57,086 nucleotides of DNA from Opitutales bacterium. GTDB taxonomy: Bacteria > Verrucomicrobiota > Verrucomicrobiia > Opitutales > Oceanipulchritudinaceae. The notes under the pieces are model-generated. The model was not told the DNA's origin. It did no database searches and saw only the letters and a list, made by a program, of their open reading frames with translations. The stretch's first letter is position 1; each line of letters begins with the position of its first letter. The stretch covers positions 1 to 57,086 of the forward strand of contig JAFIGH010000022.1 of the NCBI GenBank assembly GCA_020831525.1, in the 5' to 3' direction. Of this stretch, positions 1 to 57,086 are shown in pieces. The position numbers and the translations under genes were made by a program.

Positions 1-52
1 TCGGCCTAACGGTTTTCAAGACCGCCGCGATCGTCCACTCTGCCAACCCTCC
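1..52 (-). tRNA. tRNA-Ser (UGA), 3' part outside the window
   Basis: Read on the minus strand, the segment starts GGAGGGTTGGCAGAGTGG, a typical bacterial tRNA-Ser acceptor and D-arm start. It continues into an anticodon loop CTTGAAA flanked by a CGGT/ACCG stem, giving anticodon TGA at positions 18-16, which reads UCA codons. The variable arm, T arm and 3' acceptor strand lie beyond position 1, so only about 52 of an expected 88 or so bases are visible. The forward strand could be misread as carrying a UCA anticodon, but the D-arm and acceptor layout only fits the minus strand. Confidence 0.9.
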
Positions 53-246
53 ATGATTGTCCGGGCAAAGTAGAGGCGCGGGCGGGCGCGGGGCAAACGG
101 AAAAATCGGGGGAAAGGGCGGTGAAGTTGAAGAGGGAGAGGGAGACGATGACGAAGACGAGGAGGGAGAGGGAGGGGCAGACAGGCGGATAGGTGGGTTT
201 TTTTGAATTGGACTCGCCCCGGCGCCGTCTACCCTGCGTGGATTGG

Positions 247-951
247 ATGATGACGTATTGGAGTGAACATTGGGCGGGGGCGGTTTACGGCGGGTCGCCG
301 TGGCTGGCGAATGTCGTGCAGTATTTCGGGCAGTCGAACATGGCGGGGAAGGTGATCATCCTTTTCCTTATCGTGTTCAGCCTCGTTGCGTGGACGATCA
401 TGATCGGAAAATACTGGGACCTCGGGCGGCTGCGGGGGGGCAACGCGGCGTTTGAGGCGCGCGTGGCGAAGACGGAGCGCGTCCTGCGCGTCGACCCGAA
501 ATTCGGGGGGGCGGCCGGGCCGTACGCGGAGCTGGCGCGCGAGGCGGTGAAGGCCTTCCACCGCGCCTCGGGGAGCGATTACGCCGTGGGGCATGTCGAG
601 AACGCCCTGCAGCGCAGTGTCGCGCGCGGGACCATCCAGTATGAGTCGAAGATGATTCTCCTTGGGTCGATTGTGGCGGGCGCTCCGTTTATGGGGCTGC
701 TTGGCACAGTGTGGGGGGTGATGGACGCCTTCGGCTCGATTACGATGGGGGGCAACGCGAATATCGGAGCGCTCGCGCCAGGGGTGTCGGGCGCCCTGCT
801 CACGACTGTGGCGGGCCTGCTCGTCGCCATTCCCTCGGTCTTCGGCTACAATTACCTGCTCACGCAGGTGAAGGTCATGGTGACGGAGCTGGAGAACTTC
901 GCCAGCCACCTCGCCGACCGTATCGAACTGGAGGCGAAGGACCGCTCCTGA
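247..951 (+). CDS. tolQ: TolQ/ExbB/MotA-type proton channel protein
   Basis: Inner-membrane proton channel subunit that, with the TolR/ExbD partner encoded next, energises a TonB/TolA-type protein spanning the periplasm. The product is about 234 residues with three hydrophobic segments: one early (KVIILFLIVFSLVAWTIMIG) and two late ones (around GAPFMGLLGTVWGVMDAFGS and LTTVAGLLVAIPSVFGYNYL), the arrangement of the MotA/TolQ/ExbB family. The frame is open from a GTG at 193. The ATG at 247 is chosen because the 18 preceding residues look non-conserved; an adjacent ATG at 250 is equally possible. It is followed 4 bases later by tolR. TolQ versus ExbB cannot be settled because tolB and pal are not present downstream. 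Confidence 0.88.
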   Translation: MMTYWSEHWAGAVYGGSPWLANVVQYFGQSNMAGKVIILFLIVFSLVAWTIMIGKYWDLGRLRGGNAAFEARVAKTERVLRVDPKFGGAAGPYAELAREAVKAFHRASGSDYAVGHVENALQRSVARGTIQYESKMILLGSIVAGAPFMGLLGTVWGVMDAFGSITMGGNANIGALAPGVSGALLTTVAGLLVAIPSVFGYNYLLTQVKVMVTELENFASHLADRIELEAKDRS

Positions 952-955
952 GGCC

Positions 956-1369
956 ATGGCACGCGTCTTTCACCGCAAGGAGCGCCTCAGCGCGATGTCG
1001 GAGATCAACGTCACGCCGTTGATCGACCTCGCGTTCGCGCTGCTCATTATCTTCATGATCACGGCGCCGCTCCTCGAGCAGTCTATCGACATCGCCCTGC
1101 CGGTGGAAACGGCGCGCCCGCAGGAGCGCGAGCGGCCCCGCCTGCAGGAGATCGCCATCGACGAAGAAGGGGCCTACTTCTGGGGAGCGCAGGGCGTGAC
1201 GGAGGCCGAACTGCGGGAGCGCCTCGAATTGTTTTCCCTCGAGCCGGATCCGCCGGTGATCTCGATCCGGGCGGATGCGCGCTTGCCCTACCAGCGGGTG
1301 GTGGATTTGATGGACATAATCAAGAGTTTTAACCTTTCGCGTATCAGCCTCGAGACGCGGGGGGAGTAG
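956..1369 (+). CDS. tolR: TolR/ExbD-type biopolymer transport protein
   Basis: Partner of the upstream TolQ/ExbB channel. The 137-residue product has the family form: a short cytoplasmic N terminus, the segment INVTPLIDLAFALLIIFMIT with the conserved Asp in the single transmembrane helix (the proton-carrying residue of ExbD/TolR), and a periplasmic domain. The start ATG lies 4 bases after the tolQ stop, so the two are translationally linked. The stop is 13 bases before the tolA/tonB-like gene. As in the rest of this operon, codon usage is strongly GC-rich. Confidence 0.92.
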   Translation: MARVFHRKERLSAMSEINVTPLIDLAFALLIIFMITAPLLEQSIDIALPVETARPQERERPRLQEIAIDEEGAYFWGAQGVTEAELRERLELFSLEPDPPVISIRADARLPYQRVVDLMDIIKSFNLSRISLETRGE

Positions 1370-1382
1370 GCTCTTCCGGAAG

Positions 1383-2144
1383 ATGAAAGGATCGTCGAAC
1401 AGACCGGCGTTGTTGACCGCCTTCGCGCTGCACGCCCTCGTGATCGTGGTGGCGGTGGTGTTCGCTGTCCTCGACCGCCTGCGCACGGAGGAGCCGGTAC
1501 ATGTGTTCGAGCTCGTGTCCCTGTCTGAAGAGCCGCCCTCGCCGGATCCCGCGCCGTCGCCGCCTGCGCCTGCATCCGAGCCGGATCCCGAGCCGCTCAC
1601 TGTCGAAGAATTGGAGGAGTTGCGCGAAATCCCGCCCTTACCCGAATCGCCGCCGCCTCCCGCGCCCGAACCGCAGCCGACGCCCGCGCCTGAGCCGCCG
1701 CGCCAAGTGCGCTTTGAGGACTGGGCCCGTGACCGCAATCTCCCCGACCGCGTGCAGCGGGTGGAGCCGCAGAGGCGCGCGGCCGCCCCCCAGCCGCGCA
1801 TCGAAACGAATATCCGCGAGCGCCTCCGCGAGGTGTCGGATCTCCGAGTGGAGGACTTCCGCGCCGCCTCGTCCCGTGAACAGAGCGAGATGGAGGCCTA
1901 CCTGAACACCATCCGGGCCCGCCTGCGTGCCGCCTTCGAGCCGGTCGGGGTCGATCACGTCGCCCGTGTGCGCTTCGAGGTCGGTGCGGACGGGCGCATC
2001 GGACGGGTGGACATCGTCGAACGCTCGGGCAACCCCGTCTTCGACGAGTCTGTGCGCCGCACCTTCCAGTCCATCGGACGCTTTCCGCCCCCGCCGAGCG
2101 GCCGCGCCCATTCGTGGACGACGACTTTCCGGAGCACGGACTGA
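1383..2144 (+). CDS. TonB/TolA-like energy-transducing protein
   Basis: Third member of the operon: a periplasm-spanning protein that transmits channel energy to the outer membrane. The 253-residue protein has an N-terminal transmembrane helix (about residues 10-30), a long Pro/Glu-rich linker (about 45-110) typical of TonB and TolA, a charged middle part, and a C-terminal TonB-like domain (about 165-250: ARVRFEVGADGRIGRVDIVE, then a NPVFDESVRRTF stretch). The domain resembles TolA/TonB C termini; which one it is cannot be decided from sequence reading. Immediately after the stop the DNA is a decayed lyase gene rather than the tolB and pal genes often found in Tol operons. Confidence 0.8.
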   Translation: MKGSSNRPALLTAFALHALVIVVAVVFAVLDRLRTEEPVHVFELVSLSEEPPSPDPAPSPPAPASEPDPEPLTVEELEELREIPPLPESPPPPAPEPQPTPAPEPPRQVRFEDWARDRNLPDRVQRVEPQRRAAAPQPRIETNIRERLREVSDLRVEDFRAASSREQSEMEAYLNTIRARLRAAFEPVGVDHVARVRFEVGADGRIGRVDIVERSGNPVFDESVRRTFQSIGRFPPPPSGRAHSWTTTFRSTD

Positions 2145-2629
2145 TTCGCACCGGATTGTCTTCCGCCACAATAGCATCGGCGAGGGATTGAGCCGCTCCA
2201 CCCGCAGCGAGCCGGAGCACTCCAAAGGCACACTCGTGCACGGCAATGTGACGGAAATCGCCATCGTGGGGAGTGTTGTGCGCCACGGGCCGGACACCCC
2301 GCGCACCATGCCCATCGGCGGATTCACCGGGCGCGCGGAAGTCTTCACCCACGAACAACCGCGTCGTACGCCGCGGCGGCGGCGATCTCGGCGTGCCGTG
2401 GGTCGGGCAATACACCGCTCTGCGCACTCTGCCGTTTTGGCTCGATGGCTTTGCGCCGCGTCCGTCCGACGAGACCGCCGACTGGGTCCTCGAAAACGCC
2501 GTCGCCCGCCCGTGGGCGCGCGACGCGGTCGACCGTCGCCTCGTCGAAGAAGCCCGCACCGGCGGCGGGCGCATCATCGATAGCGAGCAACAGGTAGGCG
2601 GCTATCCGCAGCACCGGCAGGCTTTGTAA
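2140..2629 (+). pseudogene. Remnant of a PL1-type pectate lyase (3' half, frameshifted)
   Basis: Two reading frames carry consecutive pieces of one pectate-lyase-like protein. Frame 1 (about 2143-2345) reads RIVFRHNSIGEGL, then EPEHSKGTLVHGNVTEIAI, matching the beta-helix rung of family 1 lyases around the conserved H-S-K-G segment. Frame 2 (about 2345-2629) reads DETADWVLENAVARPWARD and AVDRRLVEEARTGGGRIIDS followed by EQQVGGYP, the usual C-terminal end of such lyases. No start codon or N-terminal half is present and a frameshift separates the parts, so no functional protein is expected. The remnant abuts the stop codon of the tonB-like gene. Confidence 0.72.
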
Positions 2630-2723
2630 GGCAGGCGGGCTCCGCTGGTGAAGTAATATAACTACGAGCAGAAATAGCGCAAATAATTTAATTGTGGGAT
2701 AGATTTTGTGTCAATTATATTAA
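2630..2723. other. AT-rich spacer without recognised gene
   Basis: The segment after the lyase remnant is notably AT-rich compared with its surroundings. I see no open frame, hairpin or promoter that can be supported in it. Confidence 0.5.
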
Positions 2724-2889
2724 CTATGGGAACGTCTCCCCTGGAGGGGCACACCGTAGCCGGTCCGCGGGTGCAGTCACTGCCGCGGACCACCCGCTTC
2801 GGCCCGAAGCGGGCCCCGCGGGATCGGTCGCGTTGCCCGGATAGGTGTCGTGCCAATCCCAGCACCATTCCAGCACGCTGCCCACCAAC
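2724..2889 (-). pseudogene. Remnant of a SUMF1/formylglycine-generating-enzyme-like protein
   Basis: In one minus-strand frame the DNA reads GSVLEWCWDWHDTYPGNATD followed by PAGPASG, then runs to a stop at 2724. This is the characteristic C-terminal motif of the formylglycine-generating (FGE-sulfatase/SUMF1) fold, normally GNVWEWCWDW, then a YPGG and DPTGPASG. Neither the upstream part of the domain nor the usual downstream RVxRGGSW segment follows, so only a fragment of about 30 recognisable residues remains. A perfect inverted repeat (8-bp arms at 2793-2800 and 2806-2813) lies inside it. Confidence 0.6.
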
Positions 2890-2980
2890 CGGTCGAGAAC
2901 CTCCAGTAGGTTGGCGCTTTTCTCCCTCCGATGCCCCTTGAAAACCCCAAATACTCCGGCAATTCCACTTGCAGATTAGG

Positions 2981-2994
2981 TGAACGTGTGTTCA
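2981..2994. promoter_or_regulatory. Candidate LexA operator upstream of imuA
   Basis: A perfect 14-bp palindrome TGAACGTGTGTTCA sits 11 bases before the imuA start codon. It contains GAAC-N4-GTTC, the half-site arrangement of Gram-positive-type LexA boxes. As the operon encodes the SOS mutasome, repression by LexA is the natural reading. From memory, a verrucomicrobial LexA motif has been described with the opposite half-site order (TGTTC-N4-GAACA), so the assignment is not certain. Confidence 0.6.
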
Positions 2995-3004
2995 TACAAA
3001 AGGC

Positions 3005-3685
3005 ATGGTGATTTCCTTGGAGAAGGAGCGGAGGCGGGAGGTGTTTGCGGGGCTGCGGCGGCGGTTCGGCGCGGATGTCGCGCGCATGGAGAGGGAGGCG
3101 CTGCGCACGGGCGCGGCGGGGCTGGATGCGGCGCTGCGCGGGGGCTGGCGGCGCGGGGAGTGCCATGAGGTGGTGGAGGGGCGCGCCGGCGCGGGGGGCA
3201 CGTTGGTGCTTGAGCTGTGTCTGGAGGCGGCGCGGCGGGAGCGCGGGTTCGCGGCCCTTGTCGACGGGGCGGACGGATTTGCGCCGGAGGCGGTGGATGC
3301 GGCGGTGCTGCCCCACCTTTTCTGGGTGCGCTGCGGCGGGGAGACGGCGGCGGCCTTGCGTGCGGCGGAGCTGCTCGCGCGGGACGCGAATTTCCTTTTT
3401 CTGCTCCTCGACTTGCGCGGACACGCGGCGGCGGAGCTTCGGCGCATTCCGGCGGGCGGCTGGTACGGCTTGCAGCGCGCGGCAAAGCGGTCGGGGCAGG
3501 CGTTGGTGGTCTTTGCGGAGGTGTCGTGTGTGGCTGCGGCCTCGGTGCGTCTTGCGCTGGAGGAGCGCTACGGGGCGGAGGCCCTGGAGGCGGAGCGCGC
3601 GGAGCTGACGGCGGCCCTGCGCCCGGAGCGGGAGCTGCGGCGGGCCTCGGGCGGCGGCGCGGACCCGTGCGTTTTGCAGGGGTAG
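3005..3685 (+). CDS. imuA: ImuA, RecA/SulA-like protein of the mutagenesis cassette
   Basis: First gene of an imuA-imuB-dnaE2 cassette, the DNA-damage-inducible translesion synthesis system of many bacteria that lack UmuDC. The 226-residue product has the RecA-like core of ImuA: a degenerate nucleotide-binding loop around EGRAGAGGT (Gly where Lys is normal), a hydrophobic strand FAALVDGADGFAPEA, and a Walker-B-like FLFLLLDLRG. In the family ImuA interacts with ImuB and with RecA. It is followed 14 bases later by imuB. The frame shows no defect. Confidence 0.85.
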   Translation: MVISLEKERRREVFAGLRRRFGADVARMEREALRTGAAGLDAALRGGWRRGECHEVVEGRAGAGGTLVLELCLEAARRERGFAALVDGADGFAPEAVDAAVLPHLFWVRCGGETAAALRAAELLARDANFLFLLLDLRGHAAAELRRIPAGGWYGLQRAAKRSGQALVVFAEVSCVAAASVRLALEERYGAEALEAERAELTAALRPERELRRASGGGADPCVLQG

Positions 3686-3699
3686 AGGAGGCGGCGTGT

Positions 3700-5175
3700 A
3701 TGTATGGAGCGGTGCATGTGCCGGAACTGCCTTTGCAGGCGCTGTTGTACCGGCGTCCGGAGCTGCGGCGTGCGGTGGACGGGGGCGCGCCGCTGGCGGT
3801 CCTCGATGAATCGGGCGGGCGCTCCCGCGTGGTTTCGGTCAACCGGGCGGCCCGGGCGGCGGGGGTGGAGCCGGGGTCGCGGCCCCCGCAGGCGCTCGCG
3901 CGGTGCGGTGCGCTGCAGCTGTTTCCGCGTGTGCCGGAGGCGGAGGCGGCGGTGGAGCGCCGTCTCTTGCTCGCCGCGCGGGGGCTGTGTCCGGTGGTGG
4001 AGGCGACGGCGGCGGGCCGGGTGACGCTCGATCTGTGCGGGGCGGGGGGACGGGAGCGGTCGGCCGCCGGGTTGGAGGGGCTCTGCCGACGCGGGGCGGC
4101 GGCGGGGTTGGCGCTGCGCGCGGGGCTGGCCCGCACGCCGGACTACGCCGCATGGGCGGCGCGGAAGGGGCGGCCCCTCTATGTGGCGGAAGATGTGGAC
4201 GCCCTGCTGGAGGGCCTGTCGCTGGAGGCAGCGGGGTTCACGCCCGCGCAGGCGGAGGTCTTGGCGGGGTGGGGCGTGCGTTCGCCGGCGGCGTTCCGCA
4301 GGCTCCCGCCGGGCGCGGTGGGGCGGCGGCTGGGGCGGGCCGGGGTGGAGGCCCTCGCGCGGATCAACGGCACGCATTGCCGCCTCCTCCGTCCGGCGCG
4401 GGTGGAACCCTGTTTTGCGCGGACGGAGACGTTTGAGGCGGGGGTGGAGTCGGTCGAGCCGCTCTTTTTTGTGCTGCGGCGGCAGGTGGGCGAGCTGGTG
4501 CCGGAACTGGAGGCGGCGCACCGCGCGGCGGAGGGCGTGGAACTGAGCCTTGCGCAGGAGAGCGGCCGCCCGTGCCGGCGTGCCCTCGCGCTGCCCGAAC
4601 CGACCGTGCGGGAGGAGACGCTCGACCGCATCCTCTCCGGGGTCATGGGAACGATGCGCACGGATTCGCCGGTCTGCGCGTTGTCGGTGCGCCTGCGGAC
4701 GTGTCCGGCGCAGTTGCGGCAGGGGGATTTGTTTTCCGTGGCGCCGCGGGACACGGCGGCCTTTGCGCGCACGGCGGACCGCCTCGCCGCGCTTGTCGGC
4801 GCGGAGCGGGTGGGGAGTCCGCGCGTGGCGGATACATGGCGTCCCGGTGCCTTCCGCATGGTGCCGCTGAAGGAGGCGGACGTGGAGCCGGCGGGGTCCG
4901 GGACGGCAGCGGCGCGGCGGGGGCCGCCGTGGCGTTGCTTCCGCCCGCCGCGCCGGATTCTCGTATGGTGTGCGGAGGGGGTGCCCGCCGTGGTGGAGGC
5001 CGGCGGGGTGTCTTCGCCGGTGCGGGCCTGCCGCGGGCCGTGGGCGACGTCCGGCGAATGGTGGACGGCGTCTCCGTGGGACCGCGAGGCATGGGATGTC
5101 GAGCTGGAGGGCGGCGGGCTCTGCCGCGTCTACCGTGAAGACGGAGAATGGTTTATGGAGGGAGTCTACGGATGA
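3700..5175 (+). CDS. imuB: ImuB, catalytically inactive Y-family polymerase-like protein
   Basis: Adaptor of the mutasome: a Y-family polymerase fold without catalytic residues that links DnaE2, ImuA and the beta clamp. The ATG at 3700 is chosen over an open frame from 3217 because a GAGGAGG site precedes it and family similarity begins at VHVPELPLQALLY. The usual catalytic DxD and SxDE motifs are replaced (VHVPEL and AGRVTLDLCG), as expected for ImuB. Helix-hairpin-helix-like and little-finger regions follow. A QGDLF segment near residues 343-347 fits the clamp-binding QxxLF motif. Length is 491 residues. The stop overlaps the dnaE2 start (ATGA at 5172). Confidence 0.88.
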   Translation: MYGAVHVPELPLQALLYRRPELRRAVDGGAPLAVLDESGGRSRVVSVNRAARAAGVEPGSRPPQALARCGALQLFPRVPEAEAAVERRLLLAARGLCPVVEATAAGRVTLDLCGAGGRERSAAGLEGLCRRGAAAGLALRAGLARTPDYAAWAARKGRPLYVAEDVDALLEGLSLEAAGFTPAQAEVLAGWGVRSPAAFRRLPPGAVGRRLGRAGVEALARINGTHCRLLRPARVEPCFARTETFEAGVESVEPLFFVLRRQVGELVPELEAAHRAAEGVELSLAQESGRPCRRALALPEPTVREETLDRILSGVMGTMRTDSPVCALSVRLRTCPAQLRQGDLFSVAPRDTAAFARTADRLAALVGAERVGSPRVADTWRPGAFRMVPLKEADVEPAGSGTAAARRGPPWRCFRPPRRILVWCAEGVPAVVEAGGVSSPVRACRGPWATSGEWWTASPWDREAWDVELEGGGLCRVYREDGEWFMEGVYG

Positions 5176-8100
5176 GGGCGCGCGCGGCGGAATATGCCGA
5201 GCTGCACGCGGCGAGCGCCTTCAGCTTTCTGCGCGGCGGCTCGGGTCCGGAAGCCCTCGCCGAAGCGGCGGCGGAGGCGGGGCTCGGGGCCGTGGCCCTC
5301 TGCGACCGCGACGGCGTCTACGGCGCGCCGCGCTTTCACAAGGCCTGCCGGGAGCGCGGCCTGCGCGCCATCGTGGGCGCGGAGCTGACACTGGAGGACG
5401 GCGGGGCGCTGCCCGTCCTCGTGGAAAACGCGGCGGGCTACGCGAATCTCTGCCGCCTCGTCACGGGGGCGCAACTGCGGGCGGAGGCAAAGGGCGCGGC
5501 GCGCTTCCGTTGGGACGAGATCGCGGAGCACGCGGAGGGACTCGTAGCCATGGGCGGCGATGTCGACGGGGGCGCGCTGGCCGCCGCCCTCGGTCATGGC
5601 GGGGGAGAAGGGGCGGACCGTTTTCTGCGGCGGCTCAAGCGCGCTTTTCCGGAGAAGGGGCAGTGTTATGTGGAGTTGCAGCATCACCGGCGGCGGGGCG
5701 ACCCCGCCCGCGTGCGTGCGCTCGCCGCCCTCGCGGAGCGGCGCGGGCTGTCCGTTGTCGCGACAAACGGGGTGCGCTACGCCACGCCCCGGGAGCGGAA
5801 GGTGGCCGATGTCTTCACCTGCCTGCGGCACCACACCCACCTCGACGCGGCGGGCCGCCTCCTCGCGCCCAACGCGGAGCGGCATGTGAAGCGTGCGGAG
5901 GAAATGGATACGCTCTTCCGCGATGTTCCGGAGGCCCTGCGCGCGGCGGTGGCGTTGTCGGAGCGGCTCCGCTTTTCCCTTGAGGACCCCGGCTACCGTT
6001 TTCCGGACTACCCCGTGCCGGCGGGAGAGACGGCGGACAGTTTTCTGCGCAAGCTCACATGGTTCGGCGCGGAGCAGCGCTACGGCGGGTTGACGCCGGC
6101 GGTCCGCCGACAACTGGAACACGAACTCGGTATCATTTCTAGGCTCGGGTTCAGCGGCTATTTTTTCATTGTGTGGGATATCGTGAACTTCTGCCGAGAA
6201 TCGGATATCATGGTGCAGGGACGGGGGAGCGCGGCGAACAGCGCGGTGTGCTACAGCCTCGGGATCACGGCGGTGGATCCGATTGGCTGCGGCCTGTTGT
6301 TCGAGCGCTTTCTCAGCGAGGGGCGGCGGGGCTGGCCCGACATCGACCTCGACCTGCCCAGCGGAGAGCGGCGCGAGCGCGTCATCCAGGAAGTCTACCG
6401 GCGCTACGGGCGCCGTGGCGCGGCTATGACAGCGAATGTCATCACCTACCGCGGGCGCGGCGCGGTGCGCGAGATCGGCAAGGCGCTCAATTTTCCGCCC
6501 GCCATGATCGACCGGTTTTCCAGCCTGTGGTCGGGGGGCGGGGAGGGTGCGGAGTCTGGCGACCTCGCGGCTCTCCTCGAAGAGGCGGGGCTGCGGCGCG
6601 ACCACCCGCGCACGCCCGTGCTTGTGGAATTGTGCGGGATGGTGCGGGGGTTGCCGCGCCACCTCGGCCAGCATTCGGGGGGCATGATCGTGTGCGCGGG
6701 GCGGCTCGACAGCGTGGTGCCGCTCGAACAGGCCTCCATGCCGGGCCGCGTCGTTGCGCAGTGGGACAAGGACGACTGCGAGGATCTCGGCATCGTGAAG
6801 GTCGACCTCCTCGGCCTCGGTATGATGGCGGCGATGCAGGACTCTCTGCGCTACGCGCGCGAGCGGGGCCGCGCCGTCGACCTCGCGCGTATCCCGAAGG
6901 ACGATCCGGCGACCTTCGCCATGATGCAGGCGGCGGACACGATCGGGGTCTTCCAAATCGAGAGCCGCGCGCAACAGGCCACGCTCCCGCGCATGAAGCC
7001 GGCCTGCTTTTACGATGTCGCCATCGAGGTGGCGATCATCCGTCCCGGACCCATCCAGGGCAATCTCGTGCATCCCTACCTTGAGCGGCGGCAGGGGCGC
7101 GCGCCGGTCGACTACCTTGACGAGCGGCTGAAGCCGGTGCTGGAGCGCACGCTGGGGGTGCCGCTCTTCCAGGAACAGGTGCTGCGCATTGCCATGATCC
7201 TTGCGGACTTCACGGGGGCGGAGGCGGAGGAACTGCGGCGCGCCCTCAATTTCCACCGTTCCCCGGAGCGACTGCGCCGCGCGCAGTGCAAACTGCGCGC
7301 CGCGATGGAACGCAAGGGCGTCGCGCCGCGTGTCATCGAGGGCGTGGTCGAGGCCACGGGGTCCTTCGCCCTCTACGGGTTTCCCGAGTCGCACGCCATC
7401 AGCTTCGCCCTCATCGCCTACGCCAGCACGTATCTGAAAGCCCACTACCCGGCGGAGTTTTACTGCGGCCTCCTGAACAACCAGCCGATGGGGTTCTACT
7501 CGCCCGCCACTCTCATCCAGGACGCCCGCCGCCGCGGCGTGCGCTTCTGTTCCCCCTGTGTGGCGGCCTCGCTCCGGGAAACAACCGTGGTCGACGACAA
7601 ATGCCTGCAACTGGGCCTCTCGGCGGTGCGGGGGCTGCGCCGCGCGGATATCGACGGGATGCTGGCGGCGCGGGCGGAGCGTCCCTTTGCCTCCCTCGAC
7701 GATTTCCGGCGGCGGACGCCCTTCGACGCCGCGGCCCTGCGCCTCCTTGCCCGGGCCGGGGCGCTGCGCGTTTTCGGCGGGGACCGGCGGCGCACTCTCT
7801 GGGAAGTGGAGGAGACACTGGACTGGGGCGACGGGCTCATGGTGGCGGAAGATGCCGCCCTCTGCCGGGCCGCCCCGGACGAACCGCCGGCGGAGGCAAT
7901 GAGCCTCCTCGAGCGCGTGCAGGCCGACTACGAGACCCTCGGCCTCACCGCGGGGCCGCACCCCATGCGCCTCTTCCGGCGGCAGCTCGGCGGCCTTCTC
8001 CGCGCCGCCGATCTATCGCGGCAGCCCGACGGGCGGCGTGTGACGGTGGGTGGCGCGGCCATCTGCCGCCAGCGCCCGGCCACCGCCAAGGGCTTCGTCT

Positions 8101-8312
8101 TCATCAGCCTCGAAGACGAGACGGGGATCATCAACATCATCACCGATCCCGCTTTTTTCGAGCGGCGGCGGCGGGTCCTCGTCGAATCACCCTTCCTCGA
8201 ATTCACGGGGCGGCTGCAAAACCGCGAAGGTGTCATCCACATGCGCGCGGAAACCGTGCGTCCCCTTGCCTGTGACGGCCTGCCCGCCGGGGCCTCACAC
8301 GATTTTCATTAA
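5172..8312 (+). CDS. dnaE2: DnaE2, error-prone C-family DNA polymerase
   Basis: Catalytic subunit of the mutasome, performing error-prone synthesis across lesions. The 1046-residue length is normal for DnaE2. An N-terminal PHP domain is visible (AELHAASAFSFLRGGS, then VALCDRDGVYG), followed by the alpha-subunit palm with VQGRGSAANSAVCYSLGI and the catalytic PDIDLDLPSGER motif, a thumb and fingers region (FQEQVLRIAMILADFTGAEA), helix-hairpin-helix and a C-terminal OB fold (FVFISLEDETGIINIITDP). The ATG at 5172 is chosen over one at 5148: it overlaps the imuB stop as ATGA and has a GGAGGG ribosome site about 10 bases upstream. Translational coupling to imuB is likely. Confidence 0.93.
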   Translation: MRARAAEYAELHAASAFSFLRGGSGPEALAEAAAEAGLGAVALCDRDGVYGAPRFHKACRERGLRAIVGAELTLEDGGALPVLVENAAGYANLCRLVTGAQLRAEAKGAARFRWDEIAEHAEGLVAMGGDVDGGALAAALGHGGGEGADRFLRRLKRAFPEKGQCYVELQHHRRRGDPARVRALAALAERRGLSVVATNGVRYATPRERKVADVFTCLRHHTHLDAAGRLLAPNAERHVKRAEEMDTLFRDVPEALRAAVALSERLRFSLEDPGYRFPDYPVPAGETADSFLRKLTWFGAEQRYGGLTPAVRRQLEHELGIISRLGFSGYFFIVWDIVNFCRESDIMVQGRGSAANSAVCYSLGITAVDPIGCGLLFERFLSEGRRGWPDIDLDLPSGERRERVIQEVYRRYGRRGAAMTANVITYRGRGAVREIGKALNFPPAMIDRFSSLWSGGGEGAESGDLAALLEEAGLRRDHPRTPVLVELCGMVRGLPRHLGQHSGGMIVCAGRLDSVVPLEQASMPGRVVAQWDKDDCEDLGIVKVDLLGLGMMAAMQDSLRYARERGRAVDLARIPKDDPATFAMMQAADTIGVFQIESRAQQATLPRMKPACFYDVAIEVAIIRPGPIQGNLVHPYLERRQGRAPVDYLDERLKPVLERTLGVPLFQEQVLRIAMILADFTGAEAEELRRALNFHRSPERLRRAQCKLRAAMERKGVAPRVIEGVVEATGSFALYGFPESHAISFALIAYASTYLKAHYPAEFYCGLLNNQPMGFYSPATLIQDARRRGVRFCSPCVAASLRETTVVDDKCLQLGLSAVRGLRRADIDGMLAARAERPFASLDDFRRRTPFDAAALRLLARAGALRVFGGDRRRTLWEVEETLDWGDGLMVAEDAALCRAAPDEPPAEAMSLLERVQADYETLGLTAGPHPMRLFRRQLGGLLRAADLSRQPDGRRVTVGGAAICRQRPATAKGFVFISLEDETGIINIITDPAFFERRRRVLVESPFLEFTGRLQNREGVIHMRAETVRPLACDGLPAGASHDFH

Positions 8313-8407
8313 TTCCCTGCCGCACAGAGAGGAGCGATAGTGTTCCTCGATGTACCGTGCTGCAATCGGCCTTCGCCGCTTCCGCGCCGCGGCTTGCCCG
8401 GCGCTTG

Positions 8408-9421
8408 TCAGCGCCCGAGTTTGCCGCGCATGCCGCGCTCCGGGGCTTCACCGCCGAGGGCGCGCACGAGGGTTGTCGCGTTGTGGTCGATCATGCCGAT
8501 GTAGGTGCCCTCGTAGGTGCCGGGGCGGCCCATGGCGTCGGAAAAGAGTTCACCGCCGATGCGCAGTGTGTGGCCGCGCGCCCGCGCGCCCTCCACCAGC
8601 GCCCGCACATTGCGGTCGGAAACCGATGTCTCAATGAACACCGACGGGATCTCCCGCTCCACGATGAGGCGTATCAGGTTTTCAATGTCACGCACTCCCG
8701 CCTCCGAGTCTGTGCTCATTCCCTGGATACCGCGAACTTCGATCCCGTAGGCACGACCGAAGTATCCGAATGCGTCGTGCGCTGTCACGAGAATACGCCG
8801 GTCTTCCGGGATCGTCGCGACGATCCTGCGTACGTATTCGTCCAGCTCGGTCAGCTCCGCAAGGTAGAGCTCCGCGTTTGTGGTATAGGCCCCGGCGTGG
8901 TCCGGATCGAATTCCGCAAGGCGATCCGCTACCACGCGGGTGACCCGTTTCCATGCGCCTACATCCATCCACAGGTGCGGGTCGAGCCCGTCCTCTTCTT
9001 CGAGAAGGGGGTAGTCGCCCGCCGTCTTCACTGCCTCCGCCACTGCCACGGCCGGCGTGCCCCGTCGCTCCATGCGCCGCAGCACATCCCCCATGCGCCC
9101 TTCGAGATACAGCCCGTTGTAAAAGATGATGTCGGCCCGGCGCAGGAGCACCACGTCCCGCCGCGTCGGTGTGTAGAGGTGCGGGTCCACCCCTTCGCCG
9201 ACGAGGTTGACCACGTTGGCCCGCTCTCCTGCGACATTGCGCACCACATCCGCCACCATGCCGACGGTTGCCACCGCCTCGAAGTGCGCGGCCTCTTCCT
9301 CCGGTGCCTGCGCGCACCCGCACGCCAATACCAACACCAACAACGCACACACCGCCCGTAGGCTGCCGCTACCCCCCGCGATTACTCCGGACATCCGCGC
9401 CCTGTCTGTTTTTTGATTCAT
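8408..9421 (-). CDS. Zn2+/Mn2+ ABC transporter substrate-binding lipoprotein (TroA/ZnuA family)
   Basis: Captures a divalent metal for an ABC importer. An N-terminal signal with lipobox (LVLVLACGC) marks it as a lipoprotein. Metal-ligand positions of the TroA/ZnuA fold are visible: His in GVDPHLYTPT, His in GLDPHLWMD, His in VTAHDAFGYF and Asp in GGELFSDAMG; the third His favours the zinc/TroA type. About 337 residues from the ATG at 9421 (a TTG precedes it). No ATPase or permease gene lies nearby, so it is either an orphan or works with a distant transporter. It lies downstream of, and on the same strand as, the histidine kinase but is separated by 180 bases. Confidence 0.87.
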   Translation of the reverse strand: MNQKTDRARMSGVIAGGSGSLRAVCALLVLVLACGCAQAPEEEAAHFEAVATVGMVADVVRNVAGERANVVNLVGEGVDPHLYTPTRRDVVLLRRADIIFYNGLYLEGRMGDVLRRMERRGTPAVAVAEAVKTAGDYPLLEEEDGLDPHLWMDVGAWKRVTRVVADRLAEFDPDHAGAYTTNAELYLAELTELDEYVRRIVATIPEDRRILVTAHDAFGYFGRAYGIEVRGIQGMSTDSEAGVRDIENLIRLIVEREIPSVFIETSVSDRNVRALVEGARARGHTLRIGGELFSDAMGRPGTYEGTYIGMIDHNATTLVRALGGEAPERGMRGKLGR

Positions 9422-9425
9422 CAAA
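9412..9425. promoter_or_regulatory. Palindrome overlapping the metal-binding lipoprotein start codon
   Basis: TTTGATTCATCAAA is a perfect inverted repeat with 6-base arms separated by 2 bases, and it covers the start codon of the metal-binding lipoprotein. A metal-responsive repressor (Fur/Zur/MntR class) is a reasonable guess, but the sequence does not match a consensus I can name. Confidence 0.3.
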
Positions 9426-9601
9426 GTCTGTTTGTGGCCAGACCAAAAGAACGTGCAAGCAAAATCGCTTCGGCGGCGCGGTATCGGCTTAATCCGTCGG
9501 TCCGATGGTGGGCGGCGGGGTTGTTGAAGAGGGAGACGAAGAAGAAGAAGAGAGGTGTTTGGGGCTGTGTCGTGAGCGAGGCTGTTCGGCCGGAAGCGCG
9601 G

Positions 9602-11494
9602 TCAATTGTTGACGGGAAGGTCGATATGGAAGGTGGCGCCATGGCCGCCGTCGGAATCGACGAGAATCCGGCCGCCGTGCATGCGGATGATGCGTTCGGC
9701 GATGCAGAGGCCAAGGCCGGCGCCATTGGTTCCTTGTCCGGGCACGCGGAAGAAGGCTTCGAAGACCCGGCTCTGGTATTTTTCCGGGATGCCGGGACCG
9801 TTGTCGGCGACGGAGATGCGGAGCCATCCATCGGGTAGTGAACGGGCCCGCATCCGCACCTGTTCGCCGTCGGGCGTGAATCGTCTGGCGTTGGCGAGGA
9901 TGTTCATGAGGGCGTGGTCGAGGCGGTCGCGGTCGACGATGATCTCGGGGAGATCGTCGGGGGTGTCGATGTCGACGAAATCGGGATCGACGCGGTGGGT
10001 GCGGCAAAAGCGCTGCACAGCGGAGCGAAGGTCGCGCGAGGCGATCCAGCGCGCGCGGTTGAGACCGATGCCCTGCGAATCGATGCGGTTGAGGTCGAGG
10101 AGATTTTGAAGGGTCTTCTGGAGCGTTTCCGTATCGTCGAGGGCGGACTGGAGGACTTCCTGGTTCTCGGGAGAAAGGCCATCGTAGGCGTTTTTCCTGA
10201 GGAGGTGGAGGGCCATGCGCACAACAGTCATGGGTGTTTGCAACTCATGGCCGATGACGCCGATGAGGTTGGAACGGAGTTCGTCGATGAGGCGCAGGTC
10301 GGTGACATCTTCGAGCAAGAGGGTGAAGCCGTGGAGGCGACGGTCGTTGTCGACGAGGCGGGTGACGCGGGGAATGAAGTAGCGTTCCGTACCGTTGACA
10401 TCAAAAGCAATGGCACCGGCGAGGTCGCGGGGATTGAGGTCTTCCGCGTCGTTGCGCACGGTTAGGACGACTTCGTTGAGCGTCCCGGGCAGGCGGTCCG
10501 TGCCGTCCGTCAAATCGATTGAGTCGAGGAAGTTGCGGCCGGCGGGATTGATGAGAAGGATTTCGCCGCGCGCGTCGAGAACGAAGAGCGGATGTGTGAG
10601 CGATGCCATGCTGGCCTCGAGGGTCCGGTGCATGCGGTTGATTTTCGTGCTGGAATGTTTGCGGGTGCGTTCGAGGCGGCGCACGATAAGGTTCATCGGC
10701 CTTGCGAAGGCACCGAGGTCGCTTTTGGAAAATTCGGGAAGCGGCTGCTTCGCGCTGCCGACAGCGAGTTGGCGAATAGCGCGGGAGAGGCGCTGGACAG
10801 GCCGGAAAACGCGGAACGCGTAGAGGTAAACTCCATACAAGACCGCCACGGATACGACGAGAATCATAAACATGAGAAGCCGGATACCCGTGACGACAGC
10901 GTCCTGCGTCGCATCGCCGCCTTCCGCGATTTTTTCGTAGTTGAGTGTCTGCGCCTCGCGTACGGCGTCGGCCAGTTCGAGGAGGTAGGGGCTTAAATGA
11001 GCTGCGTAACGCTCGATGAGTTGCTCTTCGTAAGGGTCGTTGCCTTCGATCTCGAAGAAACGGCGGGCGTGCCTTTCGATGTGTTCGAGCTTATTCGAGA
11101 CATCCGCCACGCTTTCAGAAAGCTTGGAGGAGAGGCGCTCCCGCATGGCATCCAGAGATTCTGCCCGCTCGGCGAGGACTTCGAGGCTTCCTTTGTGCAA
11201 CTCCTCGGCCTTTTCGACGTCGCCCGCGAGGTGGAGAACAAAAGCGGCATTGAGCCGGTCAGTGGCACTCCGTACATCGTCTAGATGATTGGTGAGTCTT
11301 GCATTGACATGAATGAGACGGCCGAGGCGGTCGCCGACCGTGTGGTAGGCGTTGAGCGAGAAGAGGCCGGTGGCGAGAATGACGATGACAAGGCACAGCG
11401 CCGCGACGTATGCCCGTAGACGAACGAAGCCGGAGTGCAGGGAGCGGAGAATCGGCCGGAACCGGTGGTAAAAGCTGATAGCGGCGGTTTGCAT
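9602..11494 (-). CDS. Membrane sensor histidine kinase, KinB-like (HAMP-PAS-HisKA-HATPase)
   Basis: Sensor of the two-component system with the NtrC-type regulator that ends 14 bases upstream. The 630 residues contain a transmembrane helix at about 28-46, a helical extracytoplasmic sensor region (about 50-200), a second helix (about 205-225), a HAMP linker, a PAS domain (about 295-400), the dimerisation domain with phospho-acceptor His416 (IGVIGHELQTPMTVVRMALH), and an ATPase domain with the N box (LMNILANARRF) and G boxes (VADNGPGIPEKY and GAGLGLCI). The architecture and the pairing with an AlgB-like regulator resemble KinB of Pseudomonas; the ligand is unknown. It is transcribed with the regulator gene. 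Confidence 0.88.
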   Translation of the reverse strand: MQTAAISFYHRFRPILRSLHSGFVRLRAYVAALCLVIVILATGLFSLNAYHTVGDRLGRLIHVNARLTNHLDDVRSATDRLNAAFVLHLAGDVEKAEELHKGSLEVLAERAESLDAMRERLSSKLSESVADVSNKLEHIERHARRFFEIEGNDPYEEQLIERYAAHLSPYLLELADAVREAQTLNYEKIAEGGDATQDAVVTGIRLLMFMILVVSVAVLYGVYLYAFRVFRPVQRLSRAIRQLAVGSAKQPLPEFSKSDLGAFARPMNLIVRRLERTRKHSSTKINRMHRTLEASMASLTHPLFVLDARGEILLINPAGRNFLDSIDLTDGTDRLPGTLNEVVLTVRNDAEDLNPRDLAGAIAFDVNGTERYFIPRVTRLVDNDRRLHGFTLLLEDVTDLRLIDELRSNLIGVIGHELQTPMTVVRMALHLLRKNAYDGLSPENQEVLQSALDDTETLQKTLQNLLDLNRIDSQGIGLNRARWIASRDLRSAVQRFCRTHRVDPDFVDIDTPDDLPEIIVDRDRLDHALMNILANARRFTPDGEQVRMRARSLPDGWLRISVADNGPGIPEKYQSRVFEAFFRVPGQGTNGAGLGLCIAERIIRMHGGRILVDSDGGHGATFHIDLPVNN

Positions 11495-11507
11495 GCCTTA
11501 TCGCGAC

Positions 11508-12899
11508 TCAGAGCGTAGGGCCGGCGCGTTCAGCGGGCGTCCGGCAGGTGCTGTCGGTTTTTCCACGGCCGTAACGCTTCCGCTTCCGGTAAAGGGTGGT
11601 GGGGTCGATTCCAAGAATCGAGGCGGCCTCTTCCTGGGATGACGCGACCTCAAGGATGCGATCGATGTGGGCGCGCTCCAGCGCCTCGAGAGTAATCATT
11701 GCACCGACTTGGCAACTGCCGCTGTTGTTGTCGCGCAAATACGCGGGCAGATGGTCGAGGCGGATCTCCCCGCCCGGTGCCATGATGAGTGCATGCTCAA
11801 TGGCGTTGCGCAGTTCACGGAGGTTGCCGGGCCAGCCGTAGCGGCGCATCGCCTGCATGGCGTCGTCTGCGAATCCGCGTACCGATCTGCCCATCTGTCG
11901 GGCGAGAAAATCGAGTTGTTTGCGGGCGAGTGCGGGCAGGTCGGCGGACCGGTCGCGCAGGGCGGGCACTTCGAGAGGTACGACATTAAGCCGGTAGAAC
12001 AGATCCTCGCGAAATCGCCCTTCGCGAACCTCTTCCTCAAGGTTTTTGTTTGTCGCGGCGATTACGCGGACGTTGGCGCGGCGCACCTCGGGATCGCCCA
12101 CGCGCTCATATTCGCGTTCCTGGATCAAGCGCAGGAGCTTCGGCTGGATTTCCGGGGGGAGGTCGCCGATTTCGTCGAGGAAGAGAGTTCCGCCTTCGGC
12201 GTGCGCGATTTTGCCGCGCTTGTCGCGGACGGCCCCGGTGAAGGATCCGCGGGCATGGCCGAATAGATCGCTCTCGAAGAGTTCCTTGGACAGCGACGGA
12301 CAGTTCACGGTGACAAACGGGCCGTCCTTCTCGCGGCTGTGTCCGTGGATGGCGCGGGCGAGCATTGTCTTACCCGTCCCGCTCTCGCCGAGAATGAGTA
12401 GAGTGGTGGGCGTGGCGGCTGCGCGCAGGGCGAGTTCGAATACAGCCTGCATGCGCGGATCCTGCGATGAATACGTCGCCTCGGGATTGCGCGACTGCAG
12501 TTCCGACTCCAGTTCGCGTACGCGGCCCTTGAGGCGCAGGTTGCTCTCGACCTTGCCTAGGCACTGTTCAAGAAGTTCGGGGGTGAAGGGTTTTGGCAGG
12601 TAATCCATTGCGCCCGCCTGTATGGCTTCCACTGCCGAGGCAATGGACGAATACGCTGTGATGACTACAATGCCGATATTGTGGTCGGCCTCGAGCAACG
12701 CGGGAATCAGTTTGATTCCGCCGGATTCATCATCGCCGAGATGAAGATCGAGGAGGATCACATCATAATGATGGCGCGCCGCTTCTTTGAGGGCTGCGTC
12801 CGATCCTCCAAGGGCAAGGCAATCGTGGCCAAGCCCCTTCAGTGCTGTGGTGGTGATTTTCCGGATATTCGGACAATCGTCGAGAATGAGAATTCGCAT
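11508..12899 (-). CDS. NtrC/AlgB-type sigma-54-dependent response regulator
   Basis: Receiver, AAA+ and Fis-type helix-turn-helix architecture in 463 residues. Receiver: acidic DD near residues 7-8, phospho-acceptor Asp51, Thr81, Lys103. AAA+: Walker A GESGTGKT (171-178), sigma-54 contact loop GSFTGA (218-223, a conservative change from the usual GAFTGA), Walker B GTLFLDEIGD. DNA-binding: the C-terminal stretch HIDRILEVASSQEEAASILG. Such proteins bind upstream enhancers and open promoters held by sigma-54 polymerase. The kinase gene follows 13 bases downstream. Several nearby promoters fit the sigma-54 consensus, which makes them natural targets. A weaker sigma-54-like site (12956-12971, minus) lies before this gene too, so autoregulation is possible. 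Confidence 0.9.
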   Translation of the reverse strand: MRILILDDCPNIRKITTTALKGLGHDCLALGGSDAALKEAARHHYDVILLDLHLGDDESGGIKLIPALLEADHNIGIVVITAYSSIASAVEAIQAGAMDYLPKPFTPELLEQCLGKVESNLRLKGRVRELESELQSRNPEATYSSQDPRMQAVFELALRAAATPTTLLILGESGTGKTMLARAIHGHSREKDGPFVTVNCPSLSKELFESDLFGHARGSFTGAVRDKRGKIAHAEGGTLFLDEIGDLPPEIQPKLLRLIQEREYERVGDPEVRRANVRVIAATNKNLEEEVREGRFREDLFYRLNVVPLEVPALRDRSADLPALARKQLDFLARQMGRSVRGFADDAMQAMRRYGWPGNLRELRNAIEHALIMAPGGEIRLDHLPAYLRDNNSGSCQVGAMITLEALERAHIDRILEVASSQEEAASILGIDPTTLYRKRKRYGRGKTDSTCRTPAERAGPTL

Positions 12900-13279
12900 A
12901 GTCGATTCGAGGAAGATTATAACACGTAGAGTGACTATAGCTCAGAAAAGTGACCTGCGTCGGCAAGGCCATACAAAAAATCTATTTTTGCGACTGATAG
13001 GTTCCGAACGGGGTCCGGTGTTCCTTTCCGTCCATCGCTGCGCCTGTGCATTTTGCCGGAAAGAGGGGCCGGTCGCATTGCAAACCGCAATCTTTGGCGT
13101 ATCCGCCGCTGCCCTATCCCTGTGCGGCCGCCGGATGGGCGGAATACCCGAAGCGTACATGCAATTTGCCCCAGAGGTATCCGGCGGGACGCACTTTCCG
13201 GCGGGTTCCTCGCGTGCCCATAAATTAGCTGGATTCGCAATGCTCTCTCCTTGAATGACTTATGTGATCGCCTCTCCGA
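12900..13279. promoter_or_regulatory. Divergent regulatory region between the regulator and the DUF892-like operon
   Basis: No gene is recognised in this spacer. It holds a weak sigma-54-like element for the minus strand (TGGCCTTGCCGACGCA; GG at 12970-12969, GC at 12958-12957). It also holds three near matches to the TGCA-N3-TGCA palindrome seen near the other promoters: 13047-13057 (TGCATTTTGCC), 13079-13089 (TGCAAACCGCA) and 13160-13170 (TGCAATTTGCC). Near matches of this kind are expected by chance about 20 times per window, so only their clustering is suggestive. Confidence 0.35.
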
Positions 13280-13296
13280 TTGGCCCGTATCTCGCT
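13280..13296 (+). promoter_or_regulatory. Sigma-54-type promoter, DUF892-like operon
   Basis: TTGGCCCG-TATC-TCGCT matches the sigma-54 consensus YTGGCACG-N4-TTGCW at 7 of 8 and 4 of 5 positions, with GG at 13282-13283 and GC at 13294-13295 exactly ten bases apart. Transcription would start near 13307, almost on the ATG at 13309, so either the message is practically leaderless or the true start codon lies further inside (Met52 or Met55). Confidence 0.5.
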
Positions 13297-13308
13297 TGAA
13301 TTGGGGCC

Positions 13309-13956
13309 ATGACATCACCTGATACCCTTACCCGATCTTCCGGGGAGTCCGCCGGGAAGCGAGCCGAGCGTGCGACTGGAATATACGTTGTCGGTAGCGC
13401 CCGTCCCGCAAAGTCGCCGGGCGAGTCCTCCGGCCTTGCCGAACTGCTTAAACAGCAACTCATGGCATTGAAAGTAATGGAGGCGGAGAATCTCAGTTTT
13501 CTGGGATCGATACTGGGTAAACTACCCGACGGCGCTCTGCGTTCTGTAGTCTATGATCTCCACGAGGCATCCTCCGCCTTCAGCTGTCAACTGGACGAAA
13601 TCATTGCGGGCAATCCCCCGATTGTATCAGTCGATGCGGGTAATCCCGCGGCGCCGCACTCGGAAACGAAACCGTGCTGCGGGGTCACTCACGAACCGAA
13701 AGAGTCCGCTCTTGAGTCGGCAAAACGGATCGTCCATAGACAGGTTCTTGAGTATGGTACGGCCCGGAACGCCGCCCGAGTCCTTGAACTGTATGAAACG
13801 GAGTTGTCTCTTCACGCAATGGTCAGTTGCGCCGAGGCTATCGGCTGCGTCCTACGATCTATTCAAGCGGATTCGCTTGTCCGGGTGAGGCCCGGGCCGG
13901 ACAGATACGCGGAAACCGAACCAACGAAAAACAAAACTTCACTGAAAATCGCATAA
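13309..13956 (+). CDS. DUF892/YciF-like ferritin-fold protein, divergent
   Basis: A 215-residue soluble protein. Residues from about 45 onward look like two helical pairs: [20 protein letters not shown], later [19 protein letters not shown], and after a linker [20 protein letters not shown]. The YGTARxxA segment and spacing resemble the DUF892 family (YciE/YciF), ferritin-like stress proteins. However, the Glu of the family's EHYE metal motif appears to be replaced (VHRQ), so the di-metal site may be lost. The N-terminal 45 residues are low-complexity and may not be translated if transcription starts at 13307. It is followed after 2 bases by a DUF1328 gene, so they form one operon. Confidence 0.5.
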
Positions 13957-13958
13957 CT

Positions 13959-14132
13959 ATGTTAACCTGGGCACTTACCTTCTTTATTATTGCGATCATC
14001 GCGGGCGTTCTGGGCTTTTCCGGCATTGCCGGAGCGGCATCAGGCATCGCGAAGATCCTCTTTTTCGTTTTTCTCGTCCTCTTGGTCGTCTCGGCCATCG
14101 CCAGCGCCGCACGCGGACGTCCTCCGGTCTGA
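13959..14132 (+). CDS. DUF1328 small membrane protein (YtjA-like)
   Basis: A 57-residue protein that is almost wholly hydrophobic: [20 protein letters not shown] then [20 protein letters not shown], the typical DUF1328 pattern of two membrane segments joined by G-x-A-G-A-A. A longer frame reaches back to 13827, but the ATG at 13959 is the family start and lies 2 bases after the stop of the DUF892-like gene. The function is unknown; in proteobacteria such genes are commonly induced by envelope or general stress. A second copy lies at 15409. Confidence 0.88.
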
Positions 14133-14183
14133 GCGGCATGTCGCAGTTTCGGTAGGTGAGGGCGATCCACCGAGAAACACTCT

Positions 14184-14363
14184 ATGAAAAACCAAATGAT
14201 GAACACACGAAAAACTGGAAATCCGCTTCGGATCGTTGTCGCGATGACCTTCCTTGCCGCATCCCTCTTCCTTGCGGGATGCGAGACAACCGCGGGCGCC
14301 GGACGCGACCTCGAAGCGGCGGGCGACGCCATCGAAGACGCCGCGGAAGACGCGCAGAACTAA
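14184..14363 (+). CDS. Entericidin-like small lipoprotein
   Basis: A 59-residue reading frame with an N-terminal signal and lipobox (TFLAASLFLAGCETTAGAGR), then a short acidic and alanine-rich tail (LEAAGDAIEDAAEDAQN). This is the form of entericidin A/B-type lipoproteins, whose tails read GxGxDxxxxGxAIExAA. Entericidins are small cell-envelope lipoproteins linked to stress and stationary phase. Start: Met1 at 14184; Met5 or Met6 are alternatives. It lies 51 bases after the DUF1328 gene on the same strand, with no promoter recognised between, and a strong hairpin follows at 14459. Confidence 0.85.
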   Translation: MKNQMMNTRKTGNPLRIVVAMTFLAASLFLAGCETTAGAGRDLEAAGDAIEDAAEDAQN

Positions 14364-14458
14364 ATACTGTACCCGCCCTTTTTCGCCCTCGTCGCTGTCG
14401 GCGATTCCGTTCCCGGTATAGTTAAACCCAGGCGACGAAGCCGGGACTCGTAACAGGC

Positions 14459-14488
14459 AAACCCCCGCCGGATCTCCGGCGGGGGTTT
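14459..14488 (+). terminator. Strong hairpin terminator after the entericidin-like gene
   Basis: A perfect 13-bp inverted repeat AAACCCCCGCCGG (14459-14471) with a 4-base loop and CCGGCGGGGGTTT (14476-14488). It sits between the plus-strand operon ending at 14363 and the minus-strand genes ending at 14593. The U tract is short, but the stem is very stable. Confidence 0.75.
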
Positions 14489-14592
14489 GTTCATGTACCA
14501 ATGCTATGTTGTCTGTGCAAGGTTTGCGGCTGCCGCCTGTTCGAGACCGCTGTTTCAGGTTTCGTGCCGCACAAGGCCCCGAACGCGGCAGG

Positions 14593-14793
14593 CTACTTCC
14601 GGCGGAAGAATAACCCTCCTGCGCCAGCGAACAGCGCAATGATGCCGAGGACAAACAGCCAAAGGCTTCGGTCCGAGGGCGTTCCAGTGACGGCTTCAGA
14701 GACGTCCGACTGTATTGAGTCCGCGGCCTGAAACCCGAATATGATCAAAACCACTCCCGCTATGAGGAGTGCGAAAAAAAATCCGCGGTTCAT
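14593..14793 (-). CDS. DUF3185 family small membrane protein
   Basis: A 66-residue protein with two membrane helices: FFFALLIAGVVLIIFGFQAA near the N terminus and LWLFVLGIIALFAGAGGLFF near the C terminus. Between them is DSIQSDVSEAVTGTPSDRS, the characteristic D-S-x-x-S-D-V-S ... TGxPxD loop of DUF3185. Function is unknown. It starts 23 bases after the csbD stop on the same strand, so both probably use the sigma-54-type promoter upstream of csbD. Confidence 0.85.
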   Translation of the reverse strand: MNRGFFFALLIAGVVLIIFGFQAADSIQSDVSEAVTGTPSDRSLWLFVLGIIALFAGAGGLFFRRK

Positions 14794-14816
14794 AATGTTG
14801 ATCGGCTCCAGCGGGT

Positions 14817-15014
14817 TCAGGATTCGCTGCTGATTTTGTCGAGCCGTTTTTCAATCGCCTCGCGTGATTCTCCGGTGCGTTTCTGGATGACGCCCACAGC
14901 CTCTTGAGCGTCGCCTTCAATTTGCTTCAGGTCGTCATCCGTGAGGGAGCCGTATGCCTGCTTTAGGCGGCCTTTGACGATGTTCCAGTTTCCTTTAGTT
15001 TTCCAATTGTTCAT
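14817..15014 (-). CDS. csbD: CsbD family stress protein
   Basis: A 65-residue hydrophilic protein: MNNWKTKGNWNIVKGRLKQA then a YGSLTDDDLKQIEGD stretch, matching CsbD-family proteins (GNWNQxKGKxKQxWGxLTDDDL). CsbD is a general stress protein in Bacillus (sigma-B dependent) and widespread elsewhere; its biochemical role is unknown. The frame is open further upstream to 15497, but the ATG at 15014 is the family start. First gene of a two-gene unit with DUF3185, with a good sigma-54-type promoter about 75 bases upstream. Confidence 0.9.
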   Translation of the reverse strand: MNNWKTKGNWNIVKGRLKQAYGSLTDDDLKQIEGDAQEAVGVIQKRTGESREAIEKRLDKISSES

Positions 15015-15086
15015 ATGTAGATCTTTGTGGAGTGAAATTGGCACTACGCGAGGTCCAGAATGGTCATGCGTTCGCCGCCGACGGAC

Positions 15087-15103
15087 TTGCAGGACTTGTG
15101 CCA
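15087..15103 (-). promoter_or_regulatory. Sigma-54-type promoter, csbD-DUF3185
   Basis: On the minus strand TGGCACA-AGTC-CTGCA has GG (15102-15101) and GC (15090-15089) exactly ten bases apart and matches TGGCACG-N4-TTGCA at all but two positions. The predicted start near 15077 gives a leader of about 63 bases before csbD. Confidence 0.65.
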
Positions 15104-15190
15104 TAGCCGGGAATGATTTATAAGAAGTTCGTTTACAGAAGTTTATGATTCCGGAGAGGTTACCCATTGCGGGGGTTCCCGTGTTGTTGG

Positions 15191-15205
15191 CCTGCAATGT
15201 GCAGG
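15191..15205. promoter_or_regulatory. Candidate enhancer site shared by two divergent sigma-54-type promoters
   Basis: CCTGCAATGTGCAGG is a perfect 6-3-6 inverted repeat. It sits about 90 bp upstream of the csbD promoter and about 110 bp upstream of the DUF1328 promoter at 15315, at normal distance for an NtrC-type activator. The TGCA-N3-TGCA core recurs perfectly at 15690 and 19393. Confidence 0.45.
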
Positions 15206-15314
15206 ATTGGAAGCCTCGAGTCGGGCAATTCACAGCAGACGCATCAGCCTCGGCGAGGCGGGAGCATGCGGTGTACTCAGGTCCACCGCGGTACGGCGCA
15301 CGTGGTGGACAAGG

Positions 15315-15331
15315 TTGGCACACCGTTTGCG
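15315..15331 (+). promoter_or_regulatory. Sigma-54-type promoter, second DUF1328 gene
   Basis: TTGGCACA-CCGT-TTGCG is the best match in the window to YTGGCACG-N4-TTGCW (7 of 8 and 4 of 5), with GG at 15317-15318 and GC at 15329-15330. The predicted start near 15342 leaves a leader of about 67 bases before the ATG at 15409. Confidence 0.7.
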
Positions 15332-15408
15332 TGTTCGACCCGCGAATCAGATTCGCTGTTCTCACTGAGCAGGAACTAAACCTAGAACAATAGTAACCAT
15401 ATATTATC

Positions 15409-15651
15409 ATGTTATATCTTGCACTTGTATTCTTTATCGTCGCCATTGTGGCGGGAGTGCTTGGCTTCACCGGTGTGGCGGGTGCCGCCGCCGCCATTGC
15501 GAAGGTATTTTTCTATATCTTCCTCGTTCTTCTGCTGATATCGTTGCTGATGCTCCTACTTGGGGTAGGGGCTGCCTCCGCCCAGTCCGCCGAGTTCATT
15601 CGGTCTTCGCTCCTTCCGCTGGTTTTGGTAGGACTGCCGGGGTTCGGGTGA
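15409..15651 (+). CDS. DUF1328-like small membrane protein, second copy
   Basis: An 80-residue protein whose first 50 residues are a clear DUF1328 unit ([20 protein letters not shown] then [20 protein letters not shown]), closely similar to the copy at 13959. The last 30 residues ([20 protein letters not shown] and on) are not typical of the family, which usually ends soon after the second helix. This could be a real extension or a 3' frameshift that reads past the original stop. It has its own strong sigma-54-type promoter, and no gene follows on this strand before 15866. Confidence 0.8.
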
Positions 15652-15689
15652 CAGCTTGGTCGTAATGCTGCATTCCGCTGAGGACGACG

Positions 15690-15700
15690 TGCATTGTGCA
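15690..15700. promoter_or_regulatory. Candidate enhancer site upstream of the PRC-barrel gene
   Basis: TGCATTGTGCA is a perfect TGCA-N3-TGCA palindrome centred about 107 bp upstream of the GG element of the sigma-54-type promoter at 15800. It differs from the core at 15193-15203 (TGCAATGTGCA) by one base in the spacer. Confidence 0.4.
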
Positions 15701-15799
15701 TTGGGACGGATTCCAAAAGAACCCTTGGTGGTTTCTGTATAATGATTTTTGTGTTTTCAAAATGCTATTCTATAGAGGCTTACAGAAGTCGTCGGAAAG

Positions 15800-15816
15800 T
15801 TGGCATGCGCGATGCG
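15800..15816 (+). promoter_or_regulatory. Sigma-54-type promoter, PRC-barrel gene
   Basis: TTGGCATG-CGCG-ATGCG has GG at 15802-15803 and GC at 15814-15815, ten bases apart. It matches 7 of 8 in the upstream element and 3 of 5 in the downstream element. Predicted start near 15827, about 40 bases before the ATG at 15866. Confidence 0.55.
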
Positions 15817-15865
15817 TAAGAATCGGCGAACTCAAAATATAAACCAAAAACAACCCATAATAACC

Positions 15866-16858
15866 ATGAATCGAAATAAGATTATATCGCTCGCCGGTAT
15901 CGCGGCGTTGCTTGTCAGTGCGCCGGTCGCATTCGCTTACGATAGTGACCGAGACCAAACAGCCGAAGATACCCGGGAGCGCTGGCAGGAACGCGGAGAA
16001 GAACACTTCGGATCTCCGTCCGCCGACGTCTGGTCGAGTCTCCAGTCGTCTTCAGAGCTTCTCGGTGCTGACATTATGTCAGCCGATGACGAGAAGATCG
16101 GAGAGATCGACGAGGTATTCATACACCTTCAGTCCGGCGAAATTCTCGGCATTGTCGTTTCCACGGGCGGCTTCCTTGGCATGGGCGGGCACCGCAGTCT
16201 GCTCTCTCCCGAAAACATTCGTATGGACGGTGACGGAGAAGTTCTGCGCGCCGACCTAAGCCGCGAGGAGATCCGCTCCGCGCCCCGCTACCGGCGTGGA
16301 GGGACAACCGGATTCGACCGTTTGCAGTGGCAAGGAGAGGACCGTGGCACCAACCCGGATATGGACAGAACGAACCAGCAAAGGAATCCACGCCCGGATG
16401 GTGCCAACCTCGGCGGGGGAGACAATCCTCAGGGCTCCGAGCGGGAAGAGGTCCGCCGGGAACGTTCCGGTGGCATGCAGATGGCTCTGGCTTTGTCCGA
16501 CCTCGAAGGGATGGACATTGTCAACCGTGACGACGATGCAATTGGATCGGTTGAACGCGTCTATCTCAACCTTGAGGATGGGAAGGCTGTTGGCGCTGTC
16601 GTCTCCACGGGCGGCTTCCTCGGCATGGGTGCTCACAAAAGCCTTCTTGCCGTTAATGAAGTGAGATACGATGAGGAGAAGGACGTCCTGCGCGCCGATC
16701 TTGATCGCGATGCGCTGCGCGACGCGCCGGAATACACGGATGACGATCCTTCGGTTTTTGAGCACCTGCGTGACCGCTGGGACGAGTTCCGCGGTGAGCA
16801 GGAGAATGACGATGGCGAGGAGAAAGTGCGCAGTGAAGCTCGGGAACGCGACCGCTGA
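15866..16858 (+). CDS. Secreted protein with two PRC-barrel domains
   Basis: A 330-residue protein with a signal peptide (NKIISLAGIAALLVSAPVAF, cleavage after AFA). Two PRC-barrel repeats follow, each with the same signature: SSELLGADIMSADDEKIGEI then EILGIVVSTGGFLGMGGHRS; and SDLEGMDIVNRDDDAIGSVE then KAVGAVVSTGGFLGMGAHKS. A low-complexity hydrophilic linker separates them and an acidic, charged tail ends the protein. PRC-barrels are small beta domains often found in stress-related periplasmic proteins next to CsbD and DUF1328 genes. The start at 15866 is chosen because a longer frame would begin inside the sigma-54 promoter. Confidence 0.87.
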   Translation: MNRNKIISLAGIAALLVSAPVAFAYDSDRDQTAEDTRERWQERGEEHFGSPSADVWSSLQSSSELLGADIMSADDEKIGEIDEVFIHLQSGEILGIVVSTGGFLGMGGHRSLLSPENIRMDGDGEVLRADLSREEIRSAPRYRRGGTTGFDRLQWQGEDRGTNPDMDRTNQQRNPRPDGANLGGGDNPQGSEREEVRRERSGGMQMALALSDLEGMDIVNRDDDAIGSVERVYLNLEDGKAVGAVVSTGGFLGMGAHKSLLAVNEVRYDEEKDVLRADLDRDALRDAPEYTDDDPSVFEHLRDRWDEFRGEQENDDGEEKVRSEARERDR

Positions 16859-16919
16859 ATCCCTCTTTTCGGCGTAGTCATAAGCTCGCTACAACCGGTC
16901 GCCGAGTAGGCGGTCGCAG

Positions 16920-16947
16920 GACCCGGGCGCCTTAGAGCGTCCGGGTC
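16920..16947 (+). terminator. Terminator-like hairpin after the PRC-barrel gene
   Basis: GACCCGGGCGC (16920-16930) pairs imperfectly with GCGTCCGGGTC (16937-16947) across a short loop and is followed by TTAATGTTTG. It lies 60 bases after the PRC-barrel stop. Confidence 0.6.
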
Positions 16948-17011
16948 TTAATGTTTGTGGTGAACCGCGTTGCTGCCGCCGACGTTGCCGGTAGATGCCG
17001 TGAAAGGACAA

Positions 17012-18112
17012 ATGGAGAAAGGAATCGACGAGAGGGCAATTGTTCCCGTCGGACCACCGGCCTGCCAGCGTGTGTTTTATATCATCGCTCTGGCCGCAAT
17101 CGTCTGCTTCATTCTCGTTGCGGGTGCGGGCTTTTTTGTCCCGCTCGTGGTCGGAGCGTTCTTCGCCATGCTGCTCGTGCCACTGGCGGCATGGATCGAA
17201 CGGCGTGTCCGGAACCGACTCGCGGGCGCGGCGTTGCCGGTCGTTGCCATGATTGCCGTATTGCTCGTTATAACGGCTCTCGCGTTTGGACAGATCGCGA
17301 GCATCGCTGGTAGTCTCGAAGACGCTGATGAACGCATCAAAGGACTCATTGACCAGACCGACCGCACGTTGCGCTGGCACCTAAATCTTGATGAACCGGT
17401 CTTCGAGGGCATGAACGGAGAGCGGATTGTTGAATGGATTCGTGAATACAGCGGCGATCTGCTGCGCCTCATGGGTGGATTCGCGGGATCGGTTTTCGGT
17501 GCCGTCATTGTTCCGGTTTTTACTCTGTTTTTTCTGTATTATCGAAATCATTTGATCGAATTTCTCGTGCGCGTACTCCGCCACGCACCGCATGCTCTCG
17601 TTGAGCGTCGCGCGGAGGAGGCCCGCGTGGTCGCGCAGAGTTATCTTCTCGGTCTGATGAAGGTCGTAGGTATTCTCGCCGTGCTCAACTCGACCGCGCT
17701 TTGGTTGATCGGTGTGGAGCACGCCGTTTTTTTCGGGGTCTTTGCGGCCGTGTTGAATGTCGTTCCGTATTTGGGGCCGATCCTCGGGTCCGTGCTGCCC
17801 ACGCTGTTTGTGCTCCTGACGGAGGATAGCCTCCACTATCCGCTCGCAATCGTCGGGGCGTTCGCGCTCATCCAGATGCTGGAGAGTAATTTACTCACGC
17901 CGAATATCATCGGCCGCAACGTGCGGCTCAATCCTCTAGCCGCCTTCACGGGACTGCTCGCGGGTGGTTTGATCTGGGGGATCATCGGCATGGTTATCGC
18001 GATTCCGGCGTTGTCCATCGCCATGCAGCTCTTTCGCTTATCCCCGCGCACCGCTCCATATGCCTTTCTGCTTGGCGTGCCCCTTCGTAGCGGACAGGGC
18101 GGCCCGGGGTAG
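17012..18112 (+). CDS. AI-2E family transporter (PerM/YdiK-like)
   Basis: Polytopic membrane protein of 366 residues with the AI-2E transporter pattern: two N-terminal helices (FYIIALAAIVCFILVAGAGF and LVVGAFFAMLLVPLAAWIER), a central hydrophilic stretch, and a C-terminal bundle with NVVPYLGPILGSVLPTLFVL and LLTPNIIGRNVRLNPLAAFT, both family hallmarks. Substrates are mostly unknown; named members export quorum signals or ions. The ATG at 17012, behind AAAGGAC, is chosen over a TTG at 16970. No well-spaced sigma-54 promoter was found: a GG/GC pair at 16959-16973 has an 11-base spacer. Confidence 0.88.
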   Translation: MEKGIDERAIVPVGPPACQRVFYIIALAAIVCFILVAGAGFFVPLVVGAFFAMLLVPLAAWIERRVRNRLAGAALPVVAMIAVLLVITALAFGQIASIAGSLEDADERIKGLIDQTDRTLRWHLNLDEPVFEGMNGERIVEWIREYSGDLLRLMGGFAGSVFGAVIVPVFTLFFLYYRNHLIEFLVRVLRHAPHALVERRAEEARVVAQSYLLGLMKVVGILAVLNSTALWLIGVEHAVFFGVFAAVLNVVPYLGPILGSVLPTLFVLLTEDSLHYPLAIVGAFALIQMLESNLLTPNIIGRNVRLNPLAAFTGLLAGGLIWGIIGMVIAIPALSIAMQLFRLSPRTAPYAFLLGVPLRSGQGGPG

Positions 18113-18131
18113 CCATGACCGCGCGGCCCGG

Positions 18132-18434
18132 TCAGGATTTTTTCCGCGGCGGGGGAAGGACGCGGCGGATGAGGCGGAGGAGAACGGGAGCTTCGAGGAT
18201 GAGGCGTACGAGGCGGGCGCGACGGTGCGATGGATCTTTCGCGGTAAAGATTCCTGCGGCCGCGCTGAGTCCGGGCGCGGCTTCAGCGAGGTTCAGCGCG
18301 GTACCCGCCGGAACGAGCCAATTCCGGGAGGGAAGTTCGGCGTCGCGGAAAGCAGCTACGGTGCGGGCGCGGTCGTCCGTGGCGCGCTGTTCCAGCATGC
18401 GGACCGTCAATTCCTGGTCATCGAGGCGAGACAT
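18132..18434 (-). CDS. Hypothetical protein, third gene of the DUF883-YqjE operon
   Basis: A 100-residue basic protein (MSRLDDQELTVRMLEQRATD at the start, ending in LIRRVLPPPRKKS) with one weakly hydrophobic stretch near the C terminus. No family is recognised. It starts inside the end of the YqjE-like gene (28-base overlap), so it is translationally linked to it. By position it matches the small third protein (YqjK) of the enterobacterial yqjD-yqjE-yqjK unit, but sequence similarity is not evident. The stop lies 20 bases from the convergent AI-2E gene. Confidence 0.55.
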   Translation of the reverse strand: MSRLDDQELTVRMLEQRATDDRARTVAAFRDAELPSRNWLVPAGTALNLAEAAPGLSAAAGIFTAKDPSHRRARLVRLILEAPVLLRLIRRVLPPPRKKS

Positions 18435-18775
18435 TCGCAATCTTCCTTGAGAGCGTCGGTGGACGACTGAAAAGGGGTGCGTCCGTTGCCGAGGCGAAGG
18501 GCAAGGACAAGGCAGGAGACACCCACGGCCACGAGAAACGCGGTGGCGAGGAGCAGAACCGTGGAACGGTGCGCCTCACCCACGGCGATGACAACCAGCG
18601 CCGTCGCCGTGACGACTGCCGTGCCGAGCGCCGCTGCGCCGACCACGCAAAGGCAGACGAGCCGCACGAACCGAAGGCGCTCGAACTCAAGCTCGGCGGC
18701 AAAGAGGCGGAGGCGTGTCTCAAGCGAGCGCGCCATTGCGCTGCCCGCGAGGGATATCGAACGCGTCAGTTTCAT
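18407..18775 (-). CDS. Phage-holin-superfamily/YqjE-like membrane protein
   Basis: A 122-residue protein: an amphipathic start with SLETRLRLFAAELEFERLR, then two hydrophobic segments (VCLCVVGAAALGTAVVTATA and STVLLLATAFLVAVGVSCLV) and a short tail. This is the YqjE/putative holin-X family pattern. In enterobacteria YqjE is an inner-membrane protein encoded between the ribosome-associated YqjD (DUF883) and YqjK. It follows the DUF883 gene on the minus strand with a 58-base gap. Confidence 0.8.
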   Translation of the reverse strand: MKLTRSISLAGSAMARSLETRLRLFAAELEFERLRFVRLVCLCVVGAAALGTAVVTATALVVIAVGEAHRSTVLLLATAFLVAVGVSCLVLALRLGNGRTPFQSSTDALKEDCECLASMTRN

Positions 18776-18833
18776 GGGGAATTAGCGGCCGGGCCAGGTC
18801 CGTGGGCGCGGTCCGGGCCCTTTTTGGGGAAGG

Positions 18834-19178
18834 TCAGCGGCGGAGAAAGAACCGGTCGAGGACGAGTCCCGCCGCCGCCGCGATGGCGACGGATCGCCAA
18901 GGGTGCTTGCGAATCATTTCCTCAAGGCACTCGGCTCGGTCAAGGGCTTCATCGTAAACATGTTGGCCCGTGCCGCGGAGTGACTGAACGCGTTGCTCCA
19001 AATCCGCCCGTGCATCTTCGAGTTTCGCTCGGATAGCCTCGCCGGAGGCCCCTTTGGCCTCCTCGGCGAGGTGCTGGGCGTCTTCAATGACGCGCTTGAG
19101 GTCTTCGACAAGCTGGTCGCGGCTCTCTTTGACCGCCGACGTGTGCGTGTTGGTTTTGGTTTCGGTGCTCTTTGCCAT
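18834..19178 (-). CDS. DUF883 family protein (YqjD/ElaB-like)
   Basis: A 114-residue protein with a long helical, charged N-terminal part (SRDQLVEDLKRVIEDAQHLA and so on) and a C-terminal membrane helix (HPWRSVAIAAAAGLVLDRFF) ending in LRR. This is the DUF883 pattern; the E. coli members YqjD and ElaB are tail-anchored, stationary-phase proteins that bind ribosomes. An AAAGGAC ribosome site precedes the ATG at 19178. First gene of a three-gene minus-strand operon with a sigma-54-type promoter 31 bases upstream. Confidence 0.9.
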   Translation of the reverse strand: MAKSTETKTNTHTSAVKESRDQLVEDLKRVIEDAQHLAEEAKGASGEAIRAKLEDARADLEQRVQSLRGTGQHVYDEALDRAECLEEMIRKHPWRSVAIAAAAGLVLDRFFLRR

Positions 19179-19208
19179 CGTGGTGTCCTTTAGGTGTGGA
19201 TGAACTAT

Positions 19209-19225
19209 AGCAGCGCGGGTGCCAA
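19209..19225 (-). promoter_or_regulatory. Sigma-54-type promoter, DUF883-YqjE operon
   Basis: Minus strand TTGGCACC-CGCG-CTGCT: 7 of 8 and 4 of 5 matches to YTGGCACG-N4-TTGCW, with GG (19223-19222) and GC (19211-19210) ten bases apart. The predicted start near 19198 leaves about 20 bases of leader with a ribosome site. Confidence 0.68.
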
Positions 19226-19392
19226 TGGTGCTGTCCTGCCCTTTGGCGGGATGTCCCGGGAGCTATCGAATCCGCTGAATCCGCTGAATATGCGGGTGCG
19301 CGTAAGATGCATGTTGGCCCCTTTTCCGGGGCGGGGCACCGCTCCGGGCGCATACCAAGGCTGCATTCAGCAGGGATTCTGCAATACGTTGA

Positions 19393-19403
19393 TGCAAATT
19401 GCA
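19393..19403. promoter_or_regulatory. Candidate enhancer site upstream of the DUF883 operon
   Basis: TGCAAATTGCA is a perfect TGCA-N3-TGCA palindrome about 170 bp upstream of the sigma-54-type promoter at 19209-19225. It is the third perfect copy of this core near a sigma-54-type promoter in the window. Confidence 0.4.
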
Positions 19404-19447
19404 GGCCTGTGGGACAGTGGTGGCGGGCCGCTGCTGCCCTGCATTGT

Positions 19448-20341
19448 TCAAACCCCGGCTGGTGCCTTGGAATCGATGGCGGCCAGGCGGTTGCAGACTT
19501 CGCTGATGAGGAACTCGGGGGTGGAGGCGCCGGCGGTCACGCCGACGACGGCGTATTGGCACATTTCCTCCGGGTCGACCTCGCGGGCGGTTTCGATGTG
19601 GTAGGTGGGGCGCCCGGTGCGTTTGGCGAGCATGGCGAGCTTGCGGGTGTTGGCGGAGTGGTGTCCCCCGATGACGACGAAGGCCTCGACATTGTTGTCA
19701 TAAAGGACGGCAATGTCGCCTTGGCGGTCCTTGGTCGCGCCGCAGATTGTGTCGATGATGACGGCGGCGGGAAAGCGCTCTTTTAGGTAATCCGCCAGTT
19801 CGTGGAAATCCTGCGTGAACATCGTTGTCTGCGAGACCATTACGACTTTGTCGCCGAAGTCGGGCAGGGCGTCGATTTCCTCCTTGCTCTGCACGACGTG
19901 TCCGCGTCCTTCGGTGTAGCCCATGAGACCGATGGCCTCGGGGTGGCGCGCATCGCCGTAGATGACGGTGTGGTAGCCCTTTTTTGCGTGGATGCGGATC
20001 TTTCCAGCAACGATGCCAACGTCCGGGCAGGTGGCGTCGCGGAACTCAATGCCAAGGCTCTTCAGGTATTTCCGGCGCTCGGGGCTGATGCCGTGGGCGC
20101 GGACGACAAGGACGGCGTTGGTGTCTTCTTTTCCGCGGATCGAGAGATTGGAGCGGCTTTGGTAGTCGCCCACCTCGCGGATGCCTTCGGCCTGCAGACG
20201 CTCCATCATCTGGCTGTTGTGGATGAGCGGACCGTCTGTGTAGACGGGATGCTTTCCTTTCTCCGCGAAATCACGCGCGATGTCGATGGCACGCTCGACA
20301 CCCCAGCAAAACCCAGCGCTCTTGGCCCGAATCACTTTCAT
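19448..20341 (-). CDS. ispH: 4-hydroxy-3-methylbut-2-enyl diphosphate reductase (IspH/LytB)
   Basis: Last enzyme of the MEP isoprenoid pathway, reducing HMBPP to IPP and DMAPP with a [4Fe-4S] cluster. The 297-residue protein starts MKVIRAKSAGFCWGVERAID with cluster Cys12. The two other conserved cysteines are in FRDATCPDVGIVAGKI and IIDTICGATKDRQ. The active-site motifs VRAHGISPE, YGDARHPEAIG and VIGGHHSANTRKL are intact. The ATG at 20341 is the family start. It appears to be a single-gene unit. Confidence 0.95.
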   Translation of the reverse strand: MKVIRAKSAGFCWGVERAIDIARDFAEKGKHPVYTDGPLIHNSQMMERLQAEGIREVGDYQSRSNLSIRGKEDTNAVLVVRAHGISPERRKYLKSLGIEFRDATCPDVGIVAGKIRIHAKKGYHTVIYGDARHPEAIGLMGYTEGRGHVVQSKEEIDALPDFGDKVVMVSQTTMFTQDFHELADYLKERFPAAVIIDTICGATKDRQGDIAVLYDNNVEAFVVIGGHHSANTRKLAMLAKRTGRPTYHIETAREVDPEEMCQYAVVGVTAGASTPEFLISEVCNRLAAIDSKAPAGV

Positions 20342-20451
20342 ATTGTCGAAAGGATGAAGCAAATGCCGCGCGGGTCAACCGGGGAAGCGGGGTGGGGGAT
20401 TTGAGGAAGCCGTCAGGTATTGGGCGACACCCCGAGGAGCGAAAATAGGTA

Positions 20452-20476
20452 GAGCCGTATCGGTCGGCTCATTTTT
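20452..20476 (+). terminator. Terminator-like hairpin in the polX leader
   Basis: GAGCCG-TATCGGT-CGGCTC followed by ATTTTT reads as an intrinsic terminator on the plus strand. No plus-strand gene precedes it (ispH runs the other way), and the polX start lies about 40 bases downstream. It could stop leftward-strand antisense transcripts, act as an attenuator, or be accidental. Confidence 0.45.
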
Positions 20477-20514
20477 GGATGGAGCACAGTCGCGCGTCCG
20501 CCATGCTCGGTCGC

Positions 20515-22281
20515 ATGGAAAAGTCGGCCATCGTTGAAGTGCTGGAGGACATCGCCGTCCTTCTCGAAGTGAAGGGAGAGAACCCCTTCAAGATCCGCGC
20601 TTACCAGAACGGCGCGCGCACGCTGGAAGCTATGGAGGAAGACCTTGGCGCGGTCATCGAGGAGCGCCGCCTCGGCTCAGTGCGCGGGATCGGCAAAGCC
20701 CTCGTCGACAAGATCACGACCCTGCACGAAGAAGGGAAGCTCCCGTATTACGAGGAGCTGCGGGCGTCCGTGCCGGAGGGACTCGTCGCCATGCTGGAGA
20801 TACCGGGCTTCGGCCCTAAAAAGGTGAAGCGCGTGTACGAAGAGCTGGGCGTCGACTCGGTGGCGGAGTTACGCCGCGCCTGCGAAGACGGACGCGTCGC
20901 GGGCCTCTCCGGCTTCGGCGAAAAGACCGCGAATAATCTCCTCAAGGGTATCGACAACCTCGCCGCCTACAGCGCACGCCACCTTTGGTGGGACGTGCGT
21001 GCGGTTGCCCTCCCGGTCCTCGAAACCCTGCGCGGTCTCCCCGGCGTAGAAGCCGCTGAAGTGGCGGGGAGCTTCCGCCGCGGCATGGAGACAGTCGGCG
21101 ACCTCGACTTTCTCGTCGCGACGGATGACCACACGCCGGTGATGGACGCCTTTACCGCGCTCGATGAGGTCGACACCGTTCTCGCCAAGGGCGAGACGAA
21201 GTCGAGCGTTCGCTTCGTGGGCGGCTTGCAGGCGGACCTGCGGGTCGTGCCGCCGGGGCGGTTCGCTTCCGCACTGCACCACTTCACCGGTTCCAAGGAC
21301 CACAACGTGCGCATGCGCCAGCGGGCGCTCGCGCGCGGCTACAGCCTCTCCGAGTGGGGCCTCTTCCCGAAACGCGAAGGTGAGAAGCCGGAGGACGAAA
21401 TCCCTTCCGAGCGCGAGTCGGTCCCGCTCAAGGCGGAGGTGGATGTTTTCGAGAAACTCGGGCTCGCCTTCATCCCGCCCGAATTGCGCGAAGGCCGTGA
21501 TGAACTGGAACTCGCCGAAAACGAAGAAATTCCCCGTCTCGTCGAATACGACGACCTGCGCGGCGTCTTCCACAACCACACGACGGCTTCCGACGGTAAA
21601 GCGTCGCTCGAAGCCATGGCCGGGGCGGCGCGCGACCTCGGCTGGGAATACCTCGGGATCGCCGACCACTCCAAGGCGAGCTGGCAGGCCCACGGGCTCG
21701 ATGAAGACCGCCTCGCCCGCCAAGTGAAAGAAATCCGCGCATGGAACAGGGAGTCCGGCGGGAACATCCATCTCTTCGCCGGGTGCGAGGTCGATATCCT
21801 CAAGGACGGAACACTCGACTTCCATGCCGATGTCCTCGCACAGCTCGAATACGTCGTCCTCTCCGTCCATGTTTCCATGACCGGCATGTCAAGGGACGAC
21901 ATGACTCTCCGCATCATCCGCGCTCTCGAGGCCGACATTGCCCCGCGCAAAATACTGGGCCACCTCACGGGCCGGCTGCTCCTGCGCCGTGAGGGTTACG
22001 CCGTGGATGTTGCCAAGATTATCGATGCCGCCGCCGCCAACGGCGCCGCCATCGAACTCAACGCCCATCCCCGCCGCCTCGACATGGACTGGCGCCACTG
22101 GGCCCGCGCCGCCGAAAAGGGCGTACTCTGCGCCGTCAATCCCGACGCCCATGACACCGCCGGTCTCGAACACACACGCGCCGGTGTCCTCGCTGCCCGC
22201 AAAGGCGGTCTCACCAAAGACCAAGTCCTCAACACCCGCCCCCTCGCCGACATCCGCCGCTGGCTCAACGGAGACACATAG
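20515..22281 (+). CDS. polX: Family X DNA polymerase with PHP domain (bacterial PolX)
   Basis: Gap-filling repair polymerase with a 3'-5' exonuclease/AP-endonuclease-type PHP domain. In 588 residues: an N-terminal 8-kDa-like domain (EVKGENPFKIRAYQNGARTL), two helix-hairpin-helix motifs (GSVRGIGKALVDKI and IPGFGPKKVKRV), the nucleotidyltransferase palm GSFRRGMETVGDLDFLV with its Asp pair, and a C-terminal PHP domain with metal ligands in FHNHTTASDGK, GIADHSKAS, GCEVDIL, LNAHPRRLD and NPDAHDT. The frame opens at 20479, but the family start is the Met at 20515. It is typical for base-excision repair in bacteria. Confidence 0.93.
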   Translation: MEKSAIVEVLEDIAVLLEVKGENPFKIRAYQNGARTLEAMEEDLGAVIEERRLGSVRGIGKALVDKITTLHEEGKLPYYEELRASVPEGLVAMLEIPGFGPKKVKRVYEELGVDSVAELRRACEDGRVAGLSGFGEKTANNLLKGIDNLAAYSARHLWWDVRAVALPVLETLRGLPGVEAAEVAGSFRRGMETVGDLDFLVATDDHTPVMDAFTALDEVDTVLAKGETKSSVRFVGGLQADLRVVPPGRFASALHHFTGSKDHNVRMRQRALARGYSLSEWGLFPKREGEKPEDEIPSERESVPLKAEVDVFEKLGLAFIPPELREGRDELELAENEEIPRLVEYDDLRGVFHNHTTASDGKASLEAMAGAARDLGWEYLGIADHSKASWQAHGLDEDRLARQVKEIRAWNRESGGNIHLFAGCEVDILKDGTLDFHADVLAQLEYVVLSVHVSMTGMSRDDMTLRIIRALEADIAPRKILGHLTGRLLLRREGYAVDVAKIIDAAAANGAAIELNAHPRRLDMDWRHWARAAEKGVLCAVNPDAHDTAGLEHTRAGVLAARKGGLTKDQVLNTRPLADIRRWLNGDT

Positions 22282-22339
22282 TCCGTCCCCACCAACTCCC
22301 AGACATCCCCGCGGCCAGGAAATGATAAGCGACACACAA

Positions 22340-22363
22340 AAGGAAATTCATCATAATTTCCTT
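22340..22363 (+). terminator. Hairpin after polX
   Basis: AAGGAAATT and AATTTCCTT form a 9-bp perfect stem with a 6-base loop, followed by CTTTATC, about 60 bases after the polX stop. The surrounding 22282-22549 spacer is AT-rich and has no recognised gene. Confidence 0.5.
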
Positions 22364-22549
22364 CTTTATCCACATGGCTGTCCGATAGGTAAATTGCTAT
22401 ATCCTTGAGAAATTCAAAAAGTATGATAGACAGCGATCTTTCTGAAAAAACGCATAAAATGCATCAAAGTACTTTCATTGGCCTCAGTGACAAGTTTACT
22501 TTAGCTCTGAGCATTTGAGGAGTGTGCTGGGCTCAAACCGATTTACGGT

Positions 22550-23437
22550 TTACGGTGTCTGCACGCTCTCGACGGCGATGTAGCTGGCGATGGGACGCCA
22601 GCCGCGCAGGCCGCTGTAGGCGGGCAGTCCGTCAGCCCCGCGTCCGAGGATCAGGTGGGAGCTGGTGCCGGAATCGAGCTGTCCGCCGTAGACCGCCCCC
22701 CGGTCGCGCACATAGCGGGCTGCCTCGAACTCCTGTGCCTTGGCAAACGCGAAGAGCATAAGTATACCCGCCTCCGGATCGATGCCGATGAAGGTACGGT
22801 TGATGACACGCTCGGCGAAGTAGGGGTCCGCCGCGTCCGGATCGATCTCCCCGCCGCGTATGAGCAGCGAGAGGAGCCCGATTCCGTGGGCAGCGTCGGC
22901 CACGGCTTCCTCCGGAGCGGGACGGTTGGTCGGGACGAGCAATCTTCCCTCTGCGTCCCACCCGATGAGGTGGGAGATGCTGCGGTGGCCCGCCGCCGCA
23001 CCGTCACCGACGACAAGCTCGACCGACTCCACGGCGCGTCCGGGAAGGCTGTTCATGTATCCTGCCGGTTTGTAGCGGGCACCGTTGAGGAGCACGGCGT
23101 AGCCGCCCCGGCGCAGTTTCCACTCCGCAGGAGCGAGGCGGAAGGGGCGCTCGGCCTCGGTGTCCGGATTGGAGACAGACACGCGCACACCGGGATGGTT
23201 CATGTCCACCGTCACGCTGTGGGCGAACGGGCTTCCCCGCCCGGCTATCTGTTCCATGCGGTAGGTGATTCCTGGAAAGACCTCCGTGTCGGCCGTTTCC
23301 CCCGGTTCCAGGACGGCCCGGCGCGCAAAGAAGAGGGCAACGGTGACGGCGGCCACACCGGTGACTACGGCAGCGACGACGAGGCACCGGCGAAGCCGCC
23401 TCAGTATGGGTCGGGTAGAGCGTTGCGCACTTTTCAC
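22550..23437 (-). CDS. Phosphodiester glycosidase family (NAGPA-like) exported protein
   Basis: A 295-residue protein with an N-terminal membrane anchor or signal (residues about 19-40, LVVAAVVTGVAAVTVALFFA). The rest resembles the NAGPA/DUF2233 fold: ITYRMEQI, DMNHPGVRVSVSNPD, a GYAVLLNGARY segment, FIGIDPEAGILMLFAF, and the conserved AVYGGQLDSGTSSHLILG, which matches the family's ALNLDGGGSS-type motif. Family members cleave phosphodiester-linked sugars such as GlcNAc-1-phosphodiesters. It stands alone between polX and the VOC group. Confidence 0.72.
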   Translation of the reverse strand: MKSAQRSTRPILRRLRRCLVVAAVVTGVAAVTVALFFARRAVLEPGETADTEVFPGITYRMEQIAGRGSPFAHSVTVDMNHPGVRVSVSNPDTEAERPFRLAPAEWKLRRGGYAVLLNGARYKPAGYMNSLPGRAVESVELVVGDGAAAGHRSISHLIGWDAEGRLLVPTNRPAPEEAVADAAHGIGLLSLLIRGGEIDPDAADPYFAERVINRTFIGIDPEAGILMLFAFAKAQEFEAARYVRDRGAVYGGQLDSGTSSHLILGRGADGLPAYSGLRGWRPIASYIAVESVQTP

Positions 23438-23507
23438 GAAGCAACGACTTTTGTCGCTTCGCCGGATTTGGCGAACGGGAAATCGTCGCTCCTCCGCCGG
23501 TCCAATA

Positions 23508-23972
23508 TCAGCCCGGACCGCCGCCCGCCGCCATTTGCTTGGCGAAGGCTTCCGCGCGCTTCTTCAGTTCGTCGGGCGAGACGTCTTCGACGTGGGTGGC
23601 AATGGACCACTGGATGCCCCATGCGTCCGTCACGTTACCGAAGCGGTCGCCCCAAAACATATCGGCGGGCGGCATTTCCGGTTTCGCACCGGCCTCGACG
23701 GCGCGCTTGTAGACGCTGTTCATGTCGTCCACGTAGACGTAGAGGCTGGACGGCATCGGCCCGCGCTGTTCGCAGGCTTCGCTGAGCATGACAACGGAGT
23801 CGCCGATGCGGATTTCCGCGTGCATGATGCTGCCGCCGGGTCCGTCGATACGTTCCGTGATTTCGGCGCCGAAGACGCGCTTTGCGAACTCGATGAATCC
23901 GGGAGCGTCCTTGATGTTGAGGTAGGGTGTGATGGTGTGGTATCCACCGGGCTGGTATTTGGTGTTGGTCAT
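23508..23972 (-). CDS. VOC family protein (PhnB/glyoxalase-like)
   Basis: A 154-residue vicinal-oxygen-chelate protein: YHTITPYLNIKDAPGFIEFA, then IMHAEIRIGDSVVMLSEACE, SSLYVYVDDMNSVYKRAVEA and WGDRFGNVTDAWGIQWSIAT. These are the beta-alpha-beta-beta-beta elements of the PhnB-like group. The ATG at 23972 (second Met) is chosen as the family start. Such proteins frequently accompany ECF42-type sigma factors together with DGPF, DUF1428 and DoxX proteins, all present here on the same strand. The substrate is unknown. Confidence 0.85.
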   Translation of the reverse strand: MTNTKYQPGGYHTITPYLNIKDAPGFIEFAKRVFGAEITERIDGPGGSIMHAEIRIGDSVVMLSEACEQRGPMPSSLYVYVDDMNSVYKRAVEAGAKPEMPPADMFWGDRFGNVTDAWGIQWSIATHVEDVSPDELKKRAEAFAKQMAAGGGPG

Positions 23973-24037
23973 TGTTGTTTCGGTATTTATGCGGTTTTCC
24001 AATTGCGGGTTATCAGATGCGTAAAGGATTTCTTTGC

Positions 24038-24412
24038 TCAGGACTCCACGATGACGCGGAAGCCGCCGTAGGCCATGCGCTTCATGTCGAAGACCGCTTC
24101 GGTTTCTGCCGGACAGATATCCTTGATGCGCGGGTCGGCCATGACTTTGGCATTCACCGCGTCGCGGTGTTCGCGGGATTTATAGACGATGTAGGCGAAG
24201 ACCACTGTTTCGTCCGGACCCGTTCCCGCGAGCCGGGGAAACGGTGTCATTTCCATCATGGACTCTGCCTCCAGGTCGTCGCCGACCGCTTCCACATATT
24301 CGAGCGCGCCGTGTTCTTTCCACAGTTTGGCGGCTTTTTCCGCCGTCGCGCGATAGGCGTCCAGTTTGTCCTTGGGTATGGGAAGGACAAACCCGTCGAT
24401 GTATTTACTCAT
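24038..24412 (-). CDS. DUF1428 family protein (YbaA-like)
   Basis: A 124-residue protein matching DUF1428: MSKYIDGFVLPIPKDKLDAY, EHGALEYVEAVGDDLEAESM, VVFAYIVYKSREHRDAVNAK and FDMKRMAYGGFRVIVES, the normal C-terminal end. A dimeric alpha-beta barrel fold of unknown role. The ATG at 24412 overlaps the end of the upstream VOC gene (stop at 24405-24407), so both are translationally coupled. The longer frame to 24445 runs back into that gene and is rejected. Confidence 0.9.
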   Translation of the reverse strand: MSKYIDGFVLPIPKDKLDAYRATAEKAAKLWKEHGALEYVEAVGDDLEAESMMEMTPFPRLAGTGPDETVVFAYIVYKSREHRDAVNAKVMADPRIKDICPAETEAVFDMKRMAYGGFRVIVES

Positions 24413-24860
24413 GATCGGTGCTTTCGGTGGTTGGTGCCGAGGCATCGGCTCCGGCGCCTACCGGAACCGCGCTCTCGTCGATGAAAATGGGTTCCCAGCG
24501 GTGGCCGTCGGGATCGAGGAACGCCCATTGGTACATCCAGCCATGGTCGGTTGGTTCGTTCGGGACGGTACCGCCGTGATTCCATGCTTTGTCGACAATG
24601 TCGTTCACTTCGTCGCGGCTGTCGAAGGCGAGGGCGACGAGGACTTCGTTGCATCGGGCGGTGTTGCAAACCTCTTTGCCGGTGAATCCGCGGAAGAAGT
24701 CTTCGACAAGAAGCATGGCGAACATGTTCTCGCCGATGACCATGCAAGCCGCGTTGCGGTCGGTAAACCGGGGATCGAAGGCGAATCCAAGCCGGGTGAA
24801 GAAATCGATAGACCGCTCAAGGTTCTCTACGGGAAGGTTGACGAAGATTTTGTGTGGCAT
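24405..24860 (-). CDS. VOC family protein (glyoxalase/bleomycin-resistance type)
   Basis: A 151-residue protein: MPHKIFVNLPVENLERSIDF, then DRNAACMVIGENMFAMLLVE, ARCNEVLVALAFDSRDEVND and GWMYQWAFLDPDGHRWEPIF with the usual DPDGH(x)WE metal-side motif. The start is placed at the ATG at 24860, where the family similarity begins; the frame extends to 24968 without support. It is followed by DUF1428 with a short overlap and lies 23 bases downstream of the DoxX gene, so these three form one unit. Confidence 0.88.
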   Translation of the reverse strand: MPHKIFVNLPVENLERSIDFFTRLGFAFDPRFTDRNAACMVIGENMFAMLLVEDFFRGFTGKEVCNTARCNEVLVALAFDSRDEVNDIVDKAWNHGGTVPNEPTDHGWMYQWAFLDPDGHRWEPIFIDESAVPVGAGADASAPTTESTDHE

Positions 24861-24882
24861 GAAGGAATCAGGATGTGCGGGT

Positions 24883-25272
24883 TTATGACAAACGGGTGTT
24901 CGCGGACCACAGGCCGCGGTAGTGCGCCCGGCAGGCGAAGCCGAGGAATGCGTTGCCTCCGAGGACAAACGCGGCCACGGGAAGGCCCGCCGGATCGAGG
25001 AAGAGGTGGACGAGGAATATGTTCAGGCTGACCGGGAAAAGCACCACCGCCGCCAGCGGCGCAAAGCGGCCCGAGAGAAAGGCGAGGGCGCACAAGAGCT
25101 CGACGGTTTTGACAAGCGGCAGGAGGTATCCGGCGGCGGCGAGGCCTTCGTTGAATTCTCTGAGCGCGCCCTCTGGTTCAGGCGGTGTGACGAGGTCGAA
25201 GAAATACGCCACGGAGGCAAATAGAAAGAGCAGGCCGAGAAGCGTGCGGACGATGATGACGGCGATTTTCAT
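24883..25272 (-). CDS. DoxX family membrane protein
   Basis: A 129-residue membrane protein with four hydrophobic segments: VIIVRTLLGLLFLFASVAYF, a second around AAAGYLLPLVKTVELLCALA, a third LAAVVLFPVSLNIFLVHLFL, and a weaker fourth. The loop arrangement and NIFLVHLFLDP motif match the DoxX/DUF417-like family, often found beside VOC and DGPF proteins. It precedes the VOC-DUF1428 pair on the minus strand. Confidence 0.8.
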   Translation of the reverse strand: MKIAVIIVRTLLGLLFLFASVAYFFDLVTPPEPEGALREFNEGLAAAGYLLPLVKTVELLCALAFLSGRFAPLAAVVLFPVSLNIFLVHLFLDPAGLPVAAFVLGGNAFLGFACRAHYRGLWSANTRLS

Positions 25273-25293
25273 GAGCGTTCGAAAGAGTGATGA

Positions 25294-25401
25294 TTACGGT
25301 TCGGCGGTTCGCTGTTCAGCGTCTTTCCGCTTTCCGAGGAAGTGGTTTCGTTCGGCGGTATTCAGTTTTCCGGTGGCGAGCCGGAGGACGGGGCGCGGCA
25401 T
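25294..25401 (-). CDS. Possible 35-residue peptide between VOC and DoxX genes
   Basis: A small frame in the 142-base gap between the VOC gene and doxX: MPRPVLRLATGKLNTAERNH, then FLGKRKDAEQRTAEP. It is positively charged and lacks a clear ribosome site. It may be chance. It lies inside the same minus-strand gene group, which is the only context in its favour. Confidence 0.2.
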   Translation of the reverse strand: MPRPVLRLATGKLNTAERNHFLGKRKDAEQRTAEP

Positions 25402-25414
25402 GGTTGCGGGTTTA

Positions 25415-25786
25415 TCAACCGGCGTTCGGATCAGGTTCGTAGATGCCGAAGGTGTTGCCTTCTGTATCGATGAAGTAGCCTTGCCAGCAAATGCCCCTGA
25501 CCGGGAACTTCGGGAGCGCTGTCTGACCACCGAGGCTCTTCACATGGTCAGCCGCGCGGTCAAAGTCTTCGACGTCGAAGGAACAGACAAAGGCGTTTGT
25601 CCCGCATTCTGGAGGAGGGGTGTCGGCGGGACGGCGCAGGAGGCCGCCCCGGCCGTTTCCTGTATCAATGCGCCAGTAATCGACGGGGAGTCCTTCGGCC
25701 CTTTCAAAGGTCCAGTCAAAGACGGTCTTGTAGAAGTGTATGGCCCTCTCCGGGTCCGATGCCTGAATTTCAAAGTATACGTGCAT
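25415..25786 (-). CDS. VOC family protein
   Basis: A 123-residue protein: MHVYFEIQASDPERAIHFYK, then VFDWTFERAEGLPVDYWRID, NAFVCSFDVEDFDRAADHVK and WQGYFIDTEGNTFGIYEPDP. It is the single-domain VOC form similar to proteins annotated as glyoxalase/hydroxyacyl-type stress proteins. It lies 75 bases after the ECF sigma gene stop on the same strand. Substrate unknown. Confidence 0.87.
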   Translation of the reverse strand: MHVYFEIQASDPERAIHFYKTVFDWTFERAEGLPVDYWRIDTGNGRGGLLRRPADTPPPECGTNAFVCSFDVEDFDRAADHVKSLGGQTALPKFPVRGICWQGYFIDTEGNTFGIYEPDPNAG

Positions 25787-25861
25787 GGTGTGCTGAATTT
25801 GGATTTATGGTTGAATGAACGAACGAAGAAGACGGGTTGGGACAGGTCGTTTGGTTTTTCT

Positions 25862-27157
25862 CTATCCCTTGCGGCATTCGCGGAGTCGGCGTTCGAGGAG
25901 CGCGCGTTCCGGCGCGACCTCTGCGAGTTTGAGAGCGTGCAGAAAGTGGACAGCGGCTGCGGCGTGGCGGTCGCGCCTCTGCTCCAGTTCGCCAAGGACG
26001 GCATGGGTGAGGTAATAGCGGTCGAGGGACGATCCCTCCATCCGGCGCTCCAGTTCACGGATAGCCCGGGCCGGACCGTGGACTCTGGCCACCGCCACGG
26101 CGCGGTTTACAGCGACAACAGGTGAGTCATCGATCTCAGCGAGGTGATCATACAGGTTTAGAATCCGGTGCCAATCGGTCGACGCAGCGTCGGCGGCGAG
26201 ACAGTGGCATGCGGCGATCCCCGCCTGCAGGTGGTAGGCACTGAGCGTGTCGCCGGAGGACGCTCGGTCCAGATGATAAATCCCGCGCTGTATCATCGCA
26301 CGATTCCAGAGGCGCCGGTCCTGCTCGGCGAGGCGTAGGATTGAGCCGTCCGCATCGGTCCTTGCCGGGAGCCGGGCGGCGTTCAGGAGCATGAGCGAAA
26401 GCAGCGCATGCACCCGCGGTTGCCCGGCAACGGGGTGGGCCGCGAGCAATTCCGTCAGGCGGATCGCCTCGCGGCACAGTTCGCCGCGCACGATGCGGTC
26501 GCCTTCCGATGCTTTGTAGCCTTCGTTGAAGAGGAGATAGAGTGTCGCGAGAACGCCGTCGAGCCGCACGGTGAGCTCGGGGCCGGCGGGGATTTCGAAG
26601 CGGACACCGTCGGCCTGCAACCGCCCCCGGGCACGTGTCAGACGTTTCAAGACGGCGGCTTCGCTCGCAAGAAAGGCGCGCGCGATTTCCTGCGGGCCGA
26701 ACCCGCAGAGCACCTTCAGGGCGAGTGCTGTCTGCATCTCCAGTGGAAGCGTCGGGTGGCAGCAGGCGAATATGAGGCGCAGCCGGTCATCGCGGATCTC
26801 ATCATCGAAGGCGGCGTTCGGCCTGTCTTCAGCCCGCATGCGCTGCTTAAGGTCGGCGATGATGTCCGGCTGTTTGTCCCGGAAGCGGCTTTCGCGGCGG
26901 ATGCGGTCGAGGGCAAGGTGCTTGGCCGTCTGCATCAGCCACGCCGGCGGATTGTCCGGTACGCCGTAGTAGGGCCAGGTTTCGAGGGCGCGTGCCAGCG
27001 CTTCCTGCACAACATCCTCGGCGAGTTCAAGACGGTGGATCCCGAAAATGCCCGTCAACATCGATACAAGCCGACCCGATTCCCGCCGGAACAGGTCATC
27101 GGCGAGCCGTCTCACCGCCGTTTCCGGCGGTTTGCCGTTGTCCGGTGCCGCAGGCAT
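25862..27157 (-). CDS. ECF sigma factor of the ECF42 type with C-terminal extension
   Basis: A 431-residue RNA polymerase sigma factor, much longer than usual ECF factors (about 180-200). Region 2 reads ELAEDVVQEALARALETWPY and AWLMQTAKHLALDRIRRE; region 4 reads CGFGPQEIARAFLASEAAVL. A long C-terminal extension follows with LYLLFNEGYKASEGD, LLSLMLLNAARLPARTD and AVNRAVAVARVHGPARAIRE, as in the DUF6596/TPR-like extension of ECF42. That family has no anti-sigma factor; the extension is needed for activity. It follows the DGPF gene by 27 bases, the family's hallmark neighbour. I saw no exact TGTCGA promoter motif. Confidence 0.9.
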   Translation of the reverse strand: MPAAPDNGKPPETAVRRLADDLFRRESGRLVSMLTGIFGIHRLELAEDVVQEALARALETWPYYGVPDNPPAWLMQTAKHLALDRIRRESRFRDKQPDIIADLKQRMRAEDRPNAAFDDEIRDDRLRLIFACCHPTLPLEMQTALALKVLCGFGPQEIARAFLASEAAVLKRLTRARGRLQADGVRFEIPAGPELTVRLDGVLATLYLLFNEGYKASEGDRIVRGELCREAIRLTELLAAHPVAGQPRVHALLSLMLLNAARLPARTDADGSILRLAEQDRRLWNRAMIQRGIYHLDRASSGDTLSAYHLQAGIAACHCLAADAASTDWHRILNLYDHLAEIDDSPVVAVNRAVAVARVHGPARAIRELERRMEGSSLDRYYLTHAVLGELEQRRDRHAAAAVHFLHALKLAEVAPERALLERRLRECRKG

Positions 27158-27184
27158 TTCCGGTGGAATAAACTCCCGGTCGGG

Positions 27185-27592
27185 TTAATTCAGGGCATGC
27201 GCGCGTCGGTGGCGCAGTCGGTGGAAATCGGGGCATTCCGGAGCGACAGGCCGCACCTCAAGCGTCGAGCCGCAGTCGAGCAGAGGCCATCCTTTTGCGA
27301 TTTCGAGCGCTTCCTCCATCGTATCCACTGTGAGAATGAGGTATCCGCCCACCGCCTCCTTGGACTCGGCGAACGGTCCGTCTGTGACTACGCGGTTGGA
27401 GCGGCCGGTGACGATCTTCCCCTCGTCGAAGAGCGGCTGGGCAGCCTTCATTTTTCCCTCCGCGCGCAGGCGGTCAAACCATGCGTAGGTGCGGTCCATG
27501 ACCGCCTGCATTTCGTCGGGCGAGAGGTCCTTGCTCCAGCCGGTCGAGCGGAAGAGGACCATGTGTTCGGTGGGTTGTTGTGTCGGTTCCAT
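27185..27592 (-). CDS. YCII-related DGPF-domain protein
   Basis: A 135-residue protein with the YCII/DGPF fold: EHMVLFRSTGWSKDLSPDEM, DRTYAWFDRLRAEGKMKAAQ, VVTDGPFAESKEAVGGYLIL (the eponymous DGPF motif) and LEIAKGWPLLDCGSTLEVRP. Members are the standard neighbours and targets of ECF42-type sigma factors. Function is unknown. It is the first gene of the minus-strand unit with the sigma factor. The upstream spacer 27593-27808 carries no other gene that I can recognise. Confidence 0.9.
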   Translation of the reverse strand: MEPTQQPTEHMVLFRSTGWSKDLSPDEMQAVMDRTYAWFDRLRAEGKMKAAQPLFDEGKIVTGRSNRVVTDGPFAESKEAVGGYLILTVDTMEEALEIAKGWPLLDCGSTLEVRPVAPECPDFHRLRHRRAHALN

Positions 27593-27808
27593 AGAGCGTC
27601 GCTTGATTGAGTTCAGCCCCTGTAACGAACGGGAAAAGCGCGAAAAGACAGAAATCCGCGTTTTTTTGCCCGGTAACGACAGCGGCGATGTGAGAGCGAC
27701 GCAAAGTATGGGATACCGGAAAGCCGCCGCAAGCGCGGATTTCGATGATCGGGAACCCGCCGGGTGCGTTCGACTGGATCCGACCCGAGAATTGTGCTGA
27801 AAACTGCG

Positions 27809-28849
27809 CTATCTGGAGTCCGATTGTTTTGCGCGCAACCACTGGCGCGCGCAGGCAAGGGCTTCCTCTTCGGCAGGGGAGGGCACCGGCTTGGGCGCGC
27901 GCTTGCGCCGGTAGCGCAGGCCTTCGCGTCCGCGCAGTGCCGCTTCTACAAAGGCCTTCGTGCCCAGCACCAAGCCCTCACTGAAGTGCCGCGTCTTACG
28001 AAGCAGCAACTCGTGTGCGGGCAGGCGGTTGCTGCTCGCACGGGCTTCCGCCGCGACGCGCTCCGGCACACGTGCGCCGGTGCCGTCGCGCTTCGGCAGG
28101 CGTCCCTTGCCCAAAAGGTAGATCCGGTAGTCCGCGAGTGCTGCATTCGCCTCCTTCGCCTGCGGGAAGAAACCTCCGTAGGCGCGCCGCAGTTCCTCGT
28201 CGCCCGCCAAGGCCGCGGCGTAGCCGCACCAGCGGTAGTTCTTCGGGTCATCCACCAGCCCCGCGCGCACCGCGTTGAGGTCGATGTAGGCCGCCACCGT
28301 GCGCAGGGGACCCGAGGCGTCCTGCACGAGCACGCTGCGGAAGCGCTCCGACCAGAGCGTCCCGTCGCCGCTGTGGGTGCGGTTGAACCACTTGGTGTAG
28401 CGCTGCTTGAGCGTCTGCATGAAGGCCGAGACATCCCCCATGCGCGCGAAGAGCTTCGCGCGCACTTTCTCCGCCGTCTCCGCGCGGGCGGGGTCGGCGA
28501 AGAGGGTTTCGAGGTCCTTGGCGTCCATGCCGAGGCACTGCGCGCGCTCCTCCCCGTAGAGGGCGCGGAAGCGTTTGAGCAGCTCCTCGTCACCGCATTC
28601 GCGCGCCTGCGGATCGACCCGCACGAGGAGGTGGAAGTGGTTGGAGAGCACGCAGTAGGCCAGCAGTTCCACACCCGAGAACGCCGCCGCCCGCCGCATC
28701 GCCGCCGCCAGCGCATCGCGCTCCGGTTCACCAAGCAGCCCCAGTTGCCGGGTAACGCGGCAGACACAGTGGAAAGCCGCCCGGTGTTCCGTCTTTATTC
28801 GGAGATGATAGCTCATGGTGTCCGCAGATTGCGGAAGCCGGTCCTCCAT
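27809..28849 (-). mobile_element. REP-associated tyrosine transposase (RAYT/Y1-type HUH)
   Basis: A 346-residue protein with the Y1 transposase core: the HUH motif in SNHFHLLVRVDP, and the catalytic Tyr in FMQTLKQRYTKWFNRTHSGD. This continues into LWSERFRSVLVQDASGPLRT and VAAYIDLNAVRAGLVDDPKN, typical of the RAYT family in verrucomicrobia. These enzymes mobilise short REP hairpin sequences rather than whole insertion sequences. No terminal inverted repeats were seen, and no clear pair of REP hairpins. The start may be at 28849 or at a Met 11 codons later. The flanks 28850-29016 are AT-rich and gene-free. Confidence 0.85.
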
Positions 28850-29016
28850 TACAAGAAATTTTCATAGGTAATTATTCGTTTTTTTTAAATCGCAGATATT
28901 TAACGGGTATTATAAACTGTGAATTAAAATATTTGACTGGCTTGCGCTGCGGTTGGCGTGGTGGAGGGGGGCGGTTGTGATTCGATTTCTTTGAGCGTGC
29001 CGCGGAAAGAACGGCT

Positions 29017-29727
29017 TTATCGTTCGAAGTAGACGATGCGGGCGCAGTTGTCGCAGCGGACGATTTCGTGGCCCTTGCGCGCGCCGCTTTCGATTTCGCC
29101 GGAGACTTTGAGGTGGCATCCGCCGCAGCGGCTCTCTTTCAAGGGGACGACATAGGGCGGGCGTTTGACCTGGGTTTTCACGAAGCGGTAGCTCTCGACG
29201 AGCGCCGGGTCCACCTCAGCTTCCGCTTCCGTCACGGCGTCGCGGCCCGCTACAATCGCTGCCTCCACTTCGCGTTCCGCCTCGTCGAGGCGCTTCAGTT
29301 CGCCTTCGAAGACGCGGATGCGTTCGTTGATTTCCTCTTCTTCCCGTTTGTTGGCGGCGGCTTTCTGGTCGATGGCTTCGAGGACAGTCAGTTCGTCATC
29401 CTCGGTCTCGCTGATCTTGGCGCGGGCGGTCGCGATTTCGTGTTCGAGTGCGGCATATTCGTCGTTCTTCTTCACCTGAAGCTGCTGCGTCTGGTATTTC
29501 CGAACGGCTTCCTCCAAGTCTTCAACCCGGCCCTCCAGTTCTTCCCGCTGCACCTCGAGGCGCTTGAGCGCGGCACTGTTCTCTTTCCGGCGGGCCTCTT
29601 CCGTGGCAATAGAGGCGCGCGCTTTTTCCCGCTCGGCGGGGATGGAGTCGCGCTGCCGCAGCAACTGTCCGTGCCGCGCGTCGCGGTCTTGCAGGATGAG
29701 GAGTTTCGCCAGTTTGTCCGACACCAT
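29017..29727 (-). CDS. C4-type zinc-ribbon coiled-coil protein (DUF164/CdsZ-like)
   Basis: A 236-residue protein: an almost continuous charged coiled coil (about residues 10-175) followed by a zinc ribbon with two Cys pairs, CGGCHLKVSGEIESG and IVRCDNCARIVYFER. This is the DUF164/zf-RING_7 architecture. Members in Chlamydia and epsilonproteobacteria bind zinc and are linked to type III secretion or flagella, but the family is broad and its role here is unknown. The start at 29727 is the second Met; the divergent DinG-like gene begins about 160 bases away. Confidence 0.85.
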   Translation of the reverse strand: MVSDKLAKLLILQDRDARHGQLLRQRDSIPAEREKARASIATEEARRKENSAALKRLEVQREELEGRVEDLEEAVRKYQTQQLQVKKNDEYAALEHEIATARAKISETEDDELTVLEAIDQKAAANKREEEEINERIRVFEGELKRLDEAEREVEAAIVAGRDAVTEAEAEVDPALVESYRFVKTQVKRPPYVVPLKESRCGGCHLKVSGEIESGARKGHEIVRCDNCARIVYFER

Positions 29728-29887
29728 GGCCGCCAAGCTTCAGTGCATGGGAAAGAGGCGGCAACCCCAAAGACGGGGATTTCCGATAGCCGTTGAAATC
29801 CGTGCCGGAACCGCTTTCTTTTGCGCGATGATCGGATTGCGCGAGGACTGCGGAGGTGAAACGGCGGAAGCGCCGGAGCTTCCGTCC

Positions 29888-31894
29888 ATGGACCGGATTT
29901 TCGGGGAGTCCGGTTGGCTCGCGGACACCCTCGGCCTTGAACACCGCCCCGAACAGGGTGCCATGGCCGCCGCCGTGGCCGAGGCACTTGCGGAGGGCGA
30001 CGCGCTTTTCGCGGAAGCGGGCACGGGCGTGGGCAAAAGCCTTGCCTACCTTGTTCCGGGCATCCTCCGCGCCGTCGCCGAGAAGCGGCCGTTTATCGTA
30101 TCCACGCACACCATCGCGCTTCAGGAACAGATCCTCAAGAAGGACCTCGAACTCTGCCGCCGACTTTTCGCCGCGGTGCCAGAGCTGGCTCCCTTCGCGG
30201 AATTCCGTACGGCGCTGATGGTCGGGCGAGGCAACTACCTTTGCGGTACCCGCCTTGCCCAAGCCATCGAGACGCGGTCCGAGCTATTCAAAACGGCCCA
30301 GCAGGCCGACCTCGAGCGCGTTGCCGAGTGGTCGGTGACTACGGAGACGGGTCTCTTTCACGAGATCTCTCCGGAGCCGGACCGCGAAGTCTGGGAATGG
30401 GTCAACGCGGAAGGCTCCGCCTGCAACCCACGCAACTGCTCGCCCGACACCTGCCCGTACCGCAGGGCGCGCAAGAAGATGCAGGAGGCGCATGTCGTGA
30501 TCGTCAACCACAGCCTGCTCTTCGCCCTCCTCGGCGCGGGCATGCAGCCGAAGGGGAAGACGCCGGGCGTCCTCCTGCCCAACGACTTTCTGGTCCTCGA
30601 CGAGGCGCACACCGTGGCCGCTGTCGCCACGGGGCACTTTGGTCACCGCGTCAGCTCCTACGGCGTGCGGCGCACGCTCCTGCGCCTCTGCAACCCCGAG
30701 CGAAAGAAGAACCGCGGTCTCCTCGACAAGATCGGCCACCGCGGCGACGCCGTGCTTGTGCAGCGTGCCCTCGACGGAGCGCGCCAGTTTTTCGATGCCG
30801 TCGCCGCCGAATACCTGCGGAAGCGCACCGTTGTACGGGTGAACGAGGAAGACTGGGCCGACCCCGTCTTCGAAGAGCCGTTTGCCGCGCTCCTCAAGCG
30901 ACTCGGCGACCGCATTGCCCAGCTCGACGAAGGACCCCTCCGCGACGAGGCGACGGGGCTGCGCCAACTCCTCTCGGGCTACGTCGCGGCCATGCGGGAG
31001 TGTCTCACGCTATCCAGTCCCGACGATGTTTACTGGATCGAGAAGAGCGGGCGACGACAGACGATTGTCACCCTGCGGTCCGCACCAATCGATGTCGCTC
31101 CCGTTCTCCGCGAAGCGCTCTACGGGCGCGGTACCAGCGTTGTCATGACAAGCGCGACCCTCGCCGACAGCCCCGGCCTAGAGCGTTTCATGGCCACCGT
31201 GGGGGCGGACGAAGGCCGTACGCTCCAAGTCCAGTCCCCCTTCGACTTCGAGCATAACACCTGCGTCTTCGCCGCCTCCGATATGCCGCCGCCGACACGC
31301 GAGAACGCGCGCCTCGACGTCGAATACCTTGCCGACATGACCGGATACTGCGCCCTTGCATGCGGGGGCGGCACGCTTGTCCTCTTCACCAGCTACGCCG
31401 ACATGAACAGTGTCGCCGATGCCACGGGGCCGCGGTTCGCGGCCGCCGGGCGTCCGTTCCTTGTGCAGGGGCGCGACGGTAGCCGAACCGATCTCATTCA
31501 GCGCATGCGCGCGGCGGGCAACGCCATTCTCTTCGGCACGGACAGTTTTTGGACGGGTGTCGATGTAGCGGGTGACGCGCTCGCGCAGGTGATCGTTACG
31601 CGGTTGCCTTTTGAGAACCCCACCGAGCCCGTCGCCGAGGCAAAGGCCGAGCGATGTGTCGCCGAAGGGCGCAACGCTTTCGCGGAGGTCATGCTGCCCA
31701 ACGCCGTCATGAAATTCCGCCAGGGAATTGGACGACTCATCCGCACCAAGATCGACCGCGGCACCATCACTATCCTCGACTCGCGCGTGCTCCACAAATC
31801 CTACGGCAAACGGTTTCTCGACATGCTGCCCGTGCCTCGGTGGACGCCCATCACCCGCCGCAACCGCGAAGCCCTCTTTAAGCCCGTCGTCTGA
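29888..31894 (+). CDS. DinG/Rad3-like XPD-family ATP-dependent helicase
   Basis: Iron-sulfur helicase of the DinG family, 668 residues. Walker [23 protein letters not shown] box: [13 protein letters not shown]; four cluster cysteines in NYLCG and [19 protein letters not shown]-terminal motifs [20 protein letters not shown] and [14 protein letters not shown]. No exonuclease domain is fused. Members resolve R-loops and G-quadruplexes. The start at 29888 is preceded by GGAG at normal distance; a Met at 29828 is the alternative, and the frame extends further upstream without family support. It sits just before a DevBCA-like exporter on the same strand, but no functional link is implied. Confidence 0.9.
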
Positions 31895-31961
31895 CTGCGG
31901 CAGCGGGCGACGGGTTCGATTTGTCTTCCCAGTTGTCCGCGCTGTGGCAAGACTGCGCAAA

Positions 31962-32690
31962 GTGGTCAACGAACGGAAACAGGACCGCCGCGCCGTCTTC
32001 CGCACGGAGGGGGTCACCAAAGTCTATGACATGGGTGAGGTGAAAATCCACGCGCTGCGCGGGGTGGACATGGCGCTTTACGCTGGAGAGTTGATGGTGC
32101 TGCTGGGTCCGTCGGGTTGCGGGAAGTCAACCCTTCTCAATATCCTCGGCGGGCTCGACACGGCATCCGGCGGCACGGTCACCTACCGTGACCGGGACCT
32201 CACGCGGGCGGGCGAGCGTGCGCTCACGCGCTACCGCCGCCACGAGGTCGGGTTTGTTTTTCAGGCATACAATATGATTCCAAGCCTGACGGCGCGTGAG
32301 AACGTCGCCATCGTCACCGAGATCGCGGAAGATCCGATGACACCGGAAAAGGCGCTTGAACTGGTCGGACTGGATGACCGCATGGATCACTTTCCGTCGC
32401 AGTTGTCCGGTGGCCAGCAACAGCGGGTGGCCATTGCCCGGGCCATCGCAAAACGGCCGACTGTTCTGCTCTGCGACGAACCCACCGGGGCTCTCGACTC
32501 CAAGACGAGCGCCGCCGTGCTCGAAGCCATTGAAAGTATCAACCGCGGGCTGGGCACGACGACCGCCCTCATCACCCACAACGAAGTAATCGGCGAAATG
32601 GCCGACCGTGTGGTGCGTATGAGCGACGGCAAGATCGTGAACGAACACCGCAACGACAAGCGCCGCGCGCCCGCGGAGCTGGAATGGTGA
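31962..32690 (+). CDS. ABC transporter ATP-binding protein (LolD/MacB/DevA type)
   Basis: ATPase subunit of a type VII (MacB-like) ABC transporter. Walker [11 protein letters not shown] loop [12 protein letters not shown], signature [19 protein letters not shown], Walker [15 protein letters not shown] and H loop [15 protein letters not shown] are intact. The start is a GTG at 31962 (or at 31944); no good ATG exists before the family start at [11 protein letters not shown]. The permease gene begins 7 bases after the stop, and a membrane-fusion protein follows it, so ATPase, permease and fusion protein form one operon. Confidence 0.9.
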
Positions 32691-32696
32691 ACTCCG

Positions 32697-35060
32697 ATGC
32701 GTAATCTGCACCGCAAGCTGTTCCGCGATGTCGGCGCCATGAAGGGCCAGTCGGCGGCAATTGGTGTGGTCGTGGCGGCGGGGGTGATGATTCTGATTGT
32801 ATTCGTCACTACATACGATGCGCTTACGCTGACGCAAAATCGGTTTTACGAAGACCGTCAATTCGCGGAGGTGTTCGCCGACCTCAAGCGCGCACCGAAC
32901 AATGTGGCCGGGCGACTGCGGGATGTCGACGGAGTCAACCACGTGGAGACCCGTGTGTCCGCTTCCGTCCGCATAGAAGTCCAGGGATTCGGCGAACCCG
33001 TGCGCGGACGGATCGTTTCGCTGCCGGAAGAGCATGAGCCCCTTGTCAACCGGCTCTATCTTCGCGAGGGCGACTTTCCTCCGCCGTGGCGGGCCGATGC
33101 CATGGCCGTCAACGAGGTCTTCGCCGAGGCCCATGGACTGCGCCCGGGCGACACCCTCGACGTCATCATCCGCGGTCAATTGGAGACCCTCACTGTGTCC
33201 GGCATCGTTCTTTCGCCGGAGTTTATCTACCAGCTCGGTCCCAATGACCTCGTGCCCGACTACAAGCGCTATGGAGTGCTCTGGATGAGAGAGCGCGGGC
33301 TCGCGAAGGCATTCGCGATGGACGGTGCGTTCAACAATGCCGTCTTTACGCTTCGCCCGGACGCTTCGCCCGAGCGGGTGATTGCCTTGGTCGATGAGGT
33401 CCTCGCCCCTTACGGCGGGATCGGCGCCTATGGGCGTGAAGACCAGTTGTCGCACCGTTTTCTCCAAGAGGAGCTGGAGCAAGTGCGCACGATGGCGACC
33501 GTTCTTCCCGTCATCTTTCTCGGTGTCGCCGCGTTTCTCCTGCATGTGCTCATGGGCCGGATCATCCGCACGCAGCGCGAGCAGATCGCCGTCCTCAAGG
33601 CGTTCGGCCACACCAACACGGAAATCGCGGCACATTACGCGCTGTTCACGGGTTTGATTGTCATGGTCGGGGCGGTCGTCGGAACGGCTCTCGGCGCATG
33701 GGCCGCGGACGGTCTTGCCCGCCTCTACATGGAGTATTTCCGCTTTCCGGAGATCAGCTTCCGCCTCCAGGCATGGGTGATGGCGGTGGCGTTTCTGGTG
33801 GCGGGCGGCGCCGCGTTTCTCGGTGCCTACGGTGCCGTGCGCTCCGCCGTTTCGCTGCCGCCCGCCGAAGCCATGCGCCCCCCGCTACCCGAGCGTTTCC
33901 ACCGCACCGCGCTGGAACGGTCTGCCCTCTGGACGCGCGTCAGTCAACCGACGCGGATTGTCCTACGCAACCTGTCGCGCCATCCGCTCAAGGCCGGTTT
34001 GTCTGTCACCGGGATCGCCCTCGCCGGCGCTTTGTTACTAGTCGGCAGCCAAATGTTCAAAGCCATCGACCACATGGTCGATTTCCAATACCGGTTCGTC
34101 CTCCTGATGGACATCCACCTAACCTTCACCGAGCCGACGCCAGAACGCGCCGCAGGGGAACTCCTCCACAAGCCGGGCGTGCGATTCGTTGAGGGCTACC
34201 GGTCTGTGCCGGTGCGGCTCGTCAACGGAACAAGCGAGTACCAAACCAGTCTCCTCGGGATCGACGCAGAATCCCGCCTGCGGGGCATTGTGGACGCAGA
34301 GCGCCGTCCTGTGCCCGTCCCTCCCGAAGGCATCCTTCTGACGACATACCTCGCCGACTACCTCGGCATCCGGCCGGGGGACTCTGTGCAGGTTGAGCTG
34401 CTCGAAGGACGGCGGCGCACACTGTCCGTGCCGCTGGCCGGGGTCGTCGAGGAACCCATCGGGGTGAGCGCCTACATGGAGCGCCGCGCCGTCAACCGCC
34501 TCATGCGCGAAGGGCCGGCGATTTCGGGCGCGTGGATACTCACCGACGATGAGCAACGCGACACCCTCTTTCGCGAACTGCGCGACTTGGCGCGGGTCGA
34601 TGGCATCGGGCTCGTCGGTGACGCCGAGGCGGCGTTCCGGCGGCATCTCGACGACACCTTGCTCGCATTCATGGGCATCGTCCTTCTCCTGTCCGTCTCC
34701 ATCGCGTTCGCCGTCATCTACAACAACGCGCGTATTGCCCTCGCCGAGCGCATGCGGGAACTCGCGACCTTGCGGGTCCTCGGTTTCACCCGGTTTGAGG
34801 TGTCGTGGATACTCATTGGTGAAGTGGCCCTACTCACCTTCGTCGCTATTCCCGCCGGATGGGGTATCGGTGTCGGCTTTGCCTACGCCCTCAACCAAGC
34901 GATGGCTCTCGACATGTACCGCGTGCCCTTCATCCTCACACCATGGACTTTTGCGTTTTCAGCCGCCGGTGTTCTCACTGCTTCGGTGTTGTCTGTCCTT
35001 GTCATGAGCAAACGAATACTCCGCATCGACATGGTCACCGCGCTCAAAACCGGTGAATGA
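32697..35060 (+). CDS. FtsX/MacB-type ABC permease with two permease domains (DevC-like)
   Basis: A 787-residue permease. An N-terminal helix (GQSAAIGVVVAAGVMILIVF) is followed by a large periplasmic domain, a three-helix FtsX domain (about 270-390: TVLPVIFLGVAAFLLHVLMG and LFTGLIVMVGAVVGTALGAW), then a second copy of the arrangement with a periplasmic domain and a C-terminal FtsX domain (FMGIVLLLSVSIAFAVIYNN and beyond). This double layout is typical of DevC/LolCE-like exporters with mechanotransmission. It lies between the ATPase and HlyD-like genes. Confidence 0.9.
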   Translation: MRNLHRKLFRDVGAMKGQSAAIGVVVAAGVMILIVFVTTYDALTLTQNRFYEDRQFAEVFADLKRAPNNVAGRLRDVDGVNHVETRVSASVRIEVQGFGEPVRGRIVSLPEEHEPLVNRLYLREGDFPPPWRADAMAVNEVFAEAHGLRPGDTLDVIIRGQLETLTVSGIVLSPEFIYQLGPNDLVPDYKRYGVLWMRERGLAKAFAMDGAFNNAVFTLRPDASPERVIALVDEVLAPYGGIGAYGREDQLSHRFLQEELEQVRTMATVLPVIFLGVAAFLLHVLMGRIIRTQREQIAVLKAFGHTNTEIAAHYALFTGLIVMVGAVVGTALGAWAADGLARLYMEYFRFPEISFRLQAWVMAVAFLVAGGAAFLGAYGAVRSAVSLPPAEAMRPPLPERFHRTALERSALWTRVSQPTRIVLRNLSRHPLKAGLSVTGIALAGALLLVGSQMFKAIDHMVDFQYRFVLLMDIHLTFTEPTPERAAGELLHKPGVRFVEGYRSVPVRLVNGTSEYQTSLLGIDAESRLRGIVDAERRPVPVPPEGILLTTYLADYLGIRPGDSVQVELLEGRRRTLSVPLAGVVEEPIGVSAYMERRAVNRLMREGPAISGAWILTDDEQRDTLFRELRDLARVDGIGLVGDAEAAFRRHLDDTLLAFMGIVLLLSVSIAFAVIYNNARIALAERMRELATLRVLGFTRFEVSWILIGEVALLTFVAIPAGWGIGVGFAYALNQAMALDMYRVPFILTPWTFAFSAAGVLTASVLSVLVMSKRILRIDMVTALKTGE

Positions 35061-35108
35061 AATATAGCAGTACCCCGGGCTGCCAATGATTCCCTCACGT
35101 CTGTTCAT

Positions 35109-36344
35109 ATGACTTCAAAGAAAAAGCTCATCCTCATCCCCGCCGCTGTTCTTGTCGTCGCGGTTCTTGCCTACGCCCTGCGTCCGGCCCCGGTTCCGGC
35201 AACCGTCGTGCGGGTGGAGCGCGGACCGTTCACAGAATACGTCGAAGAGGAAGGATACACCACCTTGCGCAACCCGTATGTCGTCTCCGCACCCGTCGCG
35301 GGATACCTGCGGCGCGTCACCCTCGAGGAGGGCGATACGGTCGGCGTGGAGGACCTTCTGTTCGAGCTGGAGCCGAGCCCGGCCCCGGCGCTCGATGCGC
35401 GGAGTCTGGAGGAAGCTCGTGCCCGTGTGAACGCTGCACAGGCACGACTGCATGCCGTCGAGGCCGAAGCTGAGGCGCGGGAACTCGAACGTCAGTACGC
35501 AGAGAAGGAATACGAGCGCACCGAATCGCTCTACCGGCGTGACGCTGTGCCCGCCTCGCAACTGGAGTTGTGGCGCGACCGCCGCGACAGGGCGCGCACC
35601 GCTGAACGTGCGGCGCGGAACTCAGTCGAAGTGGCGCGCTTCGAGGTCGCGCAGGCGCGCTCCTCGATCGATGTATCGCAGGGTCGGCGGGTCGACGCTG
35701 AGGACGACATCATCCGTGTCCGCTCGCCGCTGGACGGCGTCGTCCTCGCCCGCCACCGGCGCGACGAAGGTCCTGTCCAGAGTGGCGAATCGGTTCTGGA
35801 GATCGGCGACCTCTCCTTTCTTGAAGTGCGGGTGGATCTACTGTCCATGGATGCTGTCCGGGTCCGGCCGGGTATGGAAGTCATTCTCAGCCGCTGGGGC
35901 GGCGGCAGAGATCTCGCCGCGACCGTGCGCCGCGTCGATCCCGCCGGGTTCGAGCGGATCTCCGCTCTCGGCGTCGAAGAGCAGCGCGTGCCCGTGCGCA
36001 TCGACTTCGCGGAAGACCGCGCGGAGTGGGAGCGGTTGGGGACCGGTTACCGGGTCGAGGCCCGTTTCATTCTCTGGCATGAGGACGACGCCCTGCAGAT
36101 CCCCGCCGGAGCCCTCTTCCATAAAGACGGTAAGCCCAGTGTTTTCGTCGTTGAGGACAACCGCGCCCGTCTGCGCAAGGTCGAGACCGACCGTCGCAGC
36201 GGCATCCGCCTGCGAGTCGTCTCGGGATTGGACGAGAACGAAACGGTCATTGCCCATCCCGCCGACCGCATCGAAGACGGCACTCGCGTGAGCCCCGAAA
36301 TGCGCGACTTCCGCTCGAGGAGAATGGGTTCCGTGCCGCCGTGA
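35109..36344 (+). CDS. HlyD-like membrane-fusion (periplasmic adaptor) protein
   Basis: A 411-residue adaptor: an N-terminal membrane helix (KKLILIPAAVLVVAVLAYAL), a first lipoyl half (NPYVVSAPVAGYLRRVTLEE), a coiled-coil hairpin (about 95-190), the second lipoyl half (VRSPLDGVVLARHRRDEGPV), a beta barrel and a membrane-proximal domain. Together with the two upstream genes it makes a MacAB/DevBCA-type export system. The outer-membrane TolC partner is not encoded nearby. The gap to the permease gene is 48 bases with no terminator. Confidence 0.9.
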   Translation: MTSKKKLILIPAAVLVVAVLAYALRPAPVPATVVRVERGPFTEYVEEEGYTTLRNPYVVSAPVAGYLRRVTLEEGDTVGVEDLLFELEPSPAPALDARSLEEARARVNAAQARLHAVEAEAEARELERQYAEKEYERTESLYRRDAVPASQLELWRDRRDRARTAERAARNSVEVARFEVAQARSSIDVSQGRRVDAEDDIIRVRSPLDGVVLARHRRDEGPVQSGESVLEIGDLSFLEVRVDLLSMDAVRVRPGMEVILSRWGGGRDLAATVRRVDPAGFERISALGVEEQRVPVRIDFAEDRAEWERLGTGYRVEARFILWHEDDALQIPAGALFHKDGKPSVFVVEDNRARLRKVETDRRSGIRLRVVSGLDENETVIAHPADRIEDGTRVSPEMRDFRSRRMGSVPP

Positions 36345-36449
36345 GCGCCCCGTCGCCTCGCAGGAGATTCTCATGCAAATGCAACCACGGCGCCGCCGCA
36401 GCTGGAGCCGTTGCCAGTGGTGCATCCGTAGCAGTGCGCGGCGGAGAGC

Positions 36450-36604
36450 ACGGATGTGGAGGTGCGGCTCGCGGATGTGGTCGATCTCAACCGCACGCAG
36501 CTGCCCCTCGACCTCTACGACGCCCGCACGCTGCCCTATGGCGACAGGTGCTTCGATACGGTGACGGTCCTTGCTCACGCTCCACCATTGCACGGATCCG
36601 GCTG
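36450..36604 (+). pseudogene. Remnant of a SAM-dependent methyltransferase
   Basis: One frame reads VEVRLADVVDLNRTQLPLDL then YDARTLPYGDRCFDTVTVL; after an apparent single-base shift the next frame reads LTLHHCTDPA. Joined, this is the motif II to motif IV region of class I methyltransferases (DxRxLPxxDxSFDTVxLLxxLHHxxDP). Neither the glycine-rich motif I nor the C-terminal half is present. The remaining spacer from 36345 to 37025 shows nothing else that I can identify. Confidence 0.55.
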
Positions 36605-37025
36605 CCTGCCCAAACAAAGGTTCTTTATACTCTCGCCCCGCTGAATCACTGTGGTTCCTCAAAACCGGATTTCCCATCATGGAAATGACCGGCGGGCGCA
36701 TGCGAAATGAGGTCGAGGTTCTCTCGGAGAGCACTTCAGACGCCTCCTTTGCCGATTTTGGATCTCTCTGGTCCGGAAAGGGGCGCGGGCCTCTTCATGC
36801 GATTGCAGTTGGAACTGCCCTGAGTTTCTCAAGACGACGTCCGCCGCGCGGTTTTAATAACGGTGCATTACATAGGGATTTCGGTTTCGCGGGCGCGACT
36901 TTGTCTTCAGGCATGAGAAAGGGCATCCTTGTTTCGCCGCGGTTTTTTCCGATTGGTCCTTGATCTTCGGCGCATTGTCTCCCTACCGTTCCGATATTCC
37001 GTTTAGTCCCCGATTCCCCGACCGT

Positions 37026-40000
37026 ATGAAGATTCCCCTTGCCTTACTGTTCCTTCTTTCGCTGTGCGCCGTCGCGCCGTTGTTTGCCGACACTCTGGCG
37101 GAATGGAATTTCAACAACCTCGCCGCCACGACGACATCGGGCGGCAACAACGAGTTTTTCGACGCCGACGCTGGTGCGGGAACGCTCTATGTCAACCAGA
37201 GCAACTACACTGGCGGGACCAATTTCGTCCGCGACACGGGAAACGGAACAACAGTCAACGCCTCGCCGGGGACCGAAGCAGGCGGATACATTCGCCTGCA
37301 GCGGGCGTCGCGCTGGAACAATGGCGTCATCGAGGCGCGCGTCGATACGACGGGGTATGTCGGCATCCGGTTCAGTTTTGCCTTCCGCTTTGCGGACAGT
37401 GCTTTTCCCGGAAGCACTACGGTGGAATGGAGCGGCGACGGGGGCGCGACCTATGAAACCTTTGAGACCTACAGCAACACACCCCTGACCGCCTGGACGG
37501 CGCTGAGTTTTGATTTCTCCGGATTTACCGCGCTCGACAACAATCCCGACGTCCGCGTGCGTCTGCGGTTCAGCGCGGACGGCGGAGGCGTGGGCACGAC
37601 CAACGGCGGCCATTTCGACAACATCCGTGTCGAGGGTGAATTGGACGACGGCGTGGCTCCGGCTACCGTGACCGTTCTGGCGCAGCCCGCGCGCACCTTC
37701 ATCCCCGTCGACGAGGAGCTTCCGGGGACTGTGCCGGCGACGGAGGTTCTCGTGGAAGATGCAGACGGCGTGCCCGTCCGCTGGGGGGTGCCCGTTACGG
37801 CTACGCTGCAGCCCGGTTCCTTCGCGCCGGATTCGACAACAACAGTCGCGGCGGATTTCAACGGCGTCGCGCACTTCGACAATCTGCGTATCGACGAAGT
37901 GGGGACGGATTACCGCATCACCTTCACGGTCGCGGATCTCCCCGGGCTGCAATCGCAACCCTTCGACGCCACTCCGGTTGTGCCGCCGGAAATGCTGGAA
38001 ATTCTGACCGCGCCGGGAGAGACCGGGGCTTACGCGGCACCGACGCCGGTCGAGCCCGCGCCGTCTGTCCGCGCGGCGCTGCTCGACGGGACACCCGTGC
38101 CTTTTGCGGAGGTCACAGCGAGTCTCTCGCCCGAGCCGTTCGCGGCGGAAAGTACGGTTACGGTCACGACAGGTGTGGATGGTGTGGCGACGTTTGCGGA
38201 CCTTCTGCTGCCCGCGATTGGCACGGACTACCGGATCACGTTTTCCGCGGAAGGAGCGGAGCCGGTGGAGTCGCCTGCCTTCGATTTTGTCTTTGTTCCC
38301 CGCGAAGGCCGTCTCTTCGCCACTGCCGAACGGCTCGAGGCCATTCGCGCGGCGGCCGCGGTGCCCGGATCGCACCATGCGGAAGTCGTCGGCGCCATGC
38401 GCGCGAGGGCCGATGCCGGGGCGTCGGCCTACCGGGGCGGATTCCATGAGGACCGCGCTGACTACCTGAACGCATGGTATGCCCGAGAAGCCGCTCTCCT
38501 CTACCTCGTCACGGATGAACAGCAGTATGCCGACAAAGCCCTTGAAGCCCTCCAGGCAATCAGCGGCGGAGGCATCACCCACAGCAACGGTCTCTGGCGC
38601 GCCGCTGTGACACTCGGTTTCGCCTTCGCCTACGACTGGGCGAAGGAGGGCTGGAGTGAGAGCGACCGCGAGTGGGTGCGCGAGCGCATCGAAGCGGGGC
38701 TCGACCAGTGGCCGTCTTTCAGTCACCCGAATTTCCAGAACCCCGGCGCTTCCAATTGGGTGGCCGTCTGCCGCAGCGCCGAACTCCTCCTCATCCTTGC
38801 GGCGGGCGAGGAGACGGAACGCGCGTCACGGATGGACAGTCTCATTTTCCTCCTCGACCGGCACAGCGGAGTCGCCTACGGGAGCGCCGGGTACACGCAG
38901 GAAGGTCTTGGGTACAAAAACTACGGAGGCAGTTTTCTCTATCCCGCCGCGCTTGCGCTCGAAGAAGTGACGGGAAACACCGCGCTCAGCGCGCCCCTCC
39001 GCGACCGCGCTCCATGGCGCATGATGATGTACGCGGTCTCCTTTGCTTACAGCAGTCTCGACGCCCACCGGCGTGACATGCCGATTTATCCGTTCACCGG
39101 TGTGGCCAACCCCGACTTTTATGAGGAAGGTCTGCTCTCCACGCTTCTCGGGTTTGTGGACGGGCACGCCGACGCTCCCTACTACCGGCACTTCTACGAC
39201 CGTGTCACCGGGGTGGTCTCGCCGCTGCCGCCCGCGGCCAAATACGACCAGCACCGTGCGGGCACGACCTATGCACTGCTTTTCTACCCCACCGAAGGCG
39301 AGAGCGCGGATCCGACCGGTCTCTGGCCGGCGGCCATTGAAGACAACCACGGCGCCCACTTTTTCCGCAACCGTTGGCGGGACACCCACGACACACTGGG
39401 CAATCTCATGGCCGACAACGACCACCAGCCGCGGGCGTGGAACGCGGAAGAGACCCTTGCGATGAGCCTCTTCTCGAACAACTCGCTCTTCTTTCACGGA
39501 CCCGGCACCGGAACCTCCGTTCCGACCAATTACACGTCCATCCTCGTCGACGGGGCGCGGCCCACAAACAACGAAACCGGACGCCGCGTATCCTTTGCCA
39601 CGGACACCGATACGGCGGATATCGTTGTCGAAAGTGGCTCGGCCTACAACCATCTCGGGATGGTCGAGCCGATCCGGAGGCAGCTTGTCGTGGATTTCCG
39701 GGGACGTCGCGACAACGGGTCGGCCCTGTTCAGTTCCTTTGATGCGTTTACCGCCGACCAGACCCGCACGGTGACATGGCATGCCAACCTCACGAGTCCC
39801 CGGGCCACGGCGATCCAGCTCACCGTGGGCAGCGAAGGCGGGCGGGCCAGTTTTCTCCTCCGCGGCAACGGCGAATCGTACCTCAAGGGTTGGGTAATGC
39901 ATCCCGCCAACGCTTCGGTCACGACGGACGGCGGCAATCTCGGCATCCACACCGAAGCCCAGGCCGGCGAGATATGGGTCGCGTGGATGACGGGCGACGG

Positions 40001-40544
40001 CACTCCGCCCACAGGTGAAATAGCGGGCACGGGACTCGACGCCCGCCTGACGGTCGACGGCAGCGAATTGCGCTTCGACGCGGACGCCGGGCGTGTTGTC
40101 TCCAAGCCGCTCGGTATCGGCGATGAGGGAACGTTTGTGGCATGGCACCGGCAACGCTTCGGTGAAGATCCCGCCTCCGGTGACCGGTGGACGGACGATC
40201 CCGACAACCGCGGCATTTCGCTCGGCGTGGAGTTCGCTCTCGCCCTCGACCTCCTGGACAACGCACACGACGGCCTGCCGGGCGTCGACGCTGCTCCGGC
40301 AATACACTTCAACCGGCGTCCGGCCGCCGACGTACGGCTGGTCGTCGAGGCTGCTTCGACACTGGAGGCCGGCGCATGGACCGAGGTCGCCACCCTTGAG
40401 CCGGGGGCATCCTCATGGAGCGGACCGGCGACCGTGGAGGAAGAGGTAAATGGCGACACCATTCGTGTAACCGTGACCGATCCGGTGGGTACCGGGGCGG
40501 ATCATTCCGTGCGCCTGCTGCGCTTGCGGCTCGACTGGCCTTGA
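37026..40544 (+). CDS. Secreted heparinase II/III-like multidomain protein
   Basis: A 1172-residue exported protein, probably a polysaccharide lyase. Signal peptide (MKIPLALLFLLSLCAVAPLF, cleavage near ADT), a jelly-roll domain (to about 210), two Ig-like repeats with the same end (VGTDYRITFTVADLPG, later IGTDYRITFSAEGAE), then an alpha/alpha toroid (about 430-740: YLNAWYAREAALLYLVTDEQ, WRAAVTLGFAFAYDWAKEGW, NPGASNWVAVCRSAELLLIL) and a beta-sandwich like the heparinase C-terminal sheet domain (LFSNNSLFFHGPG onward). The end (RGISLGVEFALALDLLDNAH) resembles a C-terminal domain common in verrucomicrobial secreted proteins. Start at Met 37026; a longer frame to 36960 is unsupported. Substrate unknown. 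Confidence 0.85.
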   Translation: MKIPLALLFLLSLCAVAPLFADTLAEWNFNNLAATTTSGGNNEFFDADAGAGTLYVNQSNYTGGTNFVRDTGNGTTVNASPGTEAGGYIRLQRASRWNNGVIEARVDTTGYVGIRFSFAFRFADSAFPGSTTVEWSGDGGATYETFETYSNTPLTAWTALSFDFSGFTALDNNPDVRVRLRFSADGGGVGTTNGGHFDNIRVEGELDDGVAPATVTVLAQPARTFIPVDEELPGTVPATEVLVEDADGVPVRWGVPVTATLQPGSFAPDSTTTVAADFNGVAHFDNLRIDEVGTDYRITFTVADLPGLQSQPFDATPVVPPEMLEILTAPGETGAYAAPTPVEPAPSVRAALLDGTPVPFAEVTASLSPEPFAAESTVTVTTGVDGVATFADLLLPAIGTDYRITFSAEGAEPVESPAFDFVFVPREGRLFATAERLEAIRAAAAVPGSHHAEVVGAMRARADAGASAYRGGFHEDRADYLNAWYAREAALLYLVTDEQQYADKALEALQAISGGGITHSNGLWRAAVTLGFAFAYDWAKEGWSESDREWVRERIEAGLDQWPSFSHPNFQNPGASNWVAVCRSAELLLILAAGEETERASRMDSLIFLLDRHSGVAYGSAGYTQEGLGYKNYGGSFLYPAALALEEVTGNTALSAPLRDRAPWRMMMYAVSFAYSSLDAHRRDMPIYPFTGVANPDFYEEGLLSTLLGFVDGHADAPYYRHFYDRVTGVVSPLPPAAKYDQHRAGTTYALLFYPTEGESADPTGLWPAAIEDNHGAHFFRNRWRDTHDTLGNLMADNDHQPRAWNAEETLAMSLFSNNSLFFHGPGTGTSVPTNYTSILVDGARPTNNETGRRVSFATDTDTADIVVESGSAYNHLGMVEPIRRQLVVDFRGRRDNGSALFSSFDAFTADQTRTVTWHANLTSPRATAIQLTVGSEGGRASFLLRGNGESYLKGWVMHPANASVTTDGGNLGIHTEAQAGEIWVAWMTGDGTPPTGEIAGTGLDARLTVDGSELRFDADAGRVVSKPLGIGDEGTFVAWHRQRFGEDPASGDRWTDDPDNRGISLGVEFALALDLLDNAHDGLPGVDAAPAIHFNRRPAADVRLVVEAASTLEAGAWTEVATLEPGASSWSGPATVEEEVNGDTIRVTVTDPVGTGADHSVRLLRLRLDWP

Positions 40545-40689
40545 TGTCCGGGCGTTGTGACTCAGGCGGCTTTGTCCGAAGTTCTAGTGGTACAAAACGT
40601 TTGCGCCGACTTTTAACATGCCGGCGCTATTTGCCGCCGCCGAGGTTGGCGGGTGGCGCAGATCGCCGACGGTAGGGAGTTTATCGTCT

Positions 40690-41835
40690 TCACTCCTTCA
40701 TGCGGCGGCGAAACTCCGAAGGGGTTCTACCGGTGACGCGACGAAAGACCACACTTAGCATCCGGCTGTCACCGAACCCCGCGGAGGCGGCGATCTCGGT
40801 GATTGTGAGATCGGTTTCCCGAAGCAGGCTCTTGGTGTAGTCGATGCGGGTGGATTCAATGACTTCGCGGACGGTTCGCCCCAGTATATCGCGGAAACGG
40901 CGTTCGAGGGTGCTGCGGCTGGACCCGACGAGGGCGGCGCACTGGGCCACGCTGGTGATATTCGCGATCTCGCGCCGGAGCAGACCCAATGTTTTGCGGA
41001 TGATCGGATCCTCATGTTTGAAGGCCTCGGTAGAGGTTCGGCTCTCCACGCCCAGTGAGGGAACACGCAGCACGAAGCCCGGCTCAAACTCTTCGCCATC
41101 GAGCAGTCTCTTCAGGAGCCCGGCCGCCTCATAGCCGATCTTCTCGGAGTTCAAGGCAATCGAAGAGATTGGAACTGCGCTGATTTTCTGCAGAAAGGGA
41201 TCCTTGTCTACTCCCAGCACCGCAACCTCCTCCGGAACCGCGATCATGCGCTCAGCCAACTCCTCAATCAACAACCGGGCCACGGAAAGGTTGAAGGTGA
41301 AAATCGCGGTGTTGGGCTTCAGGTGGAAATCCGATTTATAGATATTCTGTTGCTGGAAAAAACCGCACGAACGACCGGATTTTAAAAGCCGCTCGCTGAA
41401 GCCTTGGGCGCGATCGTCCATGGCGGCGTATCCGGGGCTTACGCTTTCGGCAAAGAAAGCAAAGTGTTCATAGCCCAAGCCTGTGAGATAGTCGGCCGCC
41501 ATTCTTCCCACCGCCAAATCTTCACTCAGCACCCGCGGCACCTTCATCATTGAATCCTGTCCGGAAACACTGACCACGCGGTTACCGGCGGCCGCGCGGG
41601 CCGCTTCCAGGTGGCAGGCGTCCTCTCCTTCACCGGTGAGAAAACCGATGACCCCGTCGACGCTCTCGATACGCTCGATCTCGGGCGTCACCTTCCCGTC
41701 GTAACTGATGAGCAACAACCGCCAGTCCTTTTGCCCGCGGGCAAAGCGCTGGATGCCATGGAAAATCTCGCGCTGATGATTATATGTCGTGTTCAGGCTG
41801 ACACAAATTCGCTTCTTGCGGGGTAGTCCTTTCAT
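40690..41835 (-). CDS. XylR-like transcriptional regulator (sugar-binding domain plus AraC-type HTH)
   Basis: A 381-residue regulator. The N-terminal 270 residues are a LacI/RbsB-type periplasmic-binding fold (LNTTYNHQREIFHGIQRFAR, GVIGFLTGEGEDA, LSEDLAVGRMAADYLTGLGY, VAVLGVDKDPFLQKISAVPI). The C-terminal AraC-type domain reads CAALVGSSRSTLERRFRDIL and ITEIAASAGFGDSRMLSVVF, then RRVTGRTPSEFRRRMKE. No N-terminal LacI helix-turn-helix is present. This architecture is that of XylR, which binds direct repeats. It faces a PEP-CTERM gene across a 353-base spacer that contains a direct repeat with 21-bp spacing. The start at 41835 (second Met) is preferred. Confidence 0.88.
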   Translation of the reverse strand: MKGLPRKKRICVSLNTTYNHQREIFHGIQRFARGQKDWRLLLISYDGKVTPEIERIESVDGVIGFLTGEGEDACHLEAARAAAGNRVVSVSGQDSMMKVPRVLSEDLAVGRMAADYLTGLGYEHFAFFAESVSPGYAAMDDRAQGFSERLLKSGRSCGFFQQQNIYKSDFHLKPNTAIFTFNLSVARLLIEELAERMIAVPEEVAVLGVDKDPFLQKISAVPISSIALNSEKIGYEAAGLLKRLLDGEEFEPGFVLRVPSLGVESRTSTEAFKHEDPIIRKTLGLLRREIANITSVAQCAALVGSSRSTLERRFRDILGRTVREVIESTRIDYTKSLLRETDLTITEIAASAGFGDSRMLSVVFRRVTGRTPSEFRRRMKE

Positions 41836-42188
41836 GGCGGGCGATAGCAATCACGATGACAAGGATTTCGCGCAGACATGCAACCCGATTTCCACACGGT
41901 TGCGCCTCGACGTTCGACTCGTTTTTTCGCGCCGGATCAGGACCCGCCGCGTCGGACCCGTGTCCACTTGTCAAGCGCCCCCCCCGACCGTGATAACTAC
42001 CGTTTCTCGGCTTCACGAGCATGGTCGATGTCCGCGTGAAATTGACGCAAATACGATAGCGATTGACGCAAATTCGTAATGCAATCTACTCGTTGTGCTG
42101 ATAAGCTACAACTCGTTTCTACTTCTGGGAATGATCCATCGGAGCAAGTTGTTTACTGGAGAATTCCTTTCCCTCTCAAATAATTGCC
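41836..42188. promoter_or_regulatory. Divergent intergenic region between regulator and PEP-CTERM gene
   Basis: No gene is seen here. The part from about 42000 to 42188 carries the direct repeat at 42041-42073 and a moderately AT-rich stretch that probably contains the PEP-CTERM promoter. The remainder, closer to the regulator, holds nothing that I can identify. Confidence 0.5.
42041..42073 (+). promoter_or_regulatory. Candidate XylR-type operator: 12-bp direct repeat, 21-bp spacing
   Basis: ATTGACGCAAAT occurs perfectly at 42041-42052 and again at 42062-42073, so the two half-sites lie 21 bp (two helical turns) apart on the same face of the DNA. AraC/XylR-family dimers bind such tandem half-sites with the same spacing. 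The repeat lies 116 bases upstream of the PEP-CTERM start codon and 210 bases from the regulator start. Confidence 0.65.
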
Positions 42189-42938
42189 ATGAACAAATCC
42201 ATACTCCTCCTTCCCGCGTTCCTGGTCGGCGCCGCGGCCGCCTCAGGACAGATCCTCCTCATGGAGTCGTTCTCGAATACAGATGACCAAGCTCCGATTA
42301 CGGACTTGGACAATTGGAACTGGGCGGTCGACGATGGAGGCGGTTCCGATACGGGAAACCGCCAATTCGGACGTCTTTCCGCCTTGAATGGTGTCGACGG
42401 TGAGCCGGGTTTTGCCTACCAATTCAATGGATCGGGTGCTGCGAGGGCCTCCGTTATCTGGAACGACAGCGTCAACTTCGCGCAGTCGGCCGTCACTGGC
42501 TTCAGCGCCTACGTAGGGGATAACAGTGGGGCCGCCCAATCCCGCTTTCTTATTCAGATCGACAACAACAATTGGTATGTCTCGACCGCTGCCGGGAGCG
42601 AGAATGTGGGGGCCGCGTCTAATTTCGAAACCGGTGCGGTATTGTTCGACCTCCCCTTCTCAACGTTGGGCGCCAATTGGGTGCAGCTCGATTACGATGG
42701 TGCGCTGGGTAGTGCCAGCAGCGGATTTCAGCTTCTTTCAGGCGACATTTCGGGGTCGGCCCTGACGGAGCCCTTGCCCGCCGGAAACATTACCGCCGTC
42801 GGTGCTTACCTCTACGGGCCGAACAACGCCGCCACCCGTATCGACGATTTCACGGTCATCCCCGAGCCGTCGACCTACGTCGCCCTTTTCGGCCTTCTCG
42901 CCTTTGGATTCGTGGCCTACTGCCGCCTCCGGAAGTAA
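42189..42938 (+). CDS. PEP-CTERM sorting-signal protein
   Basis: A 249-residue exported protein with a signal peptide (KSILLLPAFLVGAAAASGQ), a beta-sandwich-like, Asn/Gly-rich body (FSNTDDQAPITDLDNWNWAV and following) and a C-terminal PEP-CTERM sorting signal: VIPEPSTYVALFGLLAFGFV then AYCRLRK. Such proteins are anchored or processed by exosortase in bacteria that make exopolysaccharides. The exosortase is not in the window. It faces the XylR-like regulator and is probably controlled by it. Confidence 0.9.
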   Translation: MNKSILLLPAFLVGAAAASGQILLMESFSNTDDQAPITDLDNWNWAVDDGGGSDTGNRQFGRLSALNGVDGEPGFAYQFNGSGAARASVIWNDSVNFAQSAVTGFSAYVGDNSGAAQSRFLIQIDNNNWYVSTAAGSENVGAASNFETGAVLFDLPFSTLGANWVQLDYDGALGSASSGFQLLSGDISGSALTEPLPAGNITAVGAYLYGPNNAATRIDDFTVIPEPSTYVALFGLLAFGFVAYCRLRK

Positions 42939-42968
42939 TTCCCTCCGCAACGATTTGGATCTTCAAAG

Positions 42969-42999
42969 GCGCGCCCGGACCTGGGCGCGTCTTTTCTTT
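42969..42999 (+). terminator. Rho-independent terminator after the PEP-CTERM gene
   Basis: GCGCGCCC (42969-42976) pairs with GGGCGCGT (42983-42990) across a 6-base loop, followed by CTTTTCTTT. It lies 30 bases past the stop codon. The rest of the spacer, 43000-43320, holds no gene that I recognise; an open minus-strand frame there has no recognisable family. Confidence 0.75.
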
Positions 43000-43320
43000 T
43001 CGCGGATCAGTGAGCTTGCGGAGGACCGCCGGCGGCTTGGCAAAGAAGGCTTTCCAAGCTCAACCGGAATGTTTTCTGCGGTATTCCATGGGCGGAAGTC
43101 CGGCGTGGAAGGCATCATTGAGGAGTCCTCCGACCTGATCCACGAATCACACCAAATCCCAACCCCCAACTTGCATAAACAGGTAGACTCCATTTTTCCG
43201 GCTCCGATATACTTCTTGGAAAATACCGGTTTGATGGGCCGCCAGACCCGCCGGAACCTCGGTGCCGGGACCGAGACCGTTCCAGAATAGTTTGATTTCC
43301 CCGACCCACCATTGACCGCC

Positions 43321-45036
43321 ATGTTCGACCTTCAAACCACCCCTTTCAGCACCCGCGGGAGCTATCTCGTCTTCAAGCATCCGGTGCTCCGCAAGCTGGC
43401 GGACGGCGCCGGTTTGCCCGACGGCCTCTACCTCTGCACCGTACGCGGCGAAGCGAAGGTCACGGACATCGTGCGGCTGGAGACCGTGGGCGATGGGCCT
43501 GTCACGGAGCGCCTCACGCCGGTATCCCTGCACCTTGAGGGTGGGGCGGGGCGGTCGGTCGATATCGTCTTTGAAAACCCGGCGGTCGTCCGGATTCGTT
43601 GCCGGGGCATGGGCCTGCGCATGGTGCGCGCGGAGTGGCGGCCTTTCGATTGCATCGTGCCGCACAGAGCCGACCACTGGTTGCTGAGCAGCTACATGAA
43701 CATGTCGCAGTTCGCTGTGCGGCGTCTGGAGGGGACGTTGCGGGTGGATGCGCCCTGGGAGCGGGTGCGGTGCCCTTCGATGATCCTGACCTTGCTTCCG
43801 GATGCCGGTACCGGGGTCGGTGAGCTGTCGATGGAGGAGTATGCCGGGTGCTGGTCGCCGGAAACCGCCACAGCGGGCAAGGACACCTGGCAGGCGTGTC
43901 ACGACCGGCAGGCGGAATCCTGGCAGCAATGGCTCCGGCAGTCTCCTGCCGCCCCGGTGGTGCTTGCATCCGCCCGTGAGCTGGCCGCCTACATCAACTA
44001 CTCCTGCCTCGTGAATCCTTCCGGCAACTTCGGTCGGCCGGCCATGCTCATGTCCAAATACAAGATGACCAACTATTGGACCTGGGACAATTGCTTCAAC
44101 GTCCTCGGGCTCGCCACGAGCGATCCCGAACTCGCGTGGGACCAGCTCATCCTCGCCTTTCAGCACCAGTCCCCGCAGGGGCAACTGCCCGCCTCGTTCA
44201 CCAATGCCACGCTCCATTGGATGGACGCCAAACCGCCCGTCCACGGATGGACCCTCGGGATACTGATGCGCGAGACCAACTGGGTGAGCACCGACCACCT
44301 CCGGGAAGTCTACGAACCATTGGTCGCTTTCACCGAGTGGTGGTTTCGCTTTCGCGACCACGATGGCGACGGTCTGCCCGCCGCCTTTCATGGCAACGAC
44401 ACCGGCTGGGACAACGCCTCCGTCTTCGACGAACGCCCGCCCGTGACCACGCCCGACCTCAGCGCCTACCTTGTCATCCAGATGGAAGTCCTCGGGGAGG
44501 TGGCCGAGCGGCTTGACCGCGCCGAGGAAGGCCGCGCCTGGAAGGAGCGCAGCGCGGCCTTGCTGCGGCTGTTGATCGAGCGGCTCTGGCGGGAGGACCT
44601 CGGCCAGTTTGTTTCCTGCCGGGAAAGCGCCGCTTCGCCGGCTCCCGGCGACAGCCTGATCAATTTCGTGCCCCTTGTCGTCGGCCAGCGCCTCCCCCAA
44701 CCGATGCGCGACAAGCTGGTGGATGCACTCCTGCAACCCGGACGCTTTCTCACCGACTGGGGCTTCGCCACAGAGGCGCTTCCATCCCCCTTCTACAATG
44801 CCGAAGGCTACTGGCGCGGCCCCATCTGGGCCCCGAGCACTCTGCTCCTCTGGGACGGCCTCCAACAAAGCGGTTACGCGGCGGAGGCGAGGATGATCCG
44901 TGACCGTTTTTTCGCGCTCTGCACGCAGGCCGGCTTTGCCGAAAACTTCCATGCCTCCGAAGGCCGCTCCCTGCGCGATCCCACCTACACCTGGACCTCC
45001 AGCTCCTTTTTTTATTTGTTGGCGCAGGGGGATTGA
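43321..45036 (+). CDS. Alpha/alpha-toroid glycoside hydrolase (MGH1/GH63-like)
   Basis: A 571-residue, apparently cytoplasmic glycosidase without signal peptide. An N-terminal beta-rich domain (to about 215) is followed by an (alpha/alpha)6 barrel: KYKMTNYWTWDNCFNVLGLA, SPQGQLPASFTNATLHWMDA, HGNDTGWDNASVFDERPPVT and PFYNAEGYWRGPIWAPSTLL. The WDNCF and EGYWRGPIW motifs with their acids match GH63/MGH1-like enzymes that act on alpha-linked or acidic disaccharides. The ATG at 43321 is preferred over a TTG at 43312. It is followed by a sugar isomerase gene after a 282-base gap in which I see no gene. Confidence 0.83.
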   Translation: MFDLQTTPFSTRGSYLVFKHPVLRKLADGAGLPDGLYLCTVRGEAKVTDIVRLETVGDGPVTERLTPVSLHLEGGAGRSVDIVFENPAVVRIRCRGMGLRMVRAEWRPFDCIVPHRADHWLLSSYMNMSQFAVRRLEGTLRVDAPWERVRCPSMILTLLPDAGTGVGELSMEEYAGCWSPETATAGKDTWQACHDRQAESWQQWLRQSPAAPVVLASARELAAYINYSCLVNPSGNFGRPAMLMSKYKMTNYWTWDNCFNVLGLATSDPELAWDQLILAFQHQSPQGQLPASFTNATLHWMDAKPPVHGWTLGILMRETNWVSTDHLREVYEPLVAFTEWWFRFRDHDGDGLPAAFHGNDTGWDNASVFDERPPVTTPDLSAYLVIQMEVLGEVAERLDRAEEGRAWKERSAALLRLLIERLWREDLGQFVSCRESAASPAPGDSLINFVPLVVGQRLPQPMRDKLVDALLQPGRFLTDWGFATEALPSPFYNAEGYWRGPIWAPSTLLLWDGLQQSGYAAEARMIRDRFFALCTQAGFAENFHASEGRSLRDPTYTWTSSSFFYLLAQGD

Positions 45037-45318
45037 GCCGTGAGACCCGGACCTCACCGTGCAATGGGGCAGAGCTGCCAACGTGTAGTCTCCACGATCT
45101 CCCGTGCCCCCGGTTTGCACAACTTTTCCGAACTCTGTGTCTTACAGAAATCCGCATCGAGACCACCATGGGTTCAACGGAAACGGCCCGGCATTCGGGG
45201 GACGTCTTGGCGGGCGCGGGTGAAGCACGCGGGAGAGAGTTTTGTTTTGACCAAGCGGGTCGCGGTCCTGTCCATTTCCTTATTGGCACCCCCGGGGACG
45301 GGGGACACCCTTTCGATT

Positions 45319-46158
45319 ATGCATACACCGTCCGCCCTTCCTGTTTCCATCTCCGACAAAGGCTTCGGTCCGGGAACGCCCCTCGACAACCTCAAGCGCC
45401 TCCGCGCCCACGGCTTCACCCACCTGCACTTCGCCCACAAGTGGACCTTTCCGGATCTGCTATCGGATGACGAACTTGCCCGGTGGCGGGAAGACCTCGC
45501 CGAGAGTGGCATTAGTGTGCTCGACGTGCACGGGTGTCATCCCAAGGGCATCCAACTCTGGTCCGGAGACGCCGCTACGCGGGAGCGAGCGCAGGAATTT
45601 TTCTGTCACCGCCTGCGTGTGACCCATGCACTCGGCGGGGATGCCATGGTTTACCATGTGCCCTGTCATGTAGAGCCCACACCGGAGGTGCTTGGGTGGT
45701 TCATCGAAGGCCTCCGCGAGGTCGAGCCCACGGCGCGCGAACTCGGGATCAACGTGGCGCTCGAAAACCACTACTATGCGGAGAATGACCGCCGCGCACT
45801 CTCCCTTGCTTTCGAAACCTTCGATGCGGACTTTATCGGGTTCACCTTTGATCCGGGACACGCCCTCATTTCCGGAAACACCCAATGGCTCCTTGAGCAT
45901 TGCGCGCCCCGTTTGCGAATTCTCCACCTGAACGACAACGACACGCAAAGCGACCACCACTGGAACCCCTTGGACCCATCCGGAAAAGCCGACTGGACGG
46001 CCATCACGGCTTTCATTGGCGAAAGCCCCTACTGCAAACCCCTTCAACTCGAAGTCTGCTGGAAGGAAGAACGTCACGGCCCTCACGAGGTCTTCCTCAG
46101 TGAAGCCTTTGCCATCGCCAAACAATTGCAGGCAAAAGTGGAAGCAAACCGGCAATGA
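45319..46158 (+). CDS. Sugar phosphate isomerase/epimerase (AP-endonuclease-2 fold)
   Basis: A 279-residue TIM-barrel protein: LDNLKRLRAHGFTHLHFAHK, GISVLDVHGCHPKGI, LGINVALENHYYAENDRRAL, IGFTFDPGHALISGN, RLRILHLNDNDTQSDHHWNP and LQLEVCWKEERHG. The Glu/His/Asp metal ligands of the xylose-isomerase-like fold are visible. It probably converts a sugar released by the preceding glycosidase. The frame is open from 45040, but the family similarity and a sensible start begin at the Met at 45319. Confidence 0.85.
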   Translation: MHTPSALPVSISDKGFGPGTPLDNLKRLRAHGFTHLHFAHKWTFPDLLSDDELARWREDLAESGISVLDVHGCHPKGIQLWSGDAATRERAQEFFCHRLRVTHALGGDAMVYHVPCHVEPTPEVLGWFIEGLREVEPTARELGINVALENHYYAENDRRALSLAFETFDADFIGFTFDPGHALISGNTQWLLEHCAPRLRILHLNDNDTQSDHHWNPLDPSGKADWTAITAFIGESPYCKPLQLEVCWKEERHGPHEVFLSEAFAIAKQLQAKVEANRQ

Positions 46159-46261
46159 CTCCGGTCATGGAGCACTACATTGCCACTGCACGCCGCGTGC
46201 CGGTGCGGTGCCTGCGTAGGTTGAAGCTCTTTAGAGACATTCGCGAAGGCCGGAACGCCGT

Positions 46262-47620
46262 TCACGTGCCGGCGTTGCCGCTTTCCTTCCTTTTCAGCTT
46301 CAAGCGGATGCCCTTGTCCGCCATTTGTTCGAACATGCCCTTCATGATGGTGTCCCATGCGAAGCGGGGGATGACGGCGTTGTAGGCCTTTTTCTGCAAT
46401 GCGCAGTAATCGTCGTCACCCATGCGAAGAATATCGAGGACCGCTTTGGCGGCGGCGTCGACATCTTTGGCAGGAACGACTTTGCCGCCGCCTCCGGGTT
46501 CGAGGATATCGGTGACGACCGGTATCTGGTCGGTTCCGACAACGGGCACGCCGCAGGCTGCCGCCTCGCAGGCCGCCATACCGAAACCCTCCATGACCGA
46601 CATGGTGAGGAAGACCTTCGAGGTCTTGAGGAGGTCAGGGAAGATGTGGCTGCCGCGGCCGGTCTGCGGGAGCTGCTCCGGGCTGAAGACATGGACGCGC
46701 TTCTGCAGACCGTTCTCCTTTACAATTTCGTCGATACGCTCGGCAATGGCGGGTTCCATCTTCCCGTCGACGTTGAGGAACATGTCGAGGTCCTCGATCT
46801 CCTTCGCCACCTTGGCGAAGACTTCGACCGCCTTGTCTTTGTCTTTCAGCGAATCGGTGCGACCGAACTCGCAGATGTGTGGACGCTCGAAGAGCGATTC
46901 AGGCAGGGCGAGGAATTCCGCGTCCTCGCGTATGGACTGGCCCGGCAGACAGTCGGTGTCCAGCGGCGAAAAGCGTTTCGTATCCACGCCGGGGTAGATA
47001 TCAATAAGTTTGTCCGCCACCTTGCCGTCGTAGCACCGCTTGATGTCGCCCTCTACGAGTTTGGAGGTCGAGCCGATGAGGTCCGCGTGCGCGACGACCC
47101 GCTCTTCGTAGTGCTCGCGAACGAAGATGCTGTGGCGGTCGTATTCAGATTCTTCCATGGGTGCTTTCTTCATCCCCACCGGCTCGTGGGGCACCCACAC
47201 ATGCGGTACCTTGCCAAAGTGGTCGCAGAGAAACACCCCCATCAGACCGCCGTCCCAGAAATGCGAGATGATGAGGTCGGGGCGGTACTCTTTGGAGAGT
47301 TGGTCGACGGTCCGCCGCGCGCCCTCCTGGATGAGCGCGCCGGTGAGGTATTCTTTGCGCAGAAAGGCCTCCACACCGTCGTTCACGTGGAGGACATACA
47401 GCTCGCGGTCGGGATCTTTGAGGGAGCCCTCGCGCATGCGCTCCGTGTAGGGATGCACGAACCCGCCGCGGTTGAGGATTGTGACCCGGCATTCATACTG
47501 GTCGTGGATCTTCTCCGCCATGTTCTGGACGTAGATGTTCTGGCCGCCGGTGTCGGGAAGACCCGGGAAGATGTCGAGTTCGTGGATGCCGTGCCACGTG
47601 ATGATAAGGACGTCTTTCAT
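46262..47620 (-). CDS. GT4-family glycosyltransferase (sucrose-synthase-like)
   Basis: A 452-residue retaining glycosyltransferase. N-terminal acceptor side: DTGGQNIYVQNMAEKI, as in sucrose synthase and sucrose-phosphate synthase-like GT4 enzymes; PHVWVPHEPVGMKKAP; YPGVDTKRFSPLDTD; and the donor-site E-x7-E motif in MEGFGMAACEAAACGVPVVG. Start at the Met at 47620 (MKDVLIITWHGIHEL); the frame runs to 47782 without support. The product could be a disaccharide (sucrose-type) or an envelope glycan; no partner gene is adjacent. Confidence 0.88.
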   Translation of the reverse strand: MKDVLIITWHGIHELDIFPGLPDTGGQNIYVQNMAEKIHDQYECRVTILNRGGFVHPYTERMREGSLKDPDRELYVLHVNDGVEAFLRKEYLTGALIQEGARRTVDQLSKEYRPDLIISHFWDGGLMGVFLCDHFGKVPHVWVPHEPVGMKKAPMEESEYDRHSIFVREHYEERVVAHADLIGSTSKLVEGDIKRCYDGKVADKLIDIYPGVDTKRFSPLDTDCLPGQSIREDAEFLALPESLFERPHICEFGRTDSLKDKDKAVEVFAKVAKEIEDLDMFLNVDGKMEPAIAERIDEIVKENGLQKRVHVFSPEQLPQTGRGSHIFPDLLKTSKVFLTMSVMEGFGMAACEAAACGVPVVGTDQIPVVTDILEPGGGGKVVPAKDVDAAAKAVLDILRMGDDDYCALQKKAYNAVIPRFAWDTIMKGMFEQMADKGIRLKLKRKESGNAGT

Positions 47621-47797
47621 AGAAGGTTCGTCAAGAAAAGGGAGGGATCGCAGGGCTGTCAAACCGGGGGCTGGATTGGGGCACAGGTTGCGCGGTAGAT
47701 TTGTCCGGAGGGCGCACCGTCTGATCCACCCGCTTCCGCGGGTCCTCGCCATTCTTCTCACCAAGGCGCGGTCGAGCGCCACTGGCGTTCTGCGGCC

Positions 47798-49963
47798 TCA
47801 ACTATCCGCCACGCGCTCCAGCCGGTCGAGGACGATGCCGGGGGTGAGGAGTTCGGGGAGGATGAGGGGTTCGTCAAGACCGGGGGCGTAGAAGAGGTTG
47901 ACGGGGATGGCGGTGCGGCCGAACTCGCGGAGAGCTTCGGTGATGCGGGGGTCGTGGTTGGTCCAGTCGGCTTGGAGGGTGACGACCTCCATCTCGTGGA
48001 AGCGGCGGCGGACTTCGGACGAGCCGAAGACAACAGCTTTGTTGGACTGGCAGGTGACACACCAGCGGGCGGTGAAGTCGACGTAAACAACCTTGCCCTC
48101 TTCGACGAGGCGCTCGGCTTTGCCGGGTTCCCAGTCTTCCCAGACGACCATGGGGGCGTCTTCGAGGTCGGTGGCGAAGGGGGTGGGGTAGCCCGCCGCG
48201 AAGCCGCCGGCAAAGAAAAGGGCGGCGATGGCGTAGCCCGCGCGGCGGACGCCCTTGGCGCGGAAGGCCGCGCCCCACCGTCCATAGACCCATGCCGCTG
48301 TGGCGATGAGGACGAGTCCGGTGAAGGTTTTGAGGAGGGCGGTGTCAGCGTAGCCGTTGCTCCCCACCAGCTGGCCGGCCAAAACCCAGATAAGGTAGGC
48401 CACGGCGGCGTAGAGGAGGAAGGCCATGCCCTGCTTGAAGCTCTCCATCCATGGGCCCGGCTTGGGAAGAAAGGCCATGAGTTTCGGGAAGATGGAGAGA
48501 ACGAGGTAGGGCGAGGCGAGACCGAGGGCCATTGCGGTAAAGGCAAGGAACTGCTGCGTCGGCGGCATGGCCATGAGGGCGCCGAGAGCGGAACCGAGGA
48601 CCGGCGCGGAGCAGGGTGTGGCCACGACGGTGGCGAGGATGCCGCTGAAGAAAGATCCGGAGTAGCCGGACTTCCTCGTCAGCCCGTCGCCCACGCTCAT
48701 GGCGGACTGGCCGATCTCGAAGACCCCGCTGAGGTTGAGCGCGAAGAGGAGGAAGATGATGATGAGGGCGTAGTTGAAGACGGGCGATTGCAGCTGAAAG
48801 CCCCAGCCGAGTTGCTCGCCGCCCGCCCGCAGGGCCATGAGGAAGCCCGCCAGCACCCAGAAGGAGAGGAGGATGCCGAGGGTGAAGGTGACGCCGTGCA
48901 GGACGACGGATTTCGGGTCCGAACCGGCTTGGTTGACGAAGCCCATGACCTTGATCCCGATGATGGGGAAGACGCAGGGCATGAGGTTGAGGATGAGCCC
49001 GCCGAGAAAGGCGAGGGCGGCCACAACGGCGAAATTGACGGGAGGCGCCGACGGTTCCGCGCCCGCCGGCGTCAGGCGGGTGCCCGCCGCGGCGAGGCGC
49101 TCGTCCGGCGGTTCGGTGCCAAGGGGCGTGTCGATGGTGATGCCCGCGAGGGCGCGGCCGTCGACCGTCCATTCGCCGGAGAGCGCGGCGAGCACGCCCT
49201 CGAAGCGGTCGCCCGTCCCGCCCGCCGGATCGACGGCGAAGGCGAGGAGTGCGCGGTGTTCGTCGAGAAAGTCGGCCTCCTGTGTGAGGGTAGGCTTGAG
49301 GAGGAGGTTTGCGTCGAAGAAATACAGCTCTTCCGGGAGGACGTCGCCCGCCGATTCGATGAGCAGGAAGTAGGCGTCGTCGTCCTGCCATGCCGTCGCC
49401 GTGACATCCGGATGGGAACGCGGGAGATGGCGGTCAGCGGCGGCGAAGAGATCGGCACGGTCCGGATCGGGCGCGGAAGCGCCGTCCTCCACGGTGAGGG
49501 CAAGGGCGAGATCGACGCCTCCGGGGATACAGGTGGTGTCGGTGCACATGAGCCACTCCGCCCGCGCGCGGAGGATGACTTCGGAGCCCGGTTCGGCGTT
49601 TTCCGGCACGCGGATCTCGACGGGCAGGAGGACCTCGTCCTCGTAGACATACTCGACGTATCCGAGGCTTTCGTAGGGGCGGGGGACGGTCCACTGGATT
49701 TCACCGGCCTCAAAATCGTCCGGCAGTTCCCAGCGTAGACTCGGGCTGTAGCCGGTGGCGGTGATCTTCCAGTAGGTGTGCCACTTGTCCTCGTGCGCGA
49801 GGCGCAGGCCGACGCGTGCTGTCTCTCCGGGCCGGAGCGTTGTCGTCTCGGCCACGAGTTCGGCGGTGACATGTTGATCCGTTTGCGGACCGTAGGACGG
49901 TTCCTCCGCGAATGCGGCGGCAAAGGCGGAGAGTAGGGCGATGACGGATGTAATGCGGCGCAT
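47798..49963 (-). CDS. DsbD-family thiol:disulfide interchange protein
   Basis: A 721-residue protein that carries electrons from cytoplasmic thioredoxin to the periplasm. Signal peptide (SVIALLSAFAAAFA), a DsbD-alpha-like domain with Cys pair in EWLMCTDTTCIPG, an eight-helix central domain with its Cys pair in LMPCVFPIIGIKVMGFVN and VVATPCSAPVLGSALG, and a C-terminal thioredoxin domain with WCVTC (VYVDFTARWCVTCQSNKAVV). All six expected cysteines are visible. Similar to the ScsB/DsbD type. Start at 49963; divergent from the macroglobulin gene. Confidence 0.92.
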   Translation of the reverse strand: MRRITSVIALLSAFAAAFAEEPSYGPQTDQHVTAELVAETTTLRPGETARVGLRLAHEDKWHTYWKITATGYSPSLRWELPDDFEAGEIQWTVPRPYESLGYVEYVYEDEVLLPVEIRVPENAEPGSEVILRARAEWLMCTDTTCIPGGVDLALALTVEDGASAPDPDRADLFAAADRHLPRSHPDVTATAWQDDDAYFLLIESAGDVLPEELYFFDANLLLKPTLTQEADFLDEHRALLAFAVDPAGGTGDRFEGVLAALSGEWTVDGRALAGITIDTPLGTEPPDERLAAAGTRLTPAGAEPSAPPVNFAVVAALAFLGGLILNLMPCVFPIIGIKVMGFVNQAGSDPKSVVLHGVTFTLGILLSFWVLAGFLMALRAGGEQLGWGFQLQSPVFNYALIIIFLLFALNLSGVFEIGQSAMSVGDGLTRKSGYSGSFFSGILATVVATPCSAPVLGSALGALMAMPPTQQFLAFTAMALGLASPYLVLSIFPKLMAFLPKPGPWMESFKQGMAFLLYAAVAYLIWVLAGQLVGSNGYADTALLKTFTGLVLIATAAWVYGRWGAAFRAKGVRRAGYAIAALFFAGGFAAGYPTPFATDLEDAPMVVWEDWEPGKAERLVEEGKVVYVDFTARWCVTCQSNKAVVFGSSEVRRRFHEMEVVTLQADWTNHDPRITEALREFGRTAIPVNLFYAPGLDEPLILPELLTPGIVLDRLERVADS

Positions 49964-50065
49964 GTTCAGGAATGGGAGGGTCGAAGGAAGGGGTTATTCC
50001 GGTGGATTCTTTTCGCCATATCGAGCGTTTTCGCCTCCGATCCGGTCTCTTCGTGGATATAGCTT

Positions 50066-53000
50066 ATGTTTGGATGCACCTGCTTTTCATGGATTCGGAC
50101 CGTCTTCGTATTGGCTACGGTGGTGGCCGCGGGCGTCGCGGCGGCTGACGAAGTGCCGGATCCTCCCTTGGAACCCGCGCCGGCTTCTCTTGAGGAGGCC
50201 GATGCGTATTTCGCGGAGGGGAGCTTCGCGCTCGCCCGTGACGCCTACGCCGCCCTGAAGAAGGACGGCGGTCTCGCCCCCGCGGAGCGCGGGCACGTGC
50301 GCTTCCGTTTGCTCGAATCCGGTCTGCTCGCCCGCGCTGAGGCCGACGGATGGCCCTACTGGCGCGGCCTCACCGAGGAGGACCGGCGCGACTTCGAGGC
50401 ACTGGAAGAACTGGCCCGCGAGGCATGGGAGAGCGGACGCGGACCCGGGCGGGAATGGGCAGCCATGCGCGCGGCGCTCGGCTGGCTCTGGATCGACGTC
50501 GCGGGCGACGAAGAGCGGGCGCAGGCGGCATTCCGCGATGCGCTCGATTTCCACGCCGGTTCGTCCGATCTTGCGGCAGCCCGCGAAGGTTTCCTCGGGA
50601 CCGTCTTCACTCTCGCCGCCGCCGGGCCGGACGGTTTGCGGGTTTCCCCCCGCTTTGGGCGGGTCGGAAAGCGTGTCTGGCTCGAAGATGCCGCGCGCAT
50701 CGCGGAGTCGGACGAGGACCGCGCACGAGCGTCGTTGTTGCTCGCGGACCACCGCCAGCGTTTTGAGGCGGACAACCGCTCCCGGCAGCGGGCGGGGGAT
50801 GCGCTCGCCGCGGCGGTGGCGGCGGGCGAAGGCACCGCGCTGGAGACAGCCGCGCTTTTCGCGAGGGCCGAGTGGCTCGCCCGCTACGGCCACAGCCGCT
50901 ACACCGCGCGCGGTCGACTCGTGCTGGAGCCGGATTTCGGTGCCGCCGTCGACGTGTATACGAAGCTGCTCGAGACCGCCGCCGAGTTGCCCGAACCCCG
51001 GCGCGATGTATTCCGCCGACGCGGACCCGACCGCCGGGACTTCGGGACCGCCGGACGCGCCGGGCGTCCCGCCGCGCTCAAAGACAGGGCGCGCGAGGCC
51101 CTCGAGCGCATCCGGGAGGCCGAACTCAGTGCCGCCGTCACCCACACTTTCAAGCCCGACGCACAGGTCCATTTCACCGTCGGACGACGCAACATCGAGG
51201 TGGTGGAGGCACGGTTATGGCGCACCTCGGTCGAAAAACTAGGCCGGGCCAATCCCGATGAACTCGACCTTTCAGCGCTCGTCGACGAAGGCGCCGAACC
51301 GCTCTGGACGCGGCGACTGACGACGGCACCCGAGCGCCCGCATCTGTCTGTCGATGAACGTGTGGTCGTGCCCGATTCCCTCGCCGCCGGGGCCTACCTC
51401 GTCGAGGTCCGCGGCGGGGGCCGCAGTGTTGTCCGGCTCCTGCTTGTGACGGAGGCCGCGCTCGTCGCCCACGCGGCCGACCGAGTGCTGCTCATCGCCG
51501 TCGACAGCGCCACGGGCGAGCCTGTGCCCGAGGCGGAGTTCGCCCTTACCTTTTTCTGGGCGGAGCGCGCCGACGGTCGTGTGGAGACGCGCCGTGAATC
51601 GATGAGCGCCCGTGCCGACGCCGACGGAATGGCCATTATCGAACGGCCCGAGGTGCCGCGGCGCGCCCGGATGTTCGCCGTGGCCGATACCGCTCTCGGG
51701 CCCGTCGTTCTTCGCTCCATGCTCGCGGCGGGTCCGTGGTGGTCGGCACCGGAAAGCGCGGGCACCCGCGCCCATGTCTACGCAGACCGCCCGCTCTACC
51801 GTCCGGGCGAAACTGTCCGTTGGCGCGCCGTTTTCCGTGAACTGCGCGACGGTGCTTTCCACCTTCCGGAGACCGCCGCGTACACGTATGAGATCCGCGA
51901 CTACCGCGGCGACGCCGTGGCCGAAGGCACGGTGGAGCCAAGTAAGTTCGGCACGGCGCACGGAACGCTCGAACTGCCCGCGGAGGCACGACCGGGCGCC
52001 TACGGGATCGTTCTGCGCGAGGACGGCGCGGTGCTCAGGTCGGCACAGCTCTTTGCCGTGGAGGTTTTCCGGGTTCCCGAGTTTGAGGTGGCGGTGGTCT
52101 TCGAGGGAGCGGAAAGCGATGTCGGGACGCCCGCCTTTCCCCTTGGAGAGACGGTGACGGGGCGCGTGGACGTGAGCTACTTCGCGGGCGGTCCGGTTGG
52201 CGACGCCGAGGTCGAAATCCGTGTCGACCGCATGCAGCGCAGCCATTTTCCATGGTTGGCGGCGGAGACCGCGGGCATGGACCGCGCGGTCCGGGGCGGA
52301 CTGCCCGGCGGATCCGCACGCGTGGAGTTTCTGACCCTGCGCACGGACGCCCGTGGTACGGTTGCCTTCGAGATCCCGACGCACCTCGAGGATGACGCCG
52401 ATTTTGAATACATGCTCGATGTGGCCGTGCGTGACGCCTCCGGACGCGAAACGCGCAAGACGGCTTCCTTTCTGGCCACCCGGCAGCCGTATGATGTGTC
52501 TCTTCGCGCGGAGCGTTCGCTTCTGCGCCCCGGCGACCGCGCGCGGCTTCACGTCGAAGCCACCGACGCCAACGGCCGCGGAGTCGAGATCGGCGGGCGG
52601 CTCACCGTCGTGCGCGAGCGCTGGAGGCAGGTCTACATCCACCAAAGGCGCGGCAACGAGATTTCCGGCGATGAGTTCCGTGCCCTGCCCGAACGTTCGC
52701 TCCTCGGTTCAGCCCGGAGTGACTACCAGCTGAAGGAAGAAGGATTTGTCACAGAAACGATCGACGAGGTAACGCTCACAACAAGTACCGACGGGCGCGC
52801 TCTCTATTCTCTGGAAACGCCGGAGCCCGGCTATTACCGGGCGACATGGGTGAGCGAGGGGAGGCGCGGACTGCCCGTCACGGCCGAGACGGTGTTCTGG
52901 GTCACTCCGGAGGGCGATTCGCGGATCGGCTACCGCCCTAGCGGCGTGCAGCTGCACTTTGACGACCGCGTTTACCGCGCGGGGGAACAGGTGCCCGTTT

Positions 53001-55984
53001 TGATCACCACGGAAGCCCCCAACCGCACCGTGCTCCTCATCCGCGGAGAGGACGACATCCGGGGATGGCAGGTTGTTCGTATGAGCGGCAACGCCCGTCT
53101 TCTCCTCCTTGACACGAAGGTGGCGGACAGCCCGACACTCGGACTCACCGCCACAATGGTCCACGGAGACACCGTCTACGGTGACAGCCGGCGCGTGCGT
53201 GTCGAAAAGACCGAGCGCCGTCTCGACATCGACGTCGCCTTCGATGCCCGTACCTACGCGCCGCGCGCCGCGGCCACCGCCACCCTGCGGGTGCGCGACG
53301 AAGAGGGCAACCCCGTGCAGGCCGAACTCTCCTTCGGCCTCGCCGACGACGCGGTCTTTTCCCTCATGCCGCGGCGTTTTCCCGGCATCGCGGAGACCTT
53401 TTCCATTGAGGAGCGGCACATCCGCCTGCGAACCGTCAACAGCTTCCAGTGGCAGCCCGTTTTCCGGCCCGGCGAAGGCGCGCCGCCGGAGGGCACCGAG
53501 GCACGCGCCGATCCCCGCCGCGCGGACGACGTCTTTGCGCTGAGCCCCTTCACTGTGGATGCTGCGGCGGAGGAAGGCTACTACGCTGCGCGGACGGAGA
53601 GCGCCCCGGCCCTTGCCTTCGCCGCCAGGGCGGAGGATGTCGCGGCGGAGCCCATGCTGCGCACTGATTTCCAATCTACCGTGGCGTGGTTTCCCGACAT
53701 CGTGACCGACGAAGCGGGCGAAGCCGAGGTATCGTGGACGTTTCCCGACAACCTCACGCGTTGGCGCGCAACCTACACCGGCGTCTCCGGCGCAGACCGT
53801 TGGGCCGAGGGCAGCACCTCCGTCGTCACGCAGCTGCCGCTCATCGTGCGGTTGCTTCCGCCGCGTTTTCTCGTCGCCGGCGACCGTTCGGTGATCACAG
53901 CGCTGGTCACGAACAACTCCCCTCGCGAGCGCGAGGTGAGCGCTACCGCGCGCATCGAAGGCGCGCTCGTTCTCGATGGCGATGCCGGAAAGACGCTTGT
54001 CATCCCCGGCGGAGAGACGCGCCGGGTGACGTGGGCGGTGGACGCGTCCGCGCCCGGTGAGGCCACCGTGCGGGTCACGGCGCGGGGCGGCAACGCGGCC
54101 GACTCTGTCTCTCTCAAAGTGCCGGTCCATCCGTATGGAGTGGAGCACTACAGCGGGTTCGCGGGACGGACGGAGGGCGGGCGCGTCCGCGCCGAGGTGA
54201 ACCTGCCCGCCAACCGCCGGCCGGAAACAACAGAAGTGACCGTCACCGTAAGCCCGAGCGTCGCCACTTCTGTTCTCGATGCCCTGCCGTTTCTGATCGA
54301 GTTTCCCTACGGTTGCGTTGAACAGACCGCGAGCCGTTTTTTCCCCGCCGCGGTCGTGGCGCACTCCCTGCAGAGCCTCGGCTTCTCCGCCGCCTCCGTT
54401 CGTGCGGGCATCTTCGGCGGGATCGACCCGGCCCGGCTCCCCGAAAACAACACCGGCCTTGGCAAGTTGGACGCCGTCGTGGCGGCGGGTCTTGCCCGGC
54501 TTGCCGATGCGCAGGAGCCTTCCGGAGCGTGGCCTTGGATGCCGGGCGGTCGCCCTGACACGCACGTGACGGCCTACGTACTGTGGGCGCTGGAGACGGC
54601 GCGGCACGCGGGCATCGAGGTCGACGGCGCCATGGTCGAACGCGCCCGCATGTGGCTTGAGGCGGAAATGAACCGTATCGACAACCGCCCGCAGCTCCGC
54701 ACATGGATCCTTCACGCCCTCTCCTCGCGCTACGAGGCGACCGAGGCCGGACGCCCGACGCCGCGCGAAGCCACCGCCTTTCTCGAACTAATGCGCGAGC
54801 GGGCAGGCCTCGGTGCCTACGGCAAGGCCATGCTTGCCCTCGTCGCGGCGCGCTTCGGGTTCGAAGAGGACGCGCGCCTGCTCCTGCGCAACCTGCATAC
54901 GAGCGTGCGGATTGAGGAACATCCCGACGCCTCCGCGCTCACCGCCGCGGGTACCCGCGGCACGCTGCGCACGGCGCACTGGGGCCGCTCCCGCGAATGG
55001 TGGAACTGGTGGCGCTCGCCCGTCGAGGCCACATCCTTTGCCCTTCAGGCCATGCTTGTCGTCGATCCCGCGAACGAACTCGTCGTCCCCGCCATGAACT
55101 GGCTCACGCGCAACCGCACGGCGGCGCGCTGGGACCACACGCGCGACACCGCCGTCGCCGTCCTCGCCCTCACGGATTACCTGCGTCTTTCCGGCGAGCT
55201 TGAGAGCGATCTCGATGTCGAAATCCGCGTCAACGGCGAATATCTGCGCCGCGTATCCATTCCGTTGGCGCGTGTGCTCGAGGGTGCGCGGGCAACCACT
55301 GTGCCGGCCGGACTCCTCCGCGACGGGACAAACACCGTCGAAATTATCCGGCGCTCCGGCGACGGTCCTGTGTATTACCGCGTGGATACAAAGACGCATA
55401 TTGAATCGCCTCCCGTTGAACCCGCGGGCAGCGAGTTGTTCGTCATGCGGGAGTTCTACCGCGTGCGGGAGATCCCCACGCTGCTGCGGGGCTTCCGCGA
55501 CCGCCTCGAACCGCTCGAAAACGGTGGTGCCGTCGTCGCCGGCGAACGCGTCGAAGTCGTGCTCCTGCTCGAAGCCAAGGCCGATCTTGAATACCTTGTC
55601 GTGGAGGATTTCCGCGCCGCCGGCATGGAGACCGTCCAAATCTTCAGCGGCGAACGCATCGCCGCGCGCGAAGTCGACCCCGTGCTTTACGCCGAAATGT
55701 CCCCCGACGAACGGGCGCGCGGCGTCACCGGCGGCGCGACTGCACGGAATCCCTACCTCGGTCGCACCGTGGGCACCTATCAGGAAATCCATGAACGCGG
55801 TGGTGTCTTCTTTATTGACCGCCTGCCGGAAGGGACATGGGAGCTGCGCTACCGTCTCCGCGCAGAGACGCCGGGTGCCTTTGAAGTGCTGCCCGGCCGC
55901 GCCTCCGCCATGTATGTTCCGCGCATCCGCGGAAACAGCGCGTCCGCCGCCGTACGGATCGCCGAACGGGATGCGGGGCAATGA
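50066..55984 (+). CDS. Bacterial alpha-2-macroglobulin family protein with thioester
   Basis: A 1972-residue periplasmic or envelope protein that traps proteases. Signal peptide (VFVLATVVAAGVAAADE); no lipobox. After an N-terminal TPR-like region come MG-type beta domains (AHVYADRPLYRPGETVRWRA), a linker or bait region around residues 1150-1180, the A2M central part (TDFQSTVAWFPDIVTDEAGE and TFPDNLTRWRATYTGVSG), then the thioester motif GCVEQ with Cys1417 and Gln1420, and a toroid thioester domain. It has an unusual LSPFTV...GYYAART motif at 1159-1177. Usual partner PbpC is absent; a DUF423 gene overlaps the stop (ATGA). Confidence 0.9.
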   Translation: MFGCTCFSWIRTVFVLATVVAAGVAAADEVPDPPLEPAPASLEEADAYFAEGSFALARDAYAALKKDGGLAPAERGHVRFRLLESGLLARAEADGWPYWRGLTEEDRRDFEALEELAREAWESGRGPGREWAAMRAALGWLWIDVAGDEERAQAAFRDALDFHAGSSDLAAAREGFLGTVFTLAAAGPDGLRVSPRFGRVGKRVWLEDAARIAESDEDRARASLLLADHRQRFEADNRSRQRAGDALAAAVAAGEGTALETAALFARAEWLARYGHSRYTARGRLVLEPDFGAAVDVYTKLLETAAELPEPRRDVFRRRGPDRRDFGTAGRAGRPAALKDRAREALERIREAELSAAVTHTFKPDAQVHFTVGRRNIEVVEARLWRTSVEKLGRANPDELDLSALVDEGAEPLWTRRLTTAPERPHLSVDERVVVPDSLAAGAYLVEVRGGGRSVVRLLLVTEAALVAHAADRVLLIAVDSATGEPVPEAEFALTFFWAERADGRVETRRESMSARADADGMAIIERPEVPRRARMFAVADTALGPVVLRSMLAAGPWWSAPESAGTRAHVYADRPLYRPGETVRWRAVFRELRDGAFHLPETAAYTYEIRDYRGDAVAEGTVEPSKFGTAHGTLELPAEARPGAYGIVLREDGAVLRSAQLFAVEVFRVPEFEVAVVFEGAESDVGTPAFPLGETVTGRVDVSYFAGGPVGDAEVEIRVDRMQRSHFPWLAAETAGMDRAVRGGLPGGSARVEFLTLRTDARGTVAFEIPTHLEDDADFEYMLDVAVRDASGRETRKTASFLATRQPYDVSLRAERSLLRPGDRARLHVEATDANGRGVEIGGRLTVVRERWRQVYIHQRRGNEISGDEFRALPERSLLGSARSDYQLKEEGFVTETIDEVTLTTSTDGRALYSLETPEPGYYRATWVSEGRRGLPVTAETVFWVTPEGDSRIGYRPSGVQLHFDDRVYRAGEQVPVLITTEAPNRTVLLIRGEDDIRGWQVVRMSGNARLLLLDTKVADSPTLGLTATMVHGDTVYGDSRRVRVEKTERRLDIDVAFDARTYAPRAAATATLRVRDEEGNPVQAELSFGLADDAVFSLMPRRFPGIAETFSIEERHIRLRTVNSFQWQPVFRPGEGAPPEGTEARADPRRADDVFALSPFTVDAAAEEGYYAARTESAPALAFAARAEDVAAEPMLRTDFQSTVAWFPDIVTDEAGEAEVSWTFPDNLTRWRATYTGVSGADRWAEGSTSVVTQLPLIVRLLPPRFLVAGDRSVITALVTNNSPREREVSATARIEGALVLDGDAGKTLVIPGGETRRVTWAVDASAPGEATVRVTARGGNAADSVSLKVPVHPYGVEHYSGFAGRTEGGRVRAEVNLPANRRPETTEVTVTVSPSVATSVLDALPFLIEFPYGCVEQTASRFFPAAVVAHSLQSLGFSAASVRAGIFGGIDPARLPENNTGLGKLDAVVAAGLARLADAQEPSGAWPWMPGGRPDTHVTAYVLWALETARHAGIEVDGAMVERARMWLEAEMNRIDNRPQLRTWILHALSSRYEATEAGRPTPREATAFLELMRERAGLGAYGKAMLALVAARFGFEEDARLLLRNLHTSVRIEEHPDASALTAAGTRGTLRTAHWGRSREWWNWWRSPVEATSFALQAMLVVDPANELVVPAMNWLTRNRTAARWDHTRDTAVAVLALTDYLRLSGELESDLDVEIRVNGEYLRRVSIPLARVLEGARATTVPAGLLRDGTNTVEIIRRSGDGPVYYRVDTKTHIESPPVEPAGSELFVMREFYRVREIPTLLRGFRDRLEPLENGGAVVAGERVEVVLLLEAKADLEYLVVEDFRAAGMETVQIFSGERIAAREVDPVLYAEMSPDERARGVTGGATARNPYLGRTVGTYQEIHERGGVFFIDRLPEGTWELRYRLRAETPGAFEVLPGRASAMYVPRIRGNSASAAVRIAERDAGQ

Positions 55985-56391
55985 GCGAACCGCGCAACCA
56001 TCGCGGGCAATGGATCCTCGCCGCTGCCGCCGCCTTCGGTGCCGCCGGTGTCGCCCTCGGCGCATTCGGTGCCCACGCCCTCGGCGACACCCTCGCGGAA
56101 CGGGGCTACACCGCCGTCTGGGAAACCGCCGTGCTCTATCATCTGGCGCACGCCGTCGCCGCGCTGACCGCCGCTTCCGGAACGGGCGGGGCCGTCCCCG
56201 CGCGTGCGGCCCGCGCCGCCGCGCTCCTTTGGATCGTCGGCATTCTGCTCTTCTCCGGTTCGCTCTACGCCATCGCCCTCGGCGGCCCGCGCTGGCTCGG
56301 GCCCGTTACCCCCCTCGGCGGCGCCGCCTTCATCGGCGGTTGGCTCACCCTCGCCGTCGGCGCGTCCCTCCGGCGGCGCTGGAGCGCGTAA
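55981..56391 (+). CDS. DUF423 family membrane protein (YgdD-like)
   Basis: A 136-residue protein with four hydrophobic segments; the first carries the diagnostic AAGVALGAFGAHALGD, followed by WETAVLYHLAHAVAAL, IVGILLFSGSLYAIAL and a fourth near GWLTLAVGA. This is the DUF423/YgdD family of small inner-membrane proteins of unknown function. The start overlaps the end of the macroglobulin gene as ATGA, so translation is probably coupled. Confidence 0.92.
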   Translation: MSEPRNHRGQWILAAAAAFGAAGVALGAFGAHALGDTLAERGYTAVWETAVLYHLAHAVAALTAASGTGGAVPARAARAAALLWIVGILLFSGSLYAIALGGPRWLGPVTPLGGAAFIGGWLTLAVGASLRRRWSA

Positions 56392-56545
56392 GGGATTTGC
56401 CGCCCGCTGTTTGCACGGACACTCCTTTGCCATGGCGGCTTGGCCGAGCCGTCGCGGGCCGGCTCTGCGGCCGAGCTTGAACGATTTTGCGTGCGGGAAC
56501 TCTCTTTTCAGTGACACGCGATGCACTTTGCGTGAGTCTGCACCC

Positions 56546-57028
56546 ATGGCACGTTTCCAGCAGAATTCCGAAGAGAGCTGCCCCATGAGCGCGCGGGAGC
56601 GCTTCCGCGTGCGCCAGCGCAAACCGCTCCTCGGCACGCCGCTGCAGTTGGTGGCGGGCTTGTCCATCCTCGTCGCCGCAGCCGTTTACTATTTCGGCGT
56701 ACGGCACTTTCCGGCCGACGCCTTCGGAGACACCCTGCGCGTCGGCGACGAGCGCGGCAGCCTCTCCGTCCGCGTCGAGACGGACGTCAACGTCATGTCC
56801 ATGCCCTTTACGACGGCGGCGGGCGATACCGTCCGGCTCTTTATGGTGGGTCCAGCCCCGGCCCGTTTTTATTGGGGTGCGGATGATTTTGAGGCACGCA
56901 TGGAGTTGGACTATGAATCCCCCCTCGCCACCGAGGTCGAACGGGCTCTCATGGAAGCACGCGACGGGCGCGCGTGGCCGCCCGAGGCGGAGACCATCCT
57001 CCAGGGCCTGCGTGCGCGCAGGCCGTAG
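56546..57028 (+). CDS. Hypothetical membrane-anchored protein
   Basis: A 160-residue protein with a basic N terminus, one hydrophobic helix (LQLVAGLSILVAAAVYYFGV) and a soluble, probably periplasmic, part (DTLRVGDERGSLSVRVETDV and following). No family is recognised. The start at 56546 is one choice; the Met at 56585 (MSARERFRVRQRKPL) is the other. It follows DUF423 after 154 bases. The remainder to the window end holds nothing further. Confidence 0.6.
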   Translation: MARFQQNSEESCPMSARERFRVRQRKPLLGTPLQLVAGLSILVAAAVYYFGVRHFPADAFGDTLRVGDERGSLSVRVETDVNVMSMPFTTAAGDTVRLFMVGPAPARFYWGADDFEARMELDYESPLATEVERALMEARDGRAWPPEAETILQGLRARRP

Positions 57029-57086
57029 CCCCCACCGCCTATGAAAAGAGAGATTCAAGAGTGCAGGGGTGAGAGAGTTAGCACAA

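What the first reader, a model, noticed from the sequence alone, without database searches (positions are those of the whole stretch)
53480..53660. TonB-receptor-like LSPF...GYYAART motif inside an alpha-2-macroglobulin
Residues 1159-1177 (LSPFTVDAAAEEGYYAART) look like the LSPFxV...GYxAxxT motif that opens the plug of many verrucomicrobial TonB-dependent receptors. Here it sits just before the conserved TDFQSTVAWFPD segment, where a bait region or linker would be. It may be a bait mimicking a receptor, a protein-protein contact for TonB or an outer-membrane partner, or convergence. I know of no description of this.
Basis: partly seen in the sequence, partly recalled or inferred. Interest (0 to 1): 0.62.

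Follow-up and report, generated by a model that had tools for sequence, protein, structure and literature searches.

The report
TonB box inside a protease trap
A bacterial protease-trapping protein carries, in the flexible loop that proteases cut to spring the trap, the docking segment of outer-membrane nutrient receptors, and related bacteria in two phyla repeat this with their own version of that segment, which suggests that the trap is linked to the cell's TonB energy-transfer machine.

Summary
Confirmed, and larger than reported. Window 50066-55984 (+) encodes a 1972-aa thioester alpha-2-macroglobulin (A2M). Residues 1154-1177, DDVFALSPFTVDAAAEEGYYAART, lie in its bait region: just before the strand that follows the bait in human A2M, and predicted disordered. 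The segment is homologous to the N-terminus (TonB box and start of the plug) of TonB-dependent receptors (TBDRs). A profile built only from this genome's TBDRs finds the A2M at genome-wide E=6.6e-8. In seven genomes the other significant hits are TBDR-sized ORFs, plus A2Ms.

It recurs. Both same-genus orthologues keep it. Other A2Ms of the order hold longer versions, up to 78 aa at 56% identity (E=5e-22). Bacteroidota A2Ms carry their own SusC-type TonB box (LDEVVVVGYGTQKK) in the same slot. Some Flavobacteriales A2Ms hold the whole SusC N-terminus without barrel (TIGR04056 E=5e-64). Hits cluster at the TonB box, not the barrel, need many gains or losses on the A2M trees, and match the host phylum. 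In eight divergent A2Ms the box core is the conserved part of a fast-changing loop.

Best reading: the bait is a TonB-docking segment (inferred, about 0.5). Decoy bait and neutral capture are rivals. I found no report in the papers searched.

The parts
50066..55984 (+). Alpha-2-macroglobulin, 1972 aa, with signal-peptide-like N-terminus, MG2, bait-region domain, A2M domain, thioester domain and bMG10
   Evidence: Pfam MG2 3.9e-20, bMG10 1.3e-17, A2M 5e-13, TED_complement 1.2e-10, A2M_BRD 3.7e-7; only A2M found in this genome; PDB relatives are human A2M and E. coli YfhM
53405..53662 (+). Predicted disordered bait loop, residues 1114-1199
   Evidence: AlphaFold2 pLDDT below 50 for model residues 181-266; lies just before the strand aligned with human VRKYFPETW
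53525..53596 (+). TBDR-derived TonB-box segment DDVFALSPFTVDAAAEEGYYAART, residues 1154-1177
   Evidence: TBDR-only profile E=6.6e-8 genome-wide; BLAST E=1.2e-5, 58% over 24 aa, to a TBDR N-terminus; kept in two congeners
53531..53557 (+). TonB-box core VFALSPFTV, residues 1156-1164
   Evidence: Acidic residue, L, F and aliphatic positions kept in 8 of 8 divergent Opitutales A2Ms of the second lineage; pN/pS 0.13-0.25 here against 0.34-0.48 in the rest of the bait (few codons)
53660..53701 (+). Conserved strand RTDFQSTVAWFPDI that follows the bait
   Evidence: Aligned with human A2M VRKYFPETW; leads into the Pfam A2M match at 1205
54305..54328 (+). Thioester motif PYGCVEQT, residues 1414-1421
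   Evidence: Aligned with human PYGCGEQ; inside the TED_complement match 1404-1705

Best explanation
The protein is a periplasmic thioester alpha-2-macroglobulin whose bait loop contains a segment taken from the N-terminus of a TonB-dependent receptor, centred on the TonB box. Shown here by sequence: the homology, the bait position, the predicted disorder, the recurrence in two phyla with phylum-specific TonB boxes, and retention of the box core. Inferred: the C-terminal domain of a TonB protein binds the box in the bait. This would hold the trap at TonB-ExbBD complexes and the receptors they open, and would make the bait both a TonB handle and the trigger. A protease that cuts the loop would release the tether and spring the thioester trap. 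Least certain is whether TonB only anchors the inhibitor or also pulls on the bait and so primes or resets it.
For: Homology and position: TBDR profile E=6.6e-8; 15 bait slots with BLAST E<1e-3 to TBDRs all start at the TonB box (offset -28 to +1), although the box and plug start are a small part of the receptor. Position: hits of both profiles that score clearly above the shuffled maximum lie in the bait slot. Phylum match: Verrucomicrobiota-profile hits of 6 bits or more in 12 of 231 slots against 1 of 4620 shuffled, all Verrucomicrobiota; Bacteroidota-profile hits in 9 of 231 against 0 of 4620, all Bacteroidota. Complete form: SusC CarbopepD_reg_2, TonB box and Plug in the slot, TIGR04056 positions 3-219 of 981, E=5e-64, ending before the barrel. 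Core retained: 8 of 8 in the Opitutales clade; 16 of 21 Flavobacteriales A2Ms keep an EEVVV-type box by eye, 11 above 6 bits. Disorder. The genome has 13 TonB_C matches and 27 Plug matches.
Against: No binding was tested. Most A2Ms of the same families lack the box, so it is not needed for A2M function. In Bacteroidota some slots keep a plug fragment (LxGRAAGV) with or without a box, or in swapped order, which TonB docking alone does not explain. That VxxLSPFxV is the TonB box of verrucomicrobial receptors rests on its place between signal peptide and plug, not on an experiment. A2M gene neighbours are not conserved. Pfam Plug in the Ereboglobus-type A2M is just below its cut-off.
Confidence: 0.52

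Rival explanations
1. Decoy bait: the loop imitates the flexible periplasmic N-terminus and plug of TBDRs so that proteases which attack those receptors cut it and are trapped. TonB is not involved.
For: Position is exactly where proteases cut (PMC4498604 for the bait mechanism). Predicted disordered even when long. Some slots hold plug fragments beside or instead of the TonB box. Phylum-specific versions would follow from phylum-specific receptors.
Against: The best conserved part is the TonB box core, not the rest of the N-terminus. In Flavobacteriales a whole carboxypeptidase-like domain and plug are included, more than a cleavage site needs. I know of no protease specific for TBDR N-termini.
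Confidence: 0.27
2. Neutral capture: the bait tolerates almost any flexible sequence, and fragments of the most numerous gene family in these genomes get copied into it without a function.
For: TBDRs are very numerous (27 Plug matches here, 20-91 in seven Bacteroidota genomes). Presence is patchy, at least 9 changes on one A2M tree and 3 on the other.
Against: All 15 strong hits come from the TonB-box end; fragments drawn at random would mostly come from the barrel. The core is kept across A2Ms whose flanking bait is variable and partly unalignable.
Confidence: 0.13
3. Chance or convergence of a short motif.
For: The window's own match is short (24 aa).
Against: Genome-wide E=6.6e-8, no comparable score in shuffles, and long unequivocal homologues at the same place in other A2Ms.
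Confidence: 0.02

Closest known systems
Thioester (Type I) bacterial alpha-2-macroglobulins: E. coli YfhM/ECAM, Salmonella A2M (PMC4498604, PMC5764988)
   Same: MG2, BRD, A2M, TED and bMG10 domains, CxEQ thioester, disordered bait before the conserved strand
   Different: Here the bait carries a TBDR-derived TonB-box segment; no lipobox seen and no PBP1C gene next to it; such a bait is not mentioned in the passages read of these papers
TonB-dependent receptors of Verrucomicrobiota (VxxLSPFxV...GYxAxxTxxGTR start)
   Same: Same N-terminal segment at 58% over 24 aa in the window, 56% over 78 aa in a relative
   Different: No plug match and no beta-barrel in the window protein; the segment is internal, not at the mature N-terminus
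SusC/RagA TonB-linked receptors of Bacteroidota (TIGR04056)
   Same: Bacteroidota A2Ms carry the SusC TonB box, and some the whole CarbopepD_reg_2 + box + Plug, in the bait slot
   Different: Only positions 3-219 of 981 are present and the score is below the family cut-off, as expected without a barrel

Membership tests
Alpha-2-macroglobulin family (thioester type) | MG2, bait-region, A2M, TED and C-terminal MG domains in order | tested here: met
   All five Pfam models above cut-off and in order
Alpha-2-macroglobulin family (thioester type) | CxEQ thioester motif | tested here: met
   PYGCVEQ aligned with human PYGCGEQ
Alpha-2-macroglobulin family (thioester type) | Flexible bait between BRD and the A2M domain | tested here: met
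   Residues 1114-1199 pLDDT below 50; human alignment
Alpha-2-macroglobulin family (thioester type) | Traps a protease after bait cleavage | not testable with these tools
   Needs biochemistry
TonB-dependent receptor | TonB-box segment homologous to receptors | tested here: met
   TBDR-only profile E=6.6e-8
TonB-dependent receptor | Plug domain | tested here: not met
   No PF07715 match in the window protein; present in some A2M relatives
TonB-dependent receptor | Beta-barrel domain | tested here: not met
   No barrel family in the Pfam or NCBIfam scans
TonB-binding protein | Binds the TonB C-terminal domain | not testable with these tools
   No complex prediction or assay available

The most novel reading that the evidence does not exclude
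An energised protease trap: TonB-ExbBD, powered by the proton-motive force, grips and pulls the bait of a periplasmic alpha-2-macroglobulin, so that the inhibitor is posted at the receptor gates and armed, reset or triggered by the same machine that opens them. Repeated capture of the local TonB box would have tied this innate-immunity-like protein to TonB in at least two phyla.
Probability: 0.3. Interest if true: 0.92.

Novelty: new variant of a known kind. Interest (0 to 1): 0.77.

Why it matters
What bacterial alpha-2-macroglobulins protect, and where in the envelope they act, is an open question; the proposed roles come from a few host-associated proteobacteria. A TonB box in the bait predicts a partner (TonB), a place (the periplasmic face of TonB-dependent receptors) and a mutation to test (the core L and F). 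It would also be, to my knowledge, the first TonB-box segment of this kind in a protein that is not an outer-membrane transporter, captured repeatedly and each time in the host phylum's own version.

Tried and rejected
Close-relative scan of genome contigs with the window protein alone found no relatives; repeated with an alignment of the second A2M lineage. Idea that the motif is a general periplasmic signal in many protein types: rejected, the significant hits in seven genomes are TBDR-length ORFs and A2Ms, the rest weak or truncated. One 2119-aa exception turned out to be a second A2M with the motif in its bait. Idea that the bait insert folds as a plug: AlphaFold of the longest Opitutales insert (L137) gives disorder (shallow alignment). 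Conserved gene neighbourhood with TonB or receptors: none seen; three of 80 loci have a receptor-like ORF nearby, expected for so common a family. A matching piece of the receptor barrel in baits: only a few weak hits (E about 0.002-0.009). Literature searches for macroglobulin with plug domain, TonB box, or TonB-dependent plus Bacteroidetes: 0 papers each, but the library lacks most subscription journals. From memory, database domain lists may already show A2M with Plug in Bacteroidota; I could not check that.

Full report
1. The observation. ORF 50066-55984 (+) encodes 1972 aa: signal-peptide-like N-terminus, MG2 568-654, A2M_BRD 961-1100, A2M 1205-1292, TED 1404-1705 with PYGCVEQ, bMG10 1811-1952. 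LSPFTVDAAAEEGYYAART is residues 1159-1177. It lies just before RTDFQSTVAWFPD, which aligns with the strand after the human bait region. AlphaFold2 on 380 residues with 23 sequences gives pLDDT below 50 for residues 1114-1199 and well-folded domains on both sides. So the motif sits in the bait, not in a macroglobulin domain.

2. It is the N-terminus of TonB-dependent receptors. The genome (5.3 Mb, 184 contigs) has 27 Plug matches. Most of these receptors start, right after the signal peptide, with an acidic run and V[FY]xLxxFxV, then GYxAxxxxSGTR and the plug. A DNA pattern for the motif hits three of these receptors and the A2M, reversed control 0. A profile from 13 of these receptor starts (no A2M in it; alignment A3) finds the A2M at E=6.6e-8 in a six-frame search of the whole genome and the two congeneric A2Ms at 2.3e-7 and 5.1e-5. 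Over seven genomes the other significant matches are ORFs of receptor length; of these I inspected about 30 loci and judged the rest by length. The one clear exception is a second A2M (below).

3. It recurs in relatives of the window protein. Congeners: DDEIFELSPFTVESVADAGYLAAP and EAIYDLSPFTVDAAAEEGYFAART. Other genus of the family: EESFELSAFELGAAPEPSMQSIAGTRMRTDL, which keeps the receptor's GTRxRTDL. Two other families of the order: DQVVLSPFEINSPGVSMGYASG and ERIEALSPFETEMVGFASTTQSTLAGSRLQT. Many other A2Ms of the class have no motif there. On the tree of this lineage the motif needs 3 changes.

4. A second A2M lineage, common in Bacteroidota and also found in Opitutales, has it too. Opitutales members hold receptor N-termini of graded length: L137 matches a receptor over 78 aa at 56% (E=5e-22), L127 over 72 aa (E=1e-17), and Ereboglobus-type L140/L183 carry most of a plug from another receptor subfamily (E=3e-11 by BLAST; Pfam Plug 1.7e-4, just under its cut-off). 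In eight divergent members the core is acidic 8/8, L 8/8, F 8/8, aliphatic 8/8, while the flanking bait is variable and partly unalignable.

5. Bacteroidota use their own TonB box. From 80 loci in many phyla and 198 Chitinophagales genomes: LDEVVVVGYGTQKKRAITGAVTS (Niabella), NEVVVVGYGATKRKDLIGDTARALQGRVAGIAV (Ferruginibacter), EEVVV/DEVVV variants in others; receptors of the same genomes read for example LDEVVVIGYGTQKKSDLTGAV. Among 119 Flavobacteriales genomes, 22 have an A2M of this lineage; 16 of 21 A2Ms keep such a box by eye, 11 of 21 above 6 bits against 3 of 2100 shuffled. L341 and L356 hold CarbopepD_reg_2, TonB box and Plug (Plug 2e-7 and 1e-8, above cut-off) inside the bait slot; NCBIfam SusC model positions 3-219 of 981 match at E=5e-64 in L341. 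The planctomycete A2Ms in the sample show Ala/Met/Gly-rich baits without a recognisable box.

6. Statistics. Over 231 distinct A2Ms (Flavobacteriales set not included): Verrucomicrobiota profile at 6 bits or more in 12 slots, 1 of 4620 shuffled slots, 6 of 2130 other A2M segments (the hits of this kind seen are a macroglobulin PFEVxVxxDRGYY stretch); Bacteroidota profile in 9 slots, 0 and 0. No slot reaches 6 bits with both, and each profile hits only its own phylum. BLAST of slots against receptors: 23 of 231 at E<=0.01, against 1 for reversed slots and 4 and 1 for neighbouring segments; all 15 with E<1e-3 begin at the TonB box (two of these proteins are near-identical). On the tree of the second lineage the strict label needs 9 changes, the wider one 15 (FastTree; gains and losses not told apart). 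In the window genus pN/pS is 0.20-0.29 in the motif, 0.34-0.48 in the rest of the bait, 0.20-0.23 in the gene; few codons, so only supportive.

7. Mechanism. Published work on E. coli A2M says that cleavage of the disordered bait untethers it and exposes the thioester (PMC4498604). A TonB box in that loop is most simply a TonB-docking site: the box core is what lasts, the version follows the host phylum, and the complete form brings the whole periplasm-facing SusC N-terminus but no barrel. The genome has 13 TonB_C matches, one of them on the window's own contig at 1962-2111. Docking, force and any effect on the trap are inference. A decoy bait remains open, since some Bacteroidota slots keep a plug fragment (LxGRAAGV) instead of or beside the box, at times in swapped order. 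Neutral capture is less likely because the captured piece is always the same end of the receptor.

8. Known or new. The protein is an ordinary thioester A2M by domains. It is not a receptor: no plug, no barrel. No paper in the held library joins macroglobulin with TonB box or plug domain. Automated databases may list the Bacteroidota A2M-Plug architecture; I recall this but could not test it.

9. Limits. The naming of VxxLSPFxV as the TonB box of these receptors is by position. Several counts in Bacteroidota are by eye and marked so. AlphaFold models used shallow alignments.

Noticed in passing
L117:775-6906 (-): A second, Bacteroidota-type A2M in an Opitutales genome (G137) that already has a window-type A2M; both carry the LSPF segment in the bait.
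   Followed up: yes
L341, L356 (Flavobacteriales A2Ms): Complete SusC N-terminal module (carboxypeptidase-like domain, TonB box, plug) inside the A2M bait slot.
   Followed up: yes
L230, L266, L324, L343, L346-L351: In Bacteroidota baits a plug fragment (LxGRxAGVxV) often stands before the TonB box, the reverse of its order in SusC.
   Followed up: partly
L344, L345, also L319, L342, L343: Bait slots with DxDxDGxxD calcium-binding-like or thrombospondin type-3-like repeats (DIDGDGIANSDDACPTVPGTAEYKGCP).
   Followed up: no
L119 (own genome, contig C136 about 27869-27913): An RHS/YD-repeat protein has VHQLPDFYVHARDE after its repeat core, weakly like the receptor TonB box (E=0.46); may be chance.
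   Followed up: no
own genome; window 1962-2111 (+): Thirteen TonB_C matches in one genome, one of them in a 274-aa ORF of this window.
   Followed up: no
window 47798-49963 (-): DsbD-like thiol:disulfide interchange protein divergently next to the A2M gene.
   Followed up: no
window 36960-40544 (+): 1194-aa ORF without any Pfam match.
   Followed up: no
window 42189-42938 (+): Protein with a C-terminal PEP-CTERM sorting motif (Pfam 1.7e-4).
   Followed up: no
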